Positions 1 to 41,868 of a DNA stretch of 41,868 bases are shown in pieces. The stretch lies in IMG/VR virus record IMGVR_UViG_3300005471_000261, positions 1 to 41,868 of that record. One strand, given 5' to 3'. The stretch's first letter is position 1, and each line of letters begins with the position of its first letter. The notes beneath the pieces were generated by a model. That model saw nothing but the letters and a program-made list of their open reading frames with translations. It was not told the DNA's origin and did no database searches. Both the position numbers and the translations under genes were made by a program. Source of the DNA: a virus.

Positions 1-1
1 A

Positions 2-208
2 GTCGCCGAGGCGGCGCTGAGGTTGGCGAACTTCGAACTTCAGTTGCCGGTGGTCGGGTCGGAGGGTATCGAGGTCGACGACGTGGTGACGGTCGTGACG
101 TGCCTCAACGACACCGACCTGGTGGGCCGGACGTTCGTCGTCACCGGGGCGTCGAGGAAGTCGCACGCGACTACGCGGAAGCTGCCCATGCTCGAGATCC
201 TGAGCTGA
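2..208 (+). CDS. C-terminal part of a head-tail connector-like protein (DUF6093-like), cut by the window edge
   Basis: The reading frame is open from the first bases of the window, so the start lies to the left; 68 residues are visible. The visible part ends with a beta-rich stretch (VGRTFVVTGAS, then an Arg/Lys-rich turn and LPMLEIL). I associate this pattern with the C-terminus of the DUF6093 family found between capsid and tail genes of actinophages. Position supports this: the next genes are a gp10-like protein and a tail terminator, so a head-completion or adaptor role is expected. Only the tail of the protein is seen, so the family name is tentative. Confidence 0.55.
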   Translation, partial: VAEAALRLANFELQLPVVGSEGIEVDDVVTVVTCLNDTDLVGRTFVVTGASRKSHATTRKLPMLEILS

Positions 209-210
209 TC

Positions 211-612
211 ATGGGCCTCAAGGTCAACGGCATGGACGACTGGCTGGCCGACCTGCGCTCGCTGCCGGAGCGGGCGCCGAAGGTGTTCCGCCGAATCGTG
301 GAACGCGCAGGCGTGCAGATCAAGAAGGACTGGCGCGCGCGCTGGCGGGCGATCTCCACAGACCACGGCCACATCCCGCACCTGATCCGGGGTGTCAGCT
401 ACGACATCACCGAGCACGGATCCGACTTCTCGCTTGAGGTCGGCGTCGATCCGAAGAACCGGCAAGCATTCCTGTCCAAGATCATCACCTACGGGACGTT
501 GACCTCGGCTCCGCACGACGCCGGCCAAGCTGCTCTGGACGCCGAGCTACCGAAGTTCGAGCGGGCCGTCGGGAAGGCCGCCGCCGATCTGCTCGAGGGC
601 GGCAAGCCTTGA
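211..612 (+). CDS. HK97 gp10-like head-tail joining/tail completion protein
   Basis: A 133-residue protein starting at ATG 211, two bases after the upstream stop. The same frame extends upstream, but that part only overlaps the previous gene. The N-terminal half is a charged helix with the pattern ERAPKVFRRIVERAGVQIKKDWR, as in gp10-like proteins, followed by a strand-rich section and a C-terminal helix. It sits between the connector fragment and the tail terminator, the normal place for this family in siphophages. Its role would be to complete the head-tail interface. The stop overlaps the TTG start of the next gene. Confidence 0.65.
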   Translation: MGLKVNGMDDWLADLRSLPERAPKVFRRIVERAGVQIKKDWRARWRAISTDHGHIPHLIRGVSYDITEHGSDFSLEVGVDPKNRQAFLSKIITYGTLTSAPHDAGQAALDAELPKFERAVGKAAADLLEGGKP

Positions 613-1025
613 CGGACCAACTCGACGAGCTGCACGCGCAGGTCGCGTTCACCGCCCTGGCCGCGAACGCGAACCTCATCCACGTCTTCGATGGCGTCGT
701 CCCCAGCCCCACGCCGGACCCGCCGTACGTGCTGATCTACACCCGGATCTCCTGGCCCCGCGATGGCATCGGCACCGCCCTGTCCGCGACGCAGAAGACG
801 ATTACCTGCACCTACACCTGCCACTGCGTCGGCCTGTCCCCCCGCGCCGCCCGGGGCGTGCAGATGGAAGTCCGGGCCACGCTGCTCAACCTGCGCCCCG
901 TCGTCAGCGGGCGCAACTGCGGCCCGCTCAAACAGGACGAGCAGCTGGAGCCTGACCGCGACGAGTCCACCGGCCGGCTCGTGGTCGACGCAATCTCGAC
1001 CTATTCGTACACAAGCACCGGCTGA
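609..1025 (+). CDS. Tail terminator/tail completion protein (gpU or DUF3168-like)
   Basis: 138 residues from a TTG start that overlaps the upstream stop by 4 nt (TTGA), a translational-coupling arrangement. An alpha/beta protein: an N-terminal helix, the strand PPYVLIYTR, a central CTYTCHCVGLSPRAARGVQ section in which the helix follows a strand, and a C-terminal VVDAISTYSYTST strand. This order matches proteins that cap the tail tube and join it to the connector. Position just before the tail tube gene fits. No enzymatic residues are expected. An alternative is a second head-tail closure protein. Confidence 0.6.
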   Translation: MTDQLDELHAQVAFTALAANANLIHVFDGVVPSPTPDPPYVLIYTRISWPRDGIGTALSATQKTITCTYTCHCVGLSPRAARGVQMEVRATLLNLRPVVSGRNCGPLKQDEQLEPDRDESTGRLVVDAISTYSYTSTG

Positions 1026-1062
1026 GTCCGGCCCTCACCCATCCACATAGGAGGCGCGTCGG

Positions 1063-1410
1063 ATGACGCTGCAAGGATCCCAAACGGTCGCGCCGCCCTC
1101 CAGCGGTGTCCTGACCACGCCAGCCGCGCTCACACCGGCCGCGACCGACACCATCTCGGCGGACTCGTTCGGCCCCAACGGTCTGATCATGTTCGTGGTC
1201 ACCACCGGTACGACCACCGACGTGACCGTGCTGGACCCGACGCTGACCCAGCAGGGCTACGCCGGCACAGTCCCGTCGCTGGTCGGTACGGCCACCGGGC
1301 ACCGTGCGGTGTTCATTCCGCGCACGGCCATCAACTACGCCACCGGCGTCGCCTCGGTCACATTCTCCGGGGCGCGCACCGGGGTTACCTACTACCTTCT
1401 AAAGGTGTAG
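1063..1410 (+). CDS. Small beta-rich structural protein, function unknown
   Basis: 115 residues. ATG 1063 is preceded by a perfect Shine-Dalgarno sequence, AGGAGG at 1049-1054, the strongest one in the tail block, so high expression is likely. The sequence is rich in Thr, Ala, Gly and Val, with repeated short strands (DTISADSFGPNGLIMFVV, TTDVTVLDP, YYLLKV at the end) and no Cys. Proteins of this length and character occur between the terminator and tail tube genes of many actinophages and may be decoration or minor tail proteins. The function is not established. The strong ribosome site is the main clue to an abundant virion component. Confidence 0.65.
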   Translation: MTLQGSQTVAPPSSGVLTTPAALTPAATDTISADSFGPNGLIMFVVTTGTTTDVTVLDPTLTQQGYAGTVPSLVGTATGHRAVFIPRTAINYATGVASVTFSGARTGVTYYLLKV

Positions 1411-1413
1411 ATC

Positions 1414-1644
1414 ATGTTCGCCGTGGTCCGGCATCCGGACATCGAAACCGTCGGCATCGTTCCGCAGGCCGCCTTCGAGATGCACCAGGCGAAGGGCTTC
1501 TACCGCGTCTCCGAGTGGCGGGACAGCCCGTCCGACTTCTACCTCCCCGACTACGCCGACGGTGTCGACCTCGACGCCCCGGAGCCCGAGCCTGCGCCGG
1601 TCAAGAAGCCGGCCAAGAAGAGCGATGAGGAGAGCAGCGAATGA
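1414..1644 (+). CDS. Small protein with charged C-terminal tail, unknown
   Basis: 76 residues, starting 3 nt after the previous stop and ending with an ATGA overlap into the major tail gene. The first 50 residues are compact and aromatic (FAVVRHPDIETVGIVPQ, then GFYRVSEW, DFYLPDY). The last 25 are disordered and alternate acidic, Pro and Lys residues (PEPEPAPVKKPAKK, DEESSE). The extreme C-terminal charge pattern recalls flexible tails of small virion or assembly proteins. I do not recognise a family. Co-translation with the major tail protein suggests a role in tail or head-tail assembly. Confidence 0.65.
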   Translation: MFAVVRHPDIETVGIVPQAAFEMHQAKGFYRVSEWRDSPSDFYLPDYADGVDLDAPEPEPAPVKKPAKKSDEESSE

Positions 1645-2144
1645 GCGTCGTCATCATCGACGGGCGTGTCCGGGTCTACTGGCTGACGGCGTGCAGCAAC
1701 ATCGCCCTGCCAACCGTGGCGGAGCTCAACGCCGGCACCAACCTGACCTCGTACATCAACCCGGACGGGCTGGACATCGGCAACACGACGGGCAAAGTCA
1801 ACGTGGGCAACGTCGGTAGCACCTTCACGCTTGAGCGGATGGGCAGGCGCAACCCGACGGTGTCCCTGACCTGCCACCACGACGCCACCACCGGCTCCAC
1901 CGATCCGGCGTGGAACCTGCTCGTCTACCGGGCGACCGGATTCTTGGCCGTGCGTATGGGTGTGGACACGACGACCGCGTGGACGATCGGGCAGGGCGCC
2001 GGTGGCACGACGGGCTCGGTGGAGATGTTCCCGGTGGAATGTGGCGAGTACATGAACGTCAAGCCGCAGCTGGACGGCAGCTGGGACTTCACCGTCGACC
2101 TCGGCGTCTACCTCGACCCGAACAAGCGATCTGTGGTTGCCTGA
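1641..2144 (+). CDS. Major tail (tube) protein
   Basis: 167 residues, ATGA-coupled to the upstream gene. Beta-rich with few charged residues: an N-terminal strand VIIDGRVRVYWL, a central GSTFTLERMGRRNPTVSLTC strand pair, and a C-terminal WDFTVDLGVYLDPNKR strand ending with a short basic tail. Length, composition and the position directly before the tail assembly chaperones and tape measure are those of siphophage tail tube subunits. The protein would polymerise as rings around the tape measure. No Ig-like C-terminal extension is present. Confidence 0.75.
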   Translation: MSVVIIDGRVRVYWLTACSNIALPTVAELNAGTNLTSYINPDGLDIGNTTGKVNVGNVGSTFTLERMGRRNPTVSLTCHHDATTGSTDPAWNLLVYRATGFLAVRMGVDTTTAWTIGQGAGGTTGSVEMFPVECGEYMNVKPQLDGSWDFTVDLGVYLDPNKRSVVA

Positions 2145-2668
2145 TGGGTCGCTCCTTCGACGACATTCGCAAACTGGCTTCGCTCGCCACCGACACCGTT
2201 CCGCTATGCCTCGCCGGGGATCTGCTCGAGCAACTCGGCCAGCTCGAGCGGCAACTGGCCGACGCCCAACCGGCGACCAACCTCGAAGGCGTCTCGCCGA
2301 AGCGGGCCATCGCGGAGCGGATCGTCGAACTGCAGGAGGCGATGCGCGAGGCGACGGTCGACTTCCACCTCCGGGCGATGCCGAGCCGGGAATGGACGGC
2401 CTTCTACCTCGACCAGCCGGAGCGCACCGAGGGCGAACCCGCCAAGGACTGGGAGGCTCGCTACTTCCCGTGGCGGGCTGAACTGGTGGCCCGCACCTGT
2501 GTCGACCCGGAGATGACCGTCGAGCAGGTCGTTGAGTTGGCCGACCTGCTCCACTTCCACGCCTGGGCGATCCTCGCCGGCCGCGCCTACATGCTCAACA
2601 TGGGCGAGGTTGATGTCCCAAACTCCGAAGCCGCCTCCGTACTGAGCCAGGACTCAGAGACGACGTAG
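2144..2668 (+). CDS. Tail assembly chaperone, short (unshifted) form
   Basis: 174 residues. The ATG at 2144 shares one base with the stop of the major tail gene; the frame is open further upstream but only as a shadow of that gene. Mostly helical and acidic, with Leu-rich helices (LLEQLGQLERQLA, then IAERIVELQEAMREA) and the pattern MPSREWTAFYL followed by EQVVELADLLHFHAWAILAG. This is the gpG-like chaperone that holds the tape measure during assembly. The position between tube and tape measure genes supports the role. The last 15 codons lie beyond the slippery heptamer and are replaced in the shifted product. Confidence 0.75.
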   Translation: MGRSFDDIRKLASLATDTVPLCLAGDLLEQLGQLERQLADAQPATNLEGVSPKRAIAERIVELQEAMREATVDFHLRAMPSREWTAFYLDQPERTEGEPAKDWEARYFPWRAELVARTCVDPEMTVEQVVELADLLHFHAWAILAGRAYMLNMGEVDVPNSEAASVLSQDSETT

Positions 2669-3006
2669 AGGCGGCGACCGAGGCCGGCACCAGCTACAGC
2701 GTCTTCCGCGGCGCCCAGCTCACCACCGAAACCACGTACGAGTACGAAGATGGCCTGCTGGTCCGTGGTTGGACTGTTTCCGATCCGGAGTGGACGGACA
2801 CGGATCGCGGGCTGCTGCTGGCGTTGCGGGCCGAGCGGGCCGAGACCTGCCCGATGTGCGGGCATCTCATGTCCGAGTGCCGCGATCCGAAGACGAAGGG
2901 CACGTGGACGGTCACCGAGGTCATCTGCGAGGCGTCACGGGTGGCGCAGGCGACAGCCGAGAACTCCCGATCTCGCGGTGCATCGTTCATGACCCGACGC
3001 ACCTGA
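2144..3006 (+). CDS. Tail assembly chaperone, -1 frameshifted long form (gpGT-like)
   Basis: Predicted product of a -1 ribosomal frameshift at CCCAAAC (2617-2623). The first 160 codons are shared with the short form. Reading then continues from 2623 in the -1 frame to the TGA at 3004-3006, adding 127 residues (287 in total). The second part has no good start of its own: its frame is closed upstream by TGA 2611-2613, just before the heptamer. It contains CPMCGHLMSECRD, a possible metal-binding or structural Cys/His cluster, and an Arg/Ser-rich end. The arrangement matches lambda gpG/gpGT and most siphophages. The shift efficiency is unknown. Confidence 0.7.
2617..2623 (+). promoter_or_regulatory. 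Programmed -1 ribosomal frameshift slippery heptamer C CCA AAC
   Basis: In the frame of the upstream gene the heptamer is read as CCA AAC preceded by C, an exact X XXY YYZ pattern. Re-pairing gives CCC AAA and enters the frame that stays open to 3006. A small stem (CTGAG at 2642-2646 with CTCAG at 2653-2657) lies 18 nt downstream and the zero-frame stop is at 2666-2668. This position, inside the chaperone gene between tube and tape measure, is where such signals are conserved among long-tailed phages. Confidence 0.75.
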
Positions 3007-3007
3007 C

Positions 3008-3022
3008 GGGAGGTGCGCCATT
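3008..3022 (+). promoter_or_regulatory. Shine-Dalgarno deciding a non-canonical ATT start for the tape measure gene
   Basis: GGGAGG (3008-3013) is followed by 6 nt and then ATT in the tape-measure frame. The frame is open only from 2993, after a stop at 2990-2992, and contains no ATG, GTG or TTG before 3107. ATT is a rare start codon known from autoregulated infC genes, so the assignment is an inference from spacing and the lack of alternatives. Confidence 0.55.
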
Positions 3023-5137
3023 CCGCGCAAAGTAGCGGTAGAGGCAACTCTCGAAGCTGCGAAGTATCTCGCCGCTGCGAAGGCCGTAGAGCATTCGACC
3101 GCGGCGATGGACGAAGAGATGAAGGAACTCGACAAGTCCATCGACAAAGTGGACCGGGACCTGGCCGAGTTGGCGGCAGAGTCGGTTGCGGCGAGCGCGG
3201 CGATGAAGTCCCTCGACGCGCAAACCAACAAGGCCAGCAGGTCGATGGACGGCCTGAGCCGCAACGTCGAGGACGTCGAGCAGAGCATCGACGGCGCCAC
3301 GAAGTCCGTCCGGACCCACGGCGAGCAGGTCCGCATTCTGCGTGCGGAGTATGAGCAGACGACGAAGCGGATCGCCGAACTCGACGCCCAGTTCCTCGCC
3401 GGCGGCGACGGCAAGGCCATCGAGAAGAGTCTGCGCGAGCAACGGTCGCATCTGGCCGCGATCCAGCGGATCGCGAGGGAAATCCAGCGCACCACGGGCA
3501 CGAAGTTCAGCCTCACCGGCGACGACAGTAAGCCGATCACGGGTGTGCTCGAAGGCATTTTGGGCGGCATCCCGCAGTTGGGCGGAGTTCCGCCCCAACT
3601 GGTCGCCGGTGGTGTGGCCATCGGTGCGGCTATCGCGCCGGGCATTTCCGCGGCCGTGGCCGGGGCTCTTGTTGGAACGGTCGGGGCCGGCGGCATCGTC
3701 GGCGGTGCGCTGCTGGCGTCGCAGGATCTGCGGGTGCGTGCTGCCTTCGGGGATCTTAAGGAAACCTTTCTGCAGACGATGGAACCCGCGGCGGCGGCGT
3801 TCGTCGAGCCGGTCACGAAGTCCGTAGACGTACTCAAGGCTTATCTCGCTGGCGGAACGATTCAGTCTGTCATCCGGTCTGCTGCCCCGATGACCGACGA
3901 ATGGATCAACGGCATCATCGGGTTCATCGACAAGACCTCGGAAGGTCTCGACGTCGCCATCGACCGCTCGCAGCCGCTGTTCGACATGTGGGAGAAGGAG
4001 CTACCGGAGACAGGCAAGGCCGTCGGGGAGTTCTTCCGGTCCATCTCGGCCGACTCACCCGGCGCGGCCGCAGGTCTGAAAACGCTGTTCGACGTCCTCC
4101 AGGAAGGCACCCGTGAGACCGGCGACGCTATCGGCGGCCTCACCATCCTGAACCACCTGCTGACCTTCCCCGGCGCATCCGAGGGCCTACTGGATGTGAT
4201 CCCGTGGACCGGGTTCATCGGGATCATTGGCCGCATCGGCAAGGGTCCGGAGATCCAGTCCGCTGGCCAGTACATGACTGGCTTCGTCAACACGACCAAG
4301 TTGGCGTCGGCGGCCCTGATCGAGGAGCAAACCGCTCTTCGCCAGACCGAACAGAAGACACGCGACCTTGCCATCGCCCAACTCGACGCGACGGCGAAGG
4401 CGCGGGACCTGAAAGACGCCTGGAACGAACTCCACGGCGCGCAGATGTCCCTGGACGAGTCGCTGAAGCGCGCCTACGACGGACTGAAGCAGGTCGAAGC
4501 CGCCTTCCAGGGCGCCGGCAGCGACTCCGTGAAGGGCGACAGCCAGAGCGCGGTCGACCGGCGGTACGCGCTGGAGCAGGAGGCTACAGCTGCTATCGCC
4601 GTGGCCCAGGCGTACCTGGACATGACCGGCGACGCGGCTGGCGCGCAGAAGAAGCTCGACGACTTCAAGAAGAAGGCCGAGGAGGCGACTGGGGCGACCG
4701 GCGCCGCCCGGAAAGAAGTCGACAAACTTGCGGACTCGCTGTTCAGGTTGCCGACCAAGCGGGACATCTTCGTGACGACCTACATCCGGACGGTCGAAGG
4801 TGACTTCCGCTCTGGCGAGCGGGACTCGAGCGGGCGTCCGGTCGCGGCCGGTATCGACACCCGCGCCGAGGGCGGTCCGCTCGACTACGGCACGCCCTAC
4901 CTGTTCGGGGAGAAGGGCCCGGAGGTCGGCGTCTTCGGTCCCCGCGGCGGCCAGATGTACTCCAGCGCCGACTCCCGGAACCTGACCCGGGCGTGGGCCG
5001 GTGGAGGAGGCGGCGACGCCCGGCCGGTGGTCATCAACGTGTCGGGCAGGGCCACCGCCGCCGATCTGATCGAGACCATCAACACCGAGGTTCAGGCCCG
5101 CGGCGGCCGCCTGGCCGTACTGGGGCTCAAGGGCTAG
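3020..5137 (+). CDS. Tape measure protein (apparent ATT start)
   Basis: 705 residues if translation starts at ATT 3020, 676 if at the first ATG (3107). ATT 3020 is favoured: GGGAGG at 3008-3013 sits 6 nt upstream, the 29 extra codons look coding (PRKVAVEATLEAAKYLAAA), and ATG 3107 has no ribosome site. The N-terminal 130 residues form a charged coiled coil. Residues of about 185-240 are a Gly/Ala-rich hydrophobic section, probably the membrane-inserting part. The remainder alternates helices with a Gly-rich linker before a compact C-terminal domain (PVVINVSGRATAADLIETI). It determines tail length and helps DNA entry. It is short for a tape measure, so a short tail is predicted. Confidence 0.85.
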   Translation: MPRKVAVEATLEAAKYLAAAKAVEHSTAAMDEEMKELDKSIDKVDRDLAELAAESVAASAAMKSLDAQTNKASRSMDGLSRNVEDVEQSIDGATKSVRTHGEQVRILRAEYEQTTKRIAELDAQFLAGGDGKAIEKSLREQRSHLAAIQRIAREIQRTTGTKFSLTGDDSKPITGVLEGILGGIPQLGGVPPQLVAGGVAIGAAIAPGISAAVAGALVGTVGAGGIVGGALLASQDLRVRAAFGDLKETFLQTMEPAAAAFVEPVTKSVDVLKAYLAGGTIQSVIRSAAPMTDEWINGIIGFIDKTSEGLDVAIDRSQPLFDMWEKELPETGKAVGEFFRSISADSPGAAAGLKTLFDVLQEGTRETGDAIGGLTILNHLLTFPGASEGLLDVIPWTGFIGIIGRIGKGPEIQSAGQYMTGFVNTTKLASAALIEEQTALRQTEQKTRDLAIAQLDATAKARDLKDAWNELHGAQMSLDESLKRAYDGLKQVEAAFQGAGSDSVKGDSQSAVDRRYALEQEATAAIAVAQAYLDMTGDAAGAQKKLDDFKKKAEEATGATGAARKEVDKLADSLFRLPTKRDIFVTTYIRTVEGDFRSGERDSSGRPVAAGIDTRAEGGPLDYGTPYLFGEKGPEVGVFGPRGGQMYSSADSRNLTRAWAGGGGGDARPVVINVSGRATAADLIETINTEVQARGGRLAVLGLKG

Positions 5138-8100
5138 ATGGCTGTCGCGTTCCGCTCCAGCCAGAGCGTCACCAACGGCACCGCCGGCACGTCGGTAACC
5201 GTCGCCAAGCCGGTCGGGATCGTGGACACGGGGGCGAATCCGGACCGCGACCACCTGTTCGCGTTCATCTCCGCCGCCGGTACACCGACCATCACCCCGC
5301 CGGCCGGGTGGACGCTGATCGACTCGGTGGCGTCCGGGTCGGCGGTGACGCTGTGGGTGTACCGCAAGCTGGCCTCGTCCGAGGGCGCCAACTGGACGTG
5401 GACGCTCGGTACGTCGCTGCGTAACTGGGGCGTGGTAGGCGCCTACACGGGCGTGGATCCGGACAGTCCACTGTTCGCGACCGCCGAGGATTCGACCCTG
5501 ACGGGGTCGCTGTCGCTGGCCAACGACAGCACCCTCACCGCGTCGGGGCTGTATGTCACAGCCTCGGCCGCGACCCGCACCGCGTCGGGTGTCGCGACGA
5601 CGTGGACGGCCACAGACTTCGACGGCCTGACCGTCAGCGAACGCGCCGACCTTTCCACCAACGCGGGCGCCGGCACCGACATCTCGGGCGTCGTGGCCGA
5701 CGTGTCCTGGCCGCAGCCCTACCCGAACAACGTGATCTCCACGACCACGGCGTCGCAGACCCAGACCGCCGGCGTGTCCGAAACCCTGTCGCTGGCGCCG
5801 TACTTCGTCCCCTACGGCGGGGGTGTCGCCAGCACAGGCCTCGTGGTCGAAGCCGCCTTCGGGGTTGACCCAGACTCGGACTCGTCGGCGTGGACATGGA
5901 CAGCCCTGTCGGCGTATGTCCACGAGCCGGCCAAGGTGGTGCTTCGCCACGGCCGATCCAACCGGTCCTCGGTGGCCGCCCCGAGCGAGTTGCGCATCAC
6001 GCTGATCAACCTGGCCGGCGAGTTCACCAGCCCGACCGGGGCGTACGCGGCGCAGATGATCCGGAACCTGCCGATCCGGGTGAGGCTCAACGGGTTCGGC
6101 GTCTCCGTCGGCGGCGCCGGCTACCACCGCGGCACGTTCTTCCTGTCGTCGCTGCGCCCGCGCTGGGACGCGGACCTCAACTTCGTCGACATCGTCGCCA
6201 ACGGTCGGCTACGCAGGGTGCAGCAGCGCGAAGAGCCGCTGAAGTCGGCGGCCTACACCGCGATCGCCCGCATGCCCGCCACGGCCGGCCGGGCGACACC
6301 GGTGGCGTACTGGCCGTTTGAGGACGAGTCCGAGGCAACCACGGCGGCGTCGGCGGTGCCGGGCGTCAACCCGGCCCAGGTCACGCTGGTCAGTTTCGGC
6401 GCCGACTCCAGCGTGGTGGGTTCCGCGCCGTTGGCGACGGTAGGACCGTCGTCCGGCATCACAGCACTGGTCCCCTCCTACGCCCCGACCGGTACGTGGA
6501 CGGTCATGTTCGTGGCCAACGTCCCGTCGGAGCCGTCGGCGGCGTTCGGCCTCCTGGGCTGGTACACGACCGGCACCGCCGTCGCCTGGCAGGTGACCGT
6601 GGAGCCCGGCACGCCCAGCACCGTGCACATCAAAGCCCAGAACGCCGCCGGCACGTTCGTCCTCGACGACGCAGTCAACATCGACGAGGCCACCTTCTTC
6701 GGCAAGCCCCAGTTCTGGCGGATCACCGCCACACAGAACGGCACCGGGGTCGACTACAACCAGACCTTCGAGGGCTTCAGCGGCGGCGTCATCTCCGGGG
6801 CCGGCAACAGCGGCACCCTCGCCGCCTTCACTGCCGGGAACGTGGCCCGGTTCAACCTGTCGCCCCAGGCGGGTACGACCCCGTCCACGGCGTTGGGGCA
6901 CGTCGCGCTGCACACTCTGGCCGGTGCTGATGGCACGTTCACCGCTACCGCGGTCCTGGCCGCGAACACGGGCGAAACCCCGTGGCTGCGGTTCAACCGG
7001 CTCTGCGACGAGCAGGCCATCCCCAACACGTACGACGTCAGCGACAACGTCGACCTGCAGATGGGCCCGCAGGGCATCGCGTCGTTCATGAACCTCATCC
7101 GCGAGTGCGAGACCGTCGAGGGTTGTGTCATCACCGACTCCGGCACGAACGTCGGTGAGACCGGGGTGCTGTGGTTCCCGGCCCGTGACGACCGGGACAA
7201 CGCCGCCGCCGCCCTGACGTTGGACGTGGCGCTCGGTCAGGTCGCCCCCGACTTCCAGCCGATCCTCGACGACCAGGACATCGTCAACGACTCCGAGGTT
7301 TCCCGCACCGACGGCTCCAGTGCCCGCGTCACCGACGAGGCGTCGATCGCCAAGGAAGGCCGCGTCAAGGAGCAGGTCACCGTCAACACCGAGGACGACC
7401 GTTTCCTCGCCGACCTCGCCGGCTGGCGGGTCAACCTCGGCACCGTGCAGGGTATGCGGTTCCCGTCGGTGACCTGGAACCTGCGCCAACCCAACACTGC
7501 CAGCCTGGCTGAGGCCTGGGTCAACATGCTGCTGTTCCAGCGCCTCGACATCCTCAACCCACCGCCGCAGTACCCGCCGGACGACATCGCCACCATCCTC
7601 GAGGGCTACACGGAGACCATCTCCAGCGACACGTGGACCGTCACCGGGAACCTCAGCCCGTATGACCCGAACCACGTCATCGTGCTGGCCGCTCCGACCG
7701 GCGACACGTCGGAGTTCCTGGGGCGCCTCGCCGGCGATCCGAACTGTGCGCTGCGGGCGGCGATCAGCAACTCGGCCACGTCGCTGCTCGTCGACCCGAA
7801 CCGCTACCGCTGGTCCACTACCGCCGACGACTTCCCGATGGACATCCGCCTCGGCGGCGAGGTCGTCACCCTGTCCGGCATCGCCACCACCGCGGGGACG
7901 TTCGTCGCCGCCGGAGCGGGGAGCTCGGCCGACAACGCCGCCGTCTCGCCCGCGCTGTACGCCGGCAACACCGCCGGGGACCTGATCGTCGTCGTGGCCG
8001 CGATCCGCTCCTCGGGCACGGGGACGCTTGTCACGCCCACCGAGTACACCCGACTCACGAAGGCCTTCGGCGCGACCGACAACGTGCAGGTGTTCGTCAA

Positions 8101-8644
8101 GGTCCACGACGGCACCGAAGCCGCCCCCACCGTCACACCTTCGGGCGGGGCTGCGGGCGACACCGTCTCCGCGGTGACGATCGGGCTGCGCGGCACACCG
8201 ACCACCCTCACCAACCTGGACGACATCGTGGTCGCCGCCCTGTCGCAACTAAACGGCTCGGCGACGAACATCGCCTACCCGGGGCTCTACACCAAGACCC
8301 AGGAGGGCTGCATCTTCCTGATGGTCGGGTGGCGCCAGGACGATTACACGTCCATCGCCCCACCCGCCGGTTTCACCGAGGCGGTCGAGGTGTCCACCAC
8401 CACCGGCAACGACCAGGGCCTGTATGTGGCGTACCAGATCCAGACAACTCCCGCCGTCGTCAACGAAGGCTCGATGGTCGTCACGACCGGCGGCGGGGCG
8501 GCCATCTCCCGCGGTGCGCTGATCGCGCTCGCCGCCGGCTTCCAGACCTTCACCGCATCAGCCCGTGGCGTGAACGGAGCCGTGAAGGCGCAGACCGCCG
8601 GCACCCTCATCGAGATCGCCGCCCCCGGCGTCCTCGGAATGTAG
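5138..8644 (+). CDS. Large minor tail/baseplate protein with lectin-like and repeated beta domains
   Basis: 1168 residues, starting directly after the tape measure stop. Residues 1-105 form a beta domain (DHLFAFISA, TPPAGWT, LWVYRKL). About 240-370 resembles the tail-hub part (KVVLRHGRSNRS, RVRLNGFGV). About 385-560 looks like a concanavalin/LamG-type lectin domain (PVAYWPFEDE, then TWTVMFVANVP). The middle carries a hub-like section (CDEQAIP, WFPARDD). The C-terminal quarter has two further copies of the N-terminal type (DLIVVVAAIRSS with TPTEYTRL; CIFLMVGWRQ with APPAGFT). It probably combines distal tail and host-recognition functions. Gene order after the tape measure supports a baseplate role; precise domain limits are approximate. 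Confidence 0.75.
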   Translation: MAVAFRSSQSVTNGTAGTSVTVAKPVGIVDTGANPDRDHLFAFISAAGTPTITPPAGWTLIDSVASGSAVTLWVYRKLASSEGANWTWTLGTSLRNWGVVGAYTGVDPDSPLFATAEDSTLTGSLSLANDSTLTASGLYVTASAATRTASGVATTWTATDFDGLTVSERADLSTNAGAGTDISGVVADVSWPQPYPNNVISTTTASQTQTAGVSETLSLAPYFVPYGGGVASTGLVVEAAFGVDPDSDSSAWTWTALSAYVHEPAKVVLRHGRSNRSSVAAPSELRITLINLAGEFTSPTGAYAAQMIRNLPIRVRLNGFGVSVGGAGYHRGTFFLSSLRPRWDADLNFVDIVANGRLRRVQQREEPLKSAAYTAIARMPATAGRATPVAYWPFEDESEATTAASAVPGVNPAQVTLVSFGADSSVVGSAPLATVGPSSGITALVPSYAPTGTWTVMFVANVPSEPSAAFGLLGWYTTGTAVAWQVTVEPGTPSTVHIKAQNAAGTFVLDDAVNIDEATFFGKPQFWRITATQNGTGVDYNQTFEGFSGGVISGAGNSGTLAAFTAGNVARFNLSPQAGTTPSTALGHVALHTLAGADGTFTATAVLAANTGETPWLRFNRLCDEQAIPNTYDVSDNVDLQMGPQGIASFMNLIRECETVEGCVITDSGTNVGETGVLWFPARDDRDNAAAALTLDVALGQVAPDFQPILDDQDIVNDSEVSRTDGSSARVTDEASIAKEGRVKEQVTVNTEDDRFLADLAGWRVNLGTVQGMRFPSVTWNLRQPNTASLAEAWVNMLLFQRLDILNPPPQYPPDDIATILEGYTETISSDTWTVTGNLSPYDPNHVIVLAAPTGDTSEFLGRLAGDPNCALRAAISNSATSLLVDPNRYRWSTTADDFPMDIRLGGEVVTLSGIATTAGTFVAAGAGSSADNAAVSPALYAGNTAGDLIVVVAAIRSSGTGTLVTPTEYTRLTKAFGATDNVQVFVKVHDGTEAAPTVTPSGGAAGDTVSAVTIGLRGTPTTLTNLDDIVVAALSQLNGSATNIAYPGLYTKTQEGCIFLMVGWRQDDYTSIAPPAGFTEAVEVSTTTGNDQGLYVAYQIQTTPAVVNEGSMVVTTGGGAAISRGALIALAAGFQTFTASARGVNGAVKAQTAGTLIEIAAPGVLGM

Positions 8645-8656
8645 ACAGGAGACTCC

Positions 8657-9160
8657 GTGGCGCTCACCACCCTCCCCCCGGCAGGGTCGAAGCTGCGGGC
8701 GTCGGTCCTGGCCGCGCTGATGGCCGAGCGCATGCCCATCACCGCGCGGAAGACCGCCAACGAGACGATCATCAGCAACGCGACCCTGCAGAACGACGAC
8801 GAACTGTTCGTCCCCGTCGAAGCGTCCTGCGAGTACCACATGGAGCTTCGGCTCAACTACACCTCCGGCACGGCGCCCGACTTGAAGATCGGCTGGACGT
8901 ATCCGACCGGCACGACGATCCGCTGGTCCGGGGTCGACTCGGACACGGCCGGCGCGGTCCGGATCTCAGGCAACCTCCTGGAGACGTCGGTGCCCGCGAT
9001 CTGTGGCTCGGGCGCTGACCTTCAGGCCGCCTATACCGGCATGGTCGTCGTCGGGGTGAACGCCGGGACGCTGCAGCTGCAGTGGGCCCAGAACACCCTG
9101 ACCGCATCCAACTCCACGGTGTACGCCGGTTCGTTCCTGACCATCAAACGCACCGCGTAG
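8657..9160 (+). CDS. Small tail fibre-like beta protein
   Basis: 167 residues from GTG 8657, with AGGAGA at 8647-8652. A short helix (RASVLAALMAERM) is followed by a compact all-beta domain: FVPVEASCEYHMELRLNY, then PDLKIGWTYPTGTTIRW, and GTLQLQWAQNT near the end, finishing FLTIKRT. The jelly-roll-like strand spacing and the position between a large tail protein and the lysin suggest a trimeric fibre or receptor-binding tip protein. I do not recognise a named family, so adhesion is an inference from context. Confidence 0.6.
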   Translation: MALTTLPPAGSKLRASVLAALMAERMPITARKTANETIISNATLQNDDELFVPVEASCEYHMELRLNYTSGTAPDLKIGWTYPTGTTIRWSGVDSDTAGAVRISGNLLETSVPAICGSGADLQAAYTGMVVVGVNAGTLQLQWAQNTLTASNSTVYAGSFLTIKRTA

Positions 9161-9162
9161 CG

Positions 9163-10743
9163 ATGACCGCCTTGTACGTCGACGTCTCCCACTACGACCG
9201 CGACCGCCGCAGTGCCCCACTGGACTGGGCCGCGATCTCCGCCGCCGGTCTGCCCGGTGTCATGCTGGCCCGCTCCAGCTACGGCGATCCGCAGGGATTC
9301 CACCCGGAGACCCGCTACTTCCGCGAACACCTCGCCGGTGCGGCGGCTGCTGGATACCAGGCCCGGGGCGGCTACCACAACCTGATCCACGGCGACGCGG
9401 CGTGTATCGGCCGACAGGTCGACTATCTGCGGTCCGAGATGGACGCCGCCGATGCGACGTGGGCGATGCTGGATGTGGAGCCGTACGAGGCGTTGAAGGC
9501 CAACGACCTGTGGCCCCGCTGGTCGGACGTGCAGGCGTTTCACGACCGGTGGGCGCAGGTCGAGTCGCGGGTGTTGTGCAACTACATCGGCCAATGGGTG
9601 TGGTCCGGCTGGCTAGGTAAGCCTGACCTGACCCAGCTCCGCGGGCCGCTCACCAACGCGAACTATCCGATGGCGGCCCCGACCCACCCGGATGCCATGT
9701 ACGCACAGGCGGGCGGGGATGCCGGCCCCGGCTGGGTGTCGTATGGCGGTCGCGTGCCGGACGTCTGGCAGTTCACGTCGCGGGCCCCGCTATCCGGCGC
9801 TTCGGCTGCCACCGACGTCAACGCCTACCGCGGTTCTCTCGACGACCTGATCGCGATGCTGGGAGGCGACGTGGCTTCAGCGGCGTACAAGGCGTGGCTC
9901 GCGGCGGGTAAGCCGTTGACGCCATGTCAGCCGATCCGCGACTACGTGGCCCGGCTGAAGGTCACGTTCCCGCGTGGCGCGCAGGCGAACCTGTTCGGTT
10001 GGTACGCGAACGACGCCCACTATCAGGCCAGCCTGCCCGAGGATCACACCCCGTTCTCGGCCACCGGATGGCCCTCACCGTCGCCGCGGTGGGTGGTGTT
10101 CGCCACCGACGTGATGCACCGGCCCGAGCTCGGCGTCGACTGCAACGTCCTGTTCCCGTATTGGCTGGCCGAAGCCAAGGCCGGCCGAACGCCGTGGGTG
10201 AAGTACCTGATCTGGCAGGCGAAGCTCTACGACGTCCGCAACGGGTGGCGCCCGGTCGCGAACTCGGGCCACTTCGACCACATCCACATCTCGATTCGCA
10301 CGGACCACCAGAACACGTCCCTCGGTGCGTGGTCCCTGGTCCCTGGAAAACCGCCCACGCAAGGAGACGACGACATGGCCCAGCAGGTGTTCCTCTACGC
10401 GGGCAAGTACTGGATGGGCGACGGCAACGAGCGGAAGGTGGTGTCGTCGCTCGTCGGCAAGACCACCCCCGAGACGAACGTCGTCACCTCGGCGTGGAAG
10501 GTCTATCCCGGCGCTGATGGCCTCGGGCTGCCGGCGCCCGACCTGACCGTCCGCGGCTGGACCGACGCTTTGGTGGATCTCGCCTTCGGTACGGTCGCCA
10601 CCAACCAGCCGGTGGAGATCTCCGTCGACCTGGACGATGAGGACATCGCCGCGCTCGCGGCGAAGGTGGTCGGGGCGGTCCCGAGCGCCGAGGACATCGC
10701 CGACGCGGTGGTTGACGAAGAGTCCGCGCGTCTGAAGGAGTAG
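9163..10743 (+). CDS. Modular endolysin: GH25 muramidase plus LAS/M15-like metallopeptidase plus C-terminal domain
   Basis: 526 residues from ATG 9163. Residues 1-230: glycoside hydrolase 25, beginning with YVDVSHYD, carrying the D104-V-E106 acid pair in MLDVEPYEAL, and ending with WQFTS and DVNAYRG. Residues of about 240-395: a putative zinc peptidase (EDHTPFSATGW, FATDVMH, HFDHIHIS) whose His/Asp pattern resembles LAS-fold M15 enzymes. Residues 405-526: a domain starting MAQQVFLYAGKYWMGDGN and ending in an acidic helix. The enzyme would cut both glycan and peptide. An internal ATG at 10375 has its own ribosome site, so a separate 122-residue C-terminal product is possible. The peptidase class is less certain than GH25. 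Confidence 0.85.
   Translation: MTALYVDVSHYDRDRRSAPLDWAAISAAGLPGVMLARSSYGDPQGFHPETRYFREHLAGAAAAGYQARGGYHNLIHGDAACIGRQVDYLRSEMDAADATWAMLDVEPYEALKANDLWPRWSDVQAFHDRWAQVESRVLCNYIGQWVWSGWLGKPDLTQLRGPLTNANYPMAAPTHPDAMYAQAGGDAGPGWVSYGGRVPDVWQFTSRAPLSGASAATDVNAYRGSLDDLIAMLGGDVASAAYKAWLAAGKPLTPCQPIRDYVARLKVTFPRGAQANLFGWYANDAHYQASLPEDHTPFSATGWPSPSPRWVVFATDVMHRPELGVDCNVLFPYWLAEAKAGRTPWVKYLIWQAKLYDVRNGWRPVANSGHFDHIHISIRTDHQNTSLGAWSLVPGKPPTQGDDDMAQQVFLYAGKYWMGDGNERKVVSSLVGKTTPETNVVTSAWKVYPGADGLGLPAPDLTVRGWTDALVDLAFGTVATNQPVEISVDLDDEDIAALAAKVVGAVPSAEDIADAVVDEESARLKE
10361..10377 (+). promoter_or_regulatory. Internal ribosome-binding site and in-frame start inside the endolysin gene
   Basis: AAGGAG (10361-10366) lies 8 nt before ATG 10375, which is in frame with the lysin. 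Translation from here would give only the 122-residue C-terminal domain. Internal starts making free binding domains that assemble with full-length lysin are known from several Gram-positive phages. Alternatively this is the scar of a fusion with a formerly separate gene. Confidence 0.5.
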
Positions 10744-10745
10744 CC

Positions 10746-11291
10746 GTGGCCGGCACGCCTCCGCCTCGTCGCCAGGACCGCAAGCCCGGGCTGGCCGTGG
10801 ACTCGTCCGGCGGCCCGGTCATCGACCCCACCCAGAACGTTTTGGACCTGGTTGAGGCGGCCATCCGCCGCCAGGACGACCTGCGCGAATCGGAGTCCCG
10901 CCACATCCGGGAAGTGGCGAGGCTCCGCGCCGAGCACGCCGAAGACCTCCGCAAGGCCGAGACCGCCCGCATCGACGCCATCCGCGCGGTCGACGTCGGG
11001 GCGGTGAACCGCGCAGCCGAGGTGTCTGCCCAGCAGGCCACCACCCTCGCCGTGCAGGTGGCCCAGTCCGCCGAGACCCTGCGGACCCAGGTAGCGGCGG
11101 CGGCCACAGCGGCCACCGTCGCGCTCGCGGCCGCGCTGGAGCCGATCCAGAAGGACATCGCCGACCTGCGCCGGGCTCAGTACGAGGCTCAGGGCGTCAA
11201 GTCCAACGTGGGGGAGTCAAGGCTCAACTACGGCACGATCCTCGGCGCCCTCGCCGTGCTGGTCGCGATCGCCGTCGCGCTCTTCAAGTAA
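10746..11291 (+). CDS. Coiled-coil protein with a C-terminal membrane anchor, lysis region
   Basis: 181 residues from GTG 10746, two bases after the lysin stop. The N-terminus is Pro/Arg-rich. Residues of about 35-145 are a long charged helix with heptad character (IRRQDDLRESESRHIREVARL, continuing Ala-rich to ALAAALEPIQKDIADL). The last 17 residues form one hydrophobic segment (GTILGALAVLVAIAVALF) ending in Lys. A tail-anchored coiled coil after a lysin fits a holin accessory, antiholin or spanin-like protein, but none of these is proved. No signal peptide is seen. Confidence 0.6.
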   Translation: MAGTPPPRRQDRKPGLAVDSSGGPVIDPTQNVLDLVEAAIRRQDDLRESESRHIREVARLRAEHAEDLRKAETARIDAIRAVDVGAVNRAAEVSAQQATTLAVQVAQSAETLRTQVAAAATAATVALAAALEPIQKDIADLRRAQYEAQGVKSNVGESRLNYGTILGALAVLVAIAVALFK

Positions 11292-11348
11292 CACCCCGCC
11301 CGGGCCTGGACCCCGCCCGTGGCAAGCACCACCGCAAAGGCGACCCAC

Positions 11349-11699
11349 GTGTGGACCATCGAGGACTGGCAGGCCCTTGGCATCGTGTGCGGCGCGCTCC
11401 TCGCCCTCATCACGCTCGCCGGCCTGCTGTGGCGGAAGGTTGTCATACCGATGCTGGAGACTGTGCGGCTGGTGTCGACCCTGGTACGGCAGCTGGTCGG
11501 GGACAGGGAGTCGATCCCGCCGCGCCCGTCGCTGATGGACCGGCTGACGAGCGTGCAGAACAACCTCGCCGAGCAGGCCGTCGAACTGGCCGAGGTGAAG
11601 CGCGCCCAGGCCGAGCATCTGGAGTGGCACGCCAGCCCCGGCGGACGTCCGGCCGCGTCCACGCCGGTGCGTCCCAACGGGCAGCAGGGGCGGCGCTAG
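11349..11699 (+). CDS. Membrane protein with N-terminal TM and coiled coil, holin-like (DUF2746-like)
   Basis: 116 residues from GTG 11349, with AAAGG at 11336-11340 and 8-nt spacing. An upstream GTG at 11319 in the same frame lacks a ribosome site and would add 10 residues. Residues 8-28 are one hydrophobic helix (GIVCGALLALITLAGLLW). A basic/amphipathic section and a helical segment (LTSVQNNLAEQAVELAEVKR) follow, with a disordered Gly/Pro/Arg tail. The topology is the mirror of the preceding gene (anchor at N- instead of C-terminus), so the two may work as a pair in lysis timing. Its stop overlaps that of the convergent minus-strand gene. Confidence 0.6.
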   Translation: MWTIEDWQALGIVCGALLALITLAGLLWRKVVIPMLETVRLVSTLVRQLVGDRESIPPRPSLMDRLTSVQNNLAEQAVELAEVKRAQAEHLEWHASPGGRPAASTPVRPNGQQGRR

Positions 11700-11872
11700 C
11701 GCTCGGTTGAGCGAATCGCCTCCCACTCGTCGGCCGCGCGGCGAAGTTTGGCCGCGAGGTCTGGGGCGTTTGGCTCGACCCCATCCGCGCCGGCCCGGAG
11801 ACCGGCCACCCGCTCGTCTAGGTCGAAGACGGGGACATAGATCGTCTCGCCGCGCCGGGGCTCAGTGCTCAT
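11696..11872 (-). CDS. Small acidic protein, last gene of an antisense cassette
   Basis: 58 residues if the ATG at 11872 is used; a GTG at 11887 would add five. An N-terminal strand section (GETIYVPVFDLDERVAGL) is followed by a helix (LAAKLRRAADEWEAI). No family is recognised. It ends tail-to-tail with the plus-strand membrane gene, the two stop codons overlapping, and follows the Cys-rich gene at 11893-12105 by about 20 nt, so it is probably the third gene of the minus-strand transcript that starts near 12400. Confidence 0.5.
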   Translation of the reverse strand: MSTEPRRGETIYVPVFDLDERVAGLRAGADGVEPNAPDLAAKLRRAADEWEAIRSTER

Positions 11873-11892
11873 CCCGCTAGTGTGCACCCTTC

Positions 11893-12105
11893 CTAGCGCT
11901 GATCCAGGTCCCGGTCACACCCCGGCGGCTTGAGCTTCGCCCAGCAGCCCGCGGTCGTGCAGTACCAGACGTGATGCCCGCCCGACTCGGCTGCCGGGCA
12001 GTCGCACCCGACCCACGACTTGGTGACGGAGCCGATCTCCAGCACGTGCCCGTGGGGGCATGTGGCCGGGATCCACGCCGGCCACCAGTTGGGTCTGCTG
12101 CTCAC
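11893..12105 (-). CDS. Small Cys/His-rich protein (probable zinc ribbon)
   Basis: 70 residues from GTG 12105, overlapping the upstream stop (GTGA). Contains CPHGH, then CDC, then HHVWYC and a further C before KLKPPGC, a layout able to bind one or two zinc ions. Trp-rich at the N-terminus (NWWPAW). No known family is recognised. It is the second gene of the antisense cassette within the lysis region. Small zinc-ribbon proteins of this type are frequent in actinophage accessory loci, with unknown roles. Confidence 0.55.
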   Translation of the reverse strand: MSSRPNWWPAWIPATCPHGHVLEIGSVTKSWVGCDCPAAESGGHHVWYCTTAGCWAKLKPPGCDRDLDQR

Positions 12106-12395
12106 GGCGAGATGGCCCGCGCCGCGATCTCACCGTCGATCGCCGAGTGGAAGACATCCTCGGGCACGACGGCCGAGCTCTCGTCGCCATCCTCGATCAA
12201 GCCCACGGTGTGTGGCAACGTCCACGTCTTGCCGCAACGCGAGCACAGCAGGTGGTAGGCGAACTCCCCATCGAAGTGACCTTGGAACCCGCAGGAGCAC
12301 CGGAAGTCGAGGCACACGTCGGTGCCACTCCACTGGATGCTCGCGTTCGGTAGCGGCTTCTCGTCGAAGTCGCCTGTGGCCCACGTGTCGCCCAT
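12102..12395 (-). CDS. Small protein with two Cys pairs, first gene of the antisense cassette
   Basis: 97 residues from ATG 12395. The open frame continues upstream, but that part runs into the divergent holin gene and looks non-coding (Arg/Pro-rich). Contains CLDFRCSCGFQGHF and then CSRCGKTW, a CxC plus CxxC zinc-finger-like set, followed by an acidic C-terminal half (LIEDGDESSAVVPEDVF). There is no ribosome site before the ATG; instead a TACTCT hexamer lies exactly 6 nt upstream, suggesting a leaderless mRNA. Function unknown; a regulatory or exclusion role is only a guess. Confidence 0.6.
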   Translation of the reverse strand: MGDTWATGDFDEKPLPNASIQWSGTDVCLDFRCSCGFQGHFDGEFAYHLLCSRCGKTWTLPHTVGLIEDGDESSAVVPEDVFHSAIDGEIAARAISP

Positions 12396-12432
12396 CAGTA
12401 GAGAGTAGGTGTCTTGTGGACCGATATGCCAA
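12396..12432 (-). promoter_or_regulatory. Leaderless-type promoter for the antisense cassette, inside the holin gene start
   Basis: On the minus strand TTGGCA (12432-12427), 19 nt, then TACTCT (12407-12402), then 6 nt, then the ATG at 12395. A TANNNT element 6-7 nt before a start codon is the usual signature of leaderless transcripts in actinobacteria. The -35 part lies inside the divergent holin coding sequence, so the two genes share regulatory DNA. The 19-nt spacer is longer than ideal. Confidence 0.5.
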
Positions 12433-12700
12433 GGCCGTCGTCGGAGCGATCCTGGCCGGCCTCGGTGCGCTCTCAACAGCGCTCACCGACGGCGTCACCG
12501 CCACCGAGTGGGTGCTGGTGGCCATCGCCGTGTTCGGCTCGTTCGGCATGGTGTGGGCCACGCCCAACGCGCCCCCGAAGCCCTACGAGCCGCCGACGTC
12601 GGACTCGATGTCGACCACGGTCAACGTCGGCGACGCTCAGCCCGGTACGCCGTTCGCCCGCCCCGGACTGCACGAGAGACTGATGGAGGACCACACGTGA
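12416..12700 (+). CDS. Holin (r1t-like, two transmembrane helices)
   Basis: 94 residues from GTG 12416, with TAGG 6 nt upstream. Two hydrophobic helices: residues 6-22 (KAVVGAILAGLGALSTAL) and about 31-47 (EWVLVAIAVFGSFGMVW), the second followed by ATPN, then a Pro-rich hydrophilic tail. The order DRYAKAVVGA..GALSTAL..TATEWV..GMVWATPN closely follows r1t-type holins of actinophages. It would make membrane lesions that release the lysin. It is separated from the lysin by two other membrane genes and the antisense cassette. Confidence 0.75.
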   Translation: MDRYAKAVVGAILAGLGALSTALTDGVTATEWVLVAIAVFGSFGMVWATPNAPPKPYEPPTSDSMSTTVNVGDAQPGTPFARPGLHERLMEDHT

Positions 12701-12933
12701 GACGTGATCACATCGTCAGCGTCAGGCTGACCGGGGCCGAGTTGGCGGCCCTCCGCGAGATGGGCGCGCCGAGCGACGTCCTGCGCGACCTGCTCAAGGA
12801 CCGGATTCGCGGCAATCAAACTGTCGTGCGGAATCCGCCGACGGTGTACCCGACCACGTTCGTCGTGCCGACCCATGTCTCGTGGTTCGACGGCACCGCC
12901 GGCGCCCAGTGGCCCCAGTCGGTGACGGCATGA
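12697..12933 (+). CDS. Small ribbon-helix-helix-like protein
   Basis: 78 residues from GTG 12697, overlapping the holin stop (GTGA), with GGAGG at 12685-12689 and 7-nt spacing. The first 40 residues have RHH character: a basic strand (HIVSVRLT) followed by two helices (GAELAALREMG, SDVLRDLLKDRI). The rest is a Pro/Val-rich extension (NPPTVYPTTFVVPTHVSWF) without obvious fold. It could be a DNA-binding regulator of the late region or a structural accessory protein; the RHH reading is moderate. Confidence 0.5.
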   Translation: MRRDHIVSVRLTGAELAALREMGAPSDVLRDLLKDRIRGNQTVVRNPPTVYPTTFVVPTHVSWFDGTAGAQWPQSVTA

Positions 12934-13082
12934 ACGTCATCTTCGTCCTGCTGTTGCTCTTCGGTGCGATCATGTTCGGGTTGGTGGCGTTCGGTGTCGC
13001 GTCGTCGCGGATCAACCTGCTGGCGCTCGGGCTGCTGGCCTGGATCTGCGTGCCGCTCATCGGCGCGATACAGGCGCTGTGA
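12930..13082 (+). CDS. 50-residue membrane protein with two TM helices
   Basis: ATG 12930 overlaps the upstream stop (ATGA). Two hydrophobic stretches: residues 2-22 (NVIFVLLLLFGAIMFGLVAF) and 29-48 (LLALGLLAWICVPLIGAIQ), separated by a short SSRIN turn, with almost no other sequence. A hairpin membrane protein at the end of a lysis operon could be a second holin or antiholin; a superinfection-exclusion role is also possible. It is the last gene before the terminators at 13125-13271. Confidence 0.6.
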   Translation: MNVIFVLLLLFGAIMFGLVAFGVASSRINLLALGLLAWICVPLIGAIQAL

Positions 13083-13092
13083 TTCCCCTCGT

Positions 13093-13121
13093 TTGACGTA
13101 GTCTGACGTTCAACATAGAGA
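13093..13121 (+). promoter_or_regulatory. Candidate promoter in the intergenic region
   Basis: TTGACG (13093-13098), 17 nt, TAGAGA (13116-13121). Spacing is ideal for a housekeeping promoter. The predicted start would fall at the first hairpin (13125-13154), leaving a transcript of roughly 145 nt up to the strong terminator at 13271, with no convincing reading frame. It may be a chance match. Confidence 0.3.
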
Positions 13122-13124
13122 CGC

Positions 13125-13154
13125 CCCCGCTTCGGCCTCACGGCTGGAGCGGGG
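13125..13154 (+). terminator. Hairpin after the lysis operon (first of two related hairpins)
   Basis: CCCCGCT (13125-13131) pairs with AGCGGGG (13148-13154), with an inner GCC/GGC pairing around the loop. No T-tract follows. The loop contains CCTCACGG, the same as in the stronger terminator 100 nt downstream. Confidence 0.5.
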
Positions 13155-13229
13155 ATGTCGTATGTCTGAGTAAACGCGATGTCGGAGGATGGGCGTACGC
13201 TGGCCCTGATCGTCCTACGACCAACACAA

Positions 13230-13271
13230 AGAAGCCCCCGTCTTGACCTCACGGTCAGGGCGGGGGCTTCT
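13230..13271 (+). terminator. Strong bidirectional terminator
   Basis: An 11-bp perfect stem, AGAAGCCCCCG (13230-13240) with CGGGGGCTTCT (13261-13271), and an inner TGACC/GGTCA stem. It lies between the end of the plus-strand lysis genes and the end of the minus-strand DUF2637 gene, so it can serve both directions. Weak T-tract. Confidence 0.75.
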
Positions 13272-13311
13272 CGTCATGCACCTGGACACCCGGCCGGAGT
13301 GTCCACGCTGC

Positions 13312-13917
13312 CTAGCGTACGACTGCCTCAACCTCGGCGACACTCGGAGCGTCGACGGGGATCCGACCCGGGCTGACCGGGGCAGCGGAGGCGGTGCGCT
13401 TGGCCACCCGCTCGCGGTACTGCTTGCTGAAAGCAGCCTTGGCGGGCTTGTCCATGTCGTCGTAGCCGGCCCGCTTCCGGGCGGCCTTCTCGGCCTCGGT
13501 CACCTTGTGGACCTTGGCCTTCTGCTCGGTGGCCGGCGCCACCGCCTTCCGCTCCATCTTCGCCACGAACAGCTCGGCGACGATGTAGGCCAACACAGTC
13601 CAGACACCGACGATCACCTGGACGATGTTGCGAGCCATCGCGACGTTCGCCGCGATGCTCAGACCACCAGCAAGAGCGAGCGGAAGCATGGCGAGCTTCC
13701 TGGTGGCTGCCGTCACCGTCTCCGACGTCCGGACCATCAAGGCGATGATCGCGAGCGAGTCAACGGTGATCGGCGTGATCCACTCGGAGGGGACAACCCC
13801 GAAGAGCGGGTCGAGGTCCGCCAGCGACAGCAGGTGGACCTGGTGGCCGTACGACGAAACGGCGGCGATGCCGGCGATGACGTAGGCCCCGGTCTTTGCG
13901 ACCGTGATTCGGTTCAT
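13312..13917 (-). CDS. DUF2637-family membrane protein (SpdB-like)
   Basis: 201 residues from ATG 13917; GAGGGAGA stands about 5 nt upstream. The frame could start at TTG 14115, but that 66-residue extension is Pro/Arg-rich and looks non-coding. The N-terminus KTGAYVIAGIAAVSSYGHQVHLL and the segments WITPITVDSLAIIALMV, LALAGGLSIAANV and VGVWTVLAYIVAELF give about four membrane helices, followed by a basic cytoplasmic tail (KAKVHKVTEAEKAARKR). DUF2637 proteins occur in actinomycete plasmids, conjugative elements and phages, some linked to plasmid spread (SpdB). The role in a phage is unknown; it may be expressed in the lysogen from the divergent region at 14143-14200. Confidence 0.75.
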   Translation of the reverse strand: MNRITVAKTGAYVIAGIAAVSSYGHQVHLLSLADLDPLFGVVPSEWITPITVDSLAIIALMVRTSETVTAATRKLAMLPLALAGGLSIAANVAMARNIVQVIVGVWTVLAYIVAELFVAKMERKAVAPATEQKAKVHKVTEAEKAARKRAGYDDMDKPAKAAFSKQYRERVAKRTASAAPVSPGRIPVDAPSVAEVEAVVR

Positions 13918-14142
13918 GTCCGTCTCCCTCGGACTTGGCTCCCTCGGATGGGGAGCGGAGTGACGCGGCGCCAACGAAGGCGGCGGGGGAGAATCTCTCG
14001 CGTCGAAAGCTTCGGGGCGGGGGCGCTCGGTAGCGCCGCACCCGCCCGGCCCGGGCAGTTCCCGGACTCGGCGTCTCGCCGTGGTCTTGCTTCCTTGCCG
14101 CTGTGGAGTTGTCAATGTGTGGCTCTCTCGCCTTACGCCTTT

Positions 14143-14200
14143 ACTGTATCACAGAAACCCAGCCGCATGCCACCGATCCGGAGAGTTTCTGTGATACAGT
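14143..14200. promoter_or_regulatory. Divergent operator/promoter: 16-bp inverted repeat containing CTGTnnnACAG dyads
   Basis: 14143-14158 and 14185-14200 are perfect inverted copies of one 16-mer, 26 nt apart. Each copy contains its own dyad CTGT-3-ACAG (14145-14155 and 14189-14199; centres 44 bp apart) and, read outward, the extended -10 element TGATACAGT. The right TACAGT ends 6 nt before ATG 14207, predicting a leaderless mRNA; the left one faces the DUF2637 gene. The overlap of operator and -10 suggests repression of both divergent promoters by one dimeric regulator. Confidence 0.6.
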
Positions 14201-14206
14201 CCCCGC

Positions 14207-14515
14207 ATGGAGAGAGTGCTCGTCGCGGTGCCCGGCGTAATGAAGGTGACCGGCCATGCGCGCAAGCTTGGCCGAGCCCCACGATCACAACCGCGGTTCA
14301 CCGAGTGGGAGTCGTCGCTCGTCTTTCTGTTCGGTCGTCGCTGGATTCGGTTCGGTGCGTTCTACGGGGAACCGCCAGGCTCTCACATCGGTCTATGGCG
14401 TACGCGGGTCGACAACCTGCGCGGCCTGAATCTGCGGGTGGGCAAGCGCTACCGCGGACCGTGCTTCACGGTTCTCGCGCATACGCGGCGACGAGACAAA
14501 GGGCAGGGCGCATGA
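14207..14515 (+). CDS. Small basic protein, unknown, first gene of a leaderless transcript
   Basis: 102 residues from ATG 14207, which has no ribosome site and lies 6 nt after TACAGT. Rich in Arg and aromatic residues: FTEWESSLVFLFGRRWIRFGAFY, then HIGLWRTRVDN and a basic C-terminus ending RRRDKGQGA. A beta-strand-rich core is suggested, but no family is recognised. The stop overlaps the next ATG (ATGA), so it is coupled to an RHH-like gene. The two may form a regulator or toxin-antitoxin-like pair (speculative). Confidence 0.55.
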   Translation: MERVLVAVPGVMKVTGHARKLGRAPRSQPRFTEWESSLVFLFGRRWIRFGAFYGEPPGSHIGLWRTRVDNLRGLNLRVGKRYRGPCFTVLAHTRRRDKGQGA

Positions 14516-14721
14516 CCGCACCGGAGAAGCGCAGGCCAGGCCGGCCACGGACGGGGGTCACCCCAGGGCGTTGCGTCCGCGTCGGGCAGGTCTGGGACGA
14601 CGCTGCCGCCATCGCAGCCGCACGCGGCGAGACCATGACCGCCGTCATCGCGCGGGCGCTGGAACGGTACGTGGTGCGCCACCGAGGACGAACGGGACCA
14701 GACGATGCCGGCCATGAGTGA
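14512..14721 (+). CDS. RHH-type DNA-binding protein with an AT-hook-like N-terminus
   Basis: 69 residues, ATGA-coupled to 14207-14515. The N-terminus is KRRPGRPRTG, an AT-hook-like minor-groove motif. It is followed by a strand (CVRVGQVW) and two helices (AAAIAAARGE, MTAVIARALERYVVRHR), the ribbon-helix-helix pattern seen in Arc/CopG regulators and antitoxins. A candidate to bind the CTGTnnnACAG dyads upstream of its own operon. The frame continues far upstream as an open shadow, but only this part is plausible protein. Confidence 0.6.
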   Translation: MTAPEKRRPGRPRTGVTPGRCVRVGQVWDDAAAIAAARGETMTAVIARALERYVVRHRGRTGPDDAGHE

Positions 14722-15100
14722 CCTGATCACATGGCTGCGGTCGCAACTGGACGAGGACGAGAACGACGCGAGCACGAGCCATCAGCTCCTCTGCGACATC
14801 TACGACCTTGATGTGGACCTGAACGGCGGCGACCCGACCGACCCGCAGGTCTGCACCTGCCGAGTCAGACGGCGCTTGCTGGACGTGGCATCCAAGCGGG
14901 CGATCCTCGACACGATCCTGCCCGCGATCGAGCAGATGGACGACCAGATCATCTCGGAGTGGGGGTCGCTGGGTGATCCGCCGTGCGACGAGGTGAGCCT
15001 GCTGCCGAAGCTCCTCGCCGCGCCGTACGCGGACCGGCCCGGCTACCTTGACGAGTGGTGGCCACCGGGGCTCACCCGAACGGCCACCGTCGATGAGTGA
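14714..15100 (+). CDS. DUF6221-family protein
   Basis: 128 residues from ATG 14714; an ATG at 14705 would add three. Starts MSDLITWLRSQLDEDE, the typical opening of DUF6221 proteins. It contains a CTCRVRRRLLDVASKRAIL section where this family usually has its conserved helix, and ends LLPKLLAAPYADRPGYLDEWWP, also typical. Function unknown; the family is widespread in actinophages and actinomycete genomes. A second, divergent member lies at 24565-25062. It overlaps the preceding RHH gene by 8 nt and so belongs to the 14207 transcript. Confidence 0.7.
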   Translation: MSDLITWLRSQLDEDENDASTSHQLLCDIYDLDVDLNGGDPTDPQVCTCRVRRRLLDVASKRAILDTILPAIEQMDDQIISEWGSLGDPPCDEVSLLPKLLAAPYADRPGYLDEWWPPGLTRTATVDE

Positions 15101-15144
15101 TCGGATGACCGCATCACGTGCGTGGACGCATCACACTCGGGCGC

Positions 15145-15609
15145 GTGACTGACCCCTACGTACCGATCGTCCCGGGTGGCTCCCCACCCACGCTCAGCCA
15201 GATGATGCCCGCACCGGTCGTGAAGCCCCGGCGCCGGTGGCTGGCCCCCACGCTCATCGCCGCGACCATCGTGATCGTCGGCACCGGCATCGCCGCCGGT
15301 GCCTGGTACTTCCTGAGCGGCGACACCGCCCTTGAGCAGGCCTCCCAGCAGTGCGCGGCGGGCGAGCTCGGCGACGGTGGCAACACGCTGTTCGTTGACA
15401 CTGTCGGCACCGGGCGGGCATCCGGCACCGACACGACATCCGACCTGGCCTGCGTCCTCAACGCGCTCCAGACGCCCGACTACGTGGTCCACGCCATGGA
15501 GCAGACCAGTGCCCTGAATGGCCGGCAGACCGAGGAGTGGGGCGATTTCTCAGCCTCGTGGACGTTCCACCCGGAGAACGGGCTGGACGTTCTGATCCGC
15601 GAGAAGTAG
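15145..15609 (+). CDS. Single-pass membrane protein with an extracellular domain, unknown
   Basis: 154 residues from GTG 15145 (MTDPYVPIVPGG). A Pro-rich cytoplasmic N-terminus and a KPRRR stop-transfer cluster are followed by one membrane helix (LIAATIVIVGTGIAAGAWYFL). The outside domain of about 100 residues has a pair of Cys (QQCAAGE, DLACVLNAL) that may form a disulphide, and ends with strand-rich FSASWTFHPENGLDVLI. This is the layout of actinobacterial secreted/membrane-anchored proteins and could modify the cell surface of a lysogen. The last 60 nt overlap a convergent minus-strand gene. Confidence 0.6.
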   Translation: MTDPYVPIVPGGSPPTLSQMMPAPVVKPRRRWLAPTLIAATIVIVGTGIAAGAWYFLSGDTALEQASQQCAAGELGDGGNTLFVDTVGTGRASGTDTTSDLACVLNALQTPDYVVHAMEQTSALNGRQTEEWGDFSASWTFHPENGLDVLIREK

Positions 15610-15723
15610 CCACTCCAGATCCTGGCGCAACACGGAGTCTTCCACGACCCGGATCCAGTCCGGGCCGGCCTCCACCGTTCGGCTGATGTCCGCTGCGATC
15701 ATGTCCACGAGTGTCCGGCGCAT
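15550..15723 (-). CDS. Small protein, end of the minus-strand mini-gene cluster
   Basis: 57 residues, ATG 15723, 2 nt after the stop of the upstream gene (TGACCATG). Amphipathic N-terminal helix (TLVDMIAADISRTVEAG), then PDWIRVVEDSVLRQDLEWLLL. No family recognised. Its 3' part overlaps the end of the convergent membrane gene by 60 nt, which is unusual in this compact genome and lowers confidence. Tight spacing to the upstream gene favours it being real. Confidence 0.4.
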   Translation of the reverse strand: MRRTLVDMIAADISRTVEAGPDWIRVVEDSVLRQDLEWLLLADQNVQPVLRVERPRG

Positions 15724-15725
15724 GG

Positions 15726-15887
15726 TCAGCCCTTCATGTGGTCGAGCACGACCAGCACGACGAACAGCAAGAAGCTAGGTACGAAGATCCCCAACGCGAC
15801 CCACGCCAACCCTCCGAGGCTCCGCCGCGGCCCGTAGCCGAACGGGTCACTGGACATCCGCCGATCGGACGTATCCCGCCGCGTCAT
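15726..15887 (-). CDS. 53-residue single-TM protein
   Basis: ATG 15887 overlaps the previous stop (ATGA). A basic N-terminus (MTRRDTSDRRM) is followed by a Gly/Arg-rich stretch and a long hydrophobic helix, GLAWVALGIFVPSFLLFVVL, ending DHMKG. The orientation by the positive-inside rule is N-terminus in. No family recognised. One of two tiny membrane proteins in this cluster. Confidence 0.55.
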   Translation of the reverse strand: MTRRDTSDRRMSSDPFGYGPRRSLGGLAWVALGIFVPSFLLFVVLVVLDHMKG

Positions 15888-16090
15888 GACACCTCCGCCG
15901 GGTCGATGTCGTTCGCCAGCAGGTGCTGGCGAGCGATCTGACCGGCCAGACAGTCGGGGCCGCAGTCGCGGTGCGCCAGGTAGTCCTGCTTGTACAGCTC
16001 GACGAGGGCCAGGCTGTGCGCGGAGGGCTTCGGCGCCGATGGGCCGTCGAGGTCACCCGCCTTGCTCGTGTGCTCGTCGACGCTAGTCAC
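15884..16090 (-). CDS. Small soluble protein with a Cys pair, unknown
   Basis: 68 residues from GTG 16090, overlapping the upstream 26-residue gene by 8 nt. The first 25 residues are polar; then a helix (HSLALVELYKQDYLAHRDC) leads to CGPDCLAGQIARQHLLANDI. The motif HRDCGPDC could bind metal. I do not recognise the family. The GTG start is set by the upstream overlap. Confidence 0.5.
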   Translation of the reverse strand: MTSVDEHTSKAGDLDGPSAPKPSAHSLALVELYKQDYLAHRDCGPDCLAGQIARQHLLANDIDPAEVS

Positions 16091-16163
16091 GGAACATCAC
16101 CCACATGATGAAGGCGAAGGCCACGATCGAAACGATGGCGACGAGCGCCTCGGGCCAGTTCAT
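16083..16163 (-). CDS. 26-residue membrane peptide
   Basis: ATG 16163 overlaps the upstream stop (ATGA); stop TAG at 16083. Essentially one membrane helix: MNWPEALVAIVSIVAFAFI, then MWVMFRD. Peptides of this design (a short acidic N-terminus, one helix, and an MxRD end) recur in actinophage early or accessory operons and are usually missed by gene finders. Candidate roles are membrane-protein regulation or superinfection exclusion; none is known. Confidence 0.6.
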   Translation of the reverse strand: MNWPEALVAIVSIVAFAFIMWVMFRD

Positions 16164-16333
16164 ACGTCGGCCCACCCGCGGTGCAGATCCTGCGGCGGCG
16201 CCTGATTGGTTTCGTGCCGGGCCCGGATGCAGTCCATGTGGTTCGCGCACTCCTCGGTGCCCGGCGGATGTAGCGCCGGATCCGCCGGCAGCCGTTCGGT
16301 GTTGGTGCGTTTGCACCGCCAGCACTCAGCCAT
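16160..16333 (-). CDS. 57-residue zinc-ribbon-like protein
   Basis: ATG 16333 lies just inside the end of the upstream gene (8-nt overlap). The N-terminus MAECWRCKRTNTERLPA has a CxxC knuckle; the second pair is CANHMDC. The rest is polar (HETNQAPPQDLHRGW). The CWRC knuckle resembles ACWQCHRTDTPR in the upstream protein, so the two may be related or share a partner. Function unknown. Confidence 0.6.
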   Translation of the reverse strand: MAECWRCKRTNTERLPADPALHPPGTEECANHMDCIRARHETNQAPPQDLHRGWADV

Positions 16334-16679
16334 CGGTGGCCTGCTTCGCCTTGTTCTGGGCGACGGCACAGGCCAGGAAGTCTTCGCACTCCTCGGCGGC
16401 GTCACCGATCGTCTTGCTGGCCTGGACTCGTGGCGTGTCGGTGCGATGGCACTGCCAGCATGCCCGGCCCGTCACGGTCCCTACGGCCGGGAAGGCGACC
16501 TCGTTGCGCTTGAACCAGGTCAGGTCGTCCTGGGTGATGTTCGCCCCCGCGATGATGTCGGCCGTCTCCTCGGCGGTGTACGTCCCCGCCTCGTCGAGGG
16601 TGCGCACGTAGCTGCGGTAGCGGCGACCCGACCAGGCACTGTGTTCGTTGCTCCAGATCCAGAAGGTCTTCTCGGTCAT
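16326..16679 (-). CDS. Unknown protein with a Cys knuckle, first gene of the minus-strand cluster
   Basis: 117 residues from ATG 16679, with GGGAG 7 nt upstream. The N-terminus is aromatic (KTFWIWSNEHSAWSGRRYRSY), followed by a helical region (DEAGTYTAEETADIIAGANI), then ACWQCHRTDTPR and a helix with further Cys (EECEDFLACAV). The open frame reaches further upstream, but only as an Arg/Pro-rich shadow. It heads a run of six overlapping small genes (16679 to 15550). No family is recognised. Confidence 0.6.
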   Translation of the reverse strand: MTEKTFWIWSNEHSAWSGRRYRSYVRTLDEAGTYTAEETADIIAGANITQDDLTWFKRNEVAFPAVGTVTGRACWQCHRTDTPRVQASKTIGDAAEECEDFLACAVAQNKAKQATDG

Positions 16680-16706
16680 CGCCTGCTCCCTTGCTGATGA
16701 TTGGAT

Positions 16707-16741
16707 GGGGAGCCCACCACCCCGGACTCGGTGGGCTCCCC
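16707..16741 (-). terminator. 12-bp perfect hairpin between two minus-strand genes
   Basis: GGGGAGCCCACC (16707-16718) and GGTGGGCTCCCC (16730-16741), loop of 11 nt. It lies 126 nt after the gene ending at 16868 and 28 nt before the start at 16679. It can end the upstream transcript or act as a leader structure for the small-gene cluster. No clear T-tract on the minus strand. The rest of 16742-16867 shows only G+C-rich sequence with a TATATA at about 16806. Confidence 0.55.
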
Positions 16742-16867
16742 GCCCGGCCCTCACGCCGGGCTCGCAACCCGAAGCCGCTCGGTCTCGCGGACACGGCAAC
16801 GGGGCGTATATAGGGGGGAGGACGCGGCGGGAGATCCAAGGGGGGAAGGCCTGCCGCGCCCTCCCGG

Positions 16868-17134
16868 TCAGCGGAGAAGCTGGCGCCGGACGCCGATGTC
16901 CAGCCCGCCGACCCGGCCGACGACCTTCGTGACGGTCCCTCGTTCGATGACGTTGGTGTCCAGGTCCTGAAGGTCCTGGCCCAGCCAGGCCAGGGGCTTG
17001 GACGGTTCGGCGGGTGCCTCGATGCTCAACGCCGGCCGTCGGTGCTGGATGAGCCACGCCGTGCCGATGCCGAGCGCCGAGATGACACCCAGCAGTCCCA
17101 GGAAGATCAAGCCGATTGCTAGTTCGCGGTCCAT
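16868..17134 (-). CDS. Single-TM protein, unknown
   Basis: 88 residues from ATG 17134, with GAGGAGG 7 nt upstream, a strong ribosome site that fixes the start although the frame is open further upstream. One membrane helix (LAIGLIFLGLLGVISALGI, continuing TAWLI), a basic HRR stop, then a soluble part containing PLAWLGQDLQDLDTNVIERG and a basic end RRQLLR. No family is recognised. It stands alone between two hairpins, divergent from the XRE/DUF5753 gene. Confidence 0.55.
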   Translation of the reverse strand: MDRELAIGLIFLGLLGVISALGIGTAWLIQHRRPALSIEAPAEPSKPLAWLGQDLQDLDTNVIERGTVTKVVGRVGGLDIGVRRQLLR

Positions 17135-17152
17135 TCGCGTTCCTCCTCGGGG

Positions 17153-17211
17153 TACCGAGGCCGCCCCTGGCAGGGCAGTGGGCGGCCCCGGTACGGGCCC
17201 CGGGGCTTTTC
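17153..17211. other. Overlapping alternative hairpins in the 17135-17476 gap
   Basis: GTACCG plus GGCCGCCC (17153-17167) can pair with GGGCGGCC plus CGGTAC (17181-17195), with one bulged base on each side. On the plus strand the alternative GCCCCGG (17186-17192) with CCGGGGC (17201-17207) followed by TTTT would be a short terminator. The two are mutually exclusive. The remaining gap (17212-17476) holds the operator at 17379-17398 and no credible gene. Confidence 0.35.
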
Positions 17212-17378
17212 TCTGGCACAAGCACGCGCCTCGGGGTTGGTGCGCCCGCCGGAGCGGACCTGCCGGCCGTCCATCCCGCCGAAGCGGAGCGCCGTGGCCG
17301 ACGACGTCCGGGACGCCCCGTAGGTCTCCCGAAACTTCAGGACGACCCGAACGACCCGAGCATGCCCCCGCAACCCCG

Positions 17379-17398
17379 CAAACGCAATAGTGCGTTCG
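17379..17398. promoter_or_regulatory. 20-bp dyad upstream of the XRE gene (copy 1)
   Basis: CAAACGCA, 4 nt, TGCGTTCG: a dyad with one mismatch. The same architecture, perfect, occurs at 18631-18650 after the cassette. A lone half site CGAACGCA lies at 17432-17439. It sits between the divergent genes 17134 (-) and 17477 (+) and is a likely operator of the XRE regulator. Confidence 0.55.
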
Positions 17399-17476
17399 TA
17401 CGGGTACACTTCGGGGGGATGGCGAGACGTGCGAACGCAACGTCGTACACAATCTTGAGAAGTTGGGAGAAGGGGC

Positions 17477-18340
17477 ATGGAGTTGCCGGGTTCGGTAGCG
17501 CAGCGCCGTCTTGGCCGCGAGCTGATGAAGCTCCGGCTGGCGGCGGAACTGTCGCGCCCCAAAGCGGCCGCAAGGATCAACCTCGCACCGTCCACGTTGG
17601 GGCGCATCGAGGGCTCAATCCAGGTGCCCCACCGCAGGACCCTCCTTGACATCCTGGACATGTACGGCGCGAGCACCGAGACCAGAGCCGCGCTCCTCGC
17701 CCTCCGTGAGCGGGCCAGCAACCGTGAGGCGGGCGGCTGGCTGGAGCCCTACCTGGAGGACCTGCCGCCGGCCTACGCCGACTACATCGGCCTGGAGATT
17801 GACGCCGAGATGCTGCAGGTCTGCGAGTCGGTGCTGATCCCCGGGCTCATCCAAACGGAGGACTACGCGCGCGCGGTACTGACGGCATTACTTCCGACCG
17901 CCACGGCATCGGCAATCGAGCGTAGGCTTGCCGTGCGAATGCAACGGCAGGGTATATTGAGCGGAGAGGAACCGGTTCGGTACGAGGCCGTCGTCGACGA
18001 GGCCGCGTTGTGGCGGGTCGTGGGAAGTCCCGCGGTGATGAGCTCGCAACTGCGGGCGCTGATCAATCTCGGATCAAACGTGAAACTCCAGGTCGTTCCC
18101 TACGGCCGTGGAGCCCACCCAGGGATGCTCGGCTCCTTGGTGATCGTGAAGTTCCGCGACACCGAAGCGCCGGACGTGGCCCTGATCGAGAGCGCGGCCG
18201 GGCATCTCCTCATCGAGGAGTCCGGAGCGCTCTCCACGTACCACGCGACGTACAAGCGGCTGCAGCGCATGGCGCTGAGTCGCAAGGACAGCGTGGGACT
18301 CATCGAGGCGGTAGTTCGGGATCATGAACGAAAGGCGTGA
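17477..18340 (+). CDS. XRE-family regulator with DUF5753 domain
   Basis: 287 residues from ATG 17477, preceded by GGAGAAGGGG. Residues 10-65: helix-turn-helix (LGRELMKLRLAAELSRPKAA, then APSTLGRIEGSIQVPHRRTL). Residues of about 100-275: DUF5753 domain with the typical LIPGLIQTEDYARAVL, RMQRQGIL, VVDEAALWRVVGSP, QLRALI, LQVVPYGRGAHPGM and final helices. Such proteins pair with a small DUF397 partner and number in the dozens in Streptomyces-like chromosomes; the Scr1/Scr2 pair is reported to behave as a toxin-antitoxin-like regulator. Here the pair is carried in a phage cassette with its own flanking dyads and terminator. Confidence 0.9.
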   Translation: MELPGSVAQRRLGRELMKLRLAAELSRPKAAARINLAPSTLGRIEGSIQVPHRRTLLDILDMYGASTETRAALLALRERASNREAGGWLEPYLEDLPPAYADYIGLEIDAEMLQVCESVLIPGLIQTEDYARAVLTALLPTATASAIERRLAVRMQRQGILSGEEPVRYEAVVDEAALWRVVGSPAVMSSQLRALINLGSNVKLQVVPYGRGAHPGMLGSLVIVKFRDTEAPDVALIESAAGHLLIEESGALSTYHATYKRLQRMALSRKDSVGLIEAVVRDHERKA

Positions 18341-18343
18341 GTC

Positions 18344-18544
18344 GTGAATCGTTACTCCGACGCCAACTGGCGCAAGAGCACCAAGTCCGGTCAGGGCAAC
18401 TGTGTGGAGGTCGCGAGGGTGCCTGATGGCATCGCGGTCCGCGACAGCAAGGATCCGGACGGCACGGTGTTGCTGTTTACAACGGACGAGTGGACCGCCT
18501 TCATCGGCGGAGCGCAAGAGGACGAGTTCAGCCACCTGGCCTGA
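18344..18544 (+). CDS. DUF397-family small partner protein
   Basis: 66 residues from GTG 18344, 3 nt after the XRE stop. It has the complete DUF397 signature: DANWRKSTKSGQGNCVEVA, VRDSKDPDGTVLLFT, then EWTAFIGGA. Known family members act with the adjacent DUF5753-type XRE protein. The close spacing indicates one operon, closed by the terminator at 18557-18600. No residue of the family pattern appears to be missing. Confidence 0.9.
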   Translation: MNRYSDANWRKSTKSGQGNCVEVARVPDGIAVRDSKDPDGTVLLFTTDEWTAFIGGAQEDEFSHLA

Positions 18545-18556
18545 TCTGTCCAACCG

Positions 18557-18600
18557 AACGGTCGAGCGCCCGATTTGGGATCTGGTGCTCGGCCGTTTTT
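18557..18600 (+). terminator. Intrinsic terminator after the DUF397 gene
   Basis: AACGGTCGAGC (18557-18567) and GCTCGGCCGTT (18587-18597) form an 11-bp stem with one mismatch, followed directly by a run of five T. It is the only classic stem plus T-tract in the window and closes the XRE/DUF397 operon. Confidence 0.8.
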
Positions 18601-18630
18601 GTGTGCCATGATTCGGCAATCGCACGCGTA

Positions 18631-18650
18631 CGAACGCACGATTGCGTTCG
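18631..18650. promoter_or_regulatory. 20-bp perfect dyad after the XRE/DUF397 cassette (copy 2)
   Basis: CGAACGCA (18631-18638), CGAT, TGCGTTCG (18643-18650), perfectly symmetric. It matches the dyad at 17379-17398 in length, spacing and arms. The following gap to 18873 contains no credible gene. The dyad could control the membrane gene at 18874 or mark the border of a mobile cassette. Confidence 0.55.
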
Positions 18651-18873
18651 GTGTGCTGCGAAGAGCATCATCCGGTCGTACAGCTTTCAGTCATACGTTA
18701 CGTGGATGTGAACGCTCGATCACGAGGAGTAGACAGGACCCCGTTGTGACACTGGCCTAGACCCCGCCAGCGGACACCGGGGGCCGACCGCTTACGCGGA
18801 TCGTCCGCAACATCCCCGCGCCGTCCCATCGCTCCTGTGTGGCGCCCAGACCCGGCGCCCGGTTGGGGGAACC

Positions 18874-19386
18874 GTGAACAACGTCATCAATCTCAAGTCG
18901 CGTCAACGCGTCCAGTACGTCAGGTACCGGTTCTGGGCCTACAGCGCGGCCGGCGGCACCGTCGGCGCGGCCTGCGGGTACTGGACCCTGGCGTCGCTGT
19001 GGCCGGAGGTGTTCCTGCACTGGCTGGCTGGGCTGCTCATCACCGCAGCTGTCCTCACCTCCACCACCGTCGCCGCCGGCTTCTACGCGCTGGGGGTGCA
19101 GGAGCGCCGCGAACGCGAGCGGCGGGTGCGGGAGTGGCGGGAGAAGCGGGCGGCCCAGCGCCGGGCGGTGAGGGACGCCGAGAAGGCCCGGCTGCGGGCC
19201 ATCATGGAGGCCCCGACGGAGGTCATCCAGATCCTGGCGCCACGCCCGGCGGCGTACGTGGCGATGGAGGACAGGATGAGGCTGCACCTGATGAGCGACC
19301 TGACGGAGCGCACCGGCGACCTGGGCGTGGTGGACCCGTCGTCGTGGGCCTCGCCGCCGCGGGGATGGCGTACCGGCGCGGCGTAG
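18874..19386 (+). CDS. Two-TM membrane protein with a basic helix, unknown
   Basis: 170 residues from GTG 18874, with GGGGGAA just upstream. Two membrane helices at about 23-45 (FWAYSAAGGTVGAACGYWTL) and 52-76 (WLAGLLITAAVLTSTTVAAG). They are followed by a strongly basic helix (ERRERERRVREWREKRAAQ) and a soluble end (VIQILAPRPAAYVAMEDRM). Function unknown. It is followed by a hairpin terminator (19413-19447), so it is probably a single-gene transcript, possibly controlled by the dyad at 18631. Confidence 0.6.
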   Translation: MNNVINLKSRQRVQYVRYRFWAYSAAGGTVGAACGYWTLASLWPEVFLHWLAGLLITAAVLTSTTVAAGFYALGVQERRERERRVREWREKRAAQRRAVRDAEKARLRAIMEAPTEVIQILAPRPAAYVAMEDRMRLHLMSDLTERTGDLGVVDPSSWASPPRGWRTGAA

Positions 19387-19412
19387 CCGCAGACTTCCCG
19401 CCCCCCAGAACT

Positions 19413-19447
19413 GGGCCGCGCCTCGCTGAGGGGCCGGGCGCGGCCCT
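19413..19447 (+). terminator. Hairpin terminator
   Basis: GGGCCGCGCC (19413-19422) pairs perfectly with GGCGCGGCCC (19437-19446), with TT following. It lies 27 nt after the stop of the membrane gene at 18874-19386. Confidence 0.65.
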
Positions 19448-19494
19448 TCATGCATATCCAGCCCCTCGGTCCCTCAACTGGAAGCAGGTCCCTC

Positions 19495-20583
19495 ATGGCA
19501 ACACGGCAAGCGGAAGCACTGGCCCTCGTCGCTCGCGTACGGCGTGTCGGCTGGCCGGTGGAACAGATCGACGGCGGAGTCTGGAAGGTGACCTGCCCCA
19601 ACCGCAAGCGGGTCCAGATTCACCAGACGCCCTCAGACCGGAACTCGAGCGCGGGCGTCCTGCGCGCGCTCAACGCCAGCGGGTTCGCCGAGGCGGAGGC
19701 GGAGGTCGCCGCTGCGGCGGAGGCGGCGAAGGAAGCGAAACTGGCCGCCGCCAAAGCCCGCAACGACGCGGCCACCAAGCGGGCCACGGCGCGCGCCACG
19801 AGACTGTCGCGCGCGGCTGGACCGTACGGGCCCTCTGAGGTCACCCTCGCCGACCTTCTAGCCAAGCACCCCGCCCCAGCCGTCTACCACCGCGTCCTTA
19901 TTACTCCGGACATGGCTACGGCGATGCTGGCGCGGAACACGAAGAACCGGAAGCCGAACAAGGCGGATATCGCCGAGTGGACGAAGGTGCTCCGCGGTGG
20001 CCGGTGGAGGTACACACATCAAGGTGTCGCCTTCGACGTCGACGGCAGGCTTCAGGACGGCCAGCACCGCCTGTCGGCGATCGTCGAGGCCGGGATCGCT
20101 GCCGAGATGCTCGTCGCCGTGGGTATGCCCCCGGATAACTTCTCCGTCATTGACACGGGCCGGCGCAGGTCGGCGGCGCAGGTTCTGGCGATGGACGGCG
20201 CCGTGTACGCCTCCTGGATGGCGACGGCGACGCGCCACCTCTATCTGTATGAGGTATGGGGCAGCGCTCTGCTGGATCACGTCTACGAGCGGGTCGGCAA
20301 CGATCTCATTCTCGACGCCTACGCGAAGCTCGACGGCGACACTTTCGTCGAGGCCTGCCGCAACGGACAGCGTCTCCGGCGCGAAATCGGGGTCGCGCCC
20401 ACAGGGGTTGCTGCGGCGCTCTACCTGATCGGTCAAGCCGTCGGGCCCGGAAACTCGCCGTCTCGGAGATCATGGCGTTGGTCATCAAGGCCTGGAACGC
20501 CAGGGTTTGCGGGCCAGCGCGGGATCAGCCACCTCGCGGTCCGCGCTGGCGCGCAGATGCCGAAGCCGGCCGTGCCTGATTAG
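19495..20583 (+). CDS. DGQHR/ParB-like domain protein with a locally frameshifted C-terminus
   Basis: 362 residues from ATG 19495 (an ATG at 19450 gives 15 more, overlapping the terminator region). Residues 1-60: small basic domain (VRRVGWPVEQIDGGVWKVT). Residues 65-110: Ala/Lys-rich coiled coil. Then VYHRVLITPDMATAML, GGRWRYTHQGVAFDVDGR and D188-G-Q-H-R192, the DGQHR motif of ParB-like phage proteins, and FSVIDTGRRRSAAQ. Near the end the frame is disturbed: about 25 residues read as low-complexity Ser/Pro/Arg, while the other frame encodes KLAVSEIMALVIKAWNARV. The original frame then resumes with ISHLAVRAGAQMPKP. This looks like two compensating indels; the protein may be damaged. Confidence 0.65.
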   Translation: MATRQAEALALVARVRRVGWPVEQIDGGVWKVTCPNRKRVQIHQTPSDRNSSAGVLRALNASGFAEAEAEVAAAAEAAKEAKLAAAKARNDAATKRATARATRLSRAAGPYGPSEVTLADLLAKHPAPAVYHRVLITPDMATAMLARNTKNRKPNKADIAEWTKVLRGGRWRYTHQGVAFDVDGRLQDGQHRLSAIVEAGIAAEMLVAVGMPPDNFSVIDTGRRRSAAQVLAMDGAVYASWMATATRHLYLYEVWGSALLDHVYERVGNDLILDAYAKLDGDTFVEACRNGQRLRREIGVAPTGVAAALYLIGQAVGPGNSPSRRSWRWSSRPGTPGFAGQRGISHLAVRAGAQMPKPAVPD

Positions 20584-20605
20584 ACGTTGCTCTGGGGTGG
20601 GGTAA

Positions 20606-20641
20606 AAGGAGGGGCGGTGCCGACGGGCACTGCCCCTCCTT
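20606..20641 (+). terminator. 16-bp hairpin terminator before attP
   Basis: AAGGAGGGGCGGTGCC (20606-20621) and GGCACTGCCCCTCCTT (20626-20641) pair over 16 positions with one G-T wobble and a GACG loop. It ends the gene at 19495-20583 and may protect the attachment region from transcription. Confidence 0.75.
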
Positions 20642-20660
20642 CGTATCTGAGCATGATCAT

Positions 20661-20900
20661 CGGGTACAGATCCGGTACAAACTAGCTTGGCCAGCACTGA
20701 CCAACGGTGACCAAGAGTGAAGGCCTTATGGGCAGGTCATAAGCGCTTTCTCGAACGTTTGCGCTGGTCGGCGCCCACGCTGTGACAGAACTCAGAGTTA
20801 AGGTAAGGAAGCCCGGCTTAAGGCCCCTGACCTGCGGCGGAGCGTTTTCGCCAAGATCCCGGTACATTCACGGTACAGATCGCAGACGATCTTGTACCGG
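20661..20900. other. Candidate attP with arm-type repeats and a core-like inverted repeat
   Basis: GGTACA occurs at 20663-20668 and 20674-20679 (11 bp apart), again at 20861-20866 and 20872-20877 (also 11 bp apart), and inverted at 20893-20898. Between the pairs lie CTTATG (20725-20730), a 7-nt spacer and CATAAG (20738-20743), the geometry of a tyrosine-recombinase core. TGACCAA direct repeats (20698 and 20708) could bind excisionase. The layout is that of an attP with P and P' arms next to its integrase. No tRNA end is visible, so the host site is unknown. Apart from these, the 20642-20867 gap shows no gene. Confidence 0.55.
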
Positions 20901-22058
20901 AGCGTCGAACAGGGCGTCGATCGCGTCCCGCGTCCGGTCGTCCTCGCCCGGCCACAGATGCGCGTACGTCGACAACGTCTCGTGCCCGTCCGGGTGATGG
21001 CCGAGCCGGGCCGCCACCTGGGTGACGCTGGCCCCATGGGCGATCAACGCACTGGCGTAGAAGTGCCTCAGGTCGTGGAAGGTCGGCTCCCCCGCCCCGG
21101 CCAGGCCGACCTTCTTCACCGCCGGCCGCCAGACCTGGCGGGAGTACGCCGCCCGGGAGATCACCCGCCCGGCCAGGAGCCGCGCCTTGCGTACACGCGG
21201 CACCCCGCCCGTCTTGTCCACCACCTCGATGTCGACGGCCGGGAAGTCCCTCAGGTGGGCCGCCAGCCGGTCGACGAGCGTCTTCCCGATCGGGATGGTG
21301 CGCAGCGAGTGGCGTGTCTTCGGCGGAGCCAGGAACGGCGGCTGGCCGGGCAGCCACAGCAGCTGCTGCTCCACCCGCAGCCGGCGGCGCAGAAAGTCGA
21401 CCTGCTCGACCTCGAGGCCGAACGCCTCGCCCTGGCGCAGCCCGGCCAGCGCGCCCAGGTCGTCCAGGGCCCGATACCGCGGCGGCTTCGCATCCCGCAG
21501 GGCGTCGATGTCGTCCATCGGGAAGACCTGGAGCCGCTTCTTCGTGACCTCCGCCAGGTTGATGCCCACACACGGCGACTTCGAGATCAGCCCGTCCATC
21601 ACGGCGGACCGGAACACGGACACGACGAACCGGTAGGCCACCTTGACGCTCGCGGGCGCGAGGGACACGTCCATGCGCCGGACCAGGCCCTGAACGTCTG
21701 AGCGTTTGATCGACGCGATCGGGCGGCTGCCCAGATATGGCAGGACGTGCCGTCGGAACAGCGACTCGATCAGCAGCGCCGTGTTGGTCGCGTGGACCTG
21801 GTTGCCCCGCCACTGCTCGGCCACCTCGGCGAAGGTGGTCCGCCCGGCGCGCGGGTCGATGTACTCACCTCGGCGGACGTCGGTGCGGATCGAGGCATCG
21901 TAGTTCTCGGCGTCGATCTTCTTGTCGAAGAGCTGGGTGCGGGCCGCGCCGTCCGGGTCGACATACCGCACCCGGTAGCGCTTGCCCCGGCCGTGGCGGG
22001 CGCTGGGCACCTTCTTGCCGTCCAGGCCCTTCTTCAGCCAGAGATCGTCTACGGCCAC
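20868..22058 (-). CDS. int: Tyrosine integrase
   Basis: 396 residues from GTG 22058, which shares one base with the upstream stop (TAGTG). N-terminal arm-binding domain (LFDKKIDAENYDASI, RRGEYIDPRAGRTTF), core-binding helices (RHVLPYLGSRPIASIKRSDV) and a catalytic domain with R208 (LAGLRQGEAF), K247 (PPKTRHSLRTI), H328/R331 (FHDLRH), H354 (RLGHH) and nucleophile Y365 (TLSTYAHL). All six expected residues are present, so the enzyme should be active in integration and, with an excisionase, excision. It is the last gene of the repressor operon, an unusual coupling of immunity and integration. Its 3' end overlaps the right arm repeats of attP. Confidence 0.95.
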   Translation of the reverse strand: MAVDDLWLKKGLDGKKVPSARHGRGKRYRVRYVDPDGAARTQLFDKKIDAENYDASIRTDVRRGEYIDPRAGRTTFAEVAEQWRGNQVHATNTALLIESLFRRHVLPYLGSRPIASIKRSDVQGLVRRMDVSLAPASVKVAYRFVVSVFRSAVMDGLISKSPCVGINLAEVTKKRLQVFPMDDIDALRDAKPPRYRALDDLGALAGLRQGEAFGLEVEQVDFLRRRLRVEQQLLWLPGQPPFLAPPKTRHSLRTIPIGKTLVDRLAAHLRDFPAVDIEVVDKTGGVPRVRKARLLAGRVISRAAYSRQVWRPAVKKVGLAGAGEPTFHDLRHFYASALIAHGASVTQVAARLGHHPDGHETLSTYAHLWPGEDDRTRDAIDALFDAPVQDRLRSVP

Positions 22059-22249
22059 TAGAGTTCGTCCTTCCCTGGCTCGCGGGGCGCCCGGCGCCGC
22101 TCCGCGATCACCTCGTTGAAGTACTCGAGGGCGAGGGCCAGGTGTCTTCCCAGCGCCCAACGCTCATGACCGTCGAGGCTCCCCAGTAGCGCCTCGATGT
22201 CGCGTAGGACGTCCTCGGGCGACGGGCTGTCGTCGTCAATGAGTGCCAT
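22058..22249 (-). CDS. 63-residue protein between repressor and integrase
   Basis: ATG 22249 shares a base with the repressor stop (TGATG); its own stop shares a base with the integrase GTG. An acidic N-terminus (DDDSPSPEDVLRDIEALLG), then HERWALGRHLALALEYFNEV and a basic end. The LALALEYFNEVI part resembles LAYSLELFDEVV at the end of the upstream repressor, suggesting the two share a dimerisation helix or arose by duplication. It may modulate the repressor or integrase. Unknown family. Confidence 0.65.
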   Translation of the reverse strand: MALIDDDSPSPEDVLRDIEALLGSLDGHERWALGRHLALALEYFNEVIAERRRAPREPGKDEL

Positions 22250-22686
22250 CAGCGTCTCCTCATTCGGGGCTCACGGGGCGAGTTGGCCACCTGGTCGACC
22301 ACCTCGTCGAACAACTCCAAGCTGTACGCCAGGTGGTTGAGCAGCGCCCGCTTGTGGCGCTCGGTCTTCGTTGGATCCGCGAGCCTCTCCAGGATGTCCC
22401 GGACCTCGGGCGGTACGGGCGCTGGCGGGGCCCCGATCATGCCCAGCTCTTCCATTGTGGCGAGCCCGGCCGCGACGGCGAGGTCACCGGCGCGGACCTT
22501 CAGATGCGGCGCCACCTTGATTAGTTTGTCCAGGGTGGGCTTGATCTCGCCCCGCGACCACCGCCCCAGTGTGCCCGGGTCGACGCCGCTGGCCTCGGCC
22601 AGTTCTACGCGATTTGCAAATTCGGACGCCTTGAGGAGGCCGTCGAAGTACTCGCCGAAGGCCGGAGCCGGTCTGGTCTTGTTCAC
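22249..22686 (-). CDS. XRE-family immunity repressor (candidate)
   Basis: 145 residues from GTG 22686. There is no ribosome site; TAACGT lies 7 nt upstream, so a leaderless mRNA is likely. HTH in residues 8-70: FGEYFDGLLKASEFANRVELA, SGVDPGTLGRWSRGEIKPT, KVRAGDLAVAAGL. A Pro-rich linker (APPAPVPPEV) leads to a C-terminal helix pair (ALLNHLAYSLELFDEVVDQV). It is divergent from a Cro-like gene across a repeat-filled operator region and co-transcribed with the integrase, the expected arrangement for a lysogeny repressor. The open frame upstream of 22686 is a shadow. Confidence 0.75.
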   Translation of the reverse strand: MNKTRPAPAFGEYFDGLLKASEFANRVELAEASGVDPGTLGRWSRGEIKPTLDKLIKVAPHLKVRAGDLAVAAGLATMEELGMIGAPPAPVPPEVRDILERLADPTKTERHKRALLNHLAYSLELFDEVVDQVANSPREPRMRRR

Positions 22687-22875
22687 GTTCAGGACGTTAG
22701 ACGCGCTTCCGGGTACAGCTGCGACGCCTCTGGCCAGTGTGCCTGCATGCATGCCATTGATAGTGGCGGAAGGCATGCGTGCAAGCAAGTGACACGCGGA
22801 TTTGCTCGCGAGCACAACGGAATCCGGGAAGCGTGGGGAGTGCATGCGCGCCTTCCAAGGGTGTAGCGTCGCGGC
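22687..22875. promoter_or_regulatory. Immunity operator region with GCATGC repeats and two leaderless promoters
   Basis: Four related elements built on GCATGC: 22742-22755, 22772-22782, 22841-22852 and 22873-22883, the last covering the ATG of the Cro-like gene. On the minus strand TAACGT (22699-22694) stands 7 nt before GTG 22686; on the plus strand TAGCGT (22864-22869) stands 6 nt before ATG 22876. Neither start has a Shine-Dalgarno sequence. The repeats are the natural operator candidates for repressor and Cro. No gene is visible in this gap. Confidence 0.6.
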
Positions 22876-23166
22876 ATGCACGCAATCCCTCAGGAGACGC
22901 GCCGGAAGGCACGCACGCCACACGTGGTCAAGCTCAAGACCGATGAGGAGACCGGCAAGCTCGTCGCCAGGAAGATCGCCGAGGACCGCGGCCACCTCAC
23001 CCGGCAGCAGCAAGCCGCCTTCCTCGGATTGAGCGAGACGACGTGGGGCCGGCTCCTGCGAGGCGACATCGACCCGGGCGAGGAGACGATCGGCGCCGTA
23101 CTCGGCGAACACCCGGACGACGACGAGATCACCTTCGACGCGCTGTTTGAGGTCGTGTCCCCATGA
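22876..23166 (+). CDS. Cro-like helix-turn-helix protein
   Basis: 96 residues from ATG 22876, leaderless by the position of TAGCGT. A basic N-terminal arm (ETRRKARTPHVVKLK) is followed by HTH helices (KIAEDRGHLTRQQQAAFLGL, SETTWGRLLRGDIDPGEETI) and an acidic end (DDDEITFDALFEVV). It is the first gene of the rightward early operon, divergent from the repressor, the classic Cro position. Its first codons lie inside one of the GCATGC elements, so it may repress itself. Confidence 0.7.
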   Translation: MHAIPQETRRKARTPHVVKLKTDEETGKLVARKIAEDRGHLTRQQQAAFLGLSETTWGRLLRGDIDPGEETIGAVLGEHPDDDEITFDALFEVVSP

Positions 23167-23351
23167 CCGACCGCCGCCCGATGGCCACCCCGCAGGAGGT
23201 CGCCGAATACCTCCAGGTCCCGCTCGAAACGGTCTACGCATGGCGCAGGCGCCGCACCGGCCCGAAGGCCAGCAAGGTCGGCGTGCACCTGAGGTATCGC
23301 TGGTCCGACGTCGACGCGTGGCTGGAGCAGCGGGCCGAGGCGGCGGCATGA
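23163..23351 (+). CDS. xis: Excisionase-like winged-helix protein
   Basis: 62 residues, ATGA-coupled to the Cro-like gene. A compact MerR/excisionase-family fold: MATPQEVAEYLQVPLETVYAWRRRRTGP (helix-turn-helix with the YAWRRR recognition part), a wing (KVGVHLRYRWSDV), and a final helix (DAWLEQRAEAA). Its place as the second early gene and the nearby integrase favour a recombination directionality factor; a transcription regulator is the alternative. The TGACCAA repeats in attP are possible targets. Confidence 0.7.
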   Translation: MTDRRPMATPQEVAEYLQVPLETVYAWRRRRTGPKASKVGVHLRYRWSDVDAWLEQRAEAAA

Positions 23352-23551
23352 ACACCGACCTCATCGCGCACGGCGGACTCATGCGCTGCGACGTCCAAAC
23401 CATCCGGGACCGGTTCACACCCGGCGTCGAGGGCGAAATCCAGCAGTGCCAGTACACGGACAGCCCCGACCACCGGATGGTGTTCCGGGACGGGGCGTGG
23501 CGGTGGCTGCGCGACGAGGCTGAGAAGCCCGACCCAGCGGGTGCCCTGTGA
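23348..23551 (+). CDS. Small early protein, unknown
   Basis: 67 residues, ATGA-coupled. It carries the pair CDVQTIRDRF and QQCQYTDSPDHRMVF, then DGAWRWLRDEAEKPD. The frame is also open upstream, but that part shadows the xis-like gene. A small mixed alpha/beta protein with two Cys; no family recognised. Confidence 0.6.
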   Translation: MNTDLIAHGGLMRCDVQTIRDRFTPGVEGEIQQCQYTDSPDHRMVFRDGAWRWLRDEAEKPDPAGAL

Positions 23552-23658
23552 ACGCCTGGGGTGTGTCGCGCGGTAGTGGCTTCGGCCTCGCCGCGTTCGT
23601 CGCCATCTTCCTGTTCGCGGCCGGCGCCGCCGGGCTGTGGGCGGTGACGCCGTGGTGA
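23548..23658 (+). CDS. 36-residue membrane peptide
   Basis: GTG 23548 overlaps the upstream stop (GTGA). A short polar start (MNAWGVSRGSG) is followed by one membrane helix (LAAFVAIFLFAAGAAGLWAV) and TPW. Overlapping starts on both sides support translation. It is matched in length and design by the 36-residue peptide at 27336-27446. Role unknown. Confidence 0.6.
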   Translation: MNAWGVSRGSGFGLAAFVAIFLFAAGAAGLWAVTPW

Positions 23659-23906
23659 GCCGGGCCATTCCTTCGGCTCTGCTCGACGAGGTAATCGATG
23701 CCTTGGATCGAGTTGGTTGCCAGTTCGACTTTTGCGACGGACCCACGTTGACGCCTATTCCCATGGCTACCTGCTACCGGTGCGACACGCTCGCGAGGTT
23801 GCGGGTTGCCGTTGGGATGCCCGCGAGGCTGCCCGACGAGATGACCGCGTCCGAGCGTATTGACGACCGGCTACGCCGATACATGGCAACGGCGGTGTCC
23901 CCATGA
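23655..23906 (+). CDS. Small early protein, unknown
   Basis: 83 residues from GTG 23655 (GTGA overlap); GTG 23652 is possible. N-terminal helix (LLDEVIDALDRVGCQFDFCDG), then MATCYRCDTLARLRVAVGM with a CxxC, then a helical end (ASERIDDRLRRYM). The spread of four Cys suggests a metal site. No family recognised. Confidence 0.6.
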   Translation: MSRAIPSALLDEVIDALDRVGCQFDFCDGPTLTPIPMATCYRCDTLARLRVAVGMPARLPDEMTASERIDDRLRRYMATAVSP

Positions 23907-24568
23907 CGGCCGCGACACCTAGCCCCACCGTCGCGAATGGGTCGGTAGCGACCCAGCGCCCTTCCCCGACGTCCGGCAGGGGCGTCGGGGAAGGACGTGG
24001 CCCCGTAGACCCGCTGATCGCCCAACTGCGCGACCTGCGGATCAAAGCCGGCCTGTCGCAGCGTGCCCTCGCCGCCGCGATGCTCTGCGTCCAGTCGAAC
24101 GTGACGATGCTGGAGGCTGCCCGGACCAACCCGACGCTGTCCACGTTGCGCCGTTGGGCTGCCGCGCTCGGGTATGAGATCGCGCTGGTGCCAGTGACCT
24201 ACCACGTGGCGAACGAGGCCTCCTCGCCGGACGACACCGTCTCGCTGATCGCGACTCCCGGCCGCCCGTTGCGCCCGGGCGAGTCCAACCTGGGCGACGT
24301 ACCGCCGACGCTGAACCCGAACGCGATACGGGACGCCTACGGCCTCGGCCCGCACCCCACGACGCCCTGTCGCGGCAACAACTCTTGGGCGTTCTGCGCC
24401 TGTGGCCACGCGTGGATAAACCACGACGTCGAGGAGTACGTAGGCGACGACAGCGACACCTGCTGCGTTGAGGGCTGCGACCAGAATGGCTGCCCCGGCA
24501 AGGCCGTGGCCCGGACTCTCGACGTCGCTGAGCAGACCGCCGCCATGGCACGGGAGGCGGGGCGATGA
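23903..24568 (+). CDS. XRE HTH protein with a Cys-rich C-terminal domain
   Basis: 221 residues, ATGA-coupled. Residues 1-35 are disordered. Residues 36-95 are an XRE helix-turn-helix (LIAQLRDLRIKAGLSQRALA, VQSNVTMLEAARTNPTLSTL, AALGYEIALV). The C-terminal part contains CRGNNSWAFCACGHAWINH and CCVEGCDQNGC, a His/Cys cluster suited to zinc. The fusion of a Cro/CI-type HTH with a metal-binding tail is unusual. It may be an early-to-late regulator of this phage. Confidence 0.7.
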   Translation: MTAATPSPTVANGSVATQRPSPTSGRGVGEGRGPVDPLIAQLRDLRIKAGLSQRALAAAMLCVQSNVTMLEAARTNPTLSTLRRWAAALGYEIALVPVTYHVANEASSPDDTVSLIATPGRPLRPGESNLGDVPPTLNPNAIRDAYGLGPHPTTPCRGNNSWAFCACGHAWINHDVEEYVGDDSDTCCVEGCDQNGCPGKAVARTLDVAEQTAAMAREAGR

Positions 24569-25062
24569 GCGACCTGCATGAGCGGCTGTTGGCGGCGGTG
24601 AACGAGCGGCTGGAGTTGGCGAACGCCGCCGACCCGGGCCCTTGGCGGCTAGGCGTCGAGCGGAACTCCGGCCGCGTCTACGTGGCCGAGCGCATGGCGG
24701 TCATCGACTGGGTGGGTACGGTCTTCGCCGCTCAGCGATCCAACCAGACCAGGGCGCACGAGAACGCCGCGTTCATCGCCGCCAACGACCCGGCCAGCGT
24801 CATCCGCCACTGCAAGCGCGATCTGAAGGTGCTGGAGCGGCACAGGCCTGAACCAGTGATCGTTGGTTGGGATCGCAAGACCGTCGGGCACAACTGCGCC
24901 GTCTGCTACGTGCCCGGCGAGGACTACGACGACTACGGCAGGCCGGTGGAGTACCCCTGCCCCGACGTGGTTGACCTCGCCACCGCCTACGCCATCGACT
25001 CCGCGCTCGCTGCCCCCCAGCGGCTTGAGCGCGGCGGGTCACCACCAACGCCTCCACGGTGA
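24565..25062 (+). CDS. DUF6221-family protein (second member)
   Basis: 165 residues, ATGA-coupled. Shows family features: HENAAFIAANDPASVIRHCKR, DLKVLERHRP, then CAVCYVPGEDYDDYGRPVEY, and PCPDVVDLATAYAIDS at the end, where DUF6221 proteins have their conserved PYADHPDY-like segment. The N-terminal NAADPGPWRLGVE is common to another actinophage family (ATPGPW), seen also at 27443-27820. Function unknown. It is followed by the largest gap of the early operon (25063-25227). Confidence 0.65.
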   Translation: MSDLHERLLAAVNERLELANAADPGPWRLGVERNSGRVYVAERMAVIDWVGTVFAAQRSNQTRAHENAAFIAANDPASVIRHCKRDLKVLERHRPEPVIVGWDRKTVGHNCAVCYVPGEDYDDYGRPVEYPCPDVVDLATAYAIDSALAAPQRLERGGSPPTPPR

Positions 25063-25067
25063 CCCAC

Positions 25068-25101
25068 GGGGATCCGATCGTCAGGGGGCGGTCGGATCCC
25101 C
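25068..25101 (+). terminator. Hairpin in the early operon gap
   Basis: GGGGATCCGA (25068-25077) and TCGGATCCCC (25092-25101) form a 10-bp perfect stem without a T-tract. It may reduce read-through or act as an mRNA processing or stability element. The rest of the 25063-25227 gap shows no gene. Confidence 0.5.
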
Positions 25102-25227
25102 ACCGAAGACCTCTTGGCCCGCCGTCGAAGTCGAGCACCACCCCGGGGCGGCGGGCCAGGAGCACAACGAAGAAGCGGACTCCGGAGACACCCGGAGCCC
25201 GCACGAGACAGAGAAGGACACGCTTCC

Positions 25228-25494
25228 ATGTCACAGCCAAATGGTACCGACACCGCCGCCGTCTACGTCGCAATGATCGCCGACCGCCACGCGGACCCAG
25301 AGCCGCATCTGTTCTCGACCGCCGACAAGGCAATCGAGTACGCGCGCCGGATCGCCAACGAGTATGCGCTAGAACCAGCGGACGTCGACGAGAGCCACCA
25401 GCCTGATGGCTGGCTCTACCACGCCACCTACTCCGAAGACGACTCGGTCTGGGTGCTGGCCAAGGAGATCGACGACACCGAGGACGAGTCATGA
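25228..25494 (+). CDS. Small protein, paralogue of the gene at 39863
   Basis: 88 residues from ATG 25228; GAAGGA at 25212-25217 is the ribosome site after the 165-nt gap. Core: VYVAMIADRHADPEPHLFST, DKAIEYARRIANEYA, DGWLYHATYSEDDSVWVL, AKEID. The 39863 protein carries the same order with YVTMVADRHTDPEPYLFTT and WLYYARYSVEGDSVWVLGKE. It is an alpha/beta fold with no Cys. The family has no name that I know, but the duplicated core suggests it is useful to the phage. Confidence 0.65.
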   Translation: MSQPNGTDTAAVYVAMIADRHADPEPHLFSTADKAIEYARRIANEYALEPADVDESHQPDGWLYHATYSEDDSVWVLAKEIDDTEDES

Positions 25495-25694
25495 TCCCCT
25501 CCATCCTCGCCGCCGCCCTCCGCGAAGCCCTCGCCGACACCGCCTGCGACAACCCGGACGCCACCACGGCGCTGATCGGTGAACACCTCGCCGACCTGTC
25601 CGCCGACGAGCTGGAGCGTGCCCTCGACGTGTTGGTGACGGTGGCCGCGGTGGGGCAGACGATGCTGACCCGACGAGGGCTGGTGACGGCATGA
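25491..25694 (+). CDS. Small helical early protein, unknown
   Basis: 67 residues, ATGA-coupled. Almost entirely helical and Ala/Leu-rich: SILAAALREALADTACDNP, then ALIGEHLADLSADELERALD and VLVTVAAVGQTMLTRRGL. Not hydrophobic enough for a membrane helix. No family recognised. Confidence 0.6.
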   Translation: MIPSILAAALREALADTACDNPDATTALIGEHLADLSADELERALDVLVTVAAVGQTMLTRRGLVTA

Positions 25695-26059
25695 GCCAGC
25701 GATGGACCTTCGCCGAGATCGCCCGACTGAACCGCGCCCGCTGCGAGCGGTGGCACCCAGGTTTCCCGGACGACGGTTGGACGGGTGCCGACTGGTCGAA
25801 CGCCATGGCCGGCGAGGCGGGCGAGGCATGCAACGTGGTCAAGAAGCTGCGCCGCTATGACTTCGGCATCCAGCAGGCGGCGGCGGACGCGCGCCCCGAA
25901 CTGCTGGCGAAGCTCGCCACGGAGATCGGCGACACGTTCCTCTACCTCGACCTGCTCGCCCAGCACTACGGCCTGGATCTGGCGCAGTGCGTGGTCGACA
26001 CCTTCAACCGGGTCAGCGTCCGCGAGGGCTTCCCCGAACTGCTTGAGGTCCCGTCATGA
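25691..26059 (+). CDS. MazG-like nucleotide pyrophosphohydrolase
   Basis: 122 residues, ATGA-coupled. Shows the all-alpha NTP pyrophosphatase signature: E42-x2-E45 in AMAGEAGEACNVVKKLRR and E78-x2-D81 in LATEIGDTFLYLDLLAQHYG, then CVVDTFNRVSVREGFPE. These acidic residues bind magnesium in MazG/dUTPase-like enzymes. In phages such enzymes alter the dNTP pool or lower the alarmone ppGpp. Substrate unknown. The length is that of single-domain MazG-like phage proteins. Confidence 0.8.
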   Translation: MSQRWTFAEIARLNRARCERWHPGFPDDGWTGADWSNAMAGEAGEACNVVKKLRRYDFGIQQAAADARPELLAKLATEIGDTFLYLDLLAQHYGLDLAQCVVDTFNRVSVREGFPELLEVPS

Positions 26060-26301
26060 CCATCACCGCCGCCGACCTCACCCCCGCCGCCATGACACCC
26101 GAGTCCCTGGCCCGTGTCCACACCCTGTGGTCCTGGACCTACCGCATGGACGTCATCCAGTTGCAGGCCGCGATGGCGGACCTGTCCGTGCGGGAGCTGA
26201 AGGATGTGCGGCTGGCCGCCGAGATGCTCCAGTCGTACGTGATGGTGGAGCTGCTGGCGCGGCTCGCCGCCGGGCTGACGGCGAAGGTTGGTGCGGTGTG
26301 A
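26056..26301 (+). CDS. Small helical protein, unknown
   Basis: 81 residues, ATGA-coupled to the MazG-like gene. Helical: SLARVHTLWSWTYRMDVIQL, DLSVRELKDVRLAAEMLQSY, VMVELLARLAAGL. It may associate with the neighbour, but this is context only. No family recognised. Confidence 0.55.
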   Translation: MTITAADLTPAAMTPESLARVHTLWSWTYRMDVIQLQAAMADLSVRELKDVRLAAEMLQSYVMVELLARLAAGLTAKVGAV

Positions 26302-26588
26302 GCAACCTGACCCCGGAAGTGATCCGGCTCATCCAGAAGGGTCGCAAAGCCGAACAGCGCCGCGAAGCGATCGAGGGCTGCATCAGCTCGCTGATCATCG
26401 CAGCCTTCACCAACCTGTTCTACGGCTGGCTACTGAAGCTCGCGATCGGCATCGCCCATGACCATTGGTGGCCGGCGATCCCAACGATCGGCTACTGGTG
26501 GGCCGTCCTCATCGTTGTTGTCACCCCTGGGGTCTTCACGTCGCCGAGGCCGGCCAAGAAGGACTCGAACGGCGGTGGAACGTCATGA
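26298..26588 (+). CDS. Two-TM membrane protein, unknown
   Basis: 96 residues from GTG 26298 (GTGA overlap). A basic amphipathic N-terminus (VIRLIQKGRKAEQRREAI) is followed by membrane helices SSLIIAAFTNLFYGWLLKLAI and IGYWWAVLIVVVTPGVF, and a polar end (PAKKDSNGGG). It resembles small early membrane proteins of actinophages. Function unknown. Confidence 0.6.
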   Translation: MSNLTPEVIRLIQKGRKAEQRREAIEGCISSLIIAAFTNLFYGWLLKLAIGIAHDHWWPAIPTIGYWWAVLIVVVTPGVFTSPRPAKKDSNGGGTS

Positions 26589-27136
26589 CGCGCTACCGGC
26601 TGCCCGATATCCTCGGCTCTGTCGAGTGCGCGTTCCACTCGCTCGGCCACGAGGATGGCGACTGGATCGTCGAGCTGGTCGACACCGCGCCTGGTCTTCG
26701 GCTGGAGCTGCCGGCGTCGTCGCTCACTGAGGTGAATCCACCGTTGCCGCCGGAGCCGCCGATCGGGTCGGTCGTCCTGGACTCCAGCCGCAAGGCGTGG
26801 CAGCGAACTGGCGGGCACCGAGGGATCTGGGAGTGCTGCCAGGACGACGCCGGAGCCGACTGGGAAGACCTGAACGCCGCGCCCTACACGCCGGTGACCC
26901 TGCTCGTCCCGGCACCCGAGCCGGTCGCGCTGCCGTTCGAGTTCCGCGTTGACGATCGCACCGGCGACCCGACGGGGACGGCGGCCGCGATGTTCGTGAA
27001 GATCGATCCCGACTGTTTTCGCCGTGTCCGGTTCGGCTTCTACAACACGATCAGTCGCACCGCGACGCCAGCCCAGGCTCGCGAGATTGGCCACGCCTAC
27101 CTGTCCGCCGCTGACGCTGTGGAGGCCCAGTCATGA
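26585..27136 (+). CDS. Unknown early protein
   Basis: 183 residues, ATGA-coupled. Strand-rich first half (YRLPDILGSVECAFHSLGH, WIVELVDTAPGLRLELPAS) followed by a Pro-rich link (VNPPLPPEPPIGSVVLDS). Then comes a section with KAWQRTGGHRGIWECC, and a C-terminal domain with FRVDDRTGDPTGTAAAMF and a final helix. I do not recognise a family. Confidence 0.6.
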   Translation: MTRYRLPDILGSVECAFHSLGHEDGDWIVELVDTAPGLRLELPASSLTEVNPPLPPEPPIGSVVLDSSRKAWQRTGGHRGIWECCQDDAGADWEDLNAAPYTPVTLLVPAPEPVALPFEFRVDDRTGDPTGTAAAMFVKIDPDCFRRVRFGFYNTISRTATPAQAREIGHAYLSAADAVEAQS

Positions 27137-27339
27137 CCGCCGGCATCGTCAACCGCGCGGGCGTGGTCCACCGCCTCATCCGGCCACACGGCCCACTCGC
27201 AGCCTCCTGCGGCGAGCCCTGCCGCACCGTGGCAGTGGTGGTGACACCGGCACAGGTCATCGTCTACCACCTGCCCCGATGCCTGGAGTGCATCCCGGCC
27301 CAGGGTGAGGTCGAACGCTGGCTCGGGAGCGCGGCATGA
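27133..27339 (+). CDS. Small protein with Cys residues, unknown
   Basis: 68 residues, ATGA-coupled. SCGEPCRTVAVVV and LPRCLECIPAQGEVERWL give two CxxC-like pairs (CGEPC and CLEC), probably one zinc site; strands lie between. No family recognised. Confidence 0.55.
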   Translation: MTAGIVNRAGVVHRLIRPHGPLAASCGEPCRTVAVVVTPAQVIVYHLPRCLECIPAQGEVERWLGSAA

Positions 27340-27446
27340 ACTGGGCTGCGGCGCTCGCCGCGACCGGCATCCCGTTCTTCGTAGGCGCCGCCGGCTGTGT
27401 CGTGTGTTTCGTCGGCGGGTTCTGGCTGTGGGTGGTGCGGCGATGA
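27336..27446 (+). CDS. 36-residue membrane peptide (second)
   Basis: ATG 27336 overlaps the upstream stop and its own stop overlaps the next ATG. MNWAAALAATGIPFFVGAAG leads into CVVCFVGGFWLW and VVRR: one membrane helix with a CxxC inside and a basic end. Same length and place-in-operon style as the peptide at 23548-23658. Unknown role. Confidence 0.6.
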   Translation: MNWAAALAATGIPFFVGAAGCVVCFVGGFWLWVVRR

Positions 27447-27820
27447 GCGCGGATCTGTTGAGGCGGGCAGCGCAGACACTGCGGCAGCACGCCGAGGGCG
27501 CGACCGCTGGCCCCTGGAACGCGAGCGCAGTCGACTCGCCCGACGCCGTCGTCACCAGCGCGGTCTACTCGTTCGCTCACCCGACCGGCACGCCGGAAAG
27601 TGAGGTCGTCGGAGCGTCCAAGAAGGCGCGCGGCGGTGGTATCCGCACCGGGCGTGATGCCCGATACATCGCCCTGGTGCACCCGCCGGTAGCGCTAGCG
27701 CTGGCGACGTGCATGGAGCAGGCGGCGTGGATGGGCGAGAAGGACTCGGACCTGCTGCACCGTGTCGCGATGCCCGAGCTGGTCGACATCGCGCGCGCCA
27801 TCCTCCGGGAATCGTTATGA
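27443..27820 (+). CDS. Unknown protein of the actinophage ATPGPW type
   Basis: 125 residues, ATGA-coupled. It starts with a helix (LLRRAAQTLRQHAEGATAGPW), followed by a strand-turn region, then GIRTGRDARYIALVHPPVAL, ALATCMEQAAWMGE and LVDIARAILRE. The order of an N-terminal A-T-x-G-P-W motif, a DARYIA(x)xHP motif and a final AR(x)ILx helix recurs in many actinophage early genes. Function unknown. Confidence 0.6.
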   Translation: MSADLLRRAAQTLRQHAEGATAGPWNASAVDSPDAVVTSAVYSFAHPTGTPESEVVGASKKARGGGIRTGRDARYIALVHPPVALALATCMEQAAWMGEKDSDLLHRVAMPELVDIARAILRESL

Positions 27821-28083
27821 CCCAACCCGACGATTTCACCGACGCCGAGCGCGCCGCCATCGCCCGCGCCCTGCGCCGCCTCGCCGGCTACGACCACGAC
27901 GAGACCGTCATGGAGATCGCAGCCAGGGCAGCCCTGCGGGTACTCGTCGCCGCGCTCATCACCCAACCCGACGCCGACGACCCGCCGCTGTTCGCCGCAC
28001 TAGCCATGCCGGCCTGGAACGCGCCGTCCGGCGTGTACCTGACCGTCGACAAACCGTTGCTCGACCTGCTGGAGGTGCCGTGA
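27817..28083 (+). CDS. Small helical protein, unknown
   Basis: 88 residues, ATGA-coupled. Begins with an acidic helix (DDFTDAERAAIARALRRLAG), a second helix (VMEIAARAALRVLVAALI), then a Pro/Asp-rich section (PDADDPPLFAALAMPAW) and a strand ending LLDLLEVP. No family recognised. Confidence 0.55.
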   Translation: MTQPDDFTDAERAAIARALRRLAGYDHDETVMEIAARAALRVLVAALITQPDADDPPLFAALAMPAWNAPSGVYLTVDKPLLDLLEVP

Positions 28084-28538
28084 GAATGCTGGTAGCCCTC
28101 GCCGCCGTGGCCGTATTCGCCCTCATCATCTGCGTCGTCTACGCCATCGCCCAGAACTCCACCGCCGGCCTCGCCCCCGCCTACGCCGCGAGGCACCGGG
28201 CGCCCGGGCGGGTGTCGTGGCTGGCCGAGGCGACGCTGCATGTGCGCACCCACGCCGACCGGGCCAAACGCGCCGCCTACCTGCGGCTCATGGTGATCCC
28301 CGCCGTGCTCGAGGAGTCCACCTGGATCGCCGAACTCGCCGCCACCGAAGCCACCGGCGAACTCGACCAGCCCGGCCTCGGCGGGGCCGGACGCTACGCC
28401 CACCTGCGCACCGAGGAGTTGGACTCCACGGCCGAGCGGGCACTGCTCCTCGCCGAGAAGGGCATCCGCTCGCCGTCGCCGTGGAGCACCCCCGAGCTCG
28501 ATGACGTCTGGGAGCCAGCGCTCGTGACGGCGGCATGA
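28080..28538 (+). CDS. N-terminally membrane-anchored protein, unknown
   Basis: 152 residues from GTG 28080 (GTGA overlap); ATG 28086 is two codons later. One N-terminal membrane helix (MLVALAAVAVFALIICVVYAI) is followed by a soluble, mainly helical part (VSWLAEATLHVRTHADRAKR, LEESTWIAELAATEATGELD). No lipobox. Membrane-attached, cytoplasmic or outside domain not decided. No family recognised. Confidence 0.55.
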   Translation: MRMLVALAAVAVFALIICVVYAIAQNSTAGLAPAYAARHRAPGRVSWLAEATLHVRTHADRAKRAAYLRLMVIPAVLEESTWIAELAATEATGELDQPGLGGAGRYAHLRTEELDSTAERALLLAEKGIRSPSPWSTPELDDVWEPALVTAA

Positions 28539-29071
28539 GCGACCTCATCGCCACCGGCATCATCCCCGCCGTGTTCTGCCTCGCCGTCGGCTACTGGGCC
28601 GTGACCGCCTTCGGCCGGTGGCTCGACAGATCCGACGCGGACCGGCAGAAGAACCTGGCTGTTGGGATCGCCGACGAACGGCGGCACACCGAGGACGAAC
28701 CCGCGGAGGAGATCCTGGTTGTCGACCCGCCCGTGGTGCCGGCGTACGTCGCCTGCACCGAGGACTGGGAGGACGACGACAACTGCGACACGTCCGGGCT
28801 CGCCCACCACTGCGCGGTCGCCGGCCCGCACGACGACCACAAGTGCGCCTGCGGCGGCGAGTACCTCACCGACATAGACCTGACGCTGCCACCGATGGCC
28901 AAGGACCCGGTGGCGATGCGACTCGGATTCGTACCACCCCCGCCGGGCATGGCTCTGTTCCGCGGCCGGCTCGTCCACGTCCGCTGCCTCGACCCGTACC
29001 TGCGCCACGACGCACGGCCGTGTGGCGAGTGTGCCGGGCATCTCGACCAGGTTCTGACGGGAGCCAGCTGA
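28535..29071 (+). CDS. N-terminally membrane-anchored protein with Cys/His clusters
   Basis: 178 residues, ATGA-coupled. A membrane helix at 5-27 (IATGIIPAVFCLAVGYWAV) is followed by a charged linker with several Cys and His: CTEDWEDDDNCD, HHCAVAGPHDDHKCACGGEY, and later CLDPYLRHDARPCGECAGHL. The CACGG and CGEC knuckles suggest zinc ribbons. Together with the upstream gene it forms a pair of membrane-anchored early proteins. Function unknown. Confidence 0.55.
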   Translation: MSDLIATGIIPAVFCLAVGYWAVTAFGRWLDRSDADRQKNLAVGIADERRHTEDEPAEEILVVDPPVVPAYVACTEDWEDDDNCDTSGLAHHCAVAGPHDDHKCACGGEYLTDIDLTLPPMAKDPVAMRLGFVPPPPGMALFRGRLVHVRCLDPYLRHDARPCGECAGHLDQVLTGAS

Positions 29072-30006
29072 TGAGCGACAACAGCGCGATCGAGTGGACC
29101 GAGGCGACCTGGAATCCCGTCACCGGGTGTACCAAGGTGTCGCCCGGCTGTGACCACTGCTACGCCGAGAGGATCACCGAACGGTTCCACGGCAAGGGAT
29201 CGTTCGCGATCGTCCAGCGCGACGAGGGGAAGCTCTACCTGCCGCTGAAGTGGCGTAAGCCGCGCCGCATCTTTGTCAACTCGATGTCGGACCTGTTCCA
29301 CGACGACGTGCCCGCCCCGTTCATCGGTCGCGTGTTCTCGGTGATGGCGCAGACGCCCCAGCACACCTACCAGGTGCTGACGAAGCGGCATGGCCGGATG
29401 CGGGCAATGCTCAACACCGCCGGGCTCAGGCAGGTTGTCGCCGAGGTCACCGACGTGTGGCCGCTGCCGAACGTCTGGCTCGGCGTGTCGGTCGAGGACC
29501 AGCGGTGGGCAGACATCCGCGTGCCGGCCTTGCTGGAGACGCCAGCGGCCGTGCGGTGGCTGTCGATGGAGCCACTGCTCGGCCCGGTCGACCTGTGGAG
29601 CTGCGGCGGCGTTAGCGCCATCGCGCCGGACTGGGTCGGCGGGTTGGGCGGCGGGACCGGTACACCGCATCCGTTGGTGGACTGGGTGGTGGTCGGTGGT
29701 GAGTCCGGGCCCGGTGCCCGACCGATGCACCCCGGTTGGGTTCGTCAGATCCGCGACGTGTGCGTGAACGAGGAGGTGCCGTTCTTCTTCAAGCAGTGGG
29801 GCGAATGGGCACCAAACGGCGCGCGTGGCATCGGTGCGATCGAGCGCATCTCTCGCGGCCGGGAGCGTCTCGTCGGCGAGCCCATCGGCCACATGGGGCA
29901 CCGCGAGTGCATCGAACGTCTCGGCAAGAAGCGCGCCGGCCGCGAGCTCGACGGGCGGACCTGGGACCAGTACCCGCTGACCGACGACGTGAAGGCGGCG
30001 ACATGA
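29071..30006 (+). CDS. DUF5131 (phage Gp37/Gp68) family protein
   Basis: 311 residues from ATG 29071, which shares a base with the upstream stop. Family signature at the N-terminus: IEWTEATWNPVTGCTKVSPG, then CDHCYAER, giving Cys 20, 27 and 30. Further motifs are RIFVNSMSDLFHDDVP, YQVLTKRHGRM, NVWLGVSVEDQRWADIRVP, RWLSMEPLLGPVDL, VVVGGESGPGARPMHPGW and PFFFKQWGEW. The conserved Cys set and repeated strand motifs suggest a metal- or cofactor-binding TIM-barrel-like enzyme, but no activity is established to my knowledge. Full family length. Confidence 0.9.
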   Translation: MSDNSAIEWTEATWNPVTGCTKVSPGCDHCYAERITERFHGKGSFAIVQRDEGKLYLPLKWRKPRRIFVNSMSDLFHDDVPAPFIGRVFSVMAQTPQHTYQVLTKRHGRMRAMLNTAGLRQVVAEVTDVWPLPNVWLGVSVEDQRWADIRVPALLETPAAVRWLSMEPLLGPVDLWSCGGVSAIAPDWVGGLGGGTGTPHPLVDWVVVGGESGPGARPMHPGWVRQIRDVCVNEEVPFFFKQWGEWAPNGARGIGAIERISRGRERLVGEPIGHMGHRECIERLGKKRAGRELDGRTWDQYPLTDDVKAAT

Positions 30007-30311
30007 AGACCGGCTACCTCCCGGCGGCGGCCGCCGACCTTGACCTCACCTACCGGCAGCTCGACTACTGGACCCGCACCGGCTACCTCAAAGCGACCAT
30101 GCCCGCGCCGGGCTCCGGCCACGTACGCACCTGGTCCGACGAAGAGCTCGCCGTGGCCCGGCTGGTAGCCCGACTGGGCCGGACCGCCGGCATCCCCGCC
30201 GGTAGGGCCGCCGAACTGGCCCGCATGCTGTCCGGCGACGACCTGCCGATGCGCTGCCCGCTCGGGCAGAACCTGTTCATCGAAGTGTGGCCGGAGGCGC
30301 CCGATGCCTAA
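30003..30311 (+). CDS. MerR-like helix-turn-helix protein
   Basis: 102 residues, ATGA-coupled to the DUF5131 gene. LDLTYRQLDYWTRTGYLKAT is a MerR-type HTH with the YWTRTG recognition helix, followed by a wing (PGSGHVRTWSDEELAVARL) and a helix (AGIPAGRAAELARML). No dimerisation coil or effector domain of classical MerR; a stand-alone regulator, probably of the early or late operon. It overlaps the WhiB gene. Confidence 0.75.
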   Translation: MKTGYLPAAAADLDLTYRQLDYWTRTGYLKATMPAPGSGHVRTWSDEELAVARLVARLGRTAGIPAGRAAELARMLSGDDLPMRCPLGQNLFIEVWPEAPDA

Positions 30312-30603
30312 GGTCGGCTTCCGCCGCATCGTCCCAGACGTGGCCGCCTTCCGTCTCGATGTCCCCTGGGCCGACCAGGCGCTGTGCGGCCCCGACACCG
30401 CCGACCTGTTCTTCATCGACGGCCGCGGCGACTCCAAGCCGACCAAAGCCAACCGGCAGGCCCTCGCCCTCTGCTACGAGTGCCCCGTCCGGGAAGCCTG
30501 CTACGACCACGCCCGGGCCCATCCCGAACCGCACAGCCGCATCGCCGGTGGAGTCATGTGGCGGGCGCGCGACCCGTGGCGAAAAGGAAGAGAGACGCGA
30601 TGA
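30304..30603 (+). CDS. WhiB-family iron-sulphur transcription factor
   Basis: 99 residues, overlapping the MerR-like gene by 8 nt. Shows the WhiB cysteines: C28 (QALCGPDTADLFF) and C57, C60, C66 (ALCYECPVREACYDHA), which bind a 4Fe-4S cluster, followed by the glycine turn (RIAGGVMW) and a basic C-terminus. Phage WhiB proteins such as TM4 WhiB are known to down-regulate host WhiB2, affecting septation and superinfection. A similar host-directed role is possible. The turn reads AGGVMW instead of the usual GVWGG. Confidence 0.85.
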   Translation: MPKVGFRRIVPDVAAFRLDVPWADQALCGPDTADLFFIDGRGDSKPTKANRQALALCYECPVREACYDHARAHPEPHSRIAGGVMWRARDPWRKGRETR

Positions 30604-30836
30604 GGTCTTACCAGATCCTCGACGAGGACGGCCAGCCGGTCGGCTTCGGCTGCGGGCATCGCCCGCCCACCGATCGCGACCTCGCGATGGTCCATCAGTT
30701 CGCCGAGCAACTGTTCGTCCGCAAGACGGGTCTCGTGCTGGAGCCAGTGCAGTGCCGATGCCCGCACGGCGAGGACTGGCATTCGGCCGGTGGGTGCGAG
30801 GCGCGTGGGTGCGCTTGTGAGGTGGAGCCGCGATGA
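30600..30836 (+). CDS. Small Cys/His-rich protein, unknown
   Basis: 78 residues, ATGA-coupled. YQILDEDGQPVGFGCGHRPP leads to a helix (LAMVHQFAEQLFVRKTG) and a metal-binding-like end (CRCPHGEDWHSAGGCEARG, CACEV). Probably a small zinc-binding protein; no family recognised. Confidence 0.55.
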   Translation: MRSYQILDEDGQPVGFGCGHRPPTDRDLAMVHQFAEQLFVRKTGLVLEPVQCRCPHGEDWHSAGGCEARGCACEVEPR

Positions 30837-31672
30837 CGGCCGTCCTCGAACAGACCACGGTAGCTGGGGTCTATGACATTCCCGCCGAGGCCTACCACGC
30901 GGACCCCGTACCCGGCGGGTCGCTCTCGTCGTCCGGTGCCCGGGTGCTGCTCGACTGCCCGGCCCGGTTCCGCTACCGCCAGCAGAACCCGGAACCGTTC
31001 ACGAAGACCTTCGACGTCGGGCACGCCGCCCACAAGGTGGTGCTCGGTGCCGGCCCGGAGTTGGTCCGGATCGACGCGGACGAGTGGCGCACCAAGGCAG
31101 TCAAGGAGGAGGTCGCGGCCGTGCGCGCTCGCGGCGCCGTACCTCTCAAGCCGGCCGACTGGGCCCGGGTGCACGCGATGGCCGATGCCCTGCGCACCAA
31201 CCGCTGGGCCGCGAGTGCGCTCAGTCCCGACTCTGGCCTGCCGGAGCGGACCCTGGTGTGGCGCGACGACGAGACGGACGTGTGGTGCCGGGCCATGGTC
31301 GACTGGCTCCGGCACACCGCGATCGTCGACTACAAGAGCACCATCTCCGTTGCCACGGACGCCATCGCCCGCACCGTCGCCACCTACGGCTACCACCAGC
31401 AGGACGCCTGGTACCTCGACGGTGCCGCGGCGCTCGACCTGGATGTCGAGATGTTCCTGTTCGTCTTCCAGGAGAAGGACCCGCCGTACTTCACCCGGGT
31501 CGTCGAGCTGGACCAGGACGACCTGTTGCGCGGTCGGGCACGCAATCGGCGCGCCCTCGCGCTCTACCGCGACTGCACAGTCGCCGGCGTCTGGCCGGCA
31601 TACCCGGACGAGATCACCACCATCACCCTGCCCCGTTGGGCCACCTACGCCGAGGAGGCACCCCTTGAATGA
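30833..31672 (+). CDS. RecE/Cas4-like PD-(D/E)xK exonuclease
   Basis: 279 residues, ATGA-coupled. Family features: IPAEAYHADPVPGGSLSSSG, then H64-A-A-H67 (GHAAHKVVLG), PERTLVWRDD, the acidic D156 in CRAMVDWLR, D166-x-K168 in AIVDYKS, and the final QxxxY in YHQQDAWYLDG. These form the two-metal site of RecE-type nucleases, which resect dsDNA 5' ends. The RecT-like gene follows with an 8-nt overlap, so they are a recombination pair. Confidence 0.85.
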   Translation: MTAVLEQTTVAGVYDIPAEAYHADPVPGGSLSSSGARVLLDCPARFRYRQQNPEPFTKTFDVGHAAHKVVLGAGPELVRIDADEWRTKAVKEEVAAVRARGAVPLKPADWARVHAMADALRTNRWAASALSPDSGLPERTLVWRDDETDVWCRAMVDWLRHTAIVDYKSTISVATDAIARTVATYGYHQQDAWYLDGAAALDLDVEMFLFVFQEKDPPYFTRVVELDQDDLLRGRARNRRALALYRDCTVAGVWPAYPDEITTITLPRWATYAEEAPLE

Positions 31673-32513
31673 CGTCGCCATCCGCACCGACAACGCGTCC
31701 GCGGTGGCCCTGCCCATGACGCCGACCATCGCGAGCCTCGTGGACTGGGCGGCCGAGTTGCAGGCCGCGGGCAGCCTGGCCGAGACTATCTGCAAGACGT
31801 CGTTCGTGCCCGAGCACTTCCGCGGCAAACCGGCCGAGACCGCTGCCGCGATCCTCACCGGCCACGAGCTCGGCCTCTCACCCATGGCGTCGGTGCGCAG
31901 CATCTTCGTCATCAAGGGCACGCCCGGCATGTACGCCAAGGCGATGGTCGCCGTCGTCCAGGCCGCCGGACACCAGGTGTGGGCGGATGAGCAGTCCGAC
32001 GACCGGGTCGTCATGTGCGGCCGCCGCAAGGGGACCAGCGAGGTCGTCCGCACCACCTGGGACCGGGCCCGGGTCGAGAAGGCCAAGCTGACCTCGAACG
32101 CCAAGTACCAGGAGAACCCGCAGCAGATGATGGTCGCCCGCGGCCAGGCCGAGATCTGCCGTCAGATCGCCGCCGACGCGCTGCACGGTGTGCCCTTCGC
32201 CGCGGAGGAGTTGGAGGACATGGCGCCCATCCGGGCGTCCGCGCACGTGTCCCGCGCGGCCGAGGTGCTGGGCGTGCAGCAGCCGGACGACGACGAGGAG
32301 CCGTCCACCGAGGATGGCGTGGTCATGATGACCGGGCCGCAGTCGCGGAAGCTGTTCGCGCTGCTGAAGGAGAAGGGCTACAGCGACCGGGACCTGGCGC
32401 TCATGTTCATCGCCGGGGTGATCGGCCGCGAGATCTCCAGCCGCAACGAGTTGACCAAGCAGGACGCTATGGACGTCATCGACGCCCTCGAGCAGGAAGA
32501 GACCCCGGCATGA
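31665..32513 (+). CDS. recT: RecT-like single-strand annealing protein (TTG start)
   Basis: 282 residues from TTG 31665, with GAGGAGG 6 nt upstream, which decides the start; the frame upstream is a shadow. RecT-type core: LAETICKTSFVPEHFRGKPA, AAILTGHELGLSPMASVRSI, FVIKGTPGMYAKAMVAVVQ. An acidic linker (PDDDEEPSTEDG) separates a C-terminal module (TGPQSRKLFALLKEKGYSDR, EISSRNELTKQDAMDVI) found in other actinophage RecT proteins. It anneals the overhangs made by the RecE-like nuclease. Translational overlap implies fixed stoichiometry. Confidence 0.9.
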   Translation: MNDVAIRTDNASAVALPMTPTIASLVDWAAELQAAGSLAETICKTSFVPEHFRGKPAETAAAILTGHELGLSPMASVRSIFVIKGTPGMYAKAMVAVVQAAGHQVWADEQSDDRVVMCGRRKGTSEVVRTTWDRARVEKAKLTSNAKYQENPQQMMVARGQAEICRQIAADALHGVPFAAEELEDMAPIRASAHVSRAAEVLGVQQPDDDEEPSTEDGVVMMTGPQSRKLFALLKEKGYSDRDLALMFIAGVIGREISSRNELTKQDAMDVIDALEQEETPA

Positions 32514-32743
32514 GCAGTGTCTGGGTCACCGCCATCCGCGCCGGGATCGCCTACCACCGCTACGACCCGATGGTCCGCAGCACACCCTGCGGCCGGTACC
32601 ACACCGGCGAGAAGGGTTTGGTCCGCGGCCACGTCCTCGGCCTCGAGGTGGCCCAAGGGCACGGCATGACCGCCTGCGCCCGGTGCTACGGCACGGCCGA
32701 AGTGGTCGCGCCACGCTCAGCGCGTCGAACGGGGGCAGCGTGA
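32510..32743 (+). CDS. Small protein, unknown
   Basis: 77 residues, ATGA-coupled to recT. VWVTAIRAGIAYHRYDPMV, RSTPCGRYHTGEKG, then GHGMTACARCYGTAEV, with a CxxC and an isolated Cys; possibly a minimal zinc site. Recognisable as an actinophage-type small gene after recT, but without a known function. Confidence 0.55.
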   Translation: MSSVWVTAIRAGIAYHRYDPMVRSTPCGRYHTGEKGLVRGHVLGLEVAQGHGMTACARCYGTAEVVAPRSARRTGAA

Positions 32744-33078
32744 CCAACCTCGCCCGGCTCACCGCCCTCGCCCAAGACCTGATCGTCCGCGTACGCGACG
32801 ACGACCCCGAGGCCAACGCGCGATGGCTCGCCATGGAGACCACCGCCGAGGAGCGGACGGCGCTGCTGTTCGTGCTCGCCGCCGCGGTCCCGGATGACAG
32901 GCCATGGACGGAACTGGTCGCCTGGACCGAGGCACCGACGCCCAGGTACCTACGGCCGCACGGCACCGCGGCCGCCCTGCGGCGGCACCAGTACCACGGG
33001 GAGAAGGCGTGCGCGGCGTGCAAGGCGTACGACGTACTCCGGAAGCGGCAGCAGCGGGAACGGGGGCGAGCGGCGTGA
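32740..33078 (+). CDS. Small protein with a basic Cys-containing C-terminus
   Basis: 112 residues from GTG 32740 (GTGA overlap). Helical N-terminal part (LARLTALAQDLIVRVRDDDP, EERTALLFVLAAAVPDD) followed by RYLRPHGTAAALRRHQYHGE, KACAACKAYDVLRKRQQRER. The GTxAAxxRHxxxGExxCxxC pattern is common in actinophage proteins of unknown function, perhaps a small nucleic-acid-binding knuckle. Confidence 0.6.
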   Translation: MTNLARLTALAQDLIVRVRDDDPEANARWLAMETTAEERTALLFVLAAAVPDDRPWTELVAWTEAPTPRYLRPHGTAAALRRHQYHGEKACAACKAYDVLRKRQQRERGRAA

Positions 33079-33245
33079 CCAGACGGCCCGTGAAGACCCA
33101 CGCGTACCAGCCCCACCCGGACCTCGTCGACACGTGCGTCTGCGGACGCCACGACCCGCTGCGAGTCAACGCCGTGCACCAACTGCCAGACCGAAGCGAG
33201 GCAACCCGTGAGAGTCGGCGCCGCACCGGCGACGACGACACGTGA
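33075..33245 (+). CDS. Small protein, unknown
   Basis: 56 residues from GTG 33075 (GTGA overlap). THAYQPHPDLVDTCVCGRHD with a CxC-GxxH knuckle, then a polar basic end (EATRESRRRTGDDD). No family recognised. The operon breaks after it with a 65-nt gap containing a hairpin. Confidence 0.5.
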   Translation: MTRRPVKTHAYQPHPDLVDTCVCGRHDPLRVNAVHQLPDRSEATRESRRRTGDDDT

Positions 33246-33264
33246 CCTAAATCGATCACCCGGT

Positions 33265-33280
33265 CCCTCGGACGCGAGGG
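33265..33280 (+). other. Small hairpin before the endonuclease VII gene
   Basis: CCCTCG (33265-33270), GACG loop, CGAGGG (33275-33280), in the 65-nt gap after the gene at 33075-33245. There is no T-tract; it could be an RNA-processing site or weak attenuator. A GGAGG lies between it and ATG 33311. Confidence 0.35.
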
Positions 33281-33310
33281 GCGCGCAACACCAACATAGG
33301 ACGGAGGCAT

Positions 33311-33640
33311 ATGGCCCGCACAGAGGCACGCATGAGCGTCGACACCCTCGCGCTCAACTACGGCCGATACCAGCGCACCTCGGCCGGGGAACGTGCCGCC
33401 ATTCGGATGCGCCAACTAGCGCACCAGCAAGGTAAGTGCGGCCTCTGCGACGTTCCCGTTGAGGGCGCTGCGATCCATGCCCTGGTAGCCGACCACTGCC
33501 ACAGAAGCGGCCGGCTCCGGGGCGTGCTCTGCGCCGCCTGCAATTTGGCGATGGCAGCCATCGATCGTGGAGACGACTGGATCGCCCGGGCTGTTCGCTA
33601 CCGAGACTCGGGCGTCTGGTTCGACGGGGTGGGTGCCTAG
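33311..33640 (+). CDS. Recombination endonuclease VII-like protein
   Basis: 109 residues from ATG 33311, with a GGAGG ribosome site. Zinc pair C43/C46 (GKCGLCDVPVEG), the catalytic LVADHCHRSGRLRGVLC segment (D61, H62, H64), second zinc pair C74/C77 and N78 (CAACNLAM). This is the T4 endonuclease VII/His-Me fold that cuts Holliday junctions and branched DNA. It is placed with the RecE/RecT pair and the RuvC-like gene. Confidence 0.85.
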   Translation: MARTEARMSVDTLALNYGRYQRTSAGERAAIRMRQLAHQQGKCGLCDVPVEGAAIHALVADHCHRSGRLRGVLCAACNLAMAAIDRGDDWIARAVRYRDSGVWFDGVGA

Positions 33641-34350
33641 TGGCGCGAATCCGCTCGGTCAAGCCCGCGCTGCGCACCTCGCGGGTGGTCGCTCGCTGGC
33701 CCTTCGAGGTGCGGTACTTCTGGGTGCTGCTGTGGGGCTACCTCGACGACAAAGGACGCGGCCTCGACATGCCCAAAGCCATCGCCGGCGACTGCTTCCC
33801 GCTCGACGATCGGGTGACCGCAACGACTATCACCCGGTGGCTCGACCTGATGGCCACCACGAAGATCGAACCCGGCCGCGAGCCGCCGCTCTGCCGGTAC
33901 GAAGTCAACGGAGGTCGATACGTCCACAGTGTCTACTGGAGCGAGCACCAGAAGCCCAACCGCCCGAGTCCCTCAATGCATCCTCCATGCCCCGTCCATG
34001 AGGGACTCAGTGAGCCGTTCAGTGAGCCCCCATTGAGTCCCCATGTGCTGGAATTTGAAGGTTTGACAGAAGGGGAATTAGAGGGGTCGGCGCGTGAGCC
34101 GTTCAGTGAGCCGCCGGGCCCGAACGTCCCGACGCCAGAGTCCCCCTCCCAATGCCCAAAACACCTCGAAGATCCAGACCCGCCGCCCTGCGGCGCCTGC
34201 CGCAAGGCCCGCCAGGCCCGGGAGCGCTGGGCCGCCGAACGCCGGGCCCGACTCGCCGCTGCGCCCCGGTGCCCCAAGCCCCACCACGGCGAGCAGCCCG
34301 CCCACAACTGCGCGCTCTGCCGGTCGGAGCGATTGGAGGCCCAACCGTGA
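33640..34350 (+). CDS. Replisome organiser/replication initiator-like protein
   Basis: 236 residues from GTG 33640, sharing one base with the upstream stop. N-terminal winged-helix domain typical of phage replisome organisers: RIRSVKPALRTSRVVARWPF, FWVLLWGYLDDKGRG, AIAGDCFPLDDRVTA, GRYVHSVYWSEHQKPNRP. A Pro/Glu-rich linker contains the repeat EPFSEPP twice, then a Cys-containing basic end (PPPCGACRKARQARERW). No ATPase motif, so it would recruit host helicase machinery. No origin repeats were recognised within the gene. Confidence 0.7.
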   Translation: MARIRSVKPALRTSRVVARWPFEVRYFWVLLWGYLDDKGRGLDMPKAIAGDCFPLDDRVTATTITRWLDLMATTKIEPGREPPLCRYEVNGGRYVHSVYWSEHQKPNRPSPSMHPPCPVHEGLSEPFSEPPLSPHVLEFEGLTEGELEGSAREPFSEPPGPNVPTPESPSQCPKHLEDPDPPPCGACRKARQARERWAAERRARLAAAPRCPKPHHGEQPAHNCALCRSERLEAQP

Positions 34351-34877
34351 GGGTCATCGGCCTCGACCTGAGCCTCACCTCCACCGGCGTCGCCTCCAAC
34401 GCCGGATGGACCGACCGCATCCGCACCCGCCCCGGCCTCGACCCGTTCGACCGGCTCCGGTCCATCCGGGCGAAAGTCCTCGACCACGTCCGCGGCGCCG
34501 ACCTCGTCGTCGTCGAAGGCCCCGCCTTCCGCGGCGCCGGCAACGAGACCGGGCACCACCAGCGGGCCGGACTGTGGTGGCTGGTCCTCGAGGCCATCGA
34601 CGCCCGCGGCATCCCGTGGGCCCAGGTGCCACCGGCGTGCCTGAAGCGGTACGCCACCGGGAAGGGCAACGCCTCGAAGGACGAAGTGTTGGCCGCGGTG
34701 ATCCGCCGGTTCCCGGCCGTGGAGGTGGCCGGCAACGACGAGGCCGACGCCCTGGTCCTCGCCGCCATGGGGGCTGATCATCTCGGCTGCCCGATGGTGG
34801 AGATGCCGGCCGCGCACCGTACCGGGCTCGCGAAGGTCGCGTGGCCCGCCACCCTCGCCGCCAGGAGTGAGACATGA
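34347..34877 (+). CDS. RuvC-like Holliday junction resolvase
   Basis: 176 residues from GTG 34347 (GTGA overlap). RNase H-like fold with D7 (VIGLDLSLTSTGVA), E57 (LVVVEGPAF) and the D131/E132/D134 cluster (NDEADALVLAAMG), plus a central GHHQRAGLWWLVLEA helix and GKGNASKDEVLAAV. All acidic residues for two-metal catalysis are present. It gives the phage a second junction-cleaving enzyme beside endonuclease VII. Confidence 0.85.
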   Translation: MRVIGLDLSLTSTGVASNAGWTDRIRTRPGLDPFDRLRSIRAKVLDHVRGADLVVVEGPAFRGAGNETGHHQRAGLWWLVLEAIDARGIPWAQVPPACLKRYATGKGNASKDEVLAAVIRRFPAVEVAGNDEADALVLAAMGADHLGCPMVEMPAAHRTGLAKVAWPATLAARSET

Positions 34878-35158
34878 CCGAACCAAGACCGTCCGGTCCG
34901 CGCTGGACGCCGGAGACGCTACGGCTGGTGTCGAGGCGCGGCGTCGGCTTCGCGGCGGCCGAGGACATCCTCGAAGCCCTGGCTGACGCTGGGTTGTTGG
35001 TGGCTCCCGAGGTTCTCAACGTTCTCGGTGCCGCGCGCGAATGGGCGGCGACCGGTCGGGCGGGCGGCTTCGACCACATGGCGGCGTCGCTGCGGCTACT
35101 CGTCGCCCTCGACGCGTGGCCCGCCGCCCGTCTTGCCGAGGAGGAGAACCATGGCTGA
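34874..35158 (+). CDS. Small helical protein, unknown
   Basis: 94 residues, ATGA-coupled. TEPRPSGPRWTPETLRLVSR, then AEDILEALADAGLLVAPEVL, LGAAREWAAT and SLRLLVALDAWPAARLAEEE. Helical; no family recognised. Its end, GAGGAGGAGAACC at 35138-35150, serves as the ribosome site of the next gene. Confidence 0.55.
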   Translation: MTEPRPSGPRWTPETLRLVSRRGVGFAAAEDILEALADAGLLVAPEVLNVLGAAREWAATGRAGGFDHMAASLRLLVALDAWPAARLAEEENHG

Positions 35159-35411
35159 CACCGACGAGCGCCCGCTCACCGCCGCCATGCTGCTGGCCGG
35201 TCCGGTTCGCGGTCACGCCATGCTCGGCTGCGACTGGGGCAGCCGAGTCGCGACGCCTGACGATCAGGCGCTGTGCATCCGCCAGGCCCGCCGCATCGTG
35301 GTCATCCATGACGGCCCGGACGCGATCGACCTCAAGGTGTGCGAGGAGCACGGAGGTCGCCTCGAAGCTGAAACCGATCCACGCGCCGAGGAGGAGAACC
35401 CCAGTGCCTGA
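35151..35411 (+). CDS. Small protein with Cys/His, unknown
   Basis: 86 residues from ATG 35151 (8-nt overlap), with GGAGGAGAACC before it. MLGCDWGSRVATPDDQALCI, RQARRIVVIHDGPDAIDLKV, CEEHGGRLEAE. The C-terminal CEEHGGRL reads like a small metal site common in this operon. It ends in a second copy of the GAGGAGGAGAACC boundary sequence (35388-35400). Confidence 0.55.
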   Translation: MADTDERPLTAAMLLAGPVRGHAMLGCDWGSRVATPDDQALCIRQARRIVVIHDGPDAIDLKVCEEHGGRLEAETDPRAEEENPSA

Positions 35412-35598
35412 ACCCAAGATCACGCTTCGGCTTGACAACTCGACCGGTCGCTACACCCCGGCCCGCCGCGTCTTCGTCACCACCGTGCAGCCGAGGTCCT
35501 GGTGGCGCCGCCTGTTCCGGCTGCCGGCCAAGCGGGTCCGGCGCGGGCCGTTCACGATCGAGCCGTGGCCGGGCTCGCCCTCCGAGCCGAGGAGCTGA
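35404..35598 (+). CDS. Small basic protein, unknown
   Basis: 64 residues from GTG 35404 (8-nt overlap). PEPKITLRLDNSTGRYTPAR is followed by a strand and a basic Trp-containing section (SWWRRLFRLPAKRVRRGPF). Possibly nucleic-acid- or membrane-surface-binding by charge. No family recognised. Its first residues (PEPKI) resemble TEPKI of the next gene. Confidence 0.5.
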   Translation: MPEPKITLRLDNSTGRYTPARRVFVTTVQPRSWWRRLFRLPAKRVRRGPFTIEPWPGSPSEPRS

Positions 35599-35604
35599 GA
35601 AGCC

Positions 35605-36147
35605 ATGACCGAACCCAAGATCGACGGCCGGCTTCGGCTGGAGCGCCTGACCGAGGACGGTGGCTTCGTCAGCGGCTTGCTCGCCGATGGCACCGGTCGT
35701 TGCCTGACCGCCGTCACGCTGTCGATTTCGACGTGGGCCGCGCTGGAGTCCGCCCTTGACGAGAACGCCGGTCTCCGTGAAGCCCTCGAAGCGTCCGAGG
35801 CCGAATGCGCGAAGGTGATCGAGGAGCGGGACGAAGCGTTCGAGCGGATCGCCCGCTGGCGGATCGAGTTGCGCGACAAGAGCAACGACCTGGTCAACAT
35901 TCGAGGCATCCTGTCGCCGAACGGTGGCGAGCGCGCGGTGCCGGACGACGTGCCCACGGTGCCCGACGCAGCGCCCGCTGTGGAGTGGCTGGTGGCCGAA
36001 TTGGGGCGAACGCGCCCAGTCGTCGAAGCGGCGGTGGAGTGGCATGCGGCTGGTCAGTCGTTCGCCGCGAATCTTGGGACTGCCGCCGCCCTGTTCGCCG
36101 CCGTGGACTCCTACACCCAGTCCTCGAACCCGGGAGAGACGCCATGA
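35605..36147 (+). CDS. Coiled-coil protein, unknown
   Basis: 180 residues from ATG 35605. The N-terminal strand domain (LRLERLTEDGGFVSGLLADG, CLTAVTLSISTWAAL) is followed by a long helix with heptads (ALDENAGLREALEASEAECA, KVIEERDEAFERIARWRIEL). A second helical half contains VEWLVAELGRTRPVVEAAVE. Probably an oligomeric cytoplasmic protein. No family recognised. Confidence 0.6.
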   Translation: MTEPKIDGRLRLERLTEDGGFVSGLLADGTGRCLTAVTLSISTWAALESALDENAGLREALEASEAECAKVIEERDEAFERIARWRIELRDKSNDLVNIRGILSPNGGERAVPDDVPTVPDAAPAVEWLVAELGRTRPVVEAAVEWHAAGQSFAANLGTAAALFAAVDSYTQSSNPGETP

Positions 36148-36527
36148 GCGACCAACTCGTCGAAGCGGCGAAACGCCTCGTTGCGCACTGGGGCCGTCGC
36201 CCCGAGCGCAGCATCGCCTACACCGAGGCCGGCGAGCGCGCCAAGGCCATGCTCACCCACGCGGTCCGCGACCACGACGAACGCGCCCGCCTCGCCGCCC
36301 TGAGCGCCCCGTCTGGGCCCGTACAGGACCAGCCGAGAGTCTGGGCCATGCCAGAGATCCCGGAGGACGTGACGCGGCTCCGGGACAAGGACGGCCGCGA
36401 GCACCGCCGCGTCGGTGAGGACTACCCCGGCGTCTGGCAGGACGAGAGCGGCTACTGGTTGGCCAACCTGTCGCTGATCATCGAGCGCGGTCCTCTCACC
36501 GAGGTGGTAGAGCCCGATGGCCGCTAG
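36144..36527 (+). CDS. Unknown early protein
   Basis: 127 residues, ATGA-coupled. Helical half (LVEAAKRLVAHWGRRPERSI, AKAMLTHAVRDHDERARLAA) and a strand half with DVTRLRDKDGREHRRVGEDY and YWLANLSLIIERGPLTEVVE, ending EPDGR. The strand half resembles small SH3-like phage proteins. Its last 11 nt contain the start of the next gene. Confidence 0.55.
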   Translation: MSDQLVEAAKRLVAHWGRRPERSIAYTEAGERAKAMLTHAVRDHDERARLAALSAPSGPVQDQPRVWAMPEIPEDVTRLRDKDGREHRRVGEDYPGVWQDESGYWLANLSLIIERGPLTEVVEPDGR

Positions 36528-36771
36528 CGCCGAGTTCCGGCGACTGCTCCTGCACGCCGCCGAGCGACTCGGCGAAGAGGACGCGTCTGTCCGGGGTGCC
36601 CTCACCGCCGCGGTCACCGACGCGTCGACTGGCTACGGCCGAGGCCAAGCGTTGACCAAACTCACCTCCTACGTTGCCGCTTCCACCTACGCCCAGCTGG
36701 TGATGGAGATGACCGCGAAGTTCCTTACCGACGATCCTGATGAAGGCGTGGTGCAGCCCGATGGCGACTGA
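36517..36771 (+). CDS. Small helical protein, unknown
   Basis: 84 residues from ATG 36517, overlapping the upstream gene by 11 nt. FRRLLLHAAERLGEEDASVR, ALTAAVTDASTGYGRGQALT, then AASTYAQLVMEMTAKFLTDD. Ends QPDGD, a close copy of the endings of the flanking genes. No family recognised. Confidence 0.55.
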   Translation: MAASAEFRRLLLHAAERLGEEDASVRGALTAAVTDASTGYGRGQALTKLTSYVAASTYAQLVMEMTAKFLTDDPDEGVVQPDGD

Positions 36772-37021
36772 CCCCAAACGCAAAGCGCAACCGAAAGGAC
36801 CACCGATGGACCGGGCCACCGTCACCTACCTGGTCGACGACACGGTCAAGACCGAGGTCATCGAAGGCGGGCACGTCTCCGTCCAGATGGGCCGGGGCCG
36901 GCACCGCCGGGGCGCCACGATCGTCCAGGTATCCGACCACCTCGGCGGCACCGTGACCCGGGCGCATCTGTTCCGCCGCGCCGAGTACGTGGACGTTGAG
37001 CGGGGCGTCGATGGCGACTGA
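36761..37021 (+). CDS. Small strand-rich protein, unknown
   Basis: 86 residues from ATG 36761, which repeats the exact 11-nt overlap of its neighbours. An alternative ATG at 36806 has a good AAAGGA ribosome site and would give 71 residues. Core: ATVTYLVDDTVKTEVIEGGH, VSVQMGRGRHRRGATIVQV, then LFRRAEYVDVERGVDGD. Probably a small beta barrel. No family recognised. Confidence 0.55.
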   Translation: MATDPKRKAQPKGPPMDRATVTYLVDDTVKTEVIEGGHVSVQMGRGRHRRGATIVQVSDHLGGTVTRAHLFRRAEYVDVERGVDGD

Positions 37022-37277
37022 CACCTTCGCCGGTTGGATTATCGGCACCGACGCCGACTGCGACATGACCGTGATCGACGAATACGCGTCGAAGCGTCAC
37101 GCGGCGATCGTCCGCGACGAGACGGGCCGGGTCTTCGTCGAAGACCTCGGCTCCACCAACGGCACGCGGGTGATCCACAACGGGGTCCAGACGAAGGTCA
37201 CCGGCTGGCGCCAGATCTGCCCCGGCGACGTGGTGATCGTCGGACGGACGAAGATCCCATGGACGGAGAAGACGTGA
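37011..37277 (+). CDS. Stand-alone FHA-domain protein
   Basis: 88 residues from ATG 37011 (11-nt overlap with the upstream gene). Nearly the whole protein is one FHA domain: FAGWIIGTDADCDMTVID, S27-K-R-H30 in YASKRHAAI, VFVEDLGSTN50-G-T, then HNGVQTKVTGWRQI and PGDVVIVGRTKIPW. Ser, His and Asn of the phosphothreonine pocket are present, but the usual Arg after the first Gly is Thr (G12-T13). In actinomycetes FHA proteins read Ser/Thr-kinase signals. The phage copy could sequester or redirect a host phosphoprotein. Pocket substitution makes binding strength uncertain. Confidence 0.8.
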   Translation: MATDTFAGWIIGTDADCDMTVIDEYASKRHAAIVRDETGRVFVEDLGSTNGTRVIHNGVQTKVTGWRQICPGDVVIVGRTKIPWTEKT

Positions 37278-37561
37278 CGCACCCCGCTCTCAACCGGATG
37301 GCCACCGTCCGGTTCTCGCTGGAGTTGGGCCGACTCCAGCGGCACATCGCCGAAGGCATCGAGGCCTACGGGTGGCAGCTCGGCCTCGACGTGCAGCAGC
37401 GCGCCACCACGGGCTGGCTCCGGACGTACGGGTTCGTCATCAACGGCGAACTGCCCCGGATTCTGCGGCTGCTCGATTCGCTGGTCCTCGTCCTCGGTGA
37501 GGCCTGGGTCGAGACCGTGGTCGAAGCGTTTCGAGCTGAGTTGTTGCGGAGCGGATCATGA
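37274..37561 (+). CDS. Small protein following the FHA gene, unknown
   Basis: 95 residues from GTG 37274 (GTGA overlap). TVRFSLELGRLQRHIAEGIE, YGWQLGLDVQQRATTGWLRT, YGFVINGELPRILRLLDSLV, then WVETVVEAFRAELL. Mixed alpha/beta, resembling small DNA-mimic or chaperone-sized proteins but not identifiable. Co-translated with the FHA protein, so a joint role is possible. Confidence 0.55.
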   Translation: MTHPALNRMATVRFSLELGRLQRHIAEGIEAYGWQLGLDVQQRATTGWLRTYGFVINGELPRILRLLDSLVLVLGEAWVETVVEAFRAELLRSGS

Positions 37562-38004
37562 CTGACCCCACACCCGAGGCGTACGAAGCGGCGGCCCGGG
37601 CCGACCACGACGTGAACAGCCTGTGCTTCGGGCCGATCGAACACTGCCCGCACCGTGCCGAGCACGTGAACGGCGCATCCGCCGCCGTTGATGCCGCCCT
37701 GCCGATCATCGAGGCTCAGATACGGGCGAAGGTCGCGGCGGAGATCCGCCAACACGCACAGGACGAGATCCGGCTGCAGTCGTCGTGGCTGTGGCACGCG
37801 CTCGGCGAGTCGAGGTTGGAAACGGCGGCCGAGAAGTTCGCCGACCGGGTCCTCGCGCCGCCTGCCGTGTGCGCGAACTGCGATATGCCCATCGCCAAGG
37901 CGCGGACGAGCACGGGCTGGACGCATGTCGGCGAGTGGTCAGGCGTCCGTTGCAAAGGTGCGATCACCGGTGCCCGTATCGCTGAAGGGAGCACCGATGG
38001 GTGA
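37558..38004 (+). CDS. Unknown protein with a zinc-ribbon-like C-terminus
   Basis: 148 residues, ATGA-coupled. CFGPIEHCPHRAEHVNGASA, a long helix (ALPIIEAQIRAKVAAEIRQH), LWHALGESRLETAAEKFADR, and a final CANCDMPIAKARTSTGWTHV plus GVRCKG. The CANCD and C knuckles suggest one zinc ion. The pattern of helix plus ribbon is common in actinophage early proteins; no function known. Confidence 0.55.
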   Translation: MTDPTPEAYEAAARADHDVNSLCFGPIEHCPHRAEHVNGASAAVDAALPIIEAQIRAKVAAEIRQHAQDEIRLQSSWLWHALGESRLETAAEKFADRVLAPPAVCANCDMPIAKARTSTGWTHVGEWSGVRCKGAITGARIAEGSTDG

Positions 38005-38245
38005 TCGGTTTGTGATCAGCTTCGCCGCAGGGGCCGAGTACAGCGAGGACCGCGACGGCGTCAACTGGTTCGACGCCCCCCTTCCTCGCCGTTGGCATCG
38101 CTGTAGGGCGCAGAGTCGCGGCAACCTCGGCGGACACGTGTACCGCTGCGCCTGCGGGGCGATCAGCCCGGACGGCAAGTACTGGCTGGAGCGCAACTCA
38201 CGGAGGGCCGCCCGTATCGCTGAGAGCAAGGGAGACGAGACGTGA
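37997..38245 (+). CDS. Small Cys/His protein, unknown
   Basis: 82 residues from ATG 37997 (8-nt overlap). VISFAAGAEYSEDRDGVNWF, RRWHRCRAQSRGNLGGHVYR, CACGAISPDGKYWLERNSRR. His/Cys spacing (HRC, CACG) suits a treble-clef-like zinc site. No family recognised. Confidence 0.55.
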   Translation: MGDRFVISFAAGAEYSEDRDGVNWFDAPLPRRWHRCRAQSRGNLGGHVYRCACGAISPDGKYWLERNSRRAARIAESKGDET

Positions 38246-38373
38246 AGACCGCACTCCAGCGGATCGGCTGCGGGCACCCGCTCGCGGCCGAGGTCACCAC
38301 GCTCGGCGACCCGGATCGGCGATGGCGGTGCATCAGGTGCGGCGCCGAGTGGTGCACGAAGGGGCGGCGATGA
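38242..38373 (+). CDS. 43-residue zinc-ribbon peptide
   Basis: GTG 38242 overlaps the upstream stop and its stop overlaps the next ATG. LQRIGCGHPLAAEV, then RRWRCIRCGAEWCTKGRR: C10/H12 and the CIRCG knuckle give a plausible zinc site. Overlaps on both sides support it as a gene. Unknown role. Confidence 0.6.
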   Translation: MKTALQRIGCGHPLAAEVTTLGDPDRRWRCIRCGAEWCTKGRR

Positions 38374-38627
38374 CCGAACTCCGCGAGTACTGGACCACCG
38401 GCCCCGGCGCGGTCGACATCCGTCCCGACCCCCGGTTGAGCAACCTGCGCCCCGGCTGGCTCGACGGAGACGGATGGCGGGACCGGCTGTCGGCGCTCCG
38501 CGACGAGGACGTCGAGTGGATCGAACGGCAATGGGAGTTGGCCAGCGGTGCGCGCCCAGTGCCCATGATCCCGCGACTGGTCCGAAGCATCAGCTACGGC
38601 CTCACCGAAGCGGAGAACCCGAAATGA
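38370..38627 (+). CDS. Small protein, unknown
   Basis: 85 residues, ATGA-coupled. EYWTTGPGAVDIRPDPRLSN, WRDRLSALRDEDVEWIERQW, then PMIPRLVRSISYGLTEAEN. Acidic and Trp-containing, probably helical in the middle. No family recognised. Confidence 0.55.
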   Translation: MTELREYWTTGPGAVDIRPDPRLSNLRPGWLDGDGWRDRLSALRDEDVEWIERQWELASGARPVPMIPRLVRSISYGLTEAENPK

Positions 38628-38839
38628 GCCTCCTCGAAGCCCTGGACTCCTTCCCCGTCCCACGTCTGCGCTGGATGGCTGACGTCATCCGCAGCGACCC
38701 CGCCATGGAGCAACTGCTGCGAGCCACGGCGGATGCGTGGGATGCCGGTGACCGCTCGCCGCTCGCCGTGGCCGCCCTGGCGCTGGCGGACTCGGTCTGG
38801 GCTGAGATCCGGCAGGACGTCACGGAGGTTCGCGAGTGA
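38624..38839 (+). CDS. Small helical protein, unknown
   Basis: 71 residues, ATGA-coupled. SLLEALDSFPVPRLRWMADV, MEQLLRATADAWDAGDRSPL, AVAALALADSVWAEIRQDVT. Helical; no family recognised. Confidence 0.5.
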   Translation: MSLLEALDSFPVPRLRWMADVIRSDPAMEQLLRATADAWDAGDRSPLAVAALALADSVWAEIRQDVTEVRE

Positions 38840-38997
38840 CCGAGCCCACCATGCGGACGGAACTCTGGGGCATCAGGACCTGCCTCGACGGCCGTATCCG
38901 CCATTTCCCGCGTGTGCCGATCACCGGCGAGCCGTGGGTCTGCACCATGTGCGGCTGCCCAGCCAGGGACTTCACAGAGGAGGCGGCCCGCGAGTGA
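38836..38997 (+). CDS. 53-residue Cys-rich peptide
   Basis: GTG 38836 overlaps the upstream stop and its stop overlaps the next GTG. LWGIRTCLDGRIRHFPRVPI is followed by WVCTMCGCPARDFTEEAA. The CTMCGC knuckle is a likely zinc ligand set. Same overlap style as its neighbours; unknown role. Confidence 0.6.
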   Translation: MTEPTMRTELWGIRTCLDGRIRHFPRVPITGEPWVCTMCGCPARDFTEEAARE

Positions 38998-39866
38998 CCG
39001 ACCACCTCTGTACCGCCACCGGCTGCACCGTTCGAGGCGAACACCACCGCGACTGCATCGACGTGACCCGCTGCCGTGGCTGCAAACCAGCCCCGGCCGA
39101 ACACGGCTGCTTCTGCACCGGCTGCTCATCGCGGCTGAGACGCTGGCTGGGTGAGATCCCCGAACTGTTCGCCGACGTCGTCGATCCGCCGTCCGCCGAC
39201 CCCGACGCGCGACCCGCCCGCAAGGTCATCCGCCGCGACGCCACCGACGACGGCGACGAACTCGGCTTCCCCCGTGACCCGGTCGCCTTCCATCTGCCCG
39301 CCGGCCCCGTCCCCGGCGCGACCAGTCAACCCCGCGTCTCCGGCAGCCGCGACACCGTGCTCGCCAACCGCTATGTCGAAGGCGCTGGCGGCACGGTCAA
39401 CCCGACCGGGCGGCCCGACGACCAACTCGGCGACCCACCACCCGCCGTGCTCCTCGGCTCGTGGTGTTGCGACTGGGCCGACGCCCGCGACATGGCCGAG
39501 AAGGTGCCATACACGGTCGAGGGTCTGGCGTGGTGGCTGAGTAACCGGCTGTCGTGGGCGTTGGAGCATCACGGAGCCATGGCTGAGTTCTACGGAGAGG
39601 TCGGGGACCTGCATGCGCGGCTGTGGTCCGAGGCCGGACGCGGAGAGCCGAAGCCAGAACACTGCAAGGCCGTCCCGTGCAAGAGCTGCAACCGGCTCAC
39701 CCTCTACCGCCGCTCCGACGGCTCCGGTGATGTGGAGTGCCTCACCGCCGCATGCACCCGCGTCTACCGGCGGAGCGAGTACGACGAATGGGCCAAGATG
39801 ATCACCGCACCGGTGCACCGCGACTGGCTCACCGAACGCGCCGAACAAGAAAGGGCACACGCATGA
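38994..39866 (+). CDS. Cys/His-rich actinophage protein, unknown
   Basis: 290 residues from GTG 38994 (GTGA overlap). The N-terminal 50 residues form a dense cluster (CTATGCTVRGEHHRDC, CRGCKPAPAEHGCFCTGCS). Then come a linker (DDGDELGFPRDPVAFHLPAG), a helical domain (LLGSWCCDWADARDMAEKVP, LAWWLSNRLSWALEHHGAMA) and a second zinc ribbon (CKAVPCKSCNRLTLYRRSDG, DVECLTAACTRVYRRSEYDE). It resembles zinc-ribbon proteins common in actinophage genomes; DNA or nucleotide binding is plausible but unproved. Confidence 0.65.
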   Translation: MTDHLCTATGCTVRGEHHRDCIDVTRCRGCKPAPAEHGCFCTGCSSRLRRWLGEIPELFADVVDPPSADPDARPARKVIRRDATDDGDELGFPRDPVAFHLPAGPVPGATSQPRVSGSRDTVLANRYVEGAGGTVNPTGRPDDQLGDPPPAVLLGSWCCDWADARDMAEKVPYTVEGLAWWLSNRLSWALEHHGAMAEFYGEVGDLHARLWSEAGRGEPKPEHCKAVPCKSCNRLTLYRRSDGSGDVECLTAACTRVYRRSEYDEWAKMITAPVHRDWLTERAEQERAHA

Positions 39867-40102
39867 CGATCTACGTGACCATGGTCGCGGACCGACACAC
39901 CGACCCCGAGCCGTACCTGTTCACCACCGCCGCCGCGGCAATCGCGTACGCCGAAGCGGCGGCAGCGGAGAACGCCACTGACCCCGACGACATCGAGGAG
40001 GAGCCGGTCGAAGGCTGGCTCTACTACGCCCGCTACTCGGTGGAGGGCGACTCCGTGTGGGTGCTTGGGAAGGAGATCGACGCCCCGGAGACAAGCAGTT
40101 AG
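39863..40102 (+). CDS. Small protein, paralogue of the gene at 25228
   Basis: 79 residues, ATGA-coupled. IYVTMVADRHTDPEPYLFTT, AIAYAEAAAAENATDPDD, then GWLYYARYSVEGDSVWVLGK. The order and spacing of these elements match 25228-25494 through most of the length, with lower similarity in the Ala-rich helix. It ends the long early operon; a promoter overlaps just after its stop. Confidence 0.65.
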   Translation: MTIYVTMVADRHTDPEPYLFTTAAAAIAYAEAAAAENATDPDDIEEEPVEGWLYYARYSVEGDSVWVLGKEIDAPETSS

Positions 40103-40130
40103 TTGACCTTCGCAAAGTCCGTGTTACTCT
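40103..40130 (+). promoter_or_regulatory. Promoter after the main early operon
   Basis: TTGACC (40103-40108), 16 nt, TACTCT (40125-40130), starting at the base after the stop of the previous gene. It fits a vegetative promoter for the gene at 40175, which has a GGAGG ribosome site and an untranslated leader of about 40 nt. The -10 hexamer equals that before the antisense cassette at 12402-12407. Confidence 0.55.
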
Positions 40131-40174
40131 TCCGACAGCGCCACTGTGCCCTTCGACCACTTCGGAGGTGTGCG

Positions 40175-40462
40175 GTGGCTCTTTCCGTGCCCGAACACAT
40201 CGACGAGGATGTCGGCGTTACCCGAGCCATGGCTGCCGAGTACCTCACCGAAGCTGGCGTCACACCGCACATGATCAGCGTGTGGGGTAAGCGCGGCTGG
40301 GTCACGCCCAACGGACAACGCCGCCACCTCACCGTCGTCGGCACCACCCCACGCGGCCAGATGCTGTTCCGCTACGGAGACATCCTCGACGCCGAAGGCG
40401 ACACCCGCAGCAACCCCAACAGCTCCCGCTCCGCAGTGCGCCGTATGGCCGCCGCAACCTGA
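40175..40462 (+). CDS. Small winged-helix-like DNA-binding protein
   Basis: 95 residues from GTG 40175, with GGAGG at 40164-40168. The same frame is open upstream, but that stretch is the promoter and leader. EHIDEDVGVTRAMAAEYLTE, AGVTPHMISVWGKRGWVTPN (HTH with the SVWGKRGW recognition helix), RRHLTVVGTTPRGQMLFRYG (wing), and a basic end. It may be a late regulator, since its promoter stands apart from the early operon. Confidence 0.65.
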   Translation: MALSVPEHIDEDVGVTRAMAAEYLTEAGVTPHMISVWGKRGWVTPNGQRRHLTVVGTTPRGQMLFRYGDILDAEGDTRSNPNSSRSAVRRMAAAT

Positions 40463-40480
40463 ACCCCCCGAGGAGACTCG

Positions 40481-40801
40481 ATGGCATTCGACTTCCTCGG
40501 CCCGGTCACGATCGTGTTGACCGACGAGACTTCGCTCCGCACGATCATCAAAGAAGAGATCCACAAACTGGAGGTAAAGCTCATGACCGAGTTCGCCGAC
40601 CTGCGCGACCAACTCGTAGGCGTCTTCGCCGACCTCGCCGCGAAGATCCAGCGCCTCCAGGACGCCGTCGACAACCCGTCGAGCGAGACCCACCTGTCCG
40701 ACGAGGACCAGGTGCTGTTCGACGAGATCAAGGCCACCGTCGAGGCTGCCCGTGGAACCGTAGGTGACGAGAACGCCGACGGCGTACCCGCGGTCGAGTA
40801 G
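40481..40801 (+). CDS. Coiled-coil acidic protein, unknown
   Basis: 106 residues from ATG 40481, preceded by GAGGAGA. Amphipathic helix region TIIKEEIHKLEVKLMTEFAD, LRDQLVGVFADLAAKIQRLQ, DAVDN, then an acidic end (LSDEDQVLFDEIKATVEAAR). Similar helical proteins with repeated hydrophobic heptads occur before HNH genes in actinophages and may be minor structural proteins. No family assigned. Confidence 0.6.
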   Translation: MAFDFLGPVTIVLTDETSLRTIIKEEIHKLEVKLMTEFADLRDQLVGVFADLAAKIQRLQDAVDNPSSETHLSDEDQVLFDEIKATVEAARGTVGDENADGVPAVE

Positions 40802-40807
40802 TGGGAC

Positions 40808-40842
40808 TGTCGGCCACGGCTAGGACGGAGCCGTGGCCGACA
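40808..40842 (+). terminator. 14-bp perfect hairpin before the HNH gene
   Basis: TGTCGGCCACGGCT (40808-40821), 7-nt loop, AGCCGTGGCCGACA (40829-40842). It follows the stop at 40801 by 6 nt; no T-tract. It probably ends the 40175-40801 transcript and argues against the GTG at 40801 as the start of the next gene. Confidence 0.65.
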
Positions 40843-40866
40843 CCAACGCGGCGATTGGGACGTGAC

Positions 40867-41190
40867 ATGGTCAAGCGCCCATGCCTCGACTGCGGACGGC
40901 TTTCCGCCGAGACTCGATGCCCAGAGCATCGACGGATCAAAGACACGATCAAGCTGCGGGCGAAACGCGAACGCCGGCCACGCATCGCCAGCGAAGACGG
41001 ACGTCGCGCCCGTGCGGTAGCCGCACACAGGGCCACGGTCGGCGACTGGTGTCCGGGCTGGAACTGCGACCCCCATCCCAGTAGCGACCTGACCGCCGAC
41101 CATCCCGTAGCGGTCGGATCCGGCGGAGCGGAACGCCAACCACTCGCGGTCCTGTGCCGCGCGTGCAACGGAGCCAAGGGCTCCAACTAA
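40867..41190 (+). CDS. HNH endonuclease
   Basis: 107 residues from ATG 40867; a GTG at 40801 in the same frame would run through the hairpin and is less likely. Zinc knuckle CLDCGRLSAETRCPEH, a basic helix (IKDTIKLRAKRERRPR), then the HNH core with CPGWNCDPHPSSDLTADHPV (DH pair), AVGSGGAERQPL and LCRACNGAKGS (CxxCN, Lys). HNH enzymes at the packaging end of phage genomes often assist terminase with DNA cleavage. That this is such a packaging HNH is possible if the genome end lies just to the right. Confidence 0.8.
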   Translation: MVKRPCLDCGRLSAETRCPEHRRIKDTIKLRAKRERRPRIASEDGRRARAVAAHRATVGDWCPGWNCDPHPSSDLTADHPVAVGSGGAERQPLAVLCRACNGAKGSN

Positions 41191-41200
41191 CCCGATCACC

Positions 41201-41254
41201 CCAAGGGGTTGCTCCCTTGGGTAGGAAGGCCCATGTCTCCAGGCATGGGCCTTC
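41201..41254 (+). terminator. Tandem hairpins between the two HNH genes
   Basis: First stem CCAAGGG (41201-41207) with CCCTTGG (41214-41220); second stem GAAGGCCCATG (41225-41235) with CATGGGCCTTC (41244-41254). Two adjacent perfect stems with short loops are a strong transcription stop for the HNH gene and isolate the next gene. Confidence 0.7.
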
Positions 41255-41277
41255 TGCCTTTCCTGGAGATGGTGACC

Positions 41278-41838
41278 ATGGTCAGAACGTGCTCGATCGA
41301 CGGATGCGACAAGCCGACACGGAGCGGATCGGCGGAGTGGTGCAAGATGCACTACCACCGCTGGTACCGGCACGGCAGTACGGACAAGCGCGCACCGGGT
41401 AGTGGTATAACGGCAAGTCACGGACGTCGATACAAGTCGGTGTCCCGTCCACAGCATCCCCTTGTGCTCATGGGTGACCTTGCGGAGGGACGCGTCTACG
41501 TGCACCGCATGGTGTTGTATGACGCCATTGGGCCGGGCTCACACGGATGCCACTGGTGCGCGAGGCTGGTCACCTGGAGCAGTACCCGTGGTGATCCCGA
41601 CTGCCTCATGGTGGATCACGTCAATGGCGTGGGTGATGACAACAGGCTGGAGAACCTAGTCCCTGCATGCATCGAGTGCAATGCGGGGCGTAGCGCACAG
41701 GCCAAGGCTGAGGCGCTGCGTGCTGCAGGGTGGTGGTCCAGTCATGACACAGTCAGTCGACTCAAGAGCCAGCCGCGTAGAGCCCAGATCGTAGCTACTA
41801 CACATGTTCGAGAGCCTGAGCATAGTCACGTAGAGTGA
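41278..41838 (+). CDS. HNH homing endonuclease-like protein
   Basis: 186 residues from ATG 41278 (ATG 41269 is three codons earlier). N-terminal knuckle CSIDGCDKPTRSGSAEWCKM with HYHRWYRHG, a strand region, then the HNH core RVYVHRMVLYDAIGPGSHGC, CLMVDHVNGVGDDNRLENLV (DH and N), ACIECNAGRSAQAK. Layout and the DHVNG..DNRLENL motif are those of free-standing homing HNH enzymes. The last 100 nt of the gene are richer in A and T than the neighbourhood, consistent with recent transfer. It is the last complete gene; 41839-41868 shows nothing further. Confidence 0.8.
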   Translation: MVRTCSIDGCDKPTRSGSAEWCKMHYHRWYRHGSTDKRAPGSGITASHGRRYKSVSRPQHPLVLMGDLAEGRVYVHRMVLYDAIGPGSHGCHWCARLVTWSSTRGDPDCLMVDHVNGVGDDNRLENLVPACIECNAGRSAQAKAEALRAAGWWSSHDTVSRLKSQPRRAQIVATTHVREPEHSHVE

Positions 41839-41868
41839 CGCTCACTACCTCACGCAGGGTCACAAGTG

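Follow-up and report, generated by a model that had tools for sequence, protein, structure and literature searches.

The window, by which we mean the whole 41,868-bp stretch of DNA analyzed here, is an IMG/VR virus record; structural and lysis genes in its left part identify it as a phage, and the gene pair described below is carried by a temperate actinomycete phage. The pair is of the WhiJ/BldB type, an XRE-DUF5753 regulator with a DUF397 partner, and our comparisons make it likely that it has its cognate operator in two copies and that the XRE protein acts through both. New here is the two-operator layout, with one copy ahead of the pair and an inverted copy behind its terminator, which recurs in two other viral records. 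The relatives of the phage integrase, within one order, have 35–42% identity, the tail protein resembles those of Streptomyces and Thermobifida phages, and DNA-level searches of phage records returned no close phage relatives. The features are collected in table 1.

Table 1. Features of the window and of the loci compared with it
Sequence	Feature	Position	Strand	Details
Window	Small divergent gene, 88 aa, predicted membrane protein	16868..17134	-	RBS GAGGAGGAAC and codon-position GC
Window	Operator 1 (candidate), 20-bp dyad	17379..17398	.	CAAACGCA-ATAG-TGCGTTCG, one arm mismatch
Window	Putative -10 element TACACT, 7 bp past operator 1	17405..17410	+	Sequence inspection only
Window	Extra half-site between operator 1 and the XRE gene	17433..17440 (half-site 17432-17440)	+	GAACGCAA
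Window	XRE/DUF5753 (WhiJ-type) regulator, 287 aa	17477..18340	+	Pfam PF19054, HTH_31, phrog_9908
Window	DUF397 (BldB-type) partner, 66 aa, GTG start	18344..18544	+	Pfam PF04149 E 1.5e-23; phrog_10815
Window	Intrinsic terminator of the pair	18556..18601	+	Hairpin -30.8 kcal/mol, z -4.5, then T run
Window	Operator 2 (candidate), perfect 20-bp dyad	18631..18650	.	CGAACGCA-CGAT-TGCGTTCG
Window	Next codirectional gene, 170 aa, predicted membrane protein	18874..19386	+	Frame and codon-position GC
Window	Following 362-aa gene, phrog_5931-like (unknown function)	19495..20583	+	
Window	Tyrosine integrase	20868-22160	-	
Window	Divergent HTH pair past the integrase, first gene	~22.25-22.69 kb	-	HTH_3
Window	Divergent HTH pair past the integrase, second gene	22876-23166	+	phrog_3642
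L332 (IMGVR_UViG_2935054407_000001)	Operator motif and inverted copy	2909; 4106		GACGCACATGCAACGGCGC
L349 (IMGVR_UViG_2934556957_000001)	Operator motif and inverted copy	2874; 4121		GGTTGGACCGGTACAACC
Nocardia loci L223, L227-L236, L240-L243, L245, L246, L248, L251, L252	Dyad by aldehyde dehydrogenase gene			GAACGCAATAGTGCGTTC

With an N-terminal XRE helix-turn-helix (HTH_31, E 4.9e-11) and a C-terminal DUF5753 domain (PF19054, E 2e-49), both exceeding the cut-offs, the regulator has the domain arrangement of WhiJ-type proteins, and its AlphaFold2 model has a pLDDT of 95; the adjacent BldB-type gene of a WhiJ/BldB pair is also present, beginning 3 bp past the XRE stop codon. The nearest relatives of the regulator are chromosomal, the closest being a protein of Streptosporangium canum with 46% identity, and it is no sister of other phage XREs, in agreement with an earlier characterization of the pair as host-type. 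Scans of collections of viruses and genomes with single proteins returned no relatives. A model of the DUF5753 domain (m13eb8529c11a; AlphaFold2, window 17765–18337, pLDDT 94) best resembles the phospholipase D superfamily, the nearest structures being SauUSI, PLD3, and BJ-TSA-9, with no E-value <0.001; as the catalytic motif HxK(x)4D is not evident, the modeled domain would likely have a noncatalytic role, as a sensor or dimer. Family searches gave no match for the product of the small divergent gene, and the product of the next codirectional gene had no confident family match and no phage match. The latter gene is the candidate target of operator 2 and probably shares an operon with the phrog_5931-like gene, whose product has distant matches in mycobacteriophages and in phages of Gram-negative hosts. 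A DUF6221 protein (E 5.8e-14; window 14705–15100) is encoded to the left of the pair, in the accessory region.

Two dyads and an additional half site had been reported around the pair in the preliminary description, and all three are present, one dyad before the XRE gene and the other after the DUF397 terminator. Both are intergenic and flank the two genes: Operator 1 lies 98–79 bp ahead of the XRE start, and operator 2 approximately 30 bp past the terminator, between it and the next gene. When the pattern GAACGCA-4-TGCGTTC was searched with at most one mismatch, the two dyads were the only sites in the 41,868 bp, and 100 dinucleotide-preserving shuffles of the window gave none (a version allowing three mismatches was uninformative). 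On the minus strand, copy 2 agrees with copy 1 past the dyad (AACGCAAT[A/C]GTGCGTTCGTACG), and the copies are thus mutually inverted. Of the five occurrences of the half-site RAAYGCAA in the window, four fall within 17380–18649. A scan with the sigma-70 consensus recognized no clear promoter at either dyad.

Conservation of the candidate site upstream of homologous genes makes it very probable that the phage XRE has the dyad as its operator. The exact dyad is found just ahead of the XRE start in Nocardia seriolae and also in other Nocardia: Thirteen of the 30 fetched Nocardia orthologues have the exact 7-4-7 dyad 47–59 bp ahead of the start codon, and these are all the orthologues with at least 78% identity to the N. 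seriolae protein, the more divergent ones (~73–77%) having variants or none and lacking the exact dyad. In Nocardia farcinica (L010), the dyad at 331–348 lies ~3.6 kb from the orthologous XRE near 3960, as if an insertion had separated operator and gene. Within 130 bp upstream of each homologue, RAAYGCAA was scored in 20 of 35 homologues with at least 39% identity versus 3 of 54 with less than 37%, counts that are not independent as the homologues are related; in the background it was scored in 13 of 4,533 windows (<1%), and in 10 of the 1,619 under 64% GC. The Streptosporangiales homologues have the same half-site with altered centers, such as GAACGCAATATAGGCGTTC and GAATGCACGATTGCATAG. The half-site also follows the recognition helix, being present with 23 of 48 proteins of the type T[LIV]xRxE and with 2 of 56 others (Fisher p 7e-8, ignoring the kinship of these related homologues). 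A quick maximum-likelihood tree places the window XRE inside a clade of 43 rows, 28 of them with the half-site, with a support of 83 at the clade fork and a long window branch; the XREs of the other sequenced phages tested fall on other branches, outside this half-site clade. The dyad had been called a strong candidate operator, with its absence near homologous pairs named as the finding that would speak against this; the exact dyad before the Nocardia orthologues and the half-site before most close homologues show that it is not absent there. A universal dyad with a 4-bp spacer for the whole XRE family was also considered and rejected, as a spacer of 4 was not special across 91 upstream regions.

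The chromosomal XRE/DUF5753 genes of this clade come from Streptosporangiales, Nocardiopsis, and Nocardia (loci L137, L138, L139, L155, and L268–L279) and share with the phage the half-site upstream, the recognition-helix type and, often, a DUF397 gene as next neighbor. They differ in that several have a divergent neighbor judged by sequence inspection to be a putative RsbW-like ATPase gene, which the phage lacks; the small divergent gene of table 1 occupies this slot. Three-gene WhiJ/BldB loci have abaA (anti-sigma ATPase) or iosA as a neighbor, and family searches gave no such match for the small divergent gene or the gene at 18874–19386. No second operator copy was found in the chromosomal clade.

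It should be noted that the dyad alone is not diagnostic, since it also occurs without a neighboring XRE. The exact dyad is found in 86 of 148 Nocardia genomes, where a reversed control pattern is rare, and in only 11 of 297 genomes of the class. In 20 of the 30 Nocardia loci read, an ATAG-centered dyad is found next to an aldehyde dehydrogenase gene, apparently at a single conserved position, with no XRE within 1.5 kb of it; the exact sequence is kept in many Nocardia genomes between a small minus-strand ORF and the aldehyde dehydrogenase gene. The same 14 bases are thus in use elsewhere, perhaps by another regulator. In viral contigs, the exact dyad occurs in at least 119 stretches, none near an XRE homologue among the matches listed, so the dyad by itself is no useful phage marker.

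To compare the surroundings of such pairs, we matched the 180 bp upstream against the stretch after the pair, for viral loci drawn from 49 viral contigs with homologues, and counted a second copy at 18 of 20 matches. The layout of operator, XRE, DUF397, terminator, and inverted operator copy was found in 3 of 43 viral loci versus none of 114 chromosomal or plasmid loci, and in none of 1,256 shuffled comparisons; as the window prompted the search, the independent viral count is 2 of 42. The two further records, L332 and L349, are viral according to IMG/VR, each with a tyrosine integrase and L332 also with a GntR-type regulator, and either could be an integrative element of another kind. They share with the window the two operators around the pair and a terminator ahead of the second copy, this copy following shortly past a terminator-like hairpin in all three (the hairpin being weak in L349), and the gene after it is on the same strand as the pair in all three. 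They differ in the operators themselves, as the motifs of the three records are mutually unrelated; each record has exactly two copies of its own motif at the mismatch levels searched. In L332, the gene directly past the second copy is a second DUF397 gene (4177–4455). Six further annotated phage loci that include an XRE/DUF5753 gene showed no second operator copy.

That unrelated motifs stand in the same two positions in three records is best explained by cognate operators rather than cassette ends, and given this recurrence a second operator ahead of a codirectional gene is the best reading of the second dyad. The preliminary description had the dyads also mark the borders of an imported cassette, in which case they would be the ends of a mobile element and any regulatory role incidental. 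The copies are indeed mutually inverted and outside both genes, and the pair is chromosomal in type with chromosomal nearest relatives; against this, the dyad is part of the promoter region in the chromosomal homologues, neither a recombinase nor a target duplication is linked with it, the codon usage of the pair is within the range of the other window genes, copy 2 sits between terminator and next gene, and L332 and L349 use different motifs in the same places, all of which leaves cassette ends improbable. Searches for relatives found no close one with an empty site. Recent import as judged by composition was rejected on the same codon usage. Of the earlier interpretation, the operator and the host-type pair are thus retained, and the cassette borders, like the addiction or defense role discussed below, are not.

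Operator 2 could also lack a promoter of its own and serve as an auxiliary site that loops over ~1.25 kb to operator 1, strengthening autoregulation. The distances between the sites are similar (1,252, 1,196, and 1,247 bp in the window, L332, and L349), the copies are inverted in all three records, and no obvious promoter adjoins operator 2; yet a codirectional gene follows in all three, in L332 ~50 bp on and itself a DUF397 gene, the helical phasing is not constant, and the spacing may merely mirror the gene lengths. We regard such looping as a lesser possibility, on the doubtful side.

Genes of the same two families (phrog_9908 and phrog_10815) are also found in the Streptomyces phages Picard, Darolandstone, Samy, Ididsumtinwong, and Success, which are temperate and often have them near the integrase; their XREs differ in belonging to other tree branches and in having no duplicated operator. 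In Samy (L004:5079–5096), a different 7-4-7 dyad, GACTGCAAAAATGCAGTC, is found upstream of the XRE only, as a single copy within the 12 kb that were read. The window pair likewise sits between lysis genes and integrase, as in several Streptomyces phages, a location that would suit a phage immunity repressor system with operator 2 as part of the lysis-lysogeny switch. However, a separate divergent HTH pair past the integrase (~22.25–23.17 kb) resembles a repressor/Cro switch belonging to the phage itself, phages with XRE-DUF397 pairs also carry an annotated repressor/Cro pair, and XRE and DUF397 are codirectional, unlike a divergent repressor and Cro with operators between them; an immunity function of the pair is therefore unlikely. 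Several GCATGC-like repeats lie between the divergent HTH genes (window 22690–22880) and probably serve this switch as operators.

Among characterized systems, iosA-whiJ9-bldB9 of Streptomyces venezuelae resembles the phage pair in that a DUF397 (BldB-type) gene adjoins the gene of the XRE regulator and in that WhiJ9 binds near its own promoter (PMC10294661). In its own intergenic region, WhiJ9 recognizes three direct repeats CGXXCTCAAC, and it acts on the divergent gene; it is needed for iosA activation, the data are consistent with autorepression, and DNA binding was not found for BldB (PMC10294661). The phage differs in its inverted dyad in place of direct repeats and in the second copy behind the pair. 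Streptomyces coelicolor has pairs of the same two gene families, in this case chromosomal, and Scr1/Scr2 and 14 others of them are regulators by experiment and not toxin-antitoxin systems (PMC6262351, PMC10364602); searching the text of the Scr1/Scr2 paper turned up neither a motif nor a palindrome nor an EMSA. These results bear on the addiction or defense module proposed in the preliminary description. A type II toxin-antitoxin or defense module, with DUF397 as the toxin, was predicted from gene association (Makarova 2009, PMC2701414), but none of the 14 S. coelicolor pairs behaved in this way, overexpressing DUF397 had no clear toxic effect (PMC10364602), and PADLOC gave no match for the phage pair or its neighbors, making this reading highly improbable.

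The dyads, the link between operator and clade, and the recurrence of the two-operator layout come from sequence and comparison, and on this basis we propose a mechanism in which the binding itself, whether it represses or activates, the genes acted on, and the part played by DUF397 are inferred. Most likely, an XRE dimer would bind the 7-4-7 dyad. At operator 1, together with the half-site at 17433, it would control its own promoter, probably by repression, by analogy with WhiJ9; at operator 2, it would control the codirectional genes from 18874 on, or bridge to operator 1. BldB proteins are thought to modulate WhiJ proteins, and the DUF397 protein would most likely modulate the XRE here. Regulation of host genes by the phage pair, which the preliminary description had also raised, is possible. 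More tentatively, and with the balance somewhat against it, a two-operator form of WhiJ/BldB pairs may have evolved repeatedly in actinomycete mobile elements, the inverted operator copy behind the terminator giving a self-contained loop or control of the adjacent phage genes; none of the examined chromosomal pairs showed this layout.

Actinomycete genomes carry many XRE-DUF397 regulators, for which, to our knowledge, few binding sites are known. The comparison proposes a concrete operator for a whole XRE clade, which can be tested with short oligonucleotides, and the phage offers a compact copy, in a genome that contains just two such sites. As a layout that recurs, the two-operator arrangement would be a natural reporter for the effect of DUF397 on the XRE, and one motif ahead of and behind the switch would provide a straightforward target for experiments on a pair of proteins that is poorly understood.
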